Of a stretch of DNA of 47,064 nucleotides, positions 1 to 47,064 are shown piece by piece (the first letter of the stretch is position 1; every line of letters begins with the position of its first letter). This stretch comes from Microcaldota archaeon. GTDB taxonomy: Archaea > Micrarchaeota > Micrarchaeia > Anstonellales > Anstonellaceae. The translations under genes were made by a program, and so were the position numbers. The stretch is from the NCBI GenBank assembly GCA_018304295.1, contig JAGVWK010000020.1, positions 1 through 47,064 on the forward strand, in the 5' to 3' direction. Under the pieces are notes generated by a model that worked only from the letters and a program-made list of their open reading frames with translations, did not search any database and was not told the origin of the DNA.

Positions 1-11
1 GACAGAAATAG

Positions 12-173
12 CTAAATTTTCTTCTTTATGACAAGATAAACATCCCTGCCAAGATACTCTTTTGGGCAGTCAACTTTGGCGCTGTTGCCAAAAGGAGTGA
101 CTTTCCTCTGGATAAAACCATCCACTCCTTCAACAACTACTTTCGTTTTCTCTTCTATCCTGATTTTTCTCAT
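12..173 (-). CDS. DUF2080 family transposase-associated protein
   Basis: This 53-residue protein has the family's recognisable core, VTPFGNSAKVDCPKEYLG, which resembles an AbrB-like swapped-hairpin DNA-binding fold. DUF2080 proteins are found beside archaeal transposases, and here the gene is divergent from one. I start it at the ATG at 173 rather than further upstream because an AT-rich TATA-like box lies about 27 bases before it and the family begins here. Its likely role is to bind the element's own promoter or ends; this is inferred from fold and context. Confidence 0.8.
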   Translation of the reverse strand: MRKIRIEEKTKVVVEGVDGFIQRKVTPFGNSAKVDCPKEYLGRDVYLVIKKKI

Positions 174-196
174 ATTAGGATATACTAAGGATATCC

Positions 197-208
197 TTAA
201 AAATATAT
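197..208. promoter_or_regulatory. TATA-like element between DUF2080 and transposase genes
   Basis: The run TTAAAAATATAT lies about 27 bases upstream of the minus-strand ATG at 173, the spacing of an archaeal leaderless promoter. It is also about 20 bases upstream of the plus-strand ATG at 226, so it may serve both genes. There is no clear ribosome-binding site before either start. Confidence 0.45.
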
Positions 209-225
209 CGCCCCAAAACAAATCC

Positions 226-1218
226 ATGATGCGCAGCAATGAAATCAGGGAGCGGCTCAAGGACATTGATGATTTTCTTCTTGACCACTACAAGGCAACC
301 CATCAAGAAAAAAAGAGGGATTGGAGGACATACGAGCAACAGTTGAGTCATAGAGTAAAAACTGCAATCAGGGAACTTGGGCCCCTGATTGACGAGGCAA
401 CAGGAAAAATTACAGTTTCAAGGGAGCTGGGGCGGCCGCCCCAGCTCTCAATAAAGCAAAAGCTGACCCTCCTCCTGATGAAAGAGCTTTTTGACAGGAG
501 CAACAGGAGCATGGCGTCCATGCTAGCCGCCTTTTCCCTTCTCAGTGAGATAGATGTCAGCTACAAGACGCTTGAAAGGCTCTATTCCGACCCTGAGGTT
601 GAGATCGCGCTCTTTAACCTCCATGTTTTGATTCTGAGGAAAAGGGGAGTGAGTGTTTCTGATGCGGCAGGGGATGGGACTGGTTACTCCCTTTCAGTGG
701 CGCAGCATTATGGGACAGAAGCTGCCAAGAGAAAGGACAAGGCAAAGAAAAATCCAGAATCAGGAGGCAAGAAATTCGTATTCTCTTTCAAACTGCTTGA
801 TTTGGAAACTTGGCTTTATGTGGCATATGGAATTGGCTTTAGGAGTGAAAAACAGGCGTTTGACAATGCGATGCAGATGCTGAAGAAAGTAGATGTGTCC
901 CTCAAGTCCATCAGGCTTGACAGGTATTACAGTTGCCAGCGTTATGTCGAAAGTTTTGGGATGACAAAAGTCTACGTAATCCCAAAGAAAAATGCAACAC
1001 TGAATGGAAGTTGGGAGTGGAAGAGGACAATGTTTGATTTTGTTGACAATACCATTCCATATCTGGAGGAGTATTATCAGAGGAATAATTCTGAGGCAGG
1101 TTTCTCGGCAGATAAGAGATGGTTTGGCTGGAAGGTTGATCAGAGGAGAGATGATAGAATAGAGGTTGCCATAGCCTGCGGCAACCTATGGCACAATCTA
1201 TTCAACATGTATCGCTAG
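226..1218 (+). CDS. DDE transposase
   Basis: This 330-residue protein has an IS4-like DDE layout. The likely catalytic residues are Asp150 (in DAAGDGTGYS), Asp232 (in IRLDRYYS) and Glu290 (in NNSEAGFSADKRW), the last followed by the Lys/Arg-rich stretch usual after the DDE glutamate. The N-terminal part is helical and charged and probably binds DNA. The reading frame is open up to base 76, but I choose the ATG at 226. The upstream residues form an unrelated hydrophobic stretch antisense to the DUF2080 gene, and the family-like sequence begins at the double Met. The frame is intact, so the element may be active. The exact IS family is not certain. Confidence 0.8.
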   Translation: MMRSNEIRERLKDIDDFLLDHYKATHQEKKRDWRTYEQQLSHRVKTAIRELGPLIDEATGKITVSRELGRPPQLSIKQKLTLLLMKELFDRSNRSMASMLAAFSLLSEIDVSYKTLERLYSDPEVEIALFNLHVLILRKRGVSVSDAAGDGTGYSLSVAQHYGTEAAKRKDKAKKNPESGGKKFVFSFKLLDLETWLYVAYGIGFRSEKQAFDNAMQMLKKVDVSLKSIRLDRYYSCQRYVESFGMTKVYVIPKKNATLNGSWEWKRTMFDFVDNTIPYLEEYYQRNNSEAGFSADKRWFGWKVDQRRDDRIEVAIACGNLWHNLFNMYR

Positions 1219-1582
1219 ACTTTTGTCCCACAGCCCTCCTAGCCCTATCCTTTTTATGTTCGGGCAACTTGACAATCGGTGTATAACGGGGCATTAATGC
1301 GCCACATTGCTTTTCAGGCGCTTCGGCATCAGCAAGGGCGTTATTTTTCAGAACCTTCCAGTAGCCCCCGCGTTGCGTACCCACGCGTGCTATTGCCCCC
1401 TCTTTTTTCAGCTTCTTCAGATTATATTTGACGCCTATCTGGCTGAGCCTAGTCATTTTGGCGAGCCTAGAAACAGTGATTCTCGGGTCTTCGATAATCC
1501 CCTCCAGAATCTTCAATACGGTTTCAGGATAGTTTTGGCATGGTTCCTGCGCAATCCCGCGGGTGTGCGCTTCATTTCCTCA
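1202..1582 (-). pseudogene. Winged-helix C-terminal remnant of an AlbA_2/RecG-like protein
   Basis: The frame is open from about 1582 but has no convincing start; the first usable codon is a TTG at 1516. It reads HTRGIAQEPCQNYPETVLKI and then a winged helix ending RVGTQRGGYWKVLK. This is the Gln/Thr linker plus C-terminal winged helix seen at the end of AlbA_2 (Schlafen-type) ATP-binding regulators. The tail overlaps the transposase 3' end. It directly follows, in another frame, the complete AlbA_2 gene at 1572-2912. It is either the surviving tail of a second paralogue largely lost after insertion, or a duplicated winged-helix domain cut off by a frameshift. Confidence 0.55.
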
Positions 1583-2912
1583 AAATCTCCCAATGCCCGC
1601 TGCTCGTCTTCCCCACCCTGCGGATGGCGTTTTTGGCTCTGAGCCTTTCCAGATATTCTTTCACGGTGTCTTGGCTTAACTTAAGCTTTTCCGAGAGCGC
1701 CTTGCGGGATATCTTCGTGTCATTTTTTATCTCGCCAAATATTTTCAGTTCGAGGGCGGTCAATCCAGCTTGGGGGGTTGCTTGGGGGGTTGCTTGGGGG
1801 GTTGATATCTGTGCCTGCCGGGGAAACACAACAGAGAACCAACCCTCGCTTATGTCGAATTTTGCCTTCAGCCCGTATTCCGCCATTGCCTTGCGCATCC
1901 TCCCTATGCCCGAGCCGACCTTCTCCACCCTGTCAATTCTCAGGAACAGGTCCATGAGGAGCGGATTCCGTGGCATGCTGCGCTTTCCAAAGTCCTTCCT
2001 TGTCAGGCCGGAAACGAGCCCGCCGGGGTTTGAAATGTCAACCCTGTCAAGGTATATGTCAATCTGCACGTGCCCGTTAGAAAAATAGTCGCGGTGTACG
2101 ATTGCGTTTATGAGTGCCTCGCGCAGCGCCTCTTTCGGAAGCTCCAGCCTGTTGGTGCGTTCCATCTTTATGATGAAGTTCGTGTTGAGCTTGGAGCGGA
2201 TGTATTCCAAGGCATTCTCGAAATTGGAAAGGATGTCGGCATTAAACTCCTTCATATCTATTATCTGGTGCTTGTCAGTGCCTTCGTAAAGCGCGCACAC
2301 CACCGTGGCGCCCATGAAGAATTTGGCTATCCTATGGGTGAACAGGAGCACGCCCGCGTTTTTCATGTGCCCGCCGTCAAGCAGGTCGAGGTTGCGGAGG
2401 GTGTCCGCCTCGTCCTTCAGCGGCGTTATGCCCGCCTTTGCGAGGTAATCCTTGAATTTCAGCCTGTAAAAGTCATGCCCGAAATCAAATTCCATGTTCG
2501 GCTTTTCGTCAAAGCGCACAAGCCGCTCCCTTTGAAAGAACCCGCGTATCTCGTCCCGCTTGAGCTGCTGCGAGGTCGAACCTATGCGCAGGTAAAATTG
2601 CCCTGCCGACGAATGGGGCTTGTTTTCGCCTTCCGGGATGTGGATTACCGCGAAGTCTCCCACTCTTTCCACCGACACCCTGACCGATGGCTCAAGGTTC
2701 CTTGCAGTGGTATTGATTTTTGCCTCGTCCGCATTGCTCAACTTATATCCGCAAGCCGAGCCATCGTCGCGCACGCCAAGAATTATCCTGCCTCCAGATG
2801 CATTGGCGAAGGCGCAGATATGCCTGCCCAAGTCGGAAGGAATGCCCTCCTTGAAGTCAAGTGTGTAGCCCTCACCTGTCTCTATCAAGCCACGCAACTC
2901 TTCCTTGTTCAT
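1572..2912 (-). CDS. AlbA_2 (Schlafen-type) domain ATP-binding transcriptional regulator, RecG-like
   Basis: This 446-residue protein has three parts. An N-terminal AlbA_2 domain spans about 1-125, with YTLDFKEG and GGRIILGVRDDG. A GHKL-like ATPase part covers about 240-350, with LREALINAIVHRDYFSNG and ISNPGGLVSGL. After a linker, a C-terminal winged helix covers about 385-446. The linker contains ATPQATPQATPQ, encoded by three perfect 12-base repeats. Such proteins are often annotated as RecG-like helicases but lack helicase motifs; they are thought to regulate transcription. The gene starts at ATG 2912 with no strong ribosome-binding site. A similar winged-helix remnant follows its stop. 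Confidence 0.8.
   Translation of the reverse strand: MNKEELRGLIETGEGYTLDFKEGIPSDLGRHICAFANASGGRIILGVRDDGSACGYKLSNADEAKINTTARNLEPSVRVSVERVGDFAVIHIPEGENKPHSSAGQFYLRIGSTSQQLKRDEIRGFFQRERLVRFDEKPNMEFDFGHDFYRLKFKDYLAKAGITPLKDEADTLRNLDLLDGGHMKNAGVLLFTHRIAKFFMGATVVCALYEGTDKHQIIDMKEFNADILSNFENALEYIRSKLNTNFIIKMERTNRLELPKEALREALINAIVHRDYFSNGHVQIDIYLDRVDISNPGGLVSGLTRKDFGKRSMPRNPLLMDLFLRIDRVEKVGSGIGRMRKAMAEYGLKAKFDISEGWFSVVFPRQAQISTPQATPQATPQAGLTALELKIFGEIKNDTKISRKALSEKLKLSQDTVKEYLERLRAKNAIRRVGKTSSGHWEILRK
1769..1804. repeat. Three perfect 12-base tandem repeats in the regulator linker
   Basis: The unit CTTGGGGGGTTG occurs three times head to tail. It is in frame on the minus strand and encodes the linker repeat Gln-Ala-Thr-Pro. 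Its length is a multiple of three, so gain or loss of units changes linker length without shifting the frame. Confidence 0.9.
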
Positions 2913-3271
2913 GTCACGAACCCCATTGAACCGAACCGTCGTTTGTGCCTTTCAGCCCTATTGAATTGGAGATGTTTATAATGCTGATTTTGGCAGCTGC
3001 CGCTGGCTCCCGCACGGCGCAGTTCTGGGATTTGGCAAAAGAAGGGCAAATGCCAGTTATCTCTTCGTGGTTGAAGTTTGGGCGCAGGTGCCCCAAACCA
3101 ACGCGCGGTCGGGGCGCTTAACATCCCCTAAAATACATACCTTTGCGCCGCCGCAGGCGGCGTCCATCCAACTTTTTTAAGGAGAAAACAGGCGCAAAGC
3201 TAGGGTGCATAAAATAAAAGCAAAGCCATGGCGCGCATGCCAGGCTTGCAATTCCAAAAATCCGGGAAACC
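2913..3271. other. Intergenic stretch, mostly without a recognised gene
   Basis: No tRNA or confident gene is visible. A minus-strand frame at 2914-3096 reads from a TTG and contains FNHEEITGICPSFAKSQNC. It could be a small or decayed protein, but it has no ribosome-binding site and matches nothing I know. A TATA-like ATTATAAAC on the minus strand near 2970-2980 may serve the regulator gene. The stretch also holds a GC hairpin at 3146-3162. Confidence 0.4.
3146..3162. terminator. GC hairpin with T run on the plus strand
   Basis: CGCCGCC and GGCGGCG form a 7-base-pair stem around a GCA loop. A TTTTTT run follows on the plus strand at 3173-3178. No plus-strand gene ends nearby, so its function is unclear. 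It could insulate the convergent surroundings or be part of a decayed unit. Confidence 0.35.
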
Positions 3272-3460
3272 TTAAATCTTTTTCACGTTCTTTGCGCGAA
3301 GCCCGCGTTCACCCGCTTCTGCGTCGTACTCCACAGAGTCCCCGACTGCGAGTGCGCCGCCTGCGATGGACGAGGAGTGCACGTAGACGTCCTTGCCGTC
3401 ATCGCCCGTGATAAACCCAAATCCGCGCTCGTTGTTAAACATTTTTACTTTTCCTTTCAT
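3272..3460 (-). CDS. Cold-shock domain protein (CspA family)
   Basis: This 62-residue protein is a complete cold-shock domain. It has the RNA-binding motifs RNP1 (RGFGFITGDDG, about 13-23) and RNP2 (VYVHSSSI, about 25-32). It is an OB-fold single-stranded nucleic acid chaperone acting in the cytoplasm. The length matches bacterial CspA. Cold-shock proteins are patchily distributed in archaea, so acquisition from bacteria is possible. The start is supported by a GGTGATC site three bases before the ATG. The gene stands alone. Confidence 0.93.
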   Translation of the reverse strand: MKGKVKMFNNERGFGFITGDDGKDVYVHSSSIAGGALAVGDSVEYDAEAGERGLRAKNVKKI

Positions 3461-3463
3461 TTA

Positions 3464-3510
3464 GATCACCTTCGTTATGCTTCTTTTGGACTGCTTTGCT
3501 TATAATATTC
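3464..3510 (-). promoter_or_regulatory. Promoter and ribosome-binding site of the cold-shock gene
   Basis: On the minus strand GAATATTATAAG (3500-3510 region) is a TATA-like box about 45 bases before the ATG. GGTGATC (3464-3470) complements the archaeal 16S rRNA tail and sits just before the start. This predicts a short leader of roughly 15-20 bases. Confidence 0.55.
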
Positions 3511-3832
3511 ACCCCGCCCGTGGCAGGATTTGAATTAATAAGCAACCAACCGGAGTGCAGCATAAGCTTCCCGCTGGTTTCGCGCGTGCTTAACAAAAGC
3601 ATGGGCTACTGGGATTTGATGCATGCACTATCAGCCCATAAACGGCTGCGAATGGCAATGTACATGTATACTAACACATATTGCCTTGCAAAGGAAATGC
3701 TCACACTAACGAAGAGCATCCTCACCGGCAAGGAAACATATTACATCTCAACGGTTGGTGTTTTGTTCGTTGTTGCAAGGCCAAAAAAATAAGCGCCAAA
3801 ATAAGCACCCCACGCAGCTTCGGGAGCCTATT

Positions 3833-3843
3833 CTTATATATTA
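3833..3843 (+). promoter_or_regulatory. TATA box of the glycan operon
   Basis: CTTATATATTA is centred about 33 bases before the ATG at 3871. No ribosome-binding site precedes that ATG, so the transcript is probably leaderless or nearly so. This would be the main promoter of the following glycan genes. Confidence 0.6.
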
Positions 3844-3870
3844 TTGGCACGATAACAAGCCAGTGTTCAA

Positions 3871-5028
3871 ATGAAAATAGGAATACTCACCGGCACGCGC
3901 CCTGACATAATAAAGATGGCGCCGCTTTTCTGGGAGGCAAAAAAGCGGGGGCATTCGCCAATCCTAATCCATACCGGGCAGCACTACTCAAGCCATCTTT
4001 TTGCAGGCGTATATGAAAGCATGGAACTGCCGCAGCCGCACCATTTGCTTGAAACAGGCGCGTGCGCCTCCCCTGCGCAAAGCGTGGGGAAGATGATGCT
4101 TGCGGCTGACAAGCTGCTGCGCGAAAAGGAAAAGCCGGACATTCTTCTAACACATGGCGACACGCTTACTTCCCTTGCAGGCTCAATGGCAGCATACCTT
4201 AACCTCGTGCCTGTTGGGCACGTGGAGGCGGGCTTGCGCACTTTTAGCCGCGAGCCCTACCCAGAGCAGCTTGACACGCGCTGCTCCGACGCCGCAAGCG
4301 ACCTTTATTTTGCCCCCACGGAGCTTAACAGGGATAACCTCCTGAAAGAGGGCTTTTCAAAGGAGCGCATCTTTGTTACCGGCAATACCTCGGTGGACAC
4401 GGCGCTTTGGGCTGCCAATATGCCAAACGCTGCGGCTTTGGATTTCTTTTCCAAGCATGGAATTGATTTTTCAAAGCCCACCATTTACTTTTCAATCCAC
4501 CGGCGCGAAACAACAATGAGCAAAGAAAGGTTCTGTGCAGCAGCGCAGGCAGCATTTTCACTCGCATCAAAGGGATACTGCGTTGTGTGGTCAATACGCC
4601 CGGGCACAAAAGCGGCACTAAAAGAATACGGGCTTGCAAGCGAGATTGCAAAATACCCCTCCCTGCACACGATTGAGGAAATCCCCTCCTACGTGCACAT
4701 AATACATCTGATGCAAAAATGCCGCCTTTTATGCACGGACTCAGGCTCAATGCAGGAGGAAGCCGCGGCGCTGCACATTCCGTGCATAACAGTGCGATAC
4801 GTAACCGACCGCCCTGAGAGCGTATCCGCGGGCGCAAACGTGCTTGCGCCCCCCGCAAACGCGCAAAGCATCCTCAAGGCGGCAGAATACGTGGAGAAAA
4901 ACCACTCAAAAATGTCAAGTGCTAAAAATCCCTTTGGCGAGGGGAATTCCGCAAGCCTCATATTGGATGCAATAGAGAAATGGGAGGGAAAACTGATTGG
5001 CTGGGAACACCAAAGACACAAACTCTAA
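3871..5028 (+). CDS. wecB: UDP-N-acetylglucosamine 2-epimerase family protein
   Basis: This 385-residue protein has the GT-B-like epimerase signatures in order: GTRPDIIK (8-15), TGQHYSSH, THGDT, GHVEAGLRTFSREPYPEQ, SIHRRETT, CTDSGSMQEEAA and VRYVTDRPESV. The family converts UDP-GlcNAc to UDP-ManNAc (WecB), or the diacetamido-uronic acid analogue (WbpI). Some positions differ from classic WecB: GTRPD for GTRPE, and LDTRCSD where PEExNR is usual. The window also encodes relatives of WbpD, WbpB and WbpE, so the WbpI-type substrate is a serious alternative. The gene opens the glycan operon and is followed after 9 bases by the next gene. Confidence 0.85.
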   Translation: MKIGILTGTRPDIIKMAPLFWEAKKRGHSPILIHTGQHYSSHLFAGVYESMELPQPHHLLETGACASPAQSVGKMMLAADKLLREKEKPDILLTHGDTLTSLAGSMAAYLNLVPVGHVEAGLRTFSREPYPEQLDTRCSDAASDLYFAPTELNRDNLLKEGFSKERIFVTGNTSVDTALWAANMPNAAALDFFSKHGIDFSKPTIYFSIHRRETTMSKERFCAAAQAAFSLASKGYCVVWSIRPGTKAALKEYGLASEIAKYPSLHTIEEIPSYVHIIHLMQKCRLLCTDSGSMQEEAAALHIPCITVRYVTDRPESVSAGANVLAPPANAQSILKAAEYVEKNHSKMSSAKNPFGEGNSASLILDAIEKWEGKLIGWEHQRHKL

Positions 5029-5037
5029 GGGTGCAAC

Positions 5038-5988
5038 ATGAAAGACCTACGCATAAAAAGCCTGTTCTCCTACGCAACAAAAGCCGCGTACTTCGCGCTC
5101 ATGCTGCTCACGTTCATATTCATCATCACAAAAAACATCCTGCCTGCGATTCTCATCCCGTTTGCGGCGATTCTTATAATTTCACTTGAGCTTATGCGCT
5201 ACTCGCTCGGCTACGGCTTTTTGCCGGACTCAAAAGACGTGCTGGCAGCATTTTTTGGCTCGCTACTTTTCATGCTCGCGCTGGTTTTCCTTTTGGGCTT
5301 CTCATCCCCGCTGCACTTTATAGCATCCTGTTCAATGCTTCCCTCATATCTCCCTGCAGACGCATTTTTTGTACTTCAGGAAAACTATCAAATTCCCATT
5401 GTGGAAATAAGTTACCCGTTCCCAACCAACAGCAGCGCAACGGTCTTTATCCAAAACCACTCACTAAGCGTTGTAGGCTCCTTCTATTCCTACTGTACGC
5501 TGCATAAAGGAGAAGATTGCAACACTCTGGTGCTTGAGCCACAAAAAGTTTCAGAACAAATAGGGCCAGTAACCTACCATTACGGCTCATGCCTGCGCGC
5601 GGATTTGCAAGGAAACGCGCATGCCGTCCCATGCGTAAAAAGAGCATCGGTTGGGGGGCAGGAATTCACCCTCAGCGAGCAGTCCCCTATCCTTGCCTTC
5701 TCTTCAGAAACACTACCTACCTATCCTCAGAACAGCCTGATATCGCACAGGGCATGGTTTGCCATAAGGGATTCTATTGGAAATACCTATTACTTTACCA
5801 AAGGCGACAACAACCCCATATTTGACAGCCAATATTTTGATTATGAAAACCAGTTTGCAAGCATCCCTGTAAGCGACAGCCAGATAAAAGGAAAACTGGC
5901 ATTTCGCATCCCGCTCATAGGGCGGCTCAGCCGCAATTTCAAGAGCGCTTCCTCCCTGCCTGGCTGCGACAGCTATCTTTTGGATTAG
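5038..5988 (+). CDS. Signal peptidase I-like membrane protein (S26, archaeal Ser/His type)
   Basis: This 316-residue protein has three predicted N-terminal membrane helices (about 16-32, 33-51, 68-90). The S26 signature CSMLPSYLPAD follows, with the likely nucleophile Ser99. The second conserved block is LISHRAW with His237 and YYFTKGDNNPIFD (about 251-263) with Asp257 and Asp263. Archaeal and ER-type signal peptidases use Ser and His rather than Ser and Lys, which fits. A near-family ending, GKLAFRIPLIGRL, follows. About 110 residues lie between the Ser and His blocks, so the protein is nearly twice the usual archaeal length. Its place inside a glycan operon suggests a dedicated processing role, which is inference. 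The start has GGGTG eight bases upstream. Confidence 0.75.
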   Translation: MKDLRIKSLFSYATKAAYFALMLLTFIFIITKNILPAILIPFAAILIISLELMRYSLGYGFLPDSKDVLAAFFGSLLFMLALVFLLGFSSPLHFIASCSMLPSYLPADAFFVLQENYQIPIVEISYPFPTNSSATVFIQNHSLSVVGSFYSYCTLHKGEDCNTLVLEPQKVSEQIGPVTYHYGSCLRADLQGNAHAVPCVKRASVGGQEFTLSEQSPILAFSSETLPTYPQNSLISHRAWFAIRDSIGNTYYFTKGDNNPIFDSQYFDYENQFASIPVSDSQIKGKLAFRIPLIGRLSRNFKSASSLPGCDSYLLD

Positions 5989-6013
5989 CAACTGTGCATG
6001 CGGCAGGCGCATG

Positions 6014-6023
6014 TTTTTATAAC
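6014..6023 (+). promoter_or_regulatory. TATA box for leaderless start at 6043
   Basis: TTTTTATAAC is centred about 24 bases before the ATG at 6043. This marks a leaderless start and argues against the upstream ATG at 5998, which would precede the promoter. Confidence 0.6.
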
Positions 6024-6042
6024 TAAAAGAAATAATCAACTC

Positions 6043-7020
6043 ATGGGTTTAGAAAGCCCAAGAATGGGCTCGGCAAGGGCAGTCGCATCCGCAGTTTTCA
6101 TCTTTCTGCTTATTTTTTATTCTTTTTTTGTTTATGCATTCCGCCCTTCTAATCCGCTGCCATTCCCGGAGTTTGAGGACAGGCTTGTGGTAGTTCTTTA
6201 CATTCTTTTCATATCAAATGCGTTGTTTTATGCAGGAGAAATCTTATCCATCGCCGGTGCCGTGCCACCCATGCTCCTAAGGCACATATCCGCGCTTTTT
6301 TTTGCGCTTGTGCCACTTGCAAAAAAATCATCAGTACTGCTTTCATCCAACCTCTCCTCACTCGTGCAAAAGATTATTGCTGCGTCGGGCAGCCTGTTTT
6401 TGCTTTTTGCAAAGCTTTTTCCAGCTTTGCGAGGCTGTTTTGCTTTTTTAAATGCCGGCATTCTATCTCAGGCACGCAAGGCGCTTGCAGCAATCGCAGC
6501 CAGCGCATCCATTTGCGCGCGCCGCTTATTTTCTTTTCTTGCAACCCCCATGACTTTGATGCTCAAACCCGCAAGTGAGCACCTATTTTTGCCGGCACTC
6601 TCCATCGCGCAAAAATTCCTCCCAAGCGGCAAATATTATTTTGCCACGTGCGGGCTTTTCATTTTCCTTGCCCTTTCCCCGCTCTTTATTTTCGGCAAAA
6701 GGGAAATGGCTGACTTTGCAGCCCTCATTTTCGCAGGCTACGCTGTTTTCTCCCATTTGCGCAGGCTTGACCCGCGCATAATGATTGTGGCTTCCATCCT
6801 ATTTCTTGCAGGCAGCCCTATCCTGATTGCAATGCAGGAAAGCGCGCGCGCAGAGCTTTGCGCAATTTACGCATACTACTCGCTTTGTGCAGGCGTGCTT
6901 TTGCAGGCTGCGCACTACACAAGAAGCCGCGGGGAACTTCAAGTGGAAAATGAAGCTGCCAACTGCGCTGCACATGCACAATCCAACGGGCAGCCCTTAC
7001 AAAAACCGCATGCAGCGTGA
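6043..7020 (+). CDS. Multi-pass membrane protein of unknown function
   Basis: This 325-residue protein is rich in Ala, Leu and Phe and has about seven or eight hydrophobic segments, with a hydrophilic C-terminal tail of about 35 residues. I recognise no family motif. An upstream in-frame ATG exists at 5998, but a TATA box lies between it and 6043, so 6043 is preferred. The gene sits between the signal peptidase-like gene and the UDP-glucose dehydrogenase gene, so a part in glycan assembly or export is plausible but unproven. Confidence 0.6.
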   Translation: MGLESPRMGSARAVASAVFIFLLIFYSFFVYAFRPSNPLPFPEFEDRLVVVLYILFISNALFYAGEILSIAGAVPPMLLRHISALFFALVPLAKKSSVLLSSNLSSLVQKIIAASGSLFLLFAKLFPALRGCFAFLNAGILSQARKALAAIAASASICARRLFSFLATPMTLMLKPASEHLFLPALSIAQKFLPSGKYYFATCGLFIFLALSPLFIFGKREMADFAALIFAGYAVFSHLRRLDPRIMIVASILFLAGSPILIAMQESARAELCAIYAYYSLCAGVLLQAAHYTRSRGELQVENEAANCAAHAQSNGQPLQKPHAA

Positions 7021-7027
7021 TGCAACC

Positions 7028-8329
7028 ATGAAAATTTCCGTAATAGGCACAGGCTATGTAGGCATAATATCAGCAGTAGGCTTGGCAAACCTTGGCCACT
7101 CTGTAACCTGCATTGATGTTGACAAGGAAAAAATAGCAAAAGTGAACAAGGGAATGCCGCCAATTTATGAGGCAGGGCTCCAAGAGCAGCTTCAAAGCGC
7201 ATTGTCGTCTGGAAAGCTCGTTGGAAAAACCGACTATGCTTCTATTTCGGATGCAGATCTTGTTCTCATCTGCGTTGGCACGCCCTCTTTGGAAGATGGC
7301 TCAATGGACATGAAATTCGTGCGCGCGGCAGCCGCACAGGTTGCAAAAAACCTTTCCGGCAAATTCACCGTAATAGCCGTGCGCTCCACAGTTGTTCCAG
7401 GCACTACGGAACAAATCGTAGGTGGCACAATAAAGTCAATTTCAGGCAAAATCACAGGGGAAGGTTTTGGGCTTGCAATGGTGCCAGAATTCCTAAAAGA
7501 AGGCAGCGCGCTTGAGGACTTCAATTCGCCCCAGCGCATAATAATCGGGTGCAATGATGAAAAAACGCGCGCGCTTCTGGAGCAGCTGCACAGCAGGCTC
7601 AACTGCCCAAAATTCTTCACAGGCATAAAAACGGCTGAAATGATAAAATACGCGTCCAATTCCTTTCTTGCAGCGAAAATCTCCTTTGCAAACGAAATCG
7701 CCTCAATGTGCGAGAAAATGGGCATAGACATAGATGATGTGATGGATGGCGTTGGCATGGACTCGCGCATCGGCAACAAATTCCTTGTTGCGGGCTGCGG
7801 CTTTGGGGGCAGCTGCTTTCCAAAGGACGTGAAAGCCCTGATGTACGCTGCAAACGTGCTTGGCGTCAGGCCCATCCTGCTAAACTCCGTAATGGAAGTG
7901 AACAAAAAACAGCAGGCAAAACTTGTTGGCATGCTTGCATCGCACATGGACGTCCAAGGGAAAACAGTCGCGCTTCTGGGACTTGCATTCAAAGAAGGCA
8001 CCGACGACGTGCGGGAAAGCCCTGCGCTCATTGCAATAGAACGGCTCCTCGCAGCTGGCGCAAAGGTGCGCGCATACGACCCGGCTGCAATGCAAAACAT
8101 GGGCAAAATTTTCCCCCAAATACAGTATGCGCAAAGCTGGGCAGAGTGCCTTAAGGGCGCAGACGCGGCGCTGCTTATTAGCGCATGGAAAGAGTTTTAT
8201 AAGCCGGCGCAGGAATACAAAAAAGCGCTTGGGAATGCGCCTTTCTTTGATGCCCGCAGGATATTGGATGCGCACCAGGCAAAAAAGGCGGGCTTGCAAT
8301 ACTACTGCATTGGTCGTGGTGAAAAATGA
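7028..8329 (+). CDS. ugd: UDP-glucose 6-dehydrogenase family protein
   Basis: This 433-residue protein has the NAD-binding GTGYVG (7-12) and CIDVD, the middle-domain VPEFLKEGSALEDF and EMIKYASNSFLAAK, and the catalytic Cys263 in GCGFGGSCFPKD. The C-terminal UDP-binding part contains LLGLAFKEGTDDVRESPA. It oxidises UDP-glucose to UDP-glucuronate with two NAD. The UDP-GlcNAc-acting relatives (WecC, WbpA) cannot be fully excluded by eye. The start at 7028 gives the canonical MKISVIGTGYVG; the frame is open upstream but reads through the preceding gene. It overlaps the next gene by four bases, and its product would feed the UDP-glucuronate decarboxylase two genes on. Confidence 0.9.
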   Translation: MKISVIGTGYVGIISAVGLANLGHSVTCIDVDKEKIAKVNKGMPPIYEAGLQEQLQSALSSGKLVGKTDYASISDADLVLICVGTPSLEDGSMDMKFVRAAAAQVAKNLSGKFTVIAVRSTVVPGTTEQIVGGTIKSISGKITGEGFGLAMVPEFLKEGSALEDFNSPQRIIIGCNDEKTRALLEQLHSRLNCPKFFTGIKTAEMIKYASNSFLAAKISFANEIASMCEKMGIDIDDVMDGVGMDSRIGNKFLVAGCGFGGSCFPKDVKALMYAANVLGVRPILLNSVMEVNKKQQAKLVGMLASHMDVQGKTVALLGLAFKEGTDDVRESPALIAIERLLAAGAKVRAYDPAAMQNMGKIFPQIQYAQSWAECLKGADAALLISAWKEFYKPAQEYKKALGNAPFFDARRILDAHQAKKAGLQYYCIGRGEK

Positions 8330-9072
8330 AGGCAATAATACTAGCAGCCGGGCAGGGCAGCAGGCTTAGGCCTCTCACGTACGCAATCCCAAAGCCTCTT
8401 CTTCCGGTTGGGGGCAGGCCGGTAATAGACTATGTGATAGACAACCTGTCCGCATGCGGGCAGATAGACGAAGTGTACGTCGCGGTTTCGCACGCGGCAT
8501 CCGTGATAAGGGCGTATTTCCACCATGCAAACCACCACAGGCTCAAAATTTCAGTTGTGCGCACCTTGGGGTGGGAAACCGGCGGAGATCTCAAAACAGT
8601 GCTCATTGAAAAAAACATCACTTCCCCAGTTGTAGTATGCTACGGGGACAACGTAACGCAGCCAAACGTAAGCGAGCTTTTGGATTTCCATAGCAAAAAC
8701 CCATCATCATATGCGTCCATGCTTCTTTTTTCAGTCCCGCGTTCAGATGCCTCCCGATTTGGAATTGCCGAGCTGCAAGGGGAAAAAATAACGCGCTTTA
8801 TTGAAAAGCCGCAGCCGGGTTCAACCATCTCTAACCTTGCAAACGCGGGCTATTTTGTGCTCAATCCGGACGCGCTTTCAAATGTCCAGATGAAAAAATT
8901 CAAGCTTGAAAGCGAATGCTTTCCGCAGTGGGCAGCAGAAAGGAAGCTTGGGGGAATTGTGCAGCAACTTAAAATGTGGATAGACATCGGCACAATAGAT
9001 TCCTACCGCGCAGCAAACAAGCTCGTGGAGGAAATACTTCCGCCTCCCAGCACACATCAGCAAAACGAGTGA
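8326..9072 (+). CDS. Sugar-1-phosphate nucleotidyltransferase
   Basis: This 248-residue protein is a compact nucleotidyltransferase. It begins with the signature AILAAGQGSRLRPLT and KPLLPVGGRPVIDYV. It has YGDN (the metal-binding Asp), FIEKPQPG and MWIDIGT. It joins a sugar-1-phosphate to an NTP to give an NDP-sugar and pyrophosphate. The length fits the single-domain form without a left-handed helix. Which sugar and nucleotide cannot be told from sequence; glucose-1-phosphate or mannose-1-phosphate are likely. It overlaps the dehydrogenase stop by four bases (ATGA), which implies coupled translation. Confidence 0.88.
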   Translation: MKAIILAAGQGSRLRPLTYAIPKPLLPVGGRPVIDYVIDNLSACGQIDEVYVAVSHAASVIRAYFHHANHHRLKISVVRTLGWETGGDLKTVLIEKNITSPVVVCYGDNVTQPNVSELLDFHSKNPSSYASMLLFSVPRSDASRFGIAELQGEKITRFIEKPQPGSTISNLANAGYFVLNPDALSNVQMKKFKLESECFPQWAAERKLGGIVQQLKMWIDIGTIDSYRAANKLVEEILPPPSTHQQNE

Positions 9073-9076
9073 TAAT

Positions 9077-10024
9077 ATGCGCTACCTTGTAACAGGCGCA
9101 GCAGGCTTCCTTGGAACGAATTTATGCCTGCGGCTGCTTCAAAGCGGGCATGAAGTGCTTGGCATAGATAACATGAGCAGCGCATATGAGCCCAATCTGC
9201 AGATGCTGCGGCAAAATCCCCTCTTCTCATTTGAAAAGCACGATATCGTAAACAAGTTGCCCCACTTGGGCAAATTTGATTTTATCTACAACCTCGCATG
9301 CCCGGCTTCTCCGGCGCGCTATCAGCGCGACCCGGTACAAACTTTCCGCACATCCGTATGGGGCGTTTGGAACGTGCTCCAGTATGCGCTCCCTTGCAAG
9401 ACGCCGATTTTCCACTCTTCCACATCTGAAATATACGGGGATCCGCTTGAGCATCCGCAAAAGGAAAGTTACTGGGGGCACGTAAACCCCGTGGGCATGC
9501 GCGCGTGCTACGATGAGGGAAAGCGCGCTGCAGAAACGCTTCTGTTTGATTTCAGCCGCAAGCACTCCCATCCAATAAAAGTCGTGCGCATATTCAACAC
9601 ATATGGGCCGCACATGGACCCAAAAGATGGGCGCGTGGTGTCAAATTTCATAATGCAAGCGCTTGAAGGCAAGCCAATAAGCGTTTATGGAGATGGCACG
9701 CAGACCCGCTCCTTTTGCTTTGTGGACGATCTTATGGACGCATTTTTGCTTGTGGAAAAATCCGCTTCAGACCCCGCCAGTCCAATCAACCTTGGCAACC
9801 CAGATGAATATACCCTCCTGCAGCTCATTGAAACAATAGAGCAAATACTAAAAAAGAAAATAAAGCGCAAATTTCTGCCGCTTCCAGCCGATGACCCAAA
9901 GCAGCGGCGCCCCGACATTTCCATTGCACAAAAAATCGGATGGAACCCAAAGGTGAGGCTGCAAGAAGGGCTCAAAAAAACAATAGAGCATTTTAAAGGG
10001 CTTAATGCCTACAGCAAACGTTAA
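9077..10024 (+). CDS. uxs: UDP-glucuronate decarboxylase (UDP-xylose synthase)
   Basis: This 315-residue extended SDR has the NAD motif TGAAGFLGTN (6-15) and the diagnostic UXS strings NLACPASPARYQRDPVQT, STSEIYGDP, HPQKESYWGHVNPVG and CYDEGKRAAETL (Tyr145 and Lys149). These are followed by TYGPHMDPKDGRVVSNFI. It converts UDP-glucuronate to UDP-xylose through a 4-keto intermediate. The preceding dehydrogenase supplies the substrate. The start ATG at 9077 follows the nucleotidyltransferase by four bases. Confidence 0.92.
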   Translation: MRYLVTGAAGFLGTNLCLRLLQSGHEVLGIDNMSSAYEPNLQMLRQNPLFSFEKHDIVNKLPHLGKFDFIYNLACPASPARYQRDPVQTFRTSVWGVWNVLQYALPCKTPIFHSSTSEIYGDPLEHPQKESYWGHVNPVGMRACYDEGKRAAETLLFDFSRKHSHPIKVVRIFNTYGPHMDPKDGRVVSNFIMQALEGKPISVYGDGTQTRSFCFVDDLMDAFLLVEKSASDPASPINLGNPDEYTLLQLIETIEQILKKKIKRKFLPLPADDPKQRRPDISIAQKIGWNPKVRLQEGLKKTIEHFKGLNAYSKR

Positions 10025-10059
10025 TAACATTCTTTCCCCTTTTTCTCCGTGGTTGATTT

Positions 10060-10947
10060 ATGCTGCACGTTCTAATAGGTGGGGCAGGCTTCATAGGAAG
10101 CAATTTTGCAGCCCTTCTGCTTTCCAAGGGCGAGCAGGTCGTTGTGCTTGACAACCTTTACCGCAGGGGTGCGGAGCACAACCTTGAATGGCTCAAAAAA
10201 GCAGGGGCAAAGAATTTCAGGTTTGAAAAGCTGGACATAACGCGCGATTTTGAATCCCTCAAAAAAGAGGTTGAGCACGCAGACCGTGTGTACCACTTGG
10301 CAGCGCAGGTCGCAGTTACGGATTCGGTTGCAAATCCGCGGCTTGACTTTGAGATAAACGCGCTTGGCTCTTTTAACGTGTGCGAGGCAGTGCGCAGCGC
10401 AAAAACAAGCCCGCATCTGATATACTCATCAACAAACAAGGTGTATGGGTCGCTGGAGAAACTCAAAATAAAAGAGGGTGAAAAGCATTATTTGCTCATT
10501 GACCCCCCAAACGGGGTAAGCGAGGAAACATGCATTGACTTCCATTCCCCATACGGCTGCTCAAAAGGCTGCGCAGACCAGTACGTGCGCGACTACAATC
10601 GCATATACAAAATGAAAACAACGGTGTTCCGCCAGTCATGCATCTATGGCCCGCACCAGTTTGGCATAGAGGACCAGGGATGGCTTGCATGGCTGCTCAT
10701 TGCAACAAAGCTTGGACGGCAGCTTTCAATATACGGGGACGGCAAGCAGGTGCGCGACGTGCTTTACGTTGATGACCTTTTCGCCGCATTTGAGGCCGCA
10801 TTCTCAAAGCCATCCGCCTCTTGCGGCTCAATATACAACATAGGCGGAGGTCCATCGCACACGCTCTCACTTCTTGAATACATTGACATAATGCGCTCTC
10901 TTGGCGAAAAGCCCCAATACTCATTTGCAAACTGGAGGACTGGATAG
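10060..10947 (+). CDS. CDP-tyvelose 2-epimerase-like NAD-dependent epimerase, C-terminally short
   Basis: This 295-residue SDR has IGGAGFIGSN (6-15), SSTNKVYG and PYGCSKGCADQYVRDY (Tyr165, Lys169). FRQSCIYGPHQFGIEDQGW follows. The NKVYG and RQSCIYG with DQGW strings are typical of RfbE-type 2-epimerases (CDP-paratose to CDP-tyvelose). The protein ends abruptly at NWRTG, where relatives continue with GDQ and about 40 further residues. A shifted frame downstream encodes only KYAANRRTE. The C-terminal substrate-binding helices therefore seem to be missing. No CDP-sugar synthesis genes lie in the window, so the substrate is unknown. Confidence 0.75.
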   Translation: MLHVLIGGAGFIGSNFAALLLSKGEQVVVLDNLYRRGAEHNLEWLKKAGAKNFRFEKLDITRDFESLKKEVEHADRVYHLAAQVAVTDSVANPRLDFEINALGSFNVCEAVRSAKTSPHLIYSSTNKVYGSLEKLKIKEGEKHYLLIDPPNGVSEETCIDFHSPYGCSKGCADQYVRDYNRIYKMKTTVFRQSCIYGPHQFGIEDQGWLAWLLIATKLGRQLSIYGDGKQVRDVLYVDDLFAAFEAAFSKPSASCGSIYNIGGGPSHTLSLLEYIDIMRSLGEKPQYSFANWRTG

Positions 10948-10989
10948 GGGAAAATATGCAGCTAATCGCCGCACTGAATAAGGGATAGG

Positions 10990-12126
10990 ATGAAGCAGCT
11001 CATTGCATTTGCCCTTGGACAGACGCAGCAGGGGCTCGTGTGCGGCGGAGGCATGCGCTTTTTGTCCGCAATGGGAAACCTTTCCGGCTGGGAGCGCACA
11101 ATCGTAACGACTGAGCACTGGCTTTCAACGCACAGGGAAAAATTTCCGATGCAAGCCGCTCTTGTGAACGACAACACAAAAAGCGTTCCAGCCGCATATT
11201 TTCTTCGCGCCCTCAAATCCCTTTTTGTGCCGCTGAAAATAAGCCAGCCAACCATAGTGTATTCCCCTGACGATTTCCTGCCGGACGTGCTGCGCCCTTT
11301 CCTGCTGCGCTGCACAAACAAAAAAGTGCGCTGGGTGCAGGTAATATTCCACCTTTATCTCAACCCTCTAAAGCGGCCCGGCAATTTTTTCACCGCGCTT
11401 CTTGGATACTTTGGGCAGCAACTCACTCACCTGCTCATAAAGCACAAAGCAGACCTCATAATCTGCGACAATGTGCTTCTTGTGGAGCATCTTGTGCGCA
11501 TTGGCGTACCTCGCAAAAAAATAATGGCAAGCAACTGCGGGATAAGCCTGCCTGAGATTGCGCAGGCGCAGCCATCCGCTACAAAAACCGACTGCTCTTA
11601 CATTGGCAGGATGAACGAGCTCAAGGGCGTGGATGCCCTAGTTGAATGCTTTTCAAAGCCCCCTCTTAACAATTGCTCGCTCATTCTTATCGGCGCAGGG
11701 CCGCTTCTTGAGCCCCTTCGCCAAAAGGCAGCGCGGCAAAAGCTTCAAAACATGGCTTTTGCAGGAAGCGTGCTTGGCAAGGAGCGCTTTTCCTTCCTAA
11801 AATCATCCCGCGTGTTCACTTTCCCTTCACACGAAGAGGGCTGGGGCATTGTGATAGCAGAGGCGCTTGCATGCGCCGCGGTTCCGGTGGTGTGGGATCT
11901 GCCGGTTTACAGCACTGTTTTCCCTACGGAGGCAGTAGTCAAAATAAAGGAAAACGATTTGAATTCGTTTGCCAGCGCAGTAGCGCGCCTTCTCGCCAAT
12001 GAAAAGGAACGCTCGCGCCTTGCAAAAATCGGCATGGAGTTCGTAAAAAAATACGACTGGGAATTTGTGCTGGCAGAGGAAAGGCAAATGCTTGAGGCAC
12101 TTTTGAGGGAGGCAGAAAATGGCTAG
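10990..12126 (+). CDS. Glycosyltransferase, GT4 family
   Basis: This 378-residue protein has a GT-B fold with the donor-binding half towards the C-terminus. IGRMNELKGVD is the usual start of that half, followed by LILIGAGPLLEPLR and FPSHEEGWGIVIAEALA, the E-x7-E motif of GT4 enzymes. It probably transfers a sugar from a nucleotide-sugar to a lipid-linked glycan at the cytoplasmic membrane face. It ends in an eight-base overlap with the next glycosyltransferase. Confidence 0.85.
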   Translation: MKQLIAFALGQTQQGLVCGGGMRFLSAMGNLSGWERTIVTTEHWLSTHREKFPMQAALVNDNTKSVPAAYFLRALKSLFVPLKISQPTIVYSPDDFLPDVLRPFLLRCTNKKVRWVQVIFHLYLNPLKRPGNFFTALLGYFGQQLTHLLIKHKADLIICDNVLLVEHLVRIGVPRKKIMASNCGISLPEIAQAQPSATKTDCSYIGRMNELKGVDALVECFSKPPLNNCSLILIGAGPLLEPLRQKAARQKLQNMAFAGSVLGKERFSFLKSSRVFTFPSHEEGWGIVIAEALACAAVPVVWDLPVYSTVFPTEAVVKIKENDLNSFASAVARLLANEKERSRLAKIGMEFVKKYDWEFVLAEERQMLEALLREAENG

Positions 12127-13063
12127 CCCTTATTTTTCAATATGCATCCCAACGCACAACCGGGCGCAATATTTTCCGGAGCTTGTCGCTTCTGTATTAT
12201 CCCAGGATTTTACTGATTGGGAACTCATAATAGTTGATAATGCTTCAGACTTACAAACGCGCAGCCTGCTTTGCAGCCTTCCAAAAGACGTGCGCATAAG
12301 AATCGTGCTTGAGGAAAAATTTGCAAGCATGAGCAACAACTTCAACCGCTGCATCCCGCTTTGCAACGGGCAAATTTTCATGCTTCTTACGGATAAGGAC
12401 TGCCTTGCAGCGGGCGCACTGCGGATTTTGCATGATTTTTTCCAGAACAACAACTGCGATTTCGCATACTTCAACTACTGCGCATACGATGAGCAGGGCA
12501 GGCTTATTTTTTCAAAAAAGAACGGCCCGTTTTACTTTGCATCGCAAAAAACATGGGGTTCGGCGGAGTTCCTGGCGCATTGCAAAAAACACGCCCTAAT
12601 GCTCACCACCATAGGGCTTAACGTTGCCCTGCGCCTTGGCTTCATGCGCTCAAATCGCCTGCAATACGGAGACCATTTCAGGAATGACGTTTTTCTTTTC
12701 CTTGAGGCTGCTCAAAAGGCAAGCCGTGTCTGCTTTTTGCCATCTTCACTTGTAAAATTACGCTCCATCTCCTCTTACAGCTACAAGCGCGAGCCAGATG
12801 TTCTGCGCCGCGTCCAAGAGGATTATAAGCAACTGCACGAACTCCTTTTGCTTCCTTTTGACGAGGCAATTTTTTTTGCATGGCTTGATGAAGAGGACGG
12901 GCTGCTTTGCGCCACAAATTTCCCAGCACGGCTCATCCTTTTCCTATCCTCGTGCAGGTTCATCCTAAAGGATGCGCGCCTGCTTGAGGTAAAAATGCAC
13001 CAAGCACTGTTTTTTGTGCAAAAGTACGTGCTGGCAAAATTCCAAAAAGAGCCTACTTCGTAA
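12119..13063 (+). CDS. Glycosyltransferase, GT2 family
   Basis: This 314-residue protein begins with a GT-A domain: SICIPTHNRAQY, WELIIVDNASD and a LLTDKDCL motif standing for the metal-binding DxD. The C-terminal 100 residues are helical and less conserved. It probably adds a sugar to a lipid-linked glycan. The start overlaps the preceding GT4 gene by eight bases. Its 3' end overlaps the convergent methyltransferase gene by 11 bases. Confidence 0.82.
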   Translation: MASPYFSICIPTHNRAQYFPELVASVLSQDFTDWELIIVDNASDLQTRSLLCSLPKDVRIRIVLEEKFASMSNNFNRCIPLCNGQIFMLLTDKDCLAAGALRILHDFFQNNNCDFAYFNYCAYDEQGRLIFSKKNGPFYFASQKTWGSAEFLAHCKKHALMLTTIGLNVALRLGFMRSNRLQYGDHFRNDVFLFLEAAQKASRVCFLPSSLVKLRSISSYSYKREPDVLRRVQEDYKQLHELLLLPFDEAIFFAWLDEEDGLLCATNFPARLILFLSSCRFILKDARLLEVKMHQALFFVQKYVLAKFQKEPTS

Positions 13064-13772
13064 GCACAAGCCCAATATTGCGCGCAAAAGACGGCACAAG
13101 CCCAAAAAACCTGTCCGTGCCGTATTCGCCTACTATTTTCAGCCCGTTTTCCCTTGCATTGTCCTTGAGGCTGCCAAGGGTAAATGCGCGCACGTGCCCG
13201 GCAACGTCAAATTTCCCAATGTGCTCCTTTAGGGGCCCTCTCCAAACCCCGTAATTGGTCTTGCGCGCAGAGCACTCTATGCCTATTGGCGGCATCCCAA
13301 GCGCAAGCACGACCCTATTGGCATACCACGCGACATTCGGGGTTTCCACAATGAATACGCCCCCTTTTTTCATCACCCTCCTGCACTCCCCGATAAGCTC
13401 GTCAGTGTATATTATGTGCTCAAGCACGTGGAAGCACAGCACTGCGTCAAACTCATCATTCCCAAAAGGAAGCGGCTTGCCGTCAATGTCCGCCATATGC
13501 GTTTCAATGCCTTTTTCCTGCGCCTCTTGCAGCGCTCGGTCTGAAATGTCCACCCCGACCGCCTTGACGTTTGCATGCCCTGCGTGCTTTAGCTTTTGCA
13601 AAATGCCCTCAAGCAAATCCCCCCTGCCGCAGCCAATGTCAAGTATCCTTAATGGAGCGCCCTTGCCATATTTTTTTTCAATTGCCGCAACGCTTCGCGC
13701 CTCATGGTTGCCGCCCTTGCCGTAATTCCCATCGCGCGCGTAAAGCTGCGAATAAAATTTTTCCGGGTCCAT
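13053..13772 (-). CDS. Class I SAM-dependent methyltransferase
   Basis: This 239-residue protein has motif I ILDIGCGRGDLLEG (43-56), VGVDISDRAL, and the post-motif FDAVLCFHVLEHI followed by KKGGVFIVETPN. It is of the Methyltransf_11/25 type. It starts within the stop codon of the upstream carbamoyltransferase gene (TAATG), so the two form an operon. It may methylate a sugar or a glycan intermediate. Confidence 0.85.
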   Translation of the reverse strand: MDPEKFYSQLYARDGNYGKGGNHEARSVAAIEKKYGKGAPLRILDIGCGRGDLLEGILQKLKHAGHANVKAVGVDISDRALQEAQEKGIETHMADIDGKPLPFGNDEFDAVLCFHVLEHIIYTDELIGECRRVMKKGGVFIVETPNVAWYANRVVLALGMPPIGIECSARKTNYGVWRGPLKEHIGKFDVAGHVRAFTLGSLKDNARENGLKIVGEYGTDRFFGLVPSFARNIGLVLTK

Positions 13773-15529
13773 TATCTCTTCCTCACCAAAAACTGTCCCA
13801 ATGCCATGTTCCTAAGCCCGCTTCTCTCAAAAACTGAGAGCGCATCCTCAGGAGAGCACACAATTGGCTCCCCATGTATGTTAAATGAAGTGTTAAGCAC
13901 CCCTCCAATCCCAGTCTTTTTTTCAAAATGCCTTATGAGCTGCCAATACTGCGGGTTCGCCTCTTTTGAAACTATTTGCGGCCTGCACGTAAAATCATAA
14001 GGGTGCAGCCCTGCGATGAGTTCCTTGCGCGCAAGTGGCGTTGTTTCAAACGTGATTATCATAAAAGACCCGTCAACGTTTTTTGGATTCACAAGATAAT
14101 CCCCCTCCCTTTCCTTTAGTATGCTGCTTGCAAACGGCATCCAGAAATCCCTGTTTTTTATCTGGTCGTTTATCACGCGTATTATGTCCCGCCTTGAGGG
14201 ATCTGCAAGTATTGAGCGGTTCCCAAGCGCCCGCGCCCCAAATTCCATCCTGCCTGCAAACCTTGCAACTGCCTCGCCTTGGCAAAGCAGCTGCGCAGCC
14301 TCCTTTTCAATGTCCGCAGGCTTTTCCACCGAATATTTTTTGTGCGCATCTGCCTTTTCAAGGGCGCTCTCAATTTGCGCAGAGGAAAACTGCGGCCCCA
14401 AATAAAGGTTTTCCAGCGGCTTGGGCTTTGGCTGCGCCCCCTTTTTTTCGCATGCCTTCAAATACCCATGGAACGCAGCCCCTATGGGCAGGCTCTCGTC
14501 CCCGCAGCTGGGGCAGGGGTAAATTTCCCCGACCTCTTGCATCTGGGAAATTTTCATGTTGGCCTTTACGTTCATGAAAAACCCGCCGCTTAGCACGACT
14601 TTTTTGATGCCCGTCTTTGCAATTGCCTTTTTTACGAGCTGCGCAGACCAGTTTTCGGCAGCCTCCTGCGCAGCAGCGCAAATCCCGTCAAAGCGCTTCC
14701 TGTGCAGCTTTTCCGCAAGATAATAGTAAAGCGGCGTATATCCCTCTATTTTTGCCCCCACTGTAAGGTCGTCGTTCACCCAGAAGAGTTTTTCAAAAAC
14801 AGGCAGCACCTTATTTTTTTCATATTCGCTTGCATAGGGTGCCATTCCCATTATTTTGTACTCATGCTCGTTCATTTTCATCCCAAGCAGCTGCGTTATT
14901 ATGCCGTAAAACGCGGCAAACGATCGCCCTCCGGGCGTGGTCGCAATGCACTTGAGGGCGTTCCCCTCGGAAACAAAAACACGCGAGCACACCAAATCGC
15001 CCTCCGCATCAGCGGTTATCACAAGCGCCTTATCCTCTTTCTGCGGGCAAAATCCGTAAAACGCGGCATACGCATGGTTTGCATGGTGGTCGTTTCCCAG
15101 CGCCTTTTCCTTGGGCACTTTTATCGCATTATGCAGGCATTGCTTCACCCCCTCTTCGCCCATGCCTCGCGAAAAGAGCGCATAATTGAGCTTTAGCGCC
15201 GCCGCGTACGCCTTGCTGTTTTGCAATACCCTTGCAATTGCCCAGTATCTTCCAACGCCGGTGCTTGCATAATCGTCATTGTGCCCAAATTCTTCAATGT
15301 CATGCCGCCCTATCTGCGCACTTGAATAAACGGCAAAGTCAAGCTCGCCTACCCCTATCCCTTCGTGCGAAAGGCAATATTCAACCGACCTGAAGGGGAA
15401 TGCATTGGTATTTTTTATCCTGTTAAAGCGCTCCTCGCTCACAAGCGCAACCACTTCGCCGTCCTTGACAAGGCATGCACCTGAATTGTGCCCGCGCAAT
15501 ATTCCCAAGGAATAAATATGCTCTCCCAT
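13772..15529 (-). CDS. Carbamoyltransferase, NodU/CmcH/TobZ family
   Basis: This 585-residue protein has both domains of the family. The N-terminal Kae1-like part has LGILRGHNSGACLVKDG, the metal-binding DHHANHAYAAFYGF (His148, His149, His152) and VLSGGFFMNVKAN. The C-terminal YrdC-like part has MEFGARALGNRSIL and RDFWMPFASSIL. It forms carbamoyl-adenylate from carbamoyl phosphate and ATP and passes the carbamoyl group to a hydroxyl of a sugar or other small molecule. I start at the ATG at 15529; a TTG five codons upstream is in frame but has no support. It overlaps the methyltransferase gene by one base. Together they probably decorate the glycan. Confidence 0.88.
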   Translation of the reverse strand: MGEHIYSLGILRGHNSGACLVKDGEVVALVSEERFNRIKNTNAFPFRSVEYCLSHEGIGVGELDFAVYSSAQIGRHDIEEFGHNDDYASTGVGRYWAIARVLQNSKAYAAALKLNYALFSRGMGEEGVKQCLHNAIKVPKEKALGNDHHANHAYAAFYGFCPQKEDKALVITADAEGDLVCSRVFVSEGNALKCIATTPGGRSFAAFYGIITQLLGMKMNEHEYKIMGMAPYASEYEKNKVLPVFEKLFWVNDDLTVGAKIEGYTPLYYYLAEKLHRKRFDGICAAAQEAAENWSAQLVKKAIAKTGIKKVVLSGGFFMNVKANMKISQMQEVGEIYPCPSCGDESLPIGAAFHGYLKACEKKGAQPKPKPLENLYLGPQFSSAQIESALEKADAHKKYSVEKPADIEKEAAQLLCQGEAVARFAGRMEFGARALGNRSILADPSRRDIIRVINDQIKNRDFWMPFASSILKEREGDYLVNPKNVDGSFMIITFETTPLARKELIAGLHPYDFTCRPQIVSKEANPQYWQLIRHFEKKTGIGGVLNTSFNIHGEPIVCSPEDALSVFERSGLRNMALGQFLVRKR

Positions 15530-15567
15530 TTTGCATTCTCCCAAATTGCAGCTTAATGGGGCTTCTG

Positions 15568-15580
15568 ATATTATTTAAAA
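15568..15580. promoter_or_regulatory. Shared TATA-like region between carbamoyltransferase and GT2 genes
   Basis: ATATTATTTAAAA lies about 45 bases before the minus-strand ATG at 15529 and about 60 bases before the plus-strand ATG at 15634. It is the only strong AT-rich box in the 104-base divergent gap. A GGTG site at 15625-15628 supports the plus-strand start. Confidence 0.45.
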
Positions 15581-15633
15581 CTTTGGTTGGAAACGTTATT
15601 TCTGTAATTCCCAAATAAATCGCTGGTGTAAAA

Positions 15634-16167
15634 ATGGCAGGCAAAAAAACAGGCGAAAAACAGCCCACTGTATCCGTCATAATAGGCACGTTTAATTCCG
15701 CGCCCACCCTGCCAGCCTGCCTCAGCTCAGTTTTTGCCCAAAAATACAAAAACATTGAAGCAATTATTGTGGACAAGGGCAGCACTGACTCCACACTGGA
15801 AATAGCGCGCAGCTTTCCAGTGCGCATAATTGAGGGGCATGTGGAGCGCTGCACACAGTGGAACGCAGGGGCAAAAATTGCGCGCGGAAAATTCATCTAT
15901 TTTTTGGGCGCTGACATGGAAACGCACCAGGATTTCATCTCCGAGGCAGTAAAAAAATGCCTCTCATCGGGCGCTTCTGCAATATACACCGTGGTGAGCA
16001 CCAAGTCAAATGCATACTGGGCGCGCGTGCGCGGCTTTGAGCGCAAGTTTTACCTTCTGGACGAGAAATGGCAGGCAGCGCGCTTTATTGAAAAAGGCGT
16101 TTTCTGGAAAATTGGCGGCTGGAACGAGAAACTCGTCGCGGGCGAAGACTGGGACCTGCAGGAGTGA
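15634..16167 (+). pseudogene. GT2 glycosyltransferase, N-terminal part of a broken gene
   Basis: The 177-residue frame carries most of a GT-A domain: VSVIIGTFNSAPTL, IEAIIVDKGSTDST and FIYFLGADMETH. It ends at VAGEDWDLQE and a TGA. Relatives continue after EDWDLQ for another 15-20 residues to a HDEP motif and then an aromatic KYYYYG helix. Those later parts exist here immediately downstream in another frame (16166-16420). The start has a GGTG site six bases before the ATG. The truncated enzyme keeps its nucleotide-sugar pocket but lacks the C-terminal membrane-facing part, so I treat it as probably inactive. Confidence 0.7.
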
Positions 16168-16420
16168 CGAACCTACCTCCTTGCCCGTGATATGCCGAAA
16201 ATACTACTACTATGGAAGCACACTGCGCAAATATTTTTCAGAGCACGGCACAAAAGAGTCGGTTTCAAAACTCCAGCCAATGCGCGGGGTATTTTTTTTG
16301 CATCCGGAGCTTTTTGCAAGCAATTTATCCCTTGTGCCGGGATTTTTCATTTACAAGGCTGCGCAGTATTCTTTTTCCGCAATGGGCTATATACTTGGCA
16401 GGCACGCTGCGCCCCAATAA
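16166..16420 (+). pseudogene. GT2 glycosyltransferase, C-terminal part in a shifted frame
   Basis: From base 16166 the frame reads DEPTSLPVICRKYYYYGSTL and goes on through two hydrophobic stretches (VPGFFIYKAAQYSFSAMGYI) to a stop at 16420. This is the tail expected for the glycosyltransferase upstream. No start codon with a ribosome-binding site begins it. The join at 16164-16166 lacks about 15-20 codons plus a frame change, so a deletion better explains it than a single-base slip. Confidence 0.65.
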
Positions 16421-16459
16421 CCTTATGAAGGCCGCGAGCCAATTTCATTTGGGATATTC

Positions 16460-16996
16460 ATGGCAGAAGATTATTCAGTGCATCCGACTGCCGAAGTTTC
16501 CGCTGGCGCAAAAATAGGCAGCCGGACAAAAATATGGCACCAAGCGCAAGTGCGCGAAAAGGTGCGCATAGGGAGCGACTGCATAATAGGAAAGGGCGCA
16601 TACATAGACGCAAGCGTGTCCATTGGCGACAAGTGCAAGGTTCAAAATTACGCGTGCGTTTACCAAGGGGTAACGATAGGCAACGAGGTTTTCATCGGGC
16701 CGCACGCAACATTCACAAACGATTTTTACCCGCGCGCAAACAACCCGGGCTGGAAAATAGCGGGCACTATTGTGGAAGACGGAGCTTCAATTGGCGCAAA
16801 CGCAACAATAGTGTGCGGCATAAAAATAGGCAGGTGCGCGATGGTGGGCGCAGGCTCGGTAGTTACAAAAGACGTCCCGCCTCACGCGCTTGTGTATGGC
16901 AACCCAGCAACAATACATGGGCACGTCTGCAAATGCGGCACACGGCTGCAACAGGAAACCGGGCCGTTTGTGTGCGGCGAATGCGCAAAAAAATAG
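16460..16996 (+). CDS. Left-handed beta-helix N-acetyltransferase (WbpD/WlbB-like)
   Basis: This 178-residue protein is built of hexapeptide repeats (such as AKIGSRTKI, VSIGDKCKV and VTIGNEVFIG). It carries the acceptor-site loop FTNDFYPRANNPGW, typical of enzymes acetylating UDP-2-acetamido-3-amino-uronic acid. The end, KDVPPHALVYGNPA, is the usual cap. An extra C-terminal tail of about 26 residues has four cysteines (CKC, then CGEC), which looks like a zinc ribbon. Related acetyltransferases sometimes carry such a tail. It is followed by the oxidoreductase and aminotransferase of the same presumed pathway. Confidence 0.87.
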   Translation: MAEDYSVHPTAEVSAGAKIGSRTKIWHQAQVREKVRIGSDCIIGKGAYIDASVSIGDKCKVQNYACVYQGVTIGNEVFIGPHATFTNDFYPRANNPGWKIAGTIVEDGASIGANATIVCGIKIGRCAMVGAGSVVTKDVPPHALVYGNPATIHGHVCKCGTRLQQETGPFVCGECAKK

Positions 16997-17004
16997 GTGG
17001 GCAT

Positions 17005-17937
17005 ATGAGAATAGGGCTTGTTGGAATGGGCAACATGGGCAAAAATCATTTTCGCATATTGCACGCCCTTAGCGTAGATGTTGTTGTGTGCGACCAGAAC
17101 CCAAAAGTGAAAGGGCTTCTTCCTGCCCAAACAAAATACTATCAAGATTTGGATGCAATGCTTGAGGCTGAAAAGCTTGATGCAATTGACATATGCGCGC
17201 CCACTACCCTGCACCACAAATTTGCCATGCGCGCGCTGGAGTGCAACTTGGACGTTTTTGTTGAAAAGCCAATTGCCTCCACTCTTTCGCAGGCAATTGA
17301 ACTGAGGGAGGCTGCAGAAAAAAAAGGCAAATGCCTTTTTGTGGGCCACATAGAGCGCTTTAACCCGACCGTTATTGCGCTCAAAAAAGAGCTTGAGGGA
17401 AAGCAAATTCTCGCCTTGCAATTCACGCGCGTTGGTCCCATGCCTCCGCAGATAAAGGACGCGGGAGTAATGCTTGACATAGGCATACACGACGTTGACC
17501 TTGCCTCCTACCTCAGCGGGCAGAAAATAACATCAGTATGCTGCGCGCGCAGCGATAACGGCCAATACGAGGATGCTGCGCAAATTTTGCTCCGGCTTGA
17601 CAAAGGCGCAACCGCGATAATAACAACAAACTGGCTCACCCCTTTTAAGTCCCGCAAAATAGAGGCAATCACAAAGGAAAAAATGTATATCGCTGACCTC
17701 ATACGCGGAGGAATTGAGGCGCATTTTGGGTTCAAGGCTGGCAACCCCCCTTCATTTAGCACCGAAAGCATAAGCGCGTCAAACACAGAGCCGCTTCTCT
17801 TGGAGCTTACGGAATTTTTGCGCTGCATAAGCGGGCCGTTGCCTCACAAATACGACGTTGGGCATGCAATTTGCGCGCTTGGCGCGGTTGAGGCAGCAAA
17901 GAAATCCGCAACCGGGAAAATTGAGGTAAAAATATAA
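17005..17937 (+). CDS. Gfo/Idh/MocA family oxidoreductase (WbpB/WlbA-like)
   Basis: This 310-residue protein has the Rossmann motif GLVGMGNMGKNHF (4-16), the signature EKP (87-89) in DVFVEKPIA, and HIERFNPTV. Its second domain has MLDIGIHDVDLASYL, which carries the catalytic His region. In the diacetamido-uronic pathway this enzyme oxidises C3 of UDP-GlcNAcA. Its place between a WbpD-like acetyltransferase and a WbpE-like aminotransferase supports that role. GGTGG lies six bases before the ATG at 17005; the frame is open far upstream but only as a shadow of the acetyltransferase. Confidence 0.86.
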   Translation: MRIGLVGMGNMGKNHFRILHALSVDVVVCDQNPKVKGLLPAQTKYYQDLDAMLEAEKLDAIDICAPTTLHHKFAMRALECNLDVFVEKPIASTLSQAIELREAAEKKGKCLFVGHIERFNPTVIALKKELEGKQILALQFTRVGPMPPQIKDAGVMLDIGIHDVDLASYLSGQKITSVCCARSDNGQYEDAAQILLRLDKGATAIITTNWLTPFKSRKIEAITKEKMYIADLIRGGIEAHFGFKAGNPPSFSTESISASNTEPLLLELTEFLRCISGPLPHKYDVGHAICALGAVEAAKKSATGKIEVKI

Positions 17938-17994
17938 AATTTCAAAACCGCGCGGGCGCAAAGCGCGCCCTTGTGCAACAACAAAGGCAAAAAA

Positions 17995-19095
17995 ATGATT
18001 CCCATCTCAAAACCCTTTATAGGCGAGGAGGAAAAGGCGGCAGTGCTGGCAGTGCTCTCTTGTGGGATGCTTGCGCAGGGCCCAAAGGTAAAGGAGCTTG
18101 AGGAAATGTTCTGCTTTGCATCTGGCGCCAAATACGCAATTGCAACAACAAACGGCACATCCGCACTGCACGCAGCGCTTTATGCAGCAGGCATAAAAGC
18201 AGGCGACGAGGTGATAACGACTCCTTTTACGTTTGTTGCAAGCGCAAACCCCATACTCATGCAGGGCGCAAAAGTGATTTTTGCGGACATTGATGAAACC
18301 TCTTTCAACCTCTCCCCATCCGCTGCGGAAGAAAAGTTCACAGAAAAAACAGCAGCCATAATCCCCATAGACCTTTACGGCCTTCCCTTTGACGAAAAAA
18401 CAAATTCAACCGCAAAAAAAGCCGGCATAAAAATAATTGAGGATGCGTGCCAGTCAATAGGCGCGAAGCGAAACGGGATCTCCTGCGGGTGCCTTGGCGA
18501 CGCCGCAGCATTTTCCCTCTACGCAACAAAAAACATAATGTGCGCGGAAGGCGGCATGGTAACGACAAATTCCGAGGAAATAGCGGAAAGCGCAAGGAGG
18601 TTCCGCCACCACGGCCAGTCAGAAAAAACAAGCTACGAATATTTTGAGCTTGGCTACAACTACCGCATGACAGACGTGCTCGCTGCAATCGCGGTTGAGC
18701 AGATGAAACGGCTGGAGCGCATTGTGAACGCGCGCAATGAAAACGCAAAAAGGCTCACCGAGGGGCTGCAGGGAATCAATGGCGTGGTGCTTCCATCTGT
18801 TCCGGAAAACGTTACGCACGCATTCCACCAGTACACAATACGTATAACCCCTGATGCAAAAGCAAGCCGCGATGTTTTTGTGCAGAAAATGAAAGAGGCA
18901 GGCATTGGGGTTGGCGTATACTACCCAAGGCCGCTTCACCTGCATCCCCACTTCTCAAAAATGGGATATAAAAAAGGCGATTTTCCGGTGAGCGAGAGGA
19001 TTGCGGGGGAAGTCGCATCCCTCCCTGTGCATCCGCAGCTTTTGCAGGATGACATCACCGCAATAATAGGCGCAGCAAGGAAAATCCTTTCTTAA
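17995..19095 (+). CDS. DegT/DnrJ/EryC1 family aminotransferase (WbpE-like)
   Basis: This 366-residue PLP enzyme has ATTNGTSALHAAL (phosphate binding), IIEDACQSIGAK with Asp150, and FSLYATKNIMCAEGG with the PLP-binding Lys179. GYNYRMTDVLAAIA follows. It moves an amino group from glutamate to a keto-sugar, here probably the 3-keto product of the preceding oxidoreductase. I start at ATG 17995 (MIPISKPFIGEEE), the canonical beginning; a TTG eight codons earlier is unlikely. It overlaps the convergent DUF4956 gene by four bases. Confidence 0.9.
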   Translation: MIPISKPFIGEEEKAAVLAVLSCGMLAQGPKVKELEEMFCFASGAKYAIATTNGTSALHAALYAAGIKAGDEVITTPFTFVASANPILMQGAKVIFADIDETSFNLSPSAAEEKFTEKTAAIIPIDLYGLPFDEKTNSTAKKAGIKIIEDACQSIGAKRNGISCGCLGDAAAFSLYATKNIMCAEGGMVTTNSEEIAESARRFRHHGQSEKTSYEYFELGYNYRMTDVLAAIAVEQMKRLERIVNARNENAKRLTEGLQGINGVVLPSVPENVTHAFHQYTIRITPDAKASRDVFVQKMKEAGIGVGVYYPRPLHLHPHFSKMGYKKGDFPVSERIAGEVASLPVHPQLLQDDITAIIGAARKILS

Positions 19096-19772
19096 ATCCC
19101 AAGCTGCCCGCTGTTTGAGAAAAGGCTCACTGACTTTACTCCCCTAAGCCCCCGAATCCGGGCAACAAGAACATCTTGGTGCTTCTGCCTTATTGCAAGC
19201 TCCACTATCTTTTCGCTCCCATGCTCGTCCGCCTGCGTGTTGCGCAATTTGTGGCGGATGCAGTTTTTGGACAGGATTTCGCCAAATTCCGCATTGTCCA
19301 TGTCGGCATATTTCACAACAAGGACGTAGGATTGCTCAAGCTCGCGCTTTTTTGAGAACAGGTAAACAACAATGCCTATGAATATTGTCGCAATTATGGA
19401 AAGCGAATAGAGCTGCACACCATTTACAATTCCAATTGAAATGGACCAGAAAAGGAAAGTCAAGTCCGTAGTGTCCTTTATTGCGTTGCGGAACCTCACT
19501 ATTGAAAGCGCGCCAATCATCCCAAGGGATATTGCAAGGTTCGCGCTTATCCCAATCATTATTACCGCAACAATAAGGGATATTATAACGAGCATTGCAT
19601 TAAAGCCCGGCGAGTACATCACCCCTGAATACGTCTTCTTATACACGAAATATATGAAAAGCCCCATAAAAAGCGTCAGAAAAAGGCACAGGACTATTTC
19701 CTCCGCCCCAAGCGTCTGGTTCATTGAGAAAAAATCCGTGTTCATCAGGTCTGCAAAAGTAAACCTTGTCAT
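19092..19772 (-). CDS. DUF4956 family membrane protein
   Basis: This 226-residue protein has about four membrane helices in its first 140 residues, including SLGMIGALSIVRFRNAIKD, the typical DUF4956 signature. A soluble C-terminal alpha/beta domain of about 85 residues follows. The function of the family is unknown. In bacteria it commonly lies next to VTC-domain and CotH genes, which is exactly the arrangement here. It overlaps the VTC gene by four bases (ATGA), so the two are co-translated. Confidence 0.87.
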   Translation of the reverse strand: MTRFTFADLMNTDFFSMNQTLGAEEIVLCLFLTLFMGLFIYFVYKKTYSGVMYSPGFNAMLVIISLIVAVIMIGISANLAISLGMIGALSIVRFRNAIKDTTDLTFLFWSISIGIVNGVQLYSLSIIATIFIGIVVYLFSKKRELEQSYVLVVKYADMDNAEFGEILSKNCIRHKLRNTQADEHGSEKIVELAIRQKHQDVLVARIRGLRGVKSVSLFSNSGQLGI

Positions 19773-20452
19773 TCAAATCCACCCTCCATGCCCAAGCAAA
19801 ATTTGCTTATTGACTGCCTACTATGACTGATGCCATTTATTATAATCCTTATCCAATCCGGAAAATATCTCCCGAATTTAAGCTCCATAACAACCGTTTG
19901 CGGCTCTCCAATGCCCATGCGCGCGGCATTCGCCCCAAAAAGAGCGAAATCCTCCGTATCCCTGCGGATGCAGCGGTCAAAGGTTATTCTTGTGCCGCTT
20001 GCCTCGTCAACGTATGCCTGCCTCTGGTATTCCACAAGCAGAACCGGCCTGTATTTTTCGGCATTGAATATGGCGTATATCTTGTTGAGCGTTGCATTGT
20101 TATGTTCAAGCATGCACTCATATTCTCCCTGCATTACTTTTTTCGCATCTTCGCAGCTTATAGGCGCAACCTCTTTCCACACCGCGTTCCCCTCCCTGTT
20201 TTTTATCTCAAACTTTGCTGTTTTGCTTTGCGGCGCATACACTCGCAGGCGTATTTTCATCCTCCTGTTCACCCCGTCAATTTTCTCATAGTACGCCCTG
20301 CAATCCAGCGTATCAAAGTAAAGGCTGCGCACAAAATACCCCTCTTCCCCCTTTGCGTGGGAATCTTTTTTCATGGACTGCGCAAGCATGCTGCTAAGCA
20401 CCTTGTAATCCGCAAACGGTATGTAATATTTCAGCTCGTGCCTTGGTGGCAT
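19769..20452 (-). CDS. VTC-domain protein (polyphosphate polymerase-like)
   Basis: This 227-residue protein is a stand-alone VTC domain, a triphosphate-tunnel fold. It has the basic and acidic tunnel pattern: RHELKYYI (4-11), SLYFDTLDCRAYYEKIDG, RMKIRLRVYAP, KFEIKNREGN and VVMELKFGRYFP. In yeast, Vtc4 polymerises ATP gamma-phosphate into polyphosphate. Prokaryotic stand-alone forms lie beside DUF4956 and CotH and have no settled role. Here there are no SPX or membrane parts, so the DUF4956 protein may be its membrane partner. The gene is divergent from the CotH gene. Confidence 0.88.
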   Translation of the reverse strand: MPPRHELKYYIPFADYKVLSSMLAQSMKKDSHAKGEEGYFVRSLYFDTLDCRAYYEKIDGVNRRMKIRLRVYAPQSKTAKFEIKNREGNAVWKEVAPISCEDAKKVMQGEYECMLEHNNATLNKIYAIFNAEKYRPVLLVEYQRQAYVDEASGTRITFDRCIRRDTEDFALFGANAARMGIGEPQTVVMELKFGRYFPDWIRIIINGISHSRQSISKFCLGMEGGFE

Positions 20453-20516
20453 ATTTCACCTTCCATTCCGTGTTTGCCTCAGAACGAATAAAAACGTTAT
20501 CAGCACAAGAACAACT

Positions 20517-20522
20517 GGAGGA
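20517..20522 (+). promoter_or_regulatory. Ribosome-binding site deciding a TTG start
   Basis: GGAGGA lies five bases before the TTG at 20528. There is no ATG near the start of this reading frame, so the site supports a TTG initiation codon. The AT-rich AATAAAAACG (20487-20496) upstream is a possible promoter box. Confidence 0.6.
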
Positions 20523-20527
20523 TTTTC

Positions 20528-23500
20528 TTGGCAGGCAAAGCGCATCTCAAATACGCGGCAGCAATACTCATCCTGCTTGCATCAGCCCTGCTTTTTTTCT
20601 CCCTGCCCAAAGAACTAACTGATGGGTTTTTCCTTTTCCTTGAAGCAAGGCAAGCACCTGCCAATTATGCCGCCGCCGTGCTTGAATTCAACTTCTCAAA
20701 AAACGACTTGCGTTCTTTTGCAATGGAAGGCGCCGCTACCGATTCAAGGAAGGTGCAGCTTAAAGCAAAAAACAGCTTGCATGACGTTGAAATATCAAAC
20801 TACTCGGATTCGCAGAAGAGCGCAATCCCGCAACGCCCCTCATTCACAATCCAGTTTAACGATGAATTCTTCCGCGAAAACAGGCTGCGCACTTTCCGCC
20901 TTTTTCCCCAAGAGGGTTTCAGCCCGGATGAAATTGCGCCCATATACGCGCTGGCTGATGAACTTGGCATCCATTCGCTTGGCAGCGAAGCGGCAACCCT
21001 GAAAATAAACGGCGTGAACTACCACTCGTATTTCCTCAAGCCGCAATACGACGCGGATTCACTTGAATACATAGGTGCCCCGGGCTCAATGGTTTTCAAG
21101 GCGGCAGATTCAAAAAGCCGCTTCACCTATGTTGCAAGCGCGTTTGAAATGCCCGGCGCTTCAGAACATCTAACTAATTTTTTCATTCTAGCAGATGCAA
21201 TGGACCCAAACATTCTCGTTAAATATTTTGACTTTGATTACCTTGCGCGCTATGAGGCTTTGCGCGAACTCCTTGGCGCACAGGAGGGCTTCATGCTCTC
21301 GCGCGATACGCTTTTCCTCTACAACAGCGCAAACGGCAAAATTTACCCTATTTTTGACGAGGCAAACGTGAAAAACATCAACTCCAAAAATAGCGGCGCA
21401 ATGGCATACCTTTCTGAAAAAATAAGCGGCAACAAATACATTGGGGCGCTAAAGCAAAACTATTTGCACGAACTTGCAGCCTCCCCAGTTGCGCAGCAAC
21501 TCTCGTCTTCTCCCTCAAAATTCATCCCTTCAAACTTCACTGCAACTCTTGCGCAATACAAAAACCGCCCGCCTGCGCCCACCCCCGCATTCAGCCCTGT
21601 TGAAAAATACCTTTCCAGCCCTTCTGCTTACCTTGACGAAATGGCAACCATGCCAGAAATTCCGGCAACCAAAACCCCTGCCAAAATTGCAGATGAAGCA
21701 GGTGTATCGGCGCTGCTTGCAGATGCTGCAAACTCAATCCTTAATGGCGAAAAGCCGCAGTGGCTTGCCTCCTCGTCCTTGCTGGGCAGCTCCTGCCTTT
21801 CAAGCCCGCATTCCGGCTGCTGGCTGCAAATCGCAGACATGGAGGACAACTCCACATGGGCATGCTATGGGAATGGGTGCGGCATCACGCCCTCGCATTT
21901 CAAGGAAGGTAAAAATGGCTATCATGTACCTGCGGCTTCTACCGCATACTCATACATTACCGCCATTGACCTTGGCAGCCACGATCACATAAGCGTCTGG
22001 GTTTACGCAAACCAAAGCGGCGGGCAAATGCACATTGCCCTCGGATCAGGCGCTTCTGCCAAATTTTACTACACTTTCATCCCAAGCGCAGGCTGGAACC
22101 ACATAAGCGCACCCAAATCCGATTTCGCAAAAGCCGGCTCTGCAAACTGGTCTGCAATTTCCTATATAGAGGCAATAAATTCCCAGCCTAACTCCTTTGC
22201 GATTTTTGACGATTTGCGCGCCATTATGCAAGGCAGCCAATTTGGCGCAGAACAAGAGCTGCCTGCGTTTGTGCCTGAAAGCGGCGTGTGGGAGCTGCAG
22301 AAAGGCGATCTTGGCCCACTTGTTGCCGGATTGGAGCCAAAAGGCGAAGGCATTCTGCAATACAACAAATACATTGGCAGCAATGCGCTGCATATGCTTC
22401 GCGTCAACCTAAACTACGGCGAACTTGCAGGCTACCAGATGGGCGATTTCTTTGTCGGCATACACAGCTCCGGGGAAATCGGCTGCACCAGCAAAGGCAA
22501 GGCGTCAAATTCCTCTTACATTGGCGCGGCTGCGCACGATTGGGTGGACCTGCTTCTTGTTTCAAACTCATCCTTTGTGGCAGCTTACTACAAAACCACT
22601 TTAATGGGCTCTTTTGCGCTCTTGTGCAACGCGCCTTATTATCCAAACGGCAAGGTGCGCCTTAAGCACATTGGGGAGCGCCAGCTCTTTGATGGGCTTG
22701 CAGTTTACGAGCCATACCCTGAAGAATACGAACAAATGCGCCTTGTGCAAAGCAACGGCAACTTCATTGTACCAAGGGGCAACTATTACATAAACGGCAC
22801 TTTTTTCCTGCCTGCGGGCAAAACACTTGAGATAGAAAAAGGCACAAAAATATGCCTGGCAAAAAATTCCTCGCTTGTAAGCTATGGAAACGTGCAGGCG
22901 CTTGGCACGCAGGAAAGTCCTATTCTTATCCGCCCGTGCCTCCCAAGCGAAAAATTCGGCGTTTTTGCAATCGTGGGACCCAACCAAGGCACAAGCAACA
23001 TCCAATACCTTGACATTTCAGGAGGCAGCGAGGCGTACATAAAGGGTGCATATTTTTCAGGCGCCCTAAGCATTTACTATGCTGACGCAAGCATATCAAA
23101 CTCAAAAATACATCACAACAACGCGGATGACGGGCTGAACGTGAAGCATTCAAAAGTCAGCATCAACGCAAGCGAATTCTATTCCAATTTTGCGGATTCG
23201 GCAGATCTTGATTTTTGCGAAGGCTCTGTGAAAGACAGCGTTTTCTCCCCAAAAATCTACAAGAAAGGCAAGCCTCCGGAATATGCCCCGCTTGACATAA
23301 ACGGCGACGGGCTTGACATAAGCGGCTCGCACCTGCTTGTGCAAAACAATTCTTTTTTTGGCATGCTTGACAAGGGAATGAGCATAGGGGAAAATTCATA
23401 CGCAGCCCTGCTCTCAAACTCCTTCCGCTCCAACCGCCTCGGGGTCGCTGTAAAGGACCTCTCGCACGTGCTTTTTGTGGGCAATTCGGTTTCCAGCAAC

Positions 23501-24274
23501 ACTGTTGCAATGTCCGCATACAGGAAAAAGGAAATATTCGGCGGCGGCAAAATCTATTCTGTTGCAAACAAATTTTTTGAAAACCAGAAAACATACGAAC
23601 TGGACCGCAATTCGCAGCTTTTCACACTTGAAAAAGAGCCCGGCCTGCAGGATATTCTGGCTTCTGCAGATAAGAATGCCATAAGCAGCCTGTTTTCACT
23701 GCTTGCTGCAGACTCCAACTCTTCCCAAAACAATGTGCTTTCCTTCAAGGTGGGTGCAACTGATGCGCGCATAGACAAAAACGCCAAAATAATTTTTGCC
23801 AGCCTGCCTCTTGGCCCCCAGCCAATGCAAACAATAAGCTACGAGCTGGAAAACAATGCGGCACAGGTATCCATTGCCCCAATTTCAATTGGTGCAAATG
23901 CGCCTTTCTTTGGAAACGAGACACTGCTTGAAAACAATGCCACTTATGATTTTGGCGGTTACATATTCACGGGAACTGTTATTTTCAAAACGTGCAGCCG
24001 CAACGGCACCTGCCAAAATGATTTCTTTTCACTCTATGTTACAACCGGCGATGTCCCACTGCTTGAACTTAACACAATGAACGAATTTGGGAGCCCATTG
24101 CCCATCTTTGACGAGCAGGACACCCCTGTTTCGCTTCGCATAATCTCCCAAAATAAAAACGATTCGGACAGTGGGTTGCAGGGCTTTATCGGGACACGGG
24201 GCTTCCAGCTTGGTGAAAAGCGCAAATACGCATGCCAAGCTCAAAAGAATGGGTGCTTGAAGGCTCCACCATAG
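20528..24274 (+). CDS. Giant CotH/beta-helix surface protein, N-terminal part before a frameshift
   Basis: The frame encodes 1248 residues and begins with a signal anchor (about 8-26). Residues 105-280 resemble a CotH module (RLRTFRLFPQEGF, VKYFDFDYLARYEALRELLG, KIYPIFDE). About 470-570 looks like a jelly-roll carbohydrate-binding domain. About 750-1030 is a right-handed parallel beta-helix. Near 1180 a second CotH domain begins (LRIISQNKND, GTRGFQLGEKRKYA). At about 24231 the frame is lost and ends in an unrelated tail. The natural continuation is at 24232-25866, one base out of phase, so the intact protein would be about 1,779 residues. CotH proteins are secreted protein kinases; this one is probably anchored outside the cell. 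Confidence 0.75.
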   Translation: MAGKAHLKYAAAILILLASALLFFSLPKELTDGFFLFLEARQAPANYAAAVLEFNFSKNDLRSFAMEGAATDSRKVQLKAKNSLHDVEISNYSDSQKSAIPQRPSFTIQFNDEFFRENRLRTFRLFPQEGFSPDEIAPIYALADELGIHSLGSEAATLKINGVNYHSYFLKPQYDADSLEYIGAPGSMVFKAADSKSRFTYVASAFEMPGASEHLTNFFILADAMDPNILVKYFDFDYLARYEALRELLGAQEGFMLSRDTLFLYNSANGKIYPIFDEANVKNINSKNSGAMAYLSEKISGNKYIGALKQNYLHELAASPVAQQLSSSPSKFIPSNFTATLAQYKNRPPAPTPAFSPVEKYLSSPSAYLDEMATMPEIPATKTPAKIADEAGVSALLADAANSILNGEKPQWLASSSLLGSSCLSSPHSGCWLQIADMEDNSTWACYGNGCGITPSHFKEGKNGYHVPAASTAYSYITAIDLGSHDHISVWVYANQSGGQMHIALGSGASAKFYYTFIPSAGWNHISAPKSDFAKAGSANWSAISYIEAINSQPNSFAIFDDLRAIMQGSQFGAEQELPAFVPESGVWELQKGDLGPLVAGLEPKGEGILQYNKYIGSNALHMLRVNLNYGELAGYQMGDFFVGIHSSGEIGCTSKGKASNSSYIGAAAHDWVDLLLVSNSSFVAAYYKTTLMGSFALLCNAPYYPNGKVRLKHIGERQLFDGLAVYEPYPEEYEQMRLVQSNGNFIVPRGNYYINGTFFLPAGKTLEIEKGTKICLAKNSSLVSYGNVQALGTQESPILIRPCLPSEKFGVFAIVGPNQGTSNIQYLDISGGSEAYIKGAYFSGALSIYYADASISNSKIHHNNADDGLNVKHSKVSINASEFYSNFADSADLDFCEGSVKDSVFSPKIYKKGKPPEYAPLDINGDGLDISGSHLLVQNNSFFGMLDKGMSIGENSYAALLSNSFRSNRLGVAVKDLSHVLFVGNSVSSNTVAMSAYRKKEIFGGGKIYSVANKFFENQKTYELDRNSQLFTLEKEPGLQDILASADKNAISSLFSLLAADSNSSQNNVLSFKVGATDARIDKNAKIIFASLPLGPQPMQTISYELENNAAQVSIAPISIGANAPFFGNETLLENNATYDFGGYIFTGTVIFKTCSRNGTCQNDFFSLYVTTGDVPLLELNTMNEFGSPLPIFDEQDTPVSLRIISQNKNDSDSGLQGFIGTRGFQLGEKRKYACQAQKNGCLKAPP

Positions 24275-25866
24275 ACCGCACTCTTATGCGCAACAAGTTC
24301 GCATCAGACCTGCTTTCGCAATTCAGGGGCGACAAGGCACAGCCTCGCATAGCGGCCCAAAACAGATTCGTCGAAGTGTACCTAAATGGCAGATATCACG
24401 GGGTATATTTGCTTATGGAAAGCGCAGGGTCCGACATGCTCAATTTCAAAAATTCCGACGCAACCTCCGCTTACCCGCCTCTTATGTTCAAGCCGGAGAA
24501 CGGGGATGCAAACTACCTTCCAACAAGCACCTGCCTTGTGTGCTACCCTTCGATTTACAACGATTCCCCATATGGGCTTGAGCCAAAATACAAGGACGAG
24601 AACAAAGTTGCAGGGTGGCACAGCGGATATTCGCAGGTTTATCCAAGCCCAAAAAAATACGGGGAAACGTTCGCGCCACTTGACGAATTCGTGAAATTTG
24701 CGGCAACTTCCAGCGATGCAGAATTCAACAGCAGGATAGGCAGCCGGCTGGATGCGCAAAGCTACCTTGATGCATGGCTGCTTCTGAACTTCATAGACAA
24801 CAGCGATGCCGCGGAAATAAACAAGCTTATGGCGCGCCGCGGCGGGAGTGGCGAGCGCTGGTTTGTGCTGCCTTATGATTTTGACCTAACCCTTGGCTGG
24901 GGATACCAGTACCTGCGCATCACAACGCGCGATGAAACAGGCTGGACGTCCAATAACCTCTTTTGCAGGCTGATGAAAAACAGCGAATACCAAAAGCACT
25001 TCCTGCTACGCTGGCAGCAGCTTAGGACCAGCGGCACAATTTCCGAGAAAAACCTCTTTTCAATGCTGGACTCAAGCGCATTGCTGCTTGCAGACGCACA
25101 AAGGCGCAACTACGAGCGCTTTCCCATTACCAATGAAACTTACACCAACCCAAGTGATTTCAATGCCGAAATTGCCAGCGCGAAAAATTGGCTGCGCAGC
25201 CGCATAGCATGGATGGACAATATGCTCTCATCAGATAATGGCTCTCTTGTGCAGCTTTCCTGCCCTGACCCAAATCCCAGCTCAACATTTTCAATTTCCC
25301 AAAACAGCAAAAACTGGTGCGAAAAAGTCCTGTTTTCAAAAGGGAAACCCGAATGCAGCCGCCCTGATTTCTCTTTCAATGATTCCTATGCATATTATGT
25401 GTTCCTTGATACCGCAGCACAAGGGGGCAACATCGGCGGGGCACAAAAAAGCCTGCTGTTTTCAGACCTGAACAGCGTGATGGCAGGCAACCAAACGCAT
25501 CTCTTCATATTCATAAACAGCCCTGTTTTCCTTGCTGGCAACGACAGGTACGCCATGTTTTCAAGCCCTTCCACAATCCCCCCAAACAATTTCTACAAGG
25601 AAATAATGCCCGTTCTCTTAGCTCTCAACAAGAACAACAAGCAGGGCCACATAATCTCAATAGGGGACTCAACCGGCAGCCTGTTTTACGACAACTATGC
25701 AGGCATTGATTTCATTGCAACCGGCTTTAGCTCAAAAGGCGAAAATCTTGGGCTCAACGCATCAGTTTTGCAGCAGGAAGCCCGGTTCATGCCGCTCAAC
25801 GAGGGCGGAAACCCTATCGGAAAAAACATCCGTGATTTCTCGCCAGTCTATTGGCTGGAAAAATAA
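24232..25866 (+). CDS. CotH kinase domain, C-terminal part of the giant protein after a frameshift
   Basis: The frame opens with MPSSKEWVLEGSTIDRTLMR, the middle of a CotH domain, and goes on with NRFVEVYLNGRYHGVYLLME and the metal-binding WFVLPYDFDLTLGWG. The end of the domain contains WLRSRIAWMDNML. A C-terminal region of about 200 residues follows that I do not recognise (DLNSVMAGNQTHLFIFINSP, HIISIGDSTGSLFYD). The ATG at 24232 is probably not a real start: it has no ribosome-binding site and lies inside the domain. Adding one base near 24231 joins it to the upstream frame as KYA-x-PSSKEW. Confidence 0.75.
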   Translation: MPSSKEWVLEGSTIDRTLMRNKFASDLLSQFRGDKAQPRIAAQNRFVEVYLNGRYHGVYLLMESAGSDMLNFKNSDATSAYPPLMFKPENGDANYLPTSTCLVCYPSIYNDSPYGLEPKYKDENKVAGWHSGYSQVYPSPKKYGETFAPLDEFVKFAATSSDAEFNSRIGSRLDAQSYLDAWLLLNFIDNSDAAEINKLMARRGGSGERWFVLPYDFDLTLGWGYQYLRITTRDETGWTSNNLFCRLMKNSEYQKHFLLRWQQLRTSGTISEKNLFSMLDSSALLLADAQRRNYERFPITNETYTNPSDFNAEIASAKNWLRSRIAWMDNMLSSDNGSLVQLSCPDPNPSSTFSISQNSKNWCEKVLFSKGKPECSRPDFSFNDSYAYYVFLDTAAQGGNIGGAQKSLLFSDLNSVMAGNQTHLFIFINSPVFLAGNDRYAMFSSPSTIPPNNFYKEIMPVLLALNKNNKQGHIISIGDSTGSLFYDNYAGIDFIATGFSSKGENLGLNASVLQQEARFMPLNEGGNPIGKNIRDFSPVYWLEK

Positions 25867-25876
25867 CAAAAATATG

Positions 25877-25886
25877 TTTTTATATC
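25877..25886 (+). promoter_or_regulatory. TATA box before the membrane protein gene
   Basis: TTTTTATATC lies just after the CotH stop and about 40 bases before the ATG at 25923. The gene can therefore be transcribed on its own with a short leader. Confidence 0.55.
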
Positions 25887-25922
25887 TAACTTCGCAAATC
25901 TCCACCTGCGGGGCGACCACCA

Positions 25923-27625
25923 TGAATGAATCTGCAAAAAAATATTTAATTTATGCCTTTTTTCTTCTTGTTTCAATCCTGCCATTTTTGCCCTATATTG
26001 ACAAACACGTTGTGCAGACAATGACCGAGCTTTCCTTCCATCCGGACTGGATCGTAAAAATGCTAAGCCACACCTGGACGCAGAGCGTGTTCTCCGGAAT
26101 TCAAACAATAAGCAGCATGTGGTTCCTTCCGATTGCATTCATTTTTTCCATCGGACCCTCGCCCCAGCTCACTTTCTTTTTCTTCTCAGTGCTGCACATT
26201 TTCACTGCAATCGCGGGCTCTTACCTTCTTTTTAACGCAATTTTCAGCCAAAAGGATTATCCCCTATTTGCAGCCCCGGCACTGCTCTATGGCTTCAGCC
26301 TCTACGTGATATCAGGCATTGGCGGCTCGCTTGGCGTAATCTCGTGGTACTGTTTTTTCCCTCTTTACATGTGGCTTTTCCTGAAATACGGCGAAAAAAA
26401 GAACCCCCTCGTCTTCCTTGCGCTTTGCCTGCTTCCGGCGCTTTTGGCAGGCACAAACCTCTCAATAACAATAATATACGAATCGTTCTCCCTGATTTTC
26501 CTGCTGTTTCTGGCATGGCACCAAAAACTCGGCGCAGCCTCTCACCTGCGCACCTTTGCCCTGACGAATTTTATCGCGCTGCTGCTTTGCGCCTTTTGGA
26601 TCCTGCCCCAGTATTTCCTTTTTTCCGATACGCCCATAGTGGACCAGGTGCTCGGCTCGGAGCTATTTTACAATTCAAGGACAACCGTGCTTTCCATTCT
26701 CAGCTTTACGCCTGACTGGAGTTTTTTTGGAGGCTTCAAGGACCACAAATACAATTTCTTTTCAGATTACTACAGGCTTCCTCTTGTAATCGGCGCGACG
26801 TTTGCCATCCTTGTGCTTGCAGCAAGCGCGCTGCTTCACAAACAGGCCCGCGCAACCCCAATTTTTGCTGCGCTTGTTTTCTGTTTTGCGGTCGCAATGG
26901 TTGTAGGGTTCAACCCCAATTTCATAAGCTCCCACATCTTCAAGTTCTTTTTTGACAGCTTTTCGCTCTTCCGCATATTCCGCAACACCGGCAAGTTCAT
27001 GGGAGTGGCATGTTTTTCAATGGCCCTGCTGCTTGCATGCCTGCTGCAGCAGAAAAGCAAAAGGCAAGGCCATGCAGTTGCAGTACTGCTGGTTTTGCTT
27101 GGCGGCATAGTGGCATTCCCCATGCTTAATGGCGAAATATTCAACCCAGTAATAGTCGTAAAGGAGCTGCCTGCGTATTGGGCTGAATTTGGCAACTACT
27201 CGCAGGCATTTGGAGAAAATGACAGGATATTGGTGGGACGGGCACCGTTATGCCTTCCCCTCATCCCTTTTGAACGCAGTATCCCCCGCCGCCTTTTATT
27301 CCTCAAGCCCAGTAAAAGGCGTAAGGACGCGCGATTTCAACGCCTACCTGTTTGGCAACTACCTGAATCACGACATACGCAAAATCGCCCAATTTGCAGG
27401 CTACAGCCACGTTCTTGTGCGCAAGGACAGCGACTGGCAATTCTACGATTCCGAGCCTCCGGAAAAAACAATGGCCTACTTTTCCAGCTTTCAAATGCAG
27501 CCTTATGCAAGCTTTGGCAATGCGCTTTTCCTATACAAGCTAGGCCAATTCAACATGATTTATTCCGCAGACAAGGCAGTGGAATACAGCTCAATGCACG
27601 ACTTGTTCTCAAAAATGGAGCGTGA
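25923..27625 (+). CDS. Large multi-pass membrane protein (YfhO/GT-C-like), N-terminal part before a frameshift
   Basis: The first about 435 residues hold roughly eleven hydrophobic segments separated by short loops. They include a family-like loop LFRIFRNTGKFMGVACFSM, reminiscent of YfhO-type and arabinofuranosyltransferase-like GT-C proteins. Near 27235 the reading becomes unrelated and Arg/Pro-rich up to the stop at 27625, while the expected exterior domain continues one base out of phase at 27189-28124. The intact protein would be about 733 residues. I start at ATG 25923 after the TATA box; the open frame upstream is antisense or overlapping noise. It may transfer sugars from polyprenyl-phosphate donors outside the membrane, which is inferred. 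Confidence 0.65.
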
Positions 27626-28124
27626 GCAAGACAAATCCGCGTTCTTTGCGCAAAACGGCACTGCCCTGCCCTTCACCCCGCAGCAATGCACGCTGGATTA
27701 CATAGAAAAGCGCAGCCCTGCAGAAACGCACATAGGCGTCTCAGGCTCCAACTGCGCGCTGGTTTACCTCCAATCCTTTGATGCCAACTGGAGAGCATAC
27801 GTTTCGCAAAAAAAGCCTGCCAACATGCTTGAAATAATAACAAGCGCGCCGATAAGCGAGGAAAACCATATCATGGCAAACGGCTTTGCAAACGCATGGC
27901 TTATTCAAAAGGAATGCAAAAACTCCTGCAATGTGGCGCTTTTCTATTACCCTGAATTTTACTACCAGCTGGGCTTGCATGTTTCCCTTGCAACACTGCT
28001 GAGCCTAATCGCATATGCACTTTGGAAATCCAAGGGCTATCCTGTATCTATTCCCGCTGCGCGAACAAAACAAGCAGCTGGCGGTTGCGGAAAAGTGGCG
28101 CAAACGGATAAACCGCCCCCCTGA
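27189..28124 (+). CDS. Exterior C-terminal domain of the membrane protein after a frameshift
   Basis: The meaningful part starts near 27235 with DGHRYAFPSSLLNAVSPAAF and continues through a soluble domain (FNAYLFGNYLNHDIRKIAQF, YSHVLVRKD) to a C-terminal membrane helix (VSLATLLSLIAYALW). The TTG at 27189 and the residues before 27235 are a shadow of the upstream frame. Removing one G from the GGG run at about 27235-27237 joins the two parts as RILVDGHRYAFP. The 3' end overlaps the convergent FkbM gene by 77 bases. Confidence 0.65.
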   Translation: MATTRRHLEKMTGYWWDGHRYAFPSSLLNAVSPAAFYSSSPVKGVRTRDFNAYLFGNYLNHDIRKIAQFAGYSHVLVRKDSDWQFYDSEPPEKTMAYFSSFQMQPYASFGNALFLYKLGQFNMIYSADKAVEYSSMHDLFSKMEREQDKSAFFAQNGTALPFTPQQCTLDYIEKRSPAETHIGVSGSNCALVYLQSFDANWRAYVSQKKPANMLEIITSAPISEENHIMANGFANAWLIQKECKNSCNVALFYYPEFYYQLGLHVSLATLLSLIAYALWKSKGYPVSIPAARTKQAAGGCGKVAQTDKPPP

Positions 28125-28869
28125 GCAATTTTACCTTCAGCAGGCCGCTGGTTTTTATCGCATAAGACGGGTGCGCTGCGCACAGCGGGCTTGGATGCAT
28201 CTCAACTTTGAACCCCTCTGCCTCCAGCCTTTGCGCAATTAAACCTGGCTCCCCTTTTGCAGCGTGTATCTCTGCGACGATTTTCTTTATGCGCTTCAAG
28301 ACCGCGCTGTCAATTGCCCTGAAAACCCCAAATTCGCTGCCTTCAATGTCCATTTTGAGCAAATCAATGTCCCCATGCTCTTTTACAATGCTTTCTATAG
28401 TGGTTGTTTCAACGTGCGTTTTTTTCACGTGGCTCTCGCATGCAATCGCGGAATGACCGGAGCTGGTGGCTGCCTCGTAAAAATCAATGCCGTTTTCATC
28501 TGCCCAGAGCGCCTTGTTTATCGCAGTTACATTGCCAATGCTGTTTTGGCTGATATTCTCGCGCAGCAAGTCGTAGTTTCCGGCGCTGGGCTCAACCGAA
28601 ACGACCTTGCGCGCAAAAACTGACGCAAGCATTGAGAATAGCCCCACGTGCGCGCCTGCATCCACAACCAGTTTTCCCCTGAAGTTCACCAGTTCAAATT
28701 CGCTCTTGTACTCATATTCCCTATTGAGCAAAACGTCCTTTATTGCAATAAAAAGCTCTTCATCCGGCACGCGAGCGTGCATTTTCTTCCCTTCAGCCTC
28801 AAACCCGATTTTTATCACATTGTTCCTTATGCCCAAAAACCCGTTCACTGCAGATTGCGCCAACCCCAT
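28048..28869 (-). CDS. FkbM family methyltransferase
   Basis: This 273-residue protein has the SAM-binding block LVVDAGAHVGLFSMLAS, VSVEPSAGNYDLLREN and the diagnostic IDLLKMDIEGSEFGVFRAID of FkbM enzymes. These O-methylate sugars or natural products and are common in glycan clusters. A hydrophobic C-terminal stretch (LLRGAVYPFAPLF) may touch the membrane. TATAAA-like CATAAAAAATC about 40 bases upstream on the minus strand may give it its own promoter. Confidence 0.85.
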   Translation of the reverse strand: MGLAQSAVNGFLGIRNNVIKIGFEAEGKKMHARVPDEELFIAIKDVLLNREYEYKSEFELVNFRGKLVVDAGAHVGLFSMLASVFARKVVSVEPSAGNYDLLRENISQNSIGNVTAINKALWADENGIDFYEAATSSGHSAIACESHVKKTHVETTTIESIVKEHGDIDLLKMDIEGSEFGVFRAIDSAVLKRIKKIVAEIHAAKGEPGLIAQRLEAEGFKVEMHPSPLCAAHPSYAIKTSGLLKVKLLRGAVYPFAPLFRNRQLLVLFAQRE

Positions 28870-28916
28870 AAAACCAACATCATTTCATGCCCAGATTTTT
28901 TATGCCTTGCGATTTT

Positions 28917-29984
28917 TCAAAATGGCGCCTCAATTATCTTCTGGAAGCCCTTCGCGCTTTTCTCCCAGCTGAAATTCCTGCTCCACTCAAGGCAGTTTTC
29001 CCCAAGCTCCCTTCTCCGCTTTCCATCCTGCAGCATTTTTACGGCAGCATCTGCCATTGCATCCGGGTTGCACTCCACCAGCACCCCAGTCTTGCCGTCC
29101 ACTATGGAATCGCGCAAGCCGTCAATGCCGTACCCTACGCAGGGCGTCCCAAAAGAGTTCGCCTCTATAACAACAAGCCCCCACCCTTCGCGCACGCCCG
29201 GCACAAGAAGAAGGCTGGCGCTTTTGAGGATTTCCACTTTCCTTTGCTGCGCCACTTTCCCAAGCACCTGCACGTATTCCGGGGCATTTTTTCCAATCTC
29301 CTCCCTCAGGTACCCCTCGCCCATTATAATCCCCTGCATGCTTGGGATTTTTTCATGGATCTTCTTCATTGCAGCAAGCGCATCATCAGGCTTTTTCGCC
29401 CTTTTAAGCCTGCCCAAAAAAACAACAAGGGGCTCTTTTTGCTTTGGAGGCATTTTTTCAAGCGGCTTTATGCTTGAGCCGCTCAAAACCACGCCCACAT
29501 CAAAAAATCCCATTTCCTCCAGCTCTTTTTTGAAAGACTCCGTAACCGTAATCGTTTTTGTTTTCCTGTACATGCGGATAAAAAACGGCTCAAGCATCTT
29601 CCCTATTTTTGAAAAAGGGAACGCAACCTCAAGGTCCCAGAATTCCCGCGCCATCTGGTGTATGAAAAATATTTTTTTCCCCTTTACATACATGGGCGTG
29701 AAAAAAGGGAGTGTGTTGCACTCATCCACCACAATGTCAACTTTTCCCCTGAATCTTCTAAAGTATTCCCAAAAAGCCCAAAAATAAACAGTAAGGAAAT
29801 TCCCCCTGCGGATAACGTTTATACCGTCATATCGCTCTTCTTTTTTGCATCCGGGGAAAGCCGATGAGAACTGCCATACCTCGTGCGTTTTGGCAAGGTG
29901 GCGCAGCGTCTCATATGTGTTGATTTCAGCGCCGCCCGCAGATGGGTTTTTTATGTCCCTCCAATTCAAAAGAAGTATCCTCAT
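28917..29984 (-). CDS. Glycosyltransferase, GT4 family
   Basis: This 355-residue GT-B protein begins MRILLLNWRDIKNPSAGGAE, a common GT4 start. It has VVFLGRLKRAKKPDDAL, IIMGEGYLREEI and VREGWGLVVIEANSFGTP with the E-x7-E motif. It probably adds a sugar to the lipid-linked glycan in the cytoplasm. It overlaps the upstream GT2 gene by four bases. Confidence 0.88.
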   Translation of the reverse strand: MRILLLNWRDIKNPSAGGAEINTYETLRHLAKTHEVWQFSSAFPGCKKEERYDGINVIRRGNFLTVYFWAFWEYFRRFRGKVDIVVDECNTLPFFTPMYVKGKKIFFIHQMAREFWDLEVAFPFSKIGKMLEPFFIRMYRKTKTITVTESFKKELEEMGFFDVGVVLSGSSIKPLEKMPPKQKEPLVVFLGRLKRAKKPDDALAAMKKIHEKIPSMQGIIMGEGYLREEIGKNAPEYVQVLGKVAQQRKVEILKSASLLLVPGVREGWGLVVIEANSFGTPCVGYGIDGLRDSIVDGKTGVLVECNPDAMADAAVKMLQDGKRRRELGENCLEWSRNFSWEKSAKGFQKIIEAPF

Positions 29985-30718
29985 TTTCCCACTCTGTCAT
30001 AGTATTTCAGCACCTTAAGCCGGTACCATATTGCCATCGTATCCCAGAAAATCCAGAATATCTGCCTTACATCCACCCCGCTGCCAAAATCAATTCCGTA
30101 TTTAAGCTCAATTGGCGCGTCCTTTATATGAAACCCCCCGTAACGCGCAAGCACCAAAAGCTCCAAATCATACGCATATTTTTTCACAAGCATTTTTGGC
30201 ACCGCATGCTCAAGCACCTCCCTGCGGAAGAGCTTCATCCCAACCTGCGTGTCTGAAACAGGAAGCTGGAAAAGCACGAAATTAAGAATAAGGTAGCCGC
30301 GCGAGAGGATTTTTCTTAAAAGCGGGTATTTCACAATTGACTTGGGATGGTTTTTGCTGCCTATTATGACGTCCGCGCGGAACCGTTCCATGTACTCAAG
30401 GAACCTAGGTATTTGTGAGGGGGGCAAATCCGTGTCCGCATCAGCAAAAAGCACAAGCGCCCCCGTGGAGTGCCGAAATCCTTCCAGCAGTGCCCCGCCC
30501 TTCCCAATATTTTGCTTCAAATCCACAACGCGCGCCTGTGGGGTTTCCTTTGCAAACTTCTCAAGCTCCAGCAGCGTGTTATCCCTGCTGCCATCATTTA
30601 CAAGCACTATTTCAAAATCAAGCCCTGCGCCTTGCAATGCGGCTTTCAGCTCTGCTAAGGAAGTTCCGAGGATTTTTTCCTTGTTATACGCAGGCACTAT
30701 TACAGAAAGAGAAACCAT
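29981..30718 (-). CDS. Dolichyl-phosphate-sugar synthase-like glycosyltransferase, GT2
   Basis: This 245-residue protein has the DPM1-like layout: LSVIVPAYNKEKIL, FEIVLVNDGSRDNT, IGKGGALLEGF and the metal site LFADADTDLPP. SDTQVGMKLFRREVLEH follows. Enzymes of this type load a hexose onto dolichyl phosphate, giving the lipid-phosphate donor used outside the membrane. The neighbouring multi-pass proteins are candidate users of that donor. It overlaps the GT4 gene by four bases and follows the membrane protein gene by one base. Confidence 0.85.
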   Translation of the reverse strand: MVSLSVIVPAYNKEKILGTSLAELKAALQGAGLDFEIVLVNDGSRDNTLLELEKFAKETPQARVVDLKQNIGKGGALLEGFRHSTGALVLFADADTDLPPSQIPRFLEYMERFRADVIIGSKNHPKSIVKYPLLRKILSRGYLILNFVLFQLPVSDTQVGMKLFRREVLEHAVPKMLVKKYAYDLELLVLARYGGFHIKDAPIELKYGIDFGSGVDVRQIFWIFWDTMAIWYRLKVLKYYDRVGK

Positions 30719-30719
30719 T

Positions 30720-32429
30720 TTACCCCCCGGTATTATACACGCTTAGGCATCCCGAAGATTTTAAAGCGGTTCGGTTTGCCGCAACCCACCCGTATATGCC
30801 GTTACCAAGAAAACATCTGTCAACTATTATGCGCGAAACGCCTTCATTTTTCAGGCATGGGATGCTCTGCGCAGCAAGGCACTTTGTGTAATTTTCAGAG
30901 GAAAGCATTGTGCTGCTGAAATCAAGCGGGCTTACGCCCATTTGTATTTTCCCTTGGCCGAATTTGCCTGCCGGATTTGCAATCCTGCCGTCCAGCCCGA
31001 ATGCAAGCGACCAAGTGTAACTGTTGTAGACGCTCCAAGGAAGGTATATTGTCGTTCCATTTTGCGCCGCAAGCAAGGAAATTTCCATGTATTCCTGAGG
31101 GTATGTGCCGGGCATTAATTGCCCGGCAAGCCCAATTGCAACATAATTGCACGCAATTGCAAAAACTATCAGCAGCGCAGGCAAAATCCATCCCAATTTG
31201 CGCTTGCCTGCCAGCATGTGCGCCCCTGCAGGAGCAAGAAGCGCGTATGCGCACACAACAAGCTCTGCCCATTTGTTGGAATCCCTGAACCCCACAAAGA
31301 ACTGCACATTTTGGAAAAGCCAGTCAAACGCCCACCCCGTCCACGGATGGGAAATTCCGGTTGCAACAAGCACCCCGGCAATCCATCCGAATGCAAGCGC
31401 AAGGTGCAGCGGGTTTTTTGGATTCTGGAGGACTGCAAATGCAGACAGGCACATAAGAACTGCCACGAATGCTATTGCCGCCCATCTCCACACTTCTTTT
31501 GGAATGAAATCCGCTGGAGGGTAATTATATGCCAGCTTCATCGAGCTCTCCCTCCATGAGCCATACATAGCAGCCGATTTGAAAAGCGTGTTCATTCCTA
31601 TGGACGCCTTTGGAGTGAAGAACTCGGCATGCGAAGGGTCAATGCTTGAAAGCAGCGCAGGCTTTGGGAGCGCAAAATAAGGCGCAATCCAGTAAGCATT
31701 GAAAAGCAAAAACATTGCTGCGAATTGCATATACGGGATTGCAAGCTTTTCCCTGCGTGTGCAAAAGAGCGCGTGCAGCGCAAAATAACCCCCCACCAGC
31801 AGCGCGTTCATTACAAGCCCCTGTATCTGAAGGTTAAGCAGCGTGAGGCAGAGCACAGGCTGCCATGCGCTTGAAAGCGCAGGCGTTGCAAGGAATTTTT
31901 TCGCAAAATAAAGCGTGATCGGAAGGGACGCAAGCGAGAGCACCATGAGGAACTGCCCCATCATTATCCTCTCGTACACGAAAGGGGAGAAAAACATTAT
32001 TGCAGCCGAAAGCAGGTAAATAGCCCTTGGCTTTTCTCTGAAAAACATGAAAAGCCCTGTTGAGCCAAGAATAAAAATAAACAAGAAAAAAATCCTTGAG
32101 AACATTGCGGACGCGCCCTGCCCCAAAAGCAGCACAAAGGGCAGCTGGGGAAGCAGGAAAGGAATCCACCTAAATCCCGCCCCATCCTGCCCGTACACAT
32201 CCATGAAGTTCGTGAAGGGCGTCATGTCAATGGAAGTTCCGCTCCAGTCAAGGTAGATGAATTCCCCGGCGGAAAAAAATAACGGGTGCAAAATCGCAAG
32301 GCATGCGATAATTCCGGGAAGGACTGCCCACAATATTTCGCAAACGGAGGCTTTGGCTGCAAAAGGCAGGCTCCTTTGCTGCCTGCACATTTCCACTATC
32401 CAGCTGATAGCACCTTCTTTTTTTTTCAT
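30720..32429 (-). CDS. Large multi-pass membrane protein with exterior C-terminal domain
   Basis: This 569-residue protein has about a dozen hydrophobic segments, then a soluble C-terminal part (NGTTIYLPWSVYNSYTW, SRIIVDRCFLGNGIYGWVA). The loop FVGFRDSNKWAELVV matches in position the RNTGKF loop of the protein at 25923. The two are probably distant paralogues of a GT-C-like or YfhO-like family. I start at ATG 32429 because an AT-rich box lies about 28 bases upstream; the frame stays open beyond that but runs into the divergent flippase gene. The next gene follows directly, so it likely heads an operon with the DPM-like GT2 and the GT4. Confidence 0.7.
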   Translation of the reverse strand: MKKKEGAISWIVEMCRQQRSLPFAAKASVCEILWAVLPGIIACLAILHPLFFSAGEFIYLDWSGTSIDMTPFTNFMDVYGQDGAGFRWIPFLLPQLPFVLLLGQGASAMFSRIFFLFIFILGSTGLFMFFREKPRAIYLLSAAIMFFSPFVYERIMMGQFLMVLSLASLPITLYFAKKFLATPALSSAWQPVLCLTLLNLQIQGLVMNALLVGGYFALHALFCTRREKLAIPYMQFAAMFLLFNAYWIAPYFALPKPALLSSIDPSHAEFFTPKASIGMNTLFKSAAMYGSWRESSMKLAYNYPPADFIPKEVWRWAAIAFVAVLMCLSAFAVLQNPKNPLHLALAFGWIAGVLVATGISHPWTGWAFDWLFQNVQFFVGFRDSNKWAELVVCAYALLAPAGAHMLAGKRKLGWILPALLIVFAIACNYVAIGLAGQLMPGTYPQEYMEISLLAAQNGTTIYLPWSVYNSYTWSLAFGLDGRIANPAGKFGQGKIQMGVSPLDFSSTMLSSENYTKCLAAQSIPCLKNEGVSRIIVDRCFLGNGIYGWVAANRTALKSSGCLSVYNTGG

Positions 32430-32453
32430 AACAACCGGATTAACTTCCCACAA

Positions 32454-32466
32454 TTTTATTTTAAAC
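32454..32466. promoter_or_regulatory. Bidirectional TATA region between membrane protein and flippase genes
   Basis: TTTTATTTTAAAC is centred about 28 bases from the minus-strand ATG at 32429 and 26 bases from the plus-strand ATG at 32487. Both transcripts would be leaderless. Neither start has a ribosome-binding site. Confidence 0.55.
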
Positions 32467-32486
32467 CAATCTGCGCATACACCTGC

Positions 32487-33740
32487 ATGAGAAAAAAACT
32501 GGAAGCGATTTTCTTTTTCCTTGCGCCGCAGCAACAATTCCTCACGCTTAATGCGATTTCAATAATAGGCAGCATAGCCGCCATGGGGCTGGCATACATA
32601 TACCAGCTCATTGCCGCGCGGGCGCTTTCCCTTGCGGATTACGGCTCCCTTGGCGTGCTTCTAGGCATCTGGGCAATACTCACAATCCCGCTTGGCTCAA
32701 TTACCGCAGTGCTTGCGCGCGAAATGGCAAAACGCTCCTCAAGCCCCCAAGAAGCGAATTTCATATTCAAAAAGTATGCATATGGCGGCGGAATGCCTTC
32801 CATTGCGCTCTCGCTTGCATGCGCGCTGCTGCTCTATTTGCTCAACCAGCCCCTTCTTGCGCTTTTGCTGCTTGGGCTGCCCGCCTCGTTCCTGATATCC
32901 ATAATAAGCGCGTGGCTGCAGGCAAAGGAAAAAATACTTGAGCTTTCCCTGATGCAGTGCTGCTCCCAGATTTTGCGCATACTTTCCCTGCTTTTTTTCC
33001 TTGCGCTTGGCTTGGGGCTTGCCGGCGCTGTAGGCTCTGTCCCAGCGTATATAACCATATTATTGCTCGTGCTTTTGCTCGTGTTTTATCCCCAGTTTCG
33101 CGATTCGTGCCCAACCCAAATACACCTGCGCGGCGAATTCATGCTTCTGGCTGCGCTGCTCCTGCTGCAAAACCTCCTTCTTTATCAGGATCTCTTTGCA
33201 GTAAAGTATTTCCTGCCTGCTGCGGAAGCAGGGCTATACAACGCAGCCGAGGTAACTGCAAAAATATTGGTGTTTTTTGCAGGCGCAATAGGCATAGTGC
33301 TTTACCCCAAAATAGCAAAGCTTGAAGGTGCACAGCTTGCAAGGGAGGGAAAGATGCTGCTTGCAATCAGCGGCGTGCTATTGCTGCCAGTGTTTTTTGG
33401 CTTTCTTGTTTTCGGGCAGCAGTTCATAACACTCTTTTACGGAGAAAAATTTGCCGCCGCAGTGGAGCCCTTCCGGCTGCTTAGCATAGCAATGCTTGTA
33501 ATGGGCTGGGCGCAGCTTCTCACGCTTTTCCTTATGGCGCGCAAGCGTGAGAAATCACTCCTGCTTTCCTATTCGCTGGCAGTTGTTTTGAACACGCTTG
33601 CGCTTTTTACGCTTGTGCCGCTGTACGGAATGGCAGGCGCAGCGCTGGGCATAATCATAACCTCTGGCGCGCTCCTGCTTGCGCTGCTGTGGCATGTGTT
33701 ACGACTTCCATCTATTCATGCTATGGAGCAATCTTTATAA
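32487..33740 (+). CDS. Polysaccharide flippase (Wzx/MATE-like)
   Basis: This 417-residue protein has about twelve membrane helices and the family start FLTLNAISIIGSIAAMGLAY with ARALSLADYGSLGVLLGIWA, typical of the polysaccharide biosynthesis flippase family. The middle contains YNAAEVTAKILVFFAGAIG and the later half FLVFGQQFITLFYGEKF. It probably flips the lipid-linked glycan to the outer face. I start at ATG 32487, 26 bases after the TATA region. Its stop codon lies inside the TATA box of the next operon. Confidence 0.87.
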   Translation: MRKKLEAIFFFLAPQQQFLTLNAISIIGSIAAMGLAYIYQLIAARALSLADYGSLGVLLGIWAILTIPLGSITAVLAREMAKRSSSPQEANFIFKKYAYGGGMPSIALSLACALLLYLLNQPLLALLLLGLPASFLISIISAWLQAKEKILELSLMQCCSQILRILSLLFFLALGLGLAGAVGSVPAYITILLLVLLLVFYPQFRDSCPTQIHLRGEFMLLAALLLLQNLLLYQDLFAVKYFLPAAEAGLYNAAEVTAKILVFFAGAIGIVLYPKIAKLEGAQLAREGKMLLAISGVLLLPVFFGFLVFGQQFITLFYGEKFAAAVEPFRLLSIAMLVMGWAQLLTLFLMARKREKSLLLSYSLAVVLNTLALFTLVPLYGMAGAALGIIITSGALLLALLWHVLRLPSIHAMEQSL

Positions 33741-33791
33741 ATATAAGCGGAAAAAACTTTATTGATTTTACTACAGCTTGGCGTTAGGAGG
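33733..33791 (+). promoter_or_regulatory. Promoter and ribosome-binding site of the surface-protein operon
   Basis: CTTTATAAATATA (33733-33745) is a strong TATA box that overlaps the stop codon of the flippase. GGAGG (33787-33791) lies six bases before the ATG at 33798. The leader is therefore about 30 bases. Confidence 0.65.
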
Positions 33792-33797
33792 GCTTTT

Positions 33798-35504
33798 ATG
33801 CAAAAATTCAATTTCGGCATTCTCTTTAAGAACAAACTTTTGCTCTCGTTAATTTTGGCGGTTGCAGTGGTTGCGGTATTATTCTACTCAACGCCCGCAT
33901 TGGCATTCCACGCAGGCAACTCCCCCGGCGTTTCATACACGCCCGGACAGGCAAACCTAACTGTAACAGTTGAAATAATCAAGGATCATCTTGAGGAAAT
34001 ATTGCTCAGCCCTGACAACATAACCGCCTCCTTGCTCTACACCACTGGCTTCATGACTGAACGGATTTCCGCAACTAACTGCACTTTTAGCACCCTTTCA
34101 TACACGAACATTTCCGGCGAAAACTATGGCTTTGATTTTTACGGATACGGATATGGCTTCTATGATGAAACCTTGCAAATACGCTCCAACCACAGCGGCT
34201 ACAATTATTACAGCGGCTATGATTATGGTTACGGTTATGGGAATGCATCCGGCACCTCCATTTACTGCACGTTCCACTTCAACTCAACCTACACGCTGAA
34301 CAAAATAGTGGTAGGCATCACAACCTATGTTAACGGCTACAACCTGCTCAATTCCTCAACATACTCTTCTGCAACCGCCACAAGCAACCTGATCTTCACG
34401 CAGATAATAGCATTCCAGCAGGCAAACGGCACAGTGAACGGCACAACTTTCACTGCAAACGCAACAACCACAATAGCGTTCACAACGCAAGACGGCGATA
34501 CCCCGATGAAGGTGGTGATGGGAAACGCAACTGTAATGACAGTTCCAAACAACTCCTTCACGCCGGGCATAATCACAATAGGAGTGGTTCCGCCTGCCAA
34601 CACGCCTGCAGACCTTAACACCTCAAGAACAATGGGCCCTGTGCTTGAGCTTGGCCCTTCAGGTGCAACGTTCTCCCCTGCAATAAATATCTCCTTTAAC
34701 ATGAGCGTGGTGAAGAACGAGTCCGGACAAACGATTGCGCAATTATATGCGCTTTACACTTCAGGCTACCTGAAAATAAGGAAAGTGAACTCATCCGGGA
34801 CTTACGACCTTAGCACCACATGGGTAGGCGGCACAGGCGAATCATGCGCTGACTGCCTGCTAGTAACGCAAGTTACCAGCTTCTCTAATTTTGCCACCTA
34901 TGACTCCACGCCTGCTTCCAGCTCCAGCTCAACTTCCAGCTCATCCTCAAACGGAGGCAGTTCAATAACCCCTTCATCTTTTGCGCCTGCCAATGAAACA
35001 GGAACCGATACAGAAACCCAAACTCCGGCACCAACTCCGGCACCCACCACTGGGAAACCAATAGCGGTGCTTTCAGCCCCATCAAGCATAACCGTTGGAG
35101 ATAGTGTTGTTCTCACTCTCACTGACCTATACGGGGCACCAATAAGCGGCGCAACAATTGTTGTAACGGATCCATTCGGCAACAGCCTTGAATACATCAC
35201 GGATGCAACCGGCAAGGCGGGCTTCACTGCAACAGCAGAAGGCACCTACACCTATTCTGTAAACGGCATGGATCTTGCAAACCCGCCTTCCACAGTGTCC
35301 GCTGCAAAGGAATCCGCAGCGCCGTCACCCACTCAATATGAGCCACAGGCACCTTCCTCAACAACAGAAGAAGCGCTTTCAGCAGGCTGGGGAGCGCTCT
35401 TCCTCGTAGGCGCAGGCTTGCTTGTGGTCGCAGTTCTTGGAGGCGCAGCTTACCTGCTACTCTCCAAGAAGGGCAGATTATCTACTTTTTGGAAGGTGAT
35501 CTAA
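33798..35504 (+). CDS. Secreted surface protein with Tyr/Gly-rich segment, Ig-like domain and C-terminal anchor
   Basis: This 568-residue protein has a signal segment (about 11-38), then a Thr/Asn-rich part with many N-x-S/T sites. Residues around 110-155 carry a Tyr/Gly-rich stretch (YGYGYGFY, GYDYGYGYG). A Ser-rich linker and a Pro/Thr linker precede an Ig-like domain of about 70 residues (VLTLTDLYGAPISGATIVV). The C-terminus is a membrane helix, AGLLVVAVLGGAAYLLLSKK, with a basic stop. The Ig-like domain and anchor recur in the protein at 38926. Its stop overlaps the next start (TAATG). It is probably a glycosylated cell-surface protein; no enzymatic domain is seen. Confidence 0.75.
   Translation: MQKFNFGILFKNKLLLSLILAVAVVAVLFYSTPALAFHAGNSPGVSYTPGQANLTVTVEIIKDHLEEILLSPDNITASLLYTTGFMTERISATNCTFSTLSYTNISGENYGFDFYGYGYGFYDETLQIRSNHSGYNYYSGYDYGYGYGNASGTSIYCTFHFNSTYTLNKIVVGITTYVNGYNLLNSSTYSSATATSNLIFTQIIAFQQANGTVNGTTFTANATTTIAFTTQDGDTPMKVVMGNATVMTVPNNSFTPGIITIGVVPPANTPADLNTSRTMGPVLELGPSGATFSPAINISFNMSVVKNESGQTIAQLYALYTSGYLKIRKVNSSGTYDLSTTWVGGTGESCADCLLVTQVTSFSNFATYDSTPASSSSSTSSSSSNGGSSITPSSFAPANETGTDTETQTPAPTPAPTTGKPIAVLSAPSSITVGDSVVLTLTDLYGAPISGATIVVTDPFGNSLEYITDATGKAGFTATAEGTYTYSVNGMDLANPPSTVSAAKESAAPSPTQYEPQAPSSTTEEALSAGWGALFLVGAGLLVVAVLGGAAYLLLSKKGRLSTFWKVI
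35378..35476 (+). repeat. Anchor-coding DNA, copy 1 (99 bases identical to 40926-41024)
   Basis: This segment encodes the end of the first surface protein (SAGWGALFLVGAGLL and the membrane helix). It is base-for-base the same as 40926-41024 in the third gene, while flanking coding sequence has diverged. Such sharp identity suggests recent copying or gene conversion. Confidence 0.9.
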
Positions 35505-36553
35505 TGCGCGGTGTTAGTATATGCATAGTATTCCTGCTTGCTTTTGCTTCGCTTTCCTTTGCAGGGACTGACGGCAACATAAGCGGCACGGTATATTACA
35601 ACAACAGCGGCACGCTTATTGCGGTTGCAAGTGCAAACGTAACTCTTGACCCGCTCCCTGCGGAAGCGCCCAACATCACCTCCATTGCTGATGAAAACGG
35701 CAACTATTCCTTTTCCAATCTTAGTTATACCGATGCAGGCATCCAGTATTTTGTGAGCGCGCGCTACCAGGAGAATGCAAGCCAGGCCGTGTTCATAAAT
35801 CTCACAGACGCAACCCCCAACCAGGAACAAAACCTTGTTTTTAACCCTGTCCCTCCCGGCGACAGCGACAACGGCACCAACGGCTCAATAAGCGGCTACA
35901 TACTACTGGCGGGCAACCTCACTGCTGCAAACGTAACATTGCGCAACCAGACCACAATAATTGCAGTGAACATCACAGAGGACGGAGTTGGATTTTACAA
36001 TTTCAGCGGGCTTTACTACCCTGACATCTACAGCGTGCTTGTAGTGCCGCTTGCAAGCCCGGACGCAAACGCATCAATAGACAATTTGCAGCTGGACTCA
36101 GAAAATTACATTGTAGCCCAGAACATCTCAATAGGAGGGAACCAGGGCGGGCAATGCAGCAACTACTCAATAAGCGGATGGCTTCTCAACACAGAGGGCA
36201 ACCCCATAATGGACCAGCTTGGGGTTAATGCATACGGGGGAATGGGCGGCGGAAGCAGCAACCAGTCAGTGAACGGCTCATACACGCTTTCCTGCCTTGG
36301 AAATGGCACGTGGTATGTTGGCGCGGGCGGCCCAGGATACCAATGGGAGCAGGTGAACGTTACAATAACAGATACAAGCAACACCAGCATAAACATAACG
36401 CTCTACAACATGCAAGGCGGGCCGCAGGGTTGCGGTGGCACTGCTTCCATTTACGGCTACATCCGCGGCAACGCCTCTGGCGGGACTTTGGCGAGTTTTG
36501 CGGCGGCGGGACCCAGACTGACAACTCTGGATTTTACAACATTTCCGGCCTGA
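35504..36553 (+). CDS. Carboxypeptidase-regulatory-like repeat surface protein, N-terminal part before a frameshift
   Basis: The frame begins with a signal peptide (MRGVSICIVFLLAFASLSFA). Repeated beta-sandwich units of the CarboxypepD_reg/Cna-B kind follow, such as GNISGTVYYNN with DENGNYSFSNLSY, and GSISGYILLAGN. I use the ATG at 35504 because GGTGAT lies three bases before it; a TTG at 35489 is inside that site. The frame is lost near 36512, where the sequence GCGGCGGCGGGACCC lacks a base relative to the expected reading, and it ends in an unrelated tail. With the downstream part the protein would be about 1,136 residues. Confidence 0.72.
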   Translation: MRGVSICIVFLLAFASLSFAGTDGNISGTVYYNNSGTLIAVASANVTLDPLPAEAPNITSIADENGNYSFSNLSYTDAGIQYFVSARYQENASQAVFINLTDATPNQEQNLVFNPVPPGDSDNGTNGSISGYILLAGNLTAANVTLRNQTTIIAVNITEDGVGFYNFSGLYYPDIYSVLVVPLASPDANASIDNLQLDSENYIVAQNISIGGNQGGQCSNYSISGWLLNTEGNPIMDQLGVNAYGGMGGGSSNQSVNGSYTLSCLGNGTWYVGAGGPGYQWEQVNVTITDTSNTSINITLYNMQGGPQGCGGTASIYGYIRGNASGGTLASFAAAGPRLTTLDFTTFPA

Positions 36554-38913
36554 GCGCAGGAATCTTCATGCTCAACGTCATGCCTGCGCAGGACAGCGGC
36601 TACCCTGAAGCCAATCTTGGCCCAGATGACTGGATAACGCTTGCGGAAAACGATTCCCAATGGGAAAAGAATTTCACGCTGCAGCGAAGCGGCTTTGTGT
36701 ACGGGTGCGTGCTTGGCAACAACACAACAGCGCTTGTTCCTTTGCAGGGCGCTTCAGCAAATATTTTTGAGCCGACCCCGGGCGGCGCATGGGGCTGGGG
36801 GCAAACAGGCGAGAACGGATGCTTCAATGTTTCAATCTCTCCGGGAACCGGATACATGATAAACATCAATTCGCCGTACAACTCTGGCTATTCAAATTAC
36901 ATGCAGAACACGCAGAATGGCGGAGACGGCATAGACGTGGTTTCAGGCGCAACAACCATGTTTGGCAACGTAACATTGCGCCTTGGCGCAAGGATACGCG
37001 GGTACGTTACGAATGCAAACGGCACGGGCCTGCAATGGATTTCAGTGAATGCGCACCCGCGCATGATGGGCCCGGGCGAGGGAAACGGCGGCGGCAACGA
37101 CTGGGGCTTTGCCAACACAAACGAGCAGGGCTATTTTGAAATATCCGGCCTCACGGAGAACAACTCCTATGACCTTGAGGCTTTCCCTGACCCCAACTCC
37201 GACTATTCAACCGGCAGCGCGCAAGCAGAGCTTACAAGCGCAATAACAGAAGTAAACATAACGCTCATCACCGGCAACCGCGTGTTCGGCACAGTAACGT
37301 GCGACGGCAGCGCAATCCCCTACGTGCCTGTAAACGTTTTCTCTTCAGAAGGCATGGGCAACGGGCCAATGATGGGCGCAATGGAATCAGGCAGGTTTGC
37401 ATTCTCAATGACTGACAACAACGGCGAATACAGCGCAAGGGGCCTGCTTGCGGGCAACTACTCAATGCGCGTGGAAACCCCGTGGAACCAGGAAATAGAT
37501 TGTTCCAATGCCTTTGAGAGCATAGAAGTTACGGGCGCATTGGAGCACAACGTATCAATGCCGCTGGCATCCATCCTGACAGGATACGTGCTTGACGCAT
37601 CGGACAACAGCACAATCCCATACGGGTTCGTGGACGCATTTGTCCCCTCGCAAGGGCAACCGGGCGAACAAATGATGGGGCCGTCCGCGTATGCAATGGT
37701 AAATGAAAGCGGCGGCTATACCCTGCACCTCACGCCCAACAACGCATCCTACATAGTGCACGTGCAGCCCCCATGGGGCACAACGTACGCAGGGCAGGAG
37801 GGCACAGTGCGCATCAATGCCTCAGGGCAGACAACAGCGCTTAACTTCAGCCTCACTTCAGGCGGCATAATATCTGGCAGGGTGCAAAACTCAAGCGGCA
37901 GCCCGGTGCAGTTCGCATTCGTGAACGCATTCTCGGAGAACGCGCACTCCTTTGGGTTTGCAAGCACCTCTTCCGACGGCACGTTCAGTGTGCGCGGCCT
38001 CTCCGCTGCAACCGACTTCAACCTGTTCATACAGCCCTCCTTCACCTCGAGCACCTACGCCACCGTGGTGCCCACCTTTGTTGAGAGCGTTACAGTGAGC
38101 GAAGGGCAGACAACAGACCTTGGCACAATTACCGCATCAGACGCCGACTCAAGCCTTTCACTCACAATAACGGACAACGGCATCGCGCTTGCCAACCTGA
38201 ACGTGCATGCATGGAAGCCCTTTACGCCCTTCTTCGGATACTGCAGCACAAACATAAGCGGCATGTGCGACATAAACGGGCTGCTATCGGGCAGCTACGA
38301 CGTTTTCATAGAGCCAAGCGGCACCCGCCCGCCAGTCTTCCGCAGCGTGAACGTGAGCGGCTCGGGCTCATACGTGTTTGACTACACATCCGACCTTGGC
38401 AGCCTCTACGACATAAACGGCACTGTGTCAAACGGCACTGACCCAATCCCGTATGCGGACGTGGGCATATTCAGCGAGAGCGCACACTTTGGCACGCACG
38501 CATTCGCGGATGCAAACGGCTTCTTCACGCTTTACGGGGTTCCCTCAGGCAACTACACGCTGAACGCGGACAGCTGGGGCTACTACCACTACATGGAACA
38601 GCTGGAAGTCGGCGCAAATGCAGTGCACAACATAACATTGGCATCGTTCAACGTTGCGGAGTCCTTCACAGTGGACGGCTATCTTGTCTCGCCCACAAGC
38701 TCCTCGGTTTCCACAAAGACCGTGGTCATTGTGGACGCGCAAAACGCATCCCTATTCAGCACTTTCAACGTGACGGATGCAAGCGGCTACTACACAATAG
38801 CAGGCGTGCCTGCCTCTACCTACATGATAAGCGCGGCAATGGGCAACCGAACCTATTCCTCAAACCAGACAAATGTGAGCGCAAGCACAACAATTAACAT
38901 TACTGTATCATAG
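36512..38913 (+). CDS. Carboxypeptidase-regulatory-like repeat surface protein, C-terminal part after a frameshift
   Basis: From about 36512 the frame reads GTQTDNSGFYNISGLSAGIF and carries about ten more beta-sandwich repeats, each with a G-x-V opening, a middle P-x-A or P-x-V strand and a D-x-x-G-x-F/Y turn. Examples are GYVTNANGTGLQWISVNA, GTVTCDGSAIPYVPVNVF and GRVQNSSGSPVQFAFVNAF. There are many N-x-S/T sites. Unlike its two neighbours it has no C-terminal membrane helix and ends TINITVS, so it may be held by partners or released. The frame is open back to 36310, but that stretch is a shadow. Translation as a separate gene is unlikely because no start site fits. Confidence 0.72.
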
Positions 38914-38925
38914 GAGGCGATTGAT

Positions 38926-41040
38926 ATGGCACACCAAACACACCAGCGGCTTGTCGGAATTGCACTGCTCTTTTTGTTTTTTGCAGCAATCTCATTCGCA
39001 TCCCCCGCAGCGAACGCAGGCACTGACCAGACAACAACTGTCGGGCAGAACATAAGCGCGAACGGCGCATCCTCCACGTGCTCCGGCTGCTCCATAACTT
39101 CCTATAACTGGAACTTCGGGGACAATGGGACGGCGAGCGGCGTTTCAGCAACGCACTCCTACTCGTCTGCAGGCAGCTACAGCGTAACCCTCACAATAGT
39201 CGCAAACAATTCCGAGATAAGCTCGGACACTTTTACTGCAACAGTGCAATCCGGAGATGCAACCCCGCCCGCAATAACCCACACCAACATAACCGACTGG
39301 ACGCAAAATACAGTGCTGTCTGTGAGCGCAACGATTACTGACAACGTGGGGGTTTCAAGCGCAACCCTTTATTACAAAAACTCAACGGATGGCGCAACCT
39401 TCTCGTCAACCTCAATGAGCTCAAACGGAAACACCTATTCGGGCACAATACCCTCAAGCGCAACAAACGGCACAAACATTTCCTATTACATAAGCGCGTC
39501 GGACGGCAGTTCAAACTCCATAAGCTACCCGGCAGGCGGTTCATCTTCGCCCCTTGTGGCGAACCTCTTGGAAACAGACATTGTCGCACCCATTACGACC
39601 TTTGTGAGCGTAGCCGGGGATTCCTCCTCGCCCTACTGGGTGACTTCGGGCGCCTCAAACAACGCGCAGGTGCTTGCAGTGGGCGAATCAGGCATGCTTT
39701 GCCGCATGGGGCCATCAAACACAAACTATTCCGGCATGACAGTGGGATACGTGGACTGCACAATAAGCGGCACAAGCGCAAACTGCACTGACAGCATAGT
39801 AGACGGAAACTACACCCGCTATGTTGCGTGCAAGGACTCAAGCGGCAACGAGCAGACAAACGCAAGCACGCTCACGGTTTCCTTCGGGGTTGACAGCACC
39901 GCGCCAGTTTCACTTTCCTCAATAACAGCCACTGAACTCTCAGGCAGGGTACGGATGCGCTGGACCCCTTCCACGGACAACACAAGCGGAGTTTCAGTCC
40001 ATAAAATCTACAGGAGCGCAAGCTGCGCCTCAAACTATTCCTCAATAGCGTCTGTGGGCTCAGCGGTTTCAGAATACAATGACACAACAGGCGCAAGCGG
40101 AATTGATTACTGCTATCGCATTTATGCGCAGGATGCAGCAGGAACCCTTGCATCCACCTCGCCCACAACGGCCGCAATAACATTTGGGGCACCAAGAATA
40201 ACTGCGCTTTCCATGTCACTCTCAAGCGGCACGCTCACCCTTTCCACAACCACATCTGAAAATGCAACCTGCCGCTATTCGGCATCCAACGCGGGCTTTT
40301 CCTCAATGTCAAGCGAATTCACAACCGGCCAAAACACAACTGCGCATAGCGTTGGCGTTTCAGGCACCTCAGGCAGCATAATATACTATGCAAGCTGCGC
40401 TGACACGCTTGGAAACGCAATGAGCACGGCAAACTCAACAAACTACATGTTTGCAAGCGCATCCACCACGACCGGCAGCACAGGCAACACAGGAGCCGGC
40501 GGCAATGTAGCGCAAGGCCAGCCAGCTCCTTCGGACAGTGAAACTCAAACAGAGCCCGCACAGCCAGCCCAGCCAGCCGAACCAAACGCACCTGCGCCTA
40601 GGGAAACACAGGCGAGCATTATAGCCCCCACAGCAGTTTCAGAGGGCGAAACAGTTACAATCACGCTCGTTGATGCTGTTGGCGCCCCAATAAGCGGCGC
40701 AAATGTCATTGTTACCGGCCCTGCAGGAAACAAGCTTGAGTACATCACGGACTCCAACGGCCAGTTCAGGTTCACTGCGCTTTCAGAGGGCACATACTCT
40801 TATGCTGTGGAAGGCGTGCAGCTCACTTCATCAGCGCAGACAAGCGCAACAAAAAGCCAGGCAGCAACACCAAGCGTTGTGGAGCAGGCTTCAGCCCCTG
40901 AAGGCGCGGCAACAGAAGGAGCGCCTTCAGCAGGCTGGGGAGCGCTCTTCCTCGTAGGCGCAGGCTTGCTTGTGGTCGCAGTTCTTGGAGGCGCAGCTTA
41001 CCTGCTACTCTCCAAGAAGGGCAGGCGCTCTTCCTCGTAG
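38926..41040 (+). CDS. PKD/FN3-like surface protein with C-terminal membrane anchor
   Basis: This 704-residue protein has a signal peptide (about 8-28) and a PKD domain (about 30-110, YNWNFGDNGTASG and THSYSSAGSYSVTL). Fibronectin-like domains follow, with TPPAITHTNITDW and SVHKIYRSASCASNYSS. Next come a Pro/Ala/Gln linker, an Ig-like domain (LVDAVGAPISGANVIV) and the anchor helix. GGAGG lies eight bases before the ATG. An 83-base tandem duplication inside the anchor region makes it end RRSSS at 41040; without it the tail would read KKGRKGL. It is probably an exported, glycosylated structural or adhesive protein. Confidence 0.75.
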   Translation: MAHQTHQRLVGIALLFLFFAAISFASPAANAGTDQTTTVGQNISANGASSTCSGCSITSYNWNFGDNGTASGVSATHSYSSAGSYSVTLTIVANNSEISSDTFTATVQSGDATPPAITHTNITDWTQNTVLSVSATITDNVGVSSATLYYKNSTDGATFSSTSMSSNGNTYSGTIPSSATNGTNISYYISASDGSSNSISYPAGGSSSPLVANLLETDIVAPITTFVSVAGDSSSPYWVTSGASNNAQVLAVGESGMLCRMGPSNTNYSGMTVGYVDCTISGTSANCTDSIVDGNYTRYVACKDSSGNEQTNASTLTVSFGVDSTAPVSLSSITATELSGRVRMRWTPSTDNTSGVSVHKIYRSASCASNYSSIASVGSAVSEYNDTTGASGIDYCYRIYAQDAAGTLASTSPTTAAITFGAPRITALSMSLSSGTLTLSTTTSENATCRYSASNAGFSSMSSEFTTGQNTTAHSVGVSGTSGSIIYYASCADTLGNAMSTANSTNYMFASASTTTGSTGNTGAGGNVAQGQPAPSDSETQTEPAQPAQPAEPNAPAPRETQASIIAPTAVSEGETVTITLVDAVGAPISGANVIVTGPAGNKLEYITDSNGQFRFTALSEGTYSYAVEGVQLTSSAQTSATKSQAATPSVVEQASAPEGAATEGAPSAGWGALFLVGAGLLVVAVLGGAAYLLLSKKGRRSSS
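40926..41024 (+). repeat. Anchor-coding DNA, copy 2 (99 bases identical to 35378-35476)
   Basis: The segment encodes SAGWGALFLVGAGLL and the membrane helix of the third surface protein and equals the copy at 35378-35476 base for base. Confidence 0.9.
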
Positions 41041-41107
41041 GCGCAGGCTTGCTTGTGGTCGCAGTTCTTGGAGGCGCAGCTTACCTGCTACTCTCCAAGA
41101 AGGGCAG
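40942..41107 (+). repeat. Perfect 83-base tandem duplication in the anchor
   Basis: Bases 40942-41024 are repeated exactly at 41025-41107. Because 83 is not a multiple of three, the second copy is read in another frame and gives a stop at 41040. The single-copy version would end KKGRKGL at 41120. Confidence 0.92.
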
Positions 41108-41138
41108 GAAAGGGCTCTGAACTTTTCCCCTTTGAATA

Positions 41139-41156
41139 TTTATTTTTTATTTTTTA
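41139..41156 (+). terminator. T-rich archaeal-type terminator
   Basis: TTTATTTTTTATTTTTT lies just after the surface-protein operon. Runs of T are enough to stop archaeal RNA polymerase. No stable hairpin precedes it. Confidence 0.5.
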
Positions 41157-41165
41157 AGGAGCTTA

Positions 41166-41195
41166 GCCGCAGGCTTGGCAGCCGCAGGCTTGGCT
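41166..41195. repeat. 15-base tandem repeat, two copies
   Basis: GCCGCAGGCTTGGCA is followed directly by GCCGCAGGCTTGGCT, differing only in the last base. It lies between the terminator and the next promoter. No function is evident. Confidence 0.75.
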
Positions 41196-41214
41196 TGCGC
41201 CCCTTTCTGGCTGC

Positions 41215-41226
41215 TATTTATATTTT
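41215..41226 (+). promoter_or_regulatory. TATA box for leaderless start at 41245
   Basis: TATTTATATTTT is centred 25 bases before the ATG at 41245, which lacks a ribosome-binding site. Confidence 0.6.
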
Positions 41227-41244
41227 CATGCCCAATCGCCTTGC

Positions 41245-42378
41245 ATGCAGCACGTTTCCATGCTTGCCTGGCGCCCACAAATGCTTTTGCCCGCACTCCA
41301 GCAAGCGAAGGAGGCATTCCCAGACGCGCATTTATTCGCATGCTGCCAAGAAAAAGACGCGCACTTGCCGTCCCAAGGCGGCCTGCAGTTTTTTTGCGCA
41401 GAGGATGCGGATGAATTTTTCAAATACGGGGCAGAATATGGGACAAAAGAGCTGCAATCCTCAATAGGGCATTGGCGAAACCTGATGCAGCTTGCAAGCG
41501 TTTCCCTAGGCAGTCCCCCTCTCATTTTCCTTGACGACGACATTCTCCCGGACAAAAACTGCGGTGCTGTTTTTTCCGCCTCATTGCAAAAATACGATCT
41601 TGTGCAGGGCGCATACAATGGCTGCCTTGGAAACGGCATTTACATGCTTGTTTATTTTTTTGACTGGCTGCTTGATCAGCGCAAGCGCGCGGATTTCCAA
41701 AACACTGCGGAACTCATGCTCAGGGGCACAGTGCGCCGCACGCATGCACAAGCCTCCCTGCGGGGGCTTTCAGGCGGCCTTTTTGGCATAAGCAGCAAGC
41801 TAAAATCAAGGCAGGCATTTTTCCCTACAAAATATCCGTTTGACGACCATTTCTTTGAGTTTTGCTGCAGGCACGCCTTCAAGCAGGCAAATTTCATGGA
41901 TGAGCGCACACCCGCCTCTGACATACCCACAGCAACGCACGAAACAGTCACCTCTGCTTCTTTCTCCAAGCTTGTGGATCACTATATACTATATGTGCGT
42001 TCCTCAATTGTGGAAACCTATTCCTACTACTGCTTATGTGGCAAAATACCGCAACTTGTGAATAATAGGCACGTGCTGGCACGCATAAGCAACTTTGACG
42101 CGCAGCAAATGTGCAGCCTGCTAACCTCTCAAGCAGCGCTTGAAAAGTTCAAAAAGGCGGCAGAGCACCACCTTAAGGGGGGCTTTGGCAAGCCCATTGA
42201 TTCCCAGTTGCGCAGGGTCGCGTCCCTTTGCGAGCAAGACTTTTTTGTTGGCATTGAAGAGCTTGAAAAAGAGTGGGCAAATTTCATACAGGAGCAGCAG
42301 TGGCTTAAGGATGCTCTTATGCTTGCCAATGCCAACCCACAGCACGCCAAAGGTGCGCTTTTTGCCAGCAGGGAATAG
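41245..42378 (+). CDS. Glycosyltransferase-like protein (GT-A-like, unassigned)
   Basis: This 377-residue protein has a likely GT-A core: LIFLDDDILPDKNCG (about 93-107) carries a DDD that may bind the metal-nucleotide, and GLSGGLFGISSKL resembles the acceptor loop of such enzymes. Later blocks are YPFDDHFFEFCCRHAF and PTATHETVTSASF. The last 130 residues are helical. I cannot place it in a named GT family. It stands alone between the surface-protein operon and the S-layer gene, so it may glycosylate surface proteins. The start is backed by a TATA box 25 bases upstream. Confidence 0.62.
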   Translation: MQHVSMLAWRPQMLLPALQQAKEAFPDAHLFACCQEKDAHLPSQGGLQFFCAEDADEFFKYGAEYGTKELQSSIGHWRNLMQLASVSLGSPPLIFLDDDILPDKNCGAVFSASLQKYDLVQGAYNGCLGNGIYMLVYFFDWLLDQRKRADFQNTAELMLRGTVRRTHAQASLRGLSGGLFGISSKLKSRQAFFPTKYPFDDHFFEFCCRHAFKQANFMDERTPASDIPTATHETVTSASFSKLVDHYILYVRSSIVETYSYYCLCGKIPQLVNNRHVLARISNFDAQQMCSLLTSQAALEKFKKAAEHHLKGGFGKPIDSQLRRVASLCEQDFFVGIEELEKEWANFIQEQQWLKDALMLANANPQHAKGALFASRE

Positions 42379-42592
42379 CCAGCATGCACTAATGCACGGC
42401 AAATGTGGATGTATTGAGTTTATCGCCGTAACAAATATTCAAATCTCCCATATTATACGTTAAAAACAACAGGAATTCGTCAGTGGATGTTGGCATAATA
42501 TGGCATTTAACGATATTAAATATTTTATTTCTAAACAAAACTTTATACATATTGATAACATTTAAATACCTTCCGAAGAAAGCTATTCCTAT
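42379..42592. other. AT-rich upstream region of the S-layer gene
   Basis: No gene is seen. From about 42490 the sequence becomes very AT-rich, with several TATA-like words (ATTAAATATTTTATTT, CTTTATACATATTG, ACATTTAAATACC). This fits a strong promoter region with possible regulator sites. Confidence 0.45.
42561..42570 (+). promoter_or_regulatory. Probable TATA box of the S-layer gene
   Basis: TTTAAATACC is the box nearest to the leader. It predicts transcription starting near 42590-42597 and a leader of about 150 bases before the ATG at 42749, which is unusually long for this genome. An upstream box at 42541-42548 is an alternative. Confidence 0.45.
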
Positions 42593-42610
42593 CTCTATGA
42601 GAGGCACTCT

Positions 42611-42679
42611 ATGAGCGCCCGAGGGAAAAGGGTACACGGAATGGAATATATGAAGGGCACAAAGACTTGTCGCTGGTAA
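42611..42679 (+). CDS. Possible 22-residue leader peptide upstream of the S-layer gene
   Basis: An ATG at 42611 opens 22 codons (start MSARGKRVHGME, end KTCRW) and a TAA at 42677-42679. The stop falls in the loop between the arms of an 8-base-pair hairpin. No ribosome-binding site precedes it, so translation is uncertain. A shorter frame (MRGTL) begins at 42597 and overlaps its start. Confidence 0.25.
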   Translation: MSARGKRVHGMEYMKGTKTCRW

Positions 42680-42717
42680 TCTTTGTGAAATGAGTGCCCT
42701 TTGAAGGCAGCGACAAG
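42653..42717 (+). promoter_or_regulatory. Structured RNA leader of the S-layer mRNA with interlocking inverted repeats
   Basis: Three perfect inverted repeats interlock within 65 bases. AAGGGCAC (42653-42660) pairs with GTGCCCTT (42694-42701). CACAAAGA (42658-42665) pairs with TCTTTGTG (42680-42687). CTTGTCGCTG (42666-42675) pairs with CAGCGACAAG (42708-42717). The first two can stack as one long stem if the first gives up three bases; the third crosses both and so would form an alternative fold or a pseudoknot. The ribosome-binding site GAGGTGA (42738-42744) is 20 bases downstream. This looks like a regulatory or stabilising leader for a very abundant mRNA. Confidence 0.65.
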
Positions 42718-42737
42718 ACACCAAACAGAAAACACAT

Positions 42738-42744
42738 GAGGTGA
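42738..42744 (+). promoter_or_regulatory. Ribosome-binding site of the S-layer gene
   Basis: GAGGTGA, a full match to the archaeal anti-Shine-Dalgarno core, lies four bases before the ATG at 42749. It is the strongest site in the window, as expected for a highly made protein. Confidence 0.75.
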
Positions 42745-42748
42745 ATAC

Positions 42749-45523
42749 ATGAAAGGAGTGAACGTAAAGAAAATAGCCGCACTGGCAGGCGTCGCTCTCC
42801 TCGCGGGCGCAGGCATAGCAGCAGCTGACGTAGTATACGGCAGCACGCAGCTAGTCGACCAGAACGGCCAGCCAACAGTGAAAATCGTTGTTGGCTCAAT
42901 GGCGCAAGTATCCGACGGCGTTGCAGCCGCGAACATTGCAGCCGTGATTGCAAACAATGCATACATGACGTCAACGCTTAGTGCAAGCGTACCAAATGAC
43001 GCATGCAGCGTTGGGGGCAGCACAAACGCAACTGGCGAAGGAACATGCGCAATCTCCAACAAGAAGGTTACGCTGTCCGTAAGCATGCCCGGCGCAATCG
43101 CAGGGGCATACCAGTTCAACACACTGATAACGGACACAATTGACAAAACGCTGGCGAACCGTGCCTCCACAAACAGCGAGGACATGTACACGTCAACGAA
43201 TGCGTCTGACGCATCTACCGTGATCTCTCCACTGAGGTTCGGCTTGGGCGACGTATCAAAGGCACAATTGCTTTACCGCATAGGCGGAGCACAATACTCT
43301 GGCTTTGCAGACAGCATGCAGGCAGACCCACAGGCAACCTCAGAGTATGCATACACCGAGGAGCAGAACTTCTGGGTAGGTTCAAGCTCCAATGCAATTG
43401 CGTACGATGAAGGCAGCAGCTACCGCGACGTTGTTGCAAAATACACAGTAGCAGCGTATAACGCGCGCTTTTTGGGCAACGACTACGGCATTCCGGTGTG
43501 CACAGGCGGCGACAGGACCGCAGGCGACTGGACAAACTGCGCAAACGACACAAACTACCTTACAGCAAATCACCGCCTGAAAATCAACTTCATGGGCGGC
43601 GAATGGGTAGTTTCTGCAATGACAAGGCCAACAACGGCACTTGCATCCTCAACAGCTGCAATAAACGGCGGTGAGATAAAGCTTGCCAAAGAGGCAAAGC
43701 ACGACATTGTGAACGTAGGCGGTGTGCTTGATGCGGGCACCTTCAAGGTAAGGCTCGCCGACATATCAACAGCAACAGGCTCTGATAACGCACACCCTGC
43801 AATCATTGACGTGCTTGACTCCAACGACGTAATCGTAGGGCAGATAACCGTGAACGCAGGCTCAACATACACGTTCGTGCAGAGCGGAACAGACGCATCT
43901 GTAAAAATACACGTGTACAAGACAGCGCCCGGGTTTACCCTCAACGCAAAGTGGGCTGAGATCGCAGTCTACACTGATGAGATAGTGTTGCGCGACGGCC
44001 AGAGGTACAACCAAGTTACCACAACGGACCCGAACAAGAACTTCAAGGTGTCTCTCATTTGGAAGAACCGCGACTATGCAGCAGGCGACTCTTCACAGAG
44101 CAGCACTGTCGCTGACTCGCTGCGTGAAATCGTAATCTACAATGAGCAGGACTTCACAGGGCAGAAGTATGCAGCAGGGGACTCGTTCAACTTCCTTGCA
44201 ACAGACCCGGCATACAGCTTGACCTACAGCGGTCTTGACCTCACTGACACAGACTACGAGGGAATAAGTGTTACGGCGTTGTCCTCAACGGACTACACTG
44301 TTGCATACACTGGCACTGACTCGTGCACAACAACAGGCACGTACACTGCCAAGCTCATTGAAGTGAGCGCGGACGGCTTGTCATTCGGCGGCTCTGGAGA
44401 CCTCCTTACAATAAGTGGTTCCAGCTATGTTGTTGACAGGTTCTATATAGACCCAATCGGCTTGAACGGCAGCGATGACGGATTCCTTCCGGTAGGCACA
44501 CAGAACACCAGCCTTAACATCAACATCAACGCAACCCTCCCGAAAATCCTCTTCAGGCCAGCCAACAGTGATTGTTATTTCTACAAGAACATAACAACCA
44601 TCCAGACGGTGGGCGCCGGAACAAACGGCTCGCAGGCAATATCTGCCAGCAGCACTGTGAGGTACGACAACGCAGGCGCTGAGAGCGAAGCACAGGGATT
44701 GCTTTTCCTTGCCAAACTCAACCAGACCACGCCTTTCTTTGAGACCAACCCAAGCGGATATCAGTTTGACCTCGTGTTACAGGAGGATGCAGGCGAGCTC
44801 AACACGTCTTCACACTACCCAGTGTGGATACATCTGCCTTTCATCACCAACACGTCGGCAGGCACATTCCGCTTTAAGACTGAGGATGCCAGCACCTCGC
44901 AGGTGTACTATGACGGCGTAACAGCAGCTCAGGCAGCTGCCTTTGAGCTTCCGCTTGTAACAGAGCGCGGCTCACAGGTGCTTGACGTGTCAACGTCAGA
45001 CGCGGAAATGCAAATTGCAAAGAAAGTCGGCATGCCGACTTTCACCTTTGCAGCATCCGACATCGTTGTCTCTGAAGGCAACACTGCGGACTACGTGCTT
45101 GGCGAAGGCGACTCCGAGACATTCGGCGGCGTTGAGGTAACAGTGAGCAAGATAGAGCAGACGGTCGGCTCATGCACCGCATCCACATCAGGTGGAGTGG
45201 CATGCACTGTTGACACAAGCAAGGCGGTAATAAGCCCCAACAATGCAGCGCAGGTGGTTGCGACCCAGCCCTACACCCTCACCAGCAACCTTGTCGTAAC
45301 AGACAGGGAAGCGCCCTCAACCGGCGTGGTGATTGCAGTGGGCGGCCCGCTTGTCAACACGGTGACAGCGGACATGCTCAGCGGCTCAACGGTGGACTTC
45401 CAGACTGATGCAGTAGTGGTGCGGGAGATTGTCCCAAGCAGCAAGATTGTTGTTGCTGGTGCAACCGCGGCTGACACGCTCACTGCAGCAGAGCAGTTCA
45501 TCGCAGGGATACGCAGGCAATAA
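42749..45523 (+). CDS. S-layer protein
   Basis: This 924-residue protein begins with a signal peptide (KKIAALAGVALLAGAGIAAA, cut near ADVVYG). The methanococcal-type S-layer N-domain follows (GQPTVKIVVGSMAQVSDGVA and AANIAAVIANNAY). The C-domain has VVIAVGGPLVNTVTADML and PSSKIVVAGATAADTL, matching the paired Rossmann-like N/C halves known from these S-layer proteins. The middle is beta-rich with several N-x-S/T sites. It would form the outer lattice and is the likely main carrier of the glycan made by the neighbouring genes. A strong ribosome-binding site, a structured leader and a terminator mark it as highly expressed. Confidence 0.92.
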   Translation: MKGVNVKKIAALAGVALLAGAGIAAADVVYGSTQLVDQNGQPTVKIVVGSMAQVSDGVAAANIAAVIANNAYMTSTLSASVPNDACSVGGSTNATGEGTCAISNKKVTLSVSMPGAIAGAYQFNTLITDTIDKTLANRASTNSEDMYTSTNASDASTVISPLRFGLGDVSKAQLLYRIGGAQYSGFADSMQADPQATSEYAYTEEQNFWVGSSSNAIAYDEGSSYRDVVAKYTVAAYNARFLGNDYGIPVCTGGDRTAGDWTNCANDTNYLTANHRLKINFMGGEWVVSAMTRPTTALASSTAAINGGEIKLAKEAKHDIVNVGGVLDAGTFKVRLADISTATGSDNAHPAIIDVLDSNDVIVGQITVNAGSTYTFVQSGTDASVKIHVYKTAPGFTLNAKWAEIAVYTDEIVLRDGQRYNQVTTTDPNKNFKVSLIWKNRDYAAGDSSQSSTVADSLREIVIYNEQDFTGQKYAAGDSFNFLATDPAYSLTYSGLDLTDTDYEGISVTALSSTDYTVAYTGTDSCTTTGTYTAKLIEVSADGLSFGGSGDLLTISGSSYVVDRFYIDPIGLNGSDDGFLPVGTQNTSLNININATLPKILFRPANSDCYFYKNITTIQTVGAGTNGSQAISASSTVRYDNAGAESEAQGLLFLAKLNQTTPFFETNPSGYQFDLVLQEDAGELNTSSHYPVWIHLPFITNTSAGTFRFKTEDASTSQVYYDGVTAAQAAAFELPLVTERGSQVLDVSTSDAEMQIAKKVGMPTFTFAASDIVVSEGNTADYVLGEGDSETFGGVEVTVSKIEQTVGSCTASTSGGVACTVDTSKAVISPNNAAQVVATQPYTLTSNLVVTDREAPSTGVVIAVGGPLVNTVTADMLSGSTVDFQTDAVVVREIVPSSKIVVAGATAADTLTAAEQFIAGIRRQ

Positions 45524-45536
45524 GTTCGGACCCTAC

Positions 45537-45565
45537 GCCCCCTGCAAAGGGGGCTCCCTTTTTTC
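45537..45565 (+). terminator. Hairpin terminator after the S-layer gene
   Basis: GCCCCCT (45537-45543) and AGGGGGC (45548-45554) form a perfect 7-base-pair stem around a GCAA tetraloop. A T-rich run (CCCTTTTTTCTTTTT) follows. It begins 14 bases after the S-layer stop. This bacterial-style form may also protect the 3' end of the mRNA. Confidence 0.8.
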
Positions 45566-45615
45566 TTTTTATTTTTCTTTCCTTCTTCTATATTTTTCCT
45601 TCCCATTTCAATTAA

Positions 45616-45626
45616 GTATTTAAATT
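45616..45626 (+). promoter_or_regulatory. TATA box for leaderless start at 45647
   Basis: GTATTTAAATT is centred 26 bases before the ATG at 45647, which has no ribosome-binding site. Confidence 0.55.
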
Positions 45627-45646
45627 CCACCTTCTAATTTTACCCC

Positions 45647-47064
45647 ATGAAAACCACTTTCGCATTCATCTCCCTGCTCTTTTTGGCTTCCATCGCATTT
45701 TCCTTTCCGGCTTCGGATTATTTGTACCCCGGCGAGTCAGAAGCCTCTGTAAGCTCGGATTCCTTTACCCTTGATTCCTCAACTTCCTCATTCACACTTG
45801 TAAAAATATCAAGCAACCCGGTTTTCCTTCTCAAGGACGATGTTCCGGTAACAGACATTACCCTGATTGCGCAATATTTGCGCGAATACTACCAAACAAG
45901 GCTCTATCCATCAGAGGAGGAGCTTGGAGAGCTAAGGCAATTCTTTGTTGATTTCAATGCAAGCAGGGATGCGGAAGTTGCCATTTTCCTTGGCAGCGAC
46001 GTAAAATTCAAGGCAGAATCCACGTGCAGGCAGCAAACAGGCCTGTCCACGATAATGATGTGCAGCACTCAATCGGAGTGCAATGCGCTTGCGGGCATTA
46101 TATGTGCGCTTTACGAGGGCAGCAGCTGCGACCCGGGAATTCTTGGGGCAGGCATCTACCCTTACGCAGTGGCGGTAAGCTCCCTTGACACGCAAATGGC
46201 AGCCGTGTTTTCAGCCCTTGACACAATGACACAGGACAATATGAATGACAAGCTCACAATCCTTTCGGGAACAATTGCGCCGCTTCGCACAGCCGCAAAC
46301 TCCCTTGCGCACAGCACCCTGCGCATGCCAACAACTGAGGGCGACATTTGCATGCCGGGCACCTGCTACGCAGGCCAATCCTGCTGGACTGAATGCTCGC
46401 AGCTTATCTCAATATGCCCCTCAGAAATACTCCCGACCTCAAAGCTTGATTTGGCAGCAGCAAAAATCTCCTCGCTGCAAGGCCGCGTAGCCTCACTTTC
46501 GCAGCCTGAGGCAGTTTCAATGCAAGTCGCAGCAGCAACTCAAGAGAGGCTTGCCTACCGTGATAATGCACTGCTTGCGGCAGAATACACTTCAAAATAC
46601 AACGCGCTTAAGGCGCGCCATGCACCTGTTGTAGAAACAGCGGAAAATGCATCTTCCCTTGTGATGAACGCGCAGCTTGATGCAAAGCTTTCAGTTCTCC
46701 ATTCCGCAGCGGAGTCCATAGAAACTTCAATAGCCTCCAAGGATTTCTCCCGCCTCAACTTCTCCTTTGCGCAATATGAAAACGCAAGCGGAGAGCTTGC
46801 CCCAATAGTTGCAAACGAAAACCTTACCGCATCCTACTGGAAGGCAATTGACGCCCAAGATGACGCAAGCGACGCGCTGCTTTCGGCAGGCTGGGCAGTG
46901 AACTCCAACAACCAGCAGGAGCTTGAAGGCTATAACCGCCTTGTGTTCCGCATGCGTGCGCTTGATGGCACTTTCCAGCCGCCACTTTCCGATGCCCAAT
47001 ACTCGCAGCTTTCGCAAAATTACACAGGGCTTACGTCCGACATAAACGCATTCATCGCATCCAC
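45647..47064 (+). CDS. Secreted protein of unknown function, cut by the window end
   Basis: The frame is open to the last base, giving at least 472 residues. It starts with a signal peptide (MKTTFAFISLLFLASIAFS). The first half has paired cysteines (CSTQSEC, CMPGTC, CWTEC), suggesting a disulfide-stabilised exterior domain. The second half from about residue 270 is rich in Ala, Ser, Leu and Gln and probably forms long helices. I recognise no family. It follows the S-layer gene in the same direction but behind its own promoter. Confidence 0.7.
   Translation, partial: MKTTFAFISLLFLASIAFSFPASDYLYPGESEASVSSDSFTLDSSTSSFTLVKISSNPVFLLKDDVPVTDITLIAQYLREYYQTRLYPSEEELGELRQFFVDFNASRDAEVAIFLGSDVKFKAESTCRQQTGLSTIMMCSTQSECNALAGIICALYEGSSCDPGILGAGIYPYAVAVSSLDTQMAAVFSALDTMTQDNMNDKLTILSGTIAPLRTAANSLAHSTLRMPTTEGDICMPGTCYAGQSCWTECSQLISICPSEILPTSKLDLAAAKISSLQGRVASLSQPEAVSMQVAAATQERLAYRDNALLAAEYTSKYNALKARHAPVVETAENASSLVMNAQLDAKLSVLHSAAESIETSIASKDFSRLNFSFAQYENASGELAPIVANENLTASYWKAIDAQDDASDALLSAGWAVNSNNQQELEGYNRLVFRMRALDGTFQPPLSDAQYSQLSQNYTGLTSDINAFIAS

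Follow-up and report, generated by a model that had tools for sequence, protein, structure and literature searches.

The region upstream of the S-layer protein gene of an archaeon of the order Anstonellales (Micrarchaeota; assembly GCA_018304295.1) contains three perfect complementary pairs of 8, 8 and 10 bases within 65 bases, and the question raised is whether these pairs form an RNA structure that has been retained by selection and, if so, what it does. The window analysed here is the 47,064 nt stretch of contig JAGVWK010000020.1. An earlier note, made from the sequence alone, had proposed that two of the pairs can form one long stem while the third crosses them, and that the leader may be a stability element, a translation switch or a pseudoknot.

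The pairs in the S-layer leader

All three perfect pairs were confirmed, and they lie in the predicted leader of an S-layer gene, identified by matches to PF05124 (E 2e-14) and TIGR01564 S_layer_MJ (E 1.5e-6). The features of the region are as follows.

42561..42568 (+), TATA-like box TTTAAATA, with the transcription start predicted at about 42590-42594
42592..42640 (+), 5' domain, a hairpin region (CUCUAUGAGAGGC...GCGCCCGAGGG) that is K-turn-like in family f1
42653..42660 (+), P1 5' strand AAGGGCAC
42661..42665 (+), loop L1, A-rich
42666..42675 (+), pseudoknot (PK) 5' strand CUUGUCGCUG, with the covarying core at 42667-42674
42675..42686 (+), conserved L2 core GGUAAUCUUUGU, the first base of which can also pair with 42708
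42694..42701 (+), P1 3' strand GUGCCCUU
42708..42717 (+), PK 3' strand CAGCGACAAG
42738..42744 (+), Shine-Dalgarno (SD) site GAGGUGA, 20 nt after the pseudoknot
42749..45523 (+), S-layer protein gene, 924 aa

If transcription starts about 25 nt after the TATA-like box, the leader is about 155 nt long. A 377 aa ORF at 41245-42378, upstream of the leader, has no Pfam or NCBIfam match, and a 704 aa protein with PKD and carboxypeptidase-regulatory-like domains (38926-41040), which is probably a surface protein, is encoded near the S-layer gene.

In 5000 dinucleotide-preserving shuffles of the leader, none had crossing perfect pairs of 8+/10+ within 70 nt, and none had three pairs of 8 or more (one of 10 or more) within 65 nt. 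The nested minimum free energy of the whole leader is not unusual (z = 0.12), because the structure is a pseudoknot. However, the note requires correction in two respects. The two 8 nt pairs, 42653-42660/42694-42701 (P1) and 42658-42665/42680-42687 (the middle pair), share 42658-42660 and cannot both be fully formed at once. The third pair (PK, 42666-42675/42708-42717) crosses P1 but can coexist with it (L1 about 5 nt, L3 about 6 nt), so that the arrangement is a loop-to-tail pseudoknot rather than only an alternative fold. The middle pair, which would pair L1 with the conserved L2 bases, is shared with the one congener but shows no covariation elsewhere, as L1 and L2 match no better within a leader than between leaders (helix score own 6.75, cross-species 7.05), and it was rejected as a conserved helix.

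Conservation of the pseudoknot

In order to determine whether the pairs are conserved, the leaders of S-layer orthologues, which were found in 54 of 59 related genomes, were compared. Most include a P1 hairpin GGGC...GCCC, a PK 5' strand in its loop, a conserved stretch after it and the PK 3' strand before the SD. The PK strands read GUCGCC/GGCGAC, GUCGUC/GACGAC, GCCGCC/GGCGGC, GCCACC/GGUGGC, GUUGCC/GGCAAC, GCUGCC/GGCAGC, ACCGUC/GACGGU, CUGCCUC/GAGGCAG and others. In a MAFFT alignment of 32 leaders built without structural information, the PK helix is 98.1 % paired, all nine pairs show changes on both sides and none of 500 shuffles reaches the covariation score, while sliding the partner by one to three columns destroys it. 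RNAalifold finds the same helix unaided. In a second alignment of 65 leaders, which was fitted to the helix and thus leans towards it, PK is 96.7 % paired and 8 of 8 pairs are changed on both sides. The covariation counts were not corrected by a tree beyond a within-genus check, but nine kinds of double change occur within three genera, six of them in one genus (g22 of family f7; families and genera are numbered here with f and g) and the others in f1.g3 and f7.g13, so this is not one old change counted many times. The window species itself contributes only one PK sequence type, shared with its congener, and the evidence for selection comes from its relatives.

P1 also covaries, with a best-helix score of 18.6 within species, 14.8 across species and 11.6 when shuffled, though in the MAFFT alignment it is partly misaligned and only 74.8 % paired. 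In PK there are 15 G-U pairs against 3 C-A mismatches on this strand, which fits an RNA of the + strand.

A covariance model with PK as its only structure was then used to scan the genomes of the order and those of the class and the phylum, the latter two giving the same 301 genomes. At E<=0.01 there were 62 hits in 60 genomes, with two hits in two genomes, and 61 of the 62 lie immediately upstream of an S-layer start codon. Both S-layer copies keep the element in the two genomes with two copies. The remaining hit (genome G151, E 0.005) and a weaker non-S-layer hit (genome G036, E 0.057) look like chance. Addition of six weaker loci (L006, L023, L027, L103, L104 and L128, where L denotes an individual S-layer locus) gives 67 loci in 29 genera and 12 families of the Micrarchaeota, with genus and family labels compiled for 65 loci. 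Families f12, f13, f14 and f15, and f16, which was added by L128, lie outside the order used for the model. Nothing was found at E<=0.1 in 80 archaeal genomes from outside the phylum, though this search is weak as its first filter limits the candidates and there was no positive control. Rfam 15 has no match for the window at the gathering threshold or for the leader alone at E<=1, and 20 related loci gave only a tRNA.

Some related S-layer genes do lack the pairs, namely those of f8, a family of the same order, and of the large families f20 and f21, and the note had listed such absence as a refutation. However, in nine of the ten f20/f21 genes examined (L131-L136 and L138-L140) the TATA-like box is only 35-67 nt before the start, mostly without an SD, and there is hardly a leader at all; the tenth (L137) had an ambiguous start. 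This is therefore loss or absence of the whole module rather than decay of the pairs. Other leadered relatives without PK (L142, L143 and L145) carry an unrelated stable hairpin just before the SD, for example ACGACgaaaGUCGU-GAGGUG.

The bases between the PK 5' strand and P1 are also conserved, with the consensus G-N-U-A-A-N3-U-U-N-U carrying 1.2-1.6 bits at positions 1, 3, 4, 5, 9 and 12 and 0.76 bits at position 10, against 0.04-0.5 bits at the other positions. L1 is 60 % A over the leaders, and the last base of L3 is A in 50 of 65. Extra hairpins are inserted in L2 in L006, L026, L041, L048, L100 and L128 while P1 and PK are kept, and in L048 and L006 the UAA core is lost or changed.

A TATA-like box precedes the element in 64 of 65 aligned loci. 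Between the predicted start and P1, most leaders carry one or two strong hairpins, and this 5' domain folds better than shuffles across 64 loci (mean z -3.2, 49 with z < -2), though z is only -0.1 in the window species. A kink-turn-like pattern (CC-NNN-GA ... GA-GG), a possible L7Ae site, was seen by eye in the 5' hairpin of many family f1 leaders (window 42590-42635, L003, L005, L007, L008, L010 and L014) but is not kept in L009 or in other families and does not define the element.

Possible roles of the leader RNA

The pseudoknot ends 2-13 nt before the SD in 53 of 65 leaders and up to 52 nt before it in the rest. The compensatory changes proposed as a test in the note are found, but its suggestion of a switch between two folds, when examined around the SD, finds no support. 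PKa pairs somewhat better with the SD than shuffled PKa (-5.0 against -3.9 kcal/mol), but this pairing is weak and absent in genus g2, and the best SD partner lies at PKa in only 26 of 65 leaders. Accessibility of the SD rises slightly with the pseudoknot imposed (0.43 to 0.50), but no more than when random stretches are masked (p = 0.15). In families f9, f11, f14 and f15 (L015, L016, L037, L109 and L115) the SD sits in a small potential hairpin, (A)ACCA(C/U)GAGGUGGU(U), that would hide it, but this is not seen in most other families.

The presence of a conserved pseudoknotted RNA dedicated to S-layer leaders is established by comparison (confidence that it is real and under selection is about 0.97), while its function is inferred. 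The reading we favour, with a probability of about 0.5, is that the RNA is transcribed with the S-layer gene and folds co-transcriptionally into a compact receptor, and that recognition of the U-A-A/U-U-N-U core by a ligand (ion, metabolite or protein) changes the stability of the pseudoknot just upstream of the SD. This in turn would change 30S loading, and possibly mRNA life, so that coat synthesis is matched to need. The highly conserved unpaired bases argue for specific recognition rather than mere bulk structure. Against this reading are the lack of a conserved alternative pairing with the SD, the variable distance to the SD and the absence of other target genes that might give a clue to a ligand, and there are no transcription start, expression or binding data. 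A more specific form, in which the element represents a new, lineage-wide class of archaeal riboswitch that senses an ion or metabolite through the conserved core and sets the amount of S-layer protein, the first such control described for an archaeal cell coat, is not excluded but appears unlikely.

The main rival, held only tentatively, is a constitutive expression leader in which the 5'-terminal hairpins and the pseudoknot protect the very abundant S-layer mRNA from decay and keep the SD open without sensing anything. The stable 5' hairpins found in most loci, the wide variation in distance to the SD and the unrelated hairpins in other leadered S-layer genes of the phylum are consistent with this, and the 5' UTRs of slaA/slaB in Sulfolobus and of slp in Methanococcus maripaludis raise protein yield (PMC11627041), though no conserved folded RNA is described in the parts of that work consulted. 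However, plain hairpins would suffice for this role, yet the unpaired L2 bases are conserved over many families, and families f20 and f21 express S-layer genes with little or no leader. In addition, an inconclusive search of 20 family genomes gave only weaker beta-CASP matches and no match over cut-off to the RNase J family (TIGR00649), so the 5' exonuclease that would have to be blocked is not identified.

An SD-occluding translational riboswitch of the SAM-II/preQ1 type is improbable. These riboswitches, like those of the SAM-V type, appear to have a similar small loop-to-tail pseudoknot with A-rich loops close to the SD, but here the SD is not part of the PK 3' strand in any of the 65 loci, the spacing varies from 2 to 52 nt, L2 is long (usually 16 nt or more) with its own consensus and, the two apparently chance hits aside, only S-layer genes follow. 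A protein-only autoregulation site, bound for example by the S-layer protein, a ribosomal protein or L7Ae, is less likely again. Though the conserved core could be a protein site, the K-turn-like piece is restricted to part of one family. In contrast to the structured leaders of ribosomal-protein and L7Ae mRNAs, the target here is a surface protein. That the pairs, which are also inverted repeats in DNA, represent DNA operator repeats or shared ancestry of a promoter region is contradicted by the compensatory changes in crossing pairs, the excess of G-U pairs over C-A mismatches, the position between a TATA-like box and the SD, and the loop inserts that keep both helices (L006, L026, L041 and L048).

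The nearest described analogue by context is the SLH motif RNA (PMC6429828), a riboswitch candidate of unknown ligand found in bacteria (Synergistaceae and Firmicutes) upstream of S-layer-homology-domain genes. The target here is a PF05124/TIGR01564 S-layer protein, and no sequence or structure match to the SLH motif was found, though this rests only on the empty Rfam 15 scans, which may not include that motif, and not on a direct comparison of models.

Structured, conserved leader RNAs are rarely described in archaea, and in the papers searched we found none described for DPANN archaea or for an archaeal S-layer gene. The element gives a sharp consensus and a recognisable natural contrast in the families whose S-layer mRNA has almost no leader, so how archaea tune their most abundant surface protein becomes directly testable in vitro even though these organisms are uncultured.
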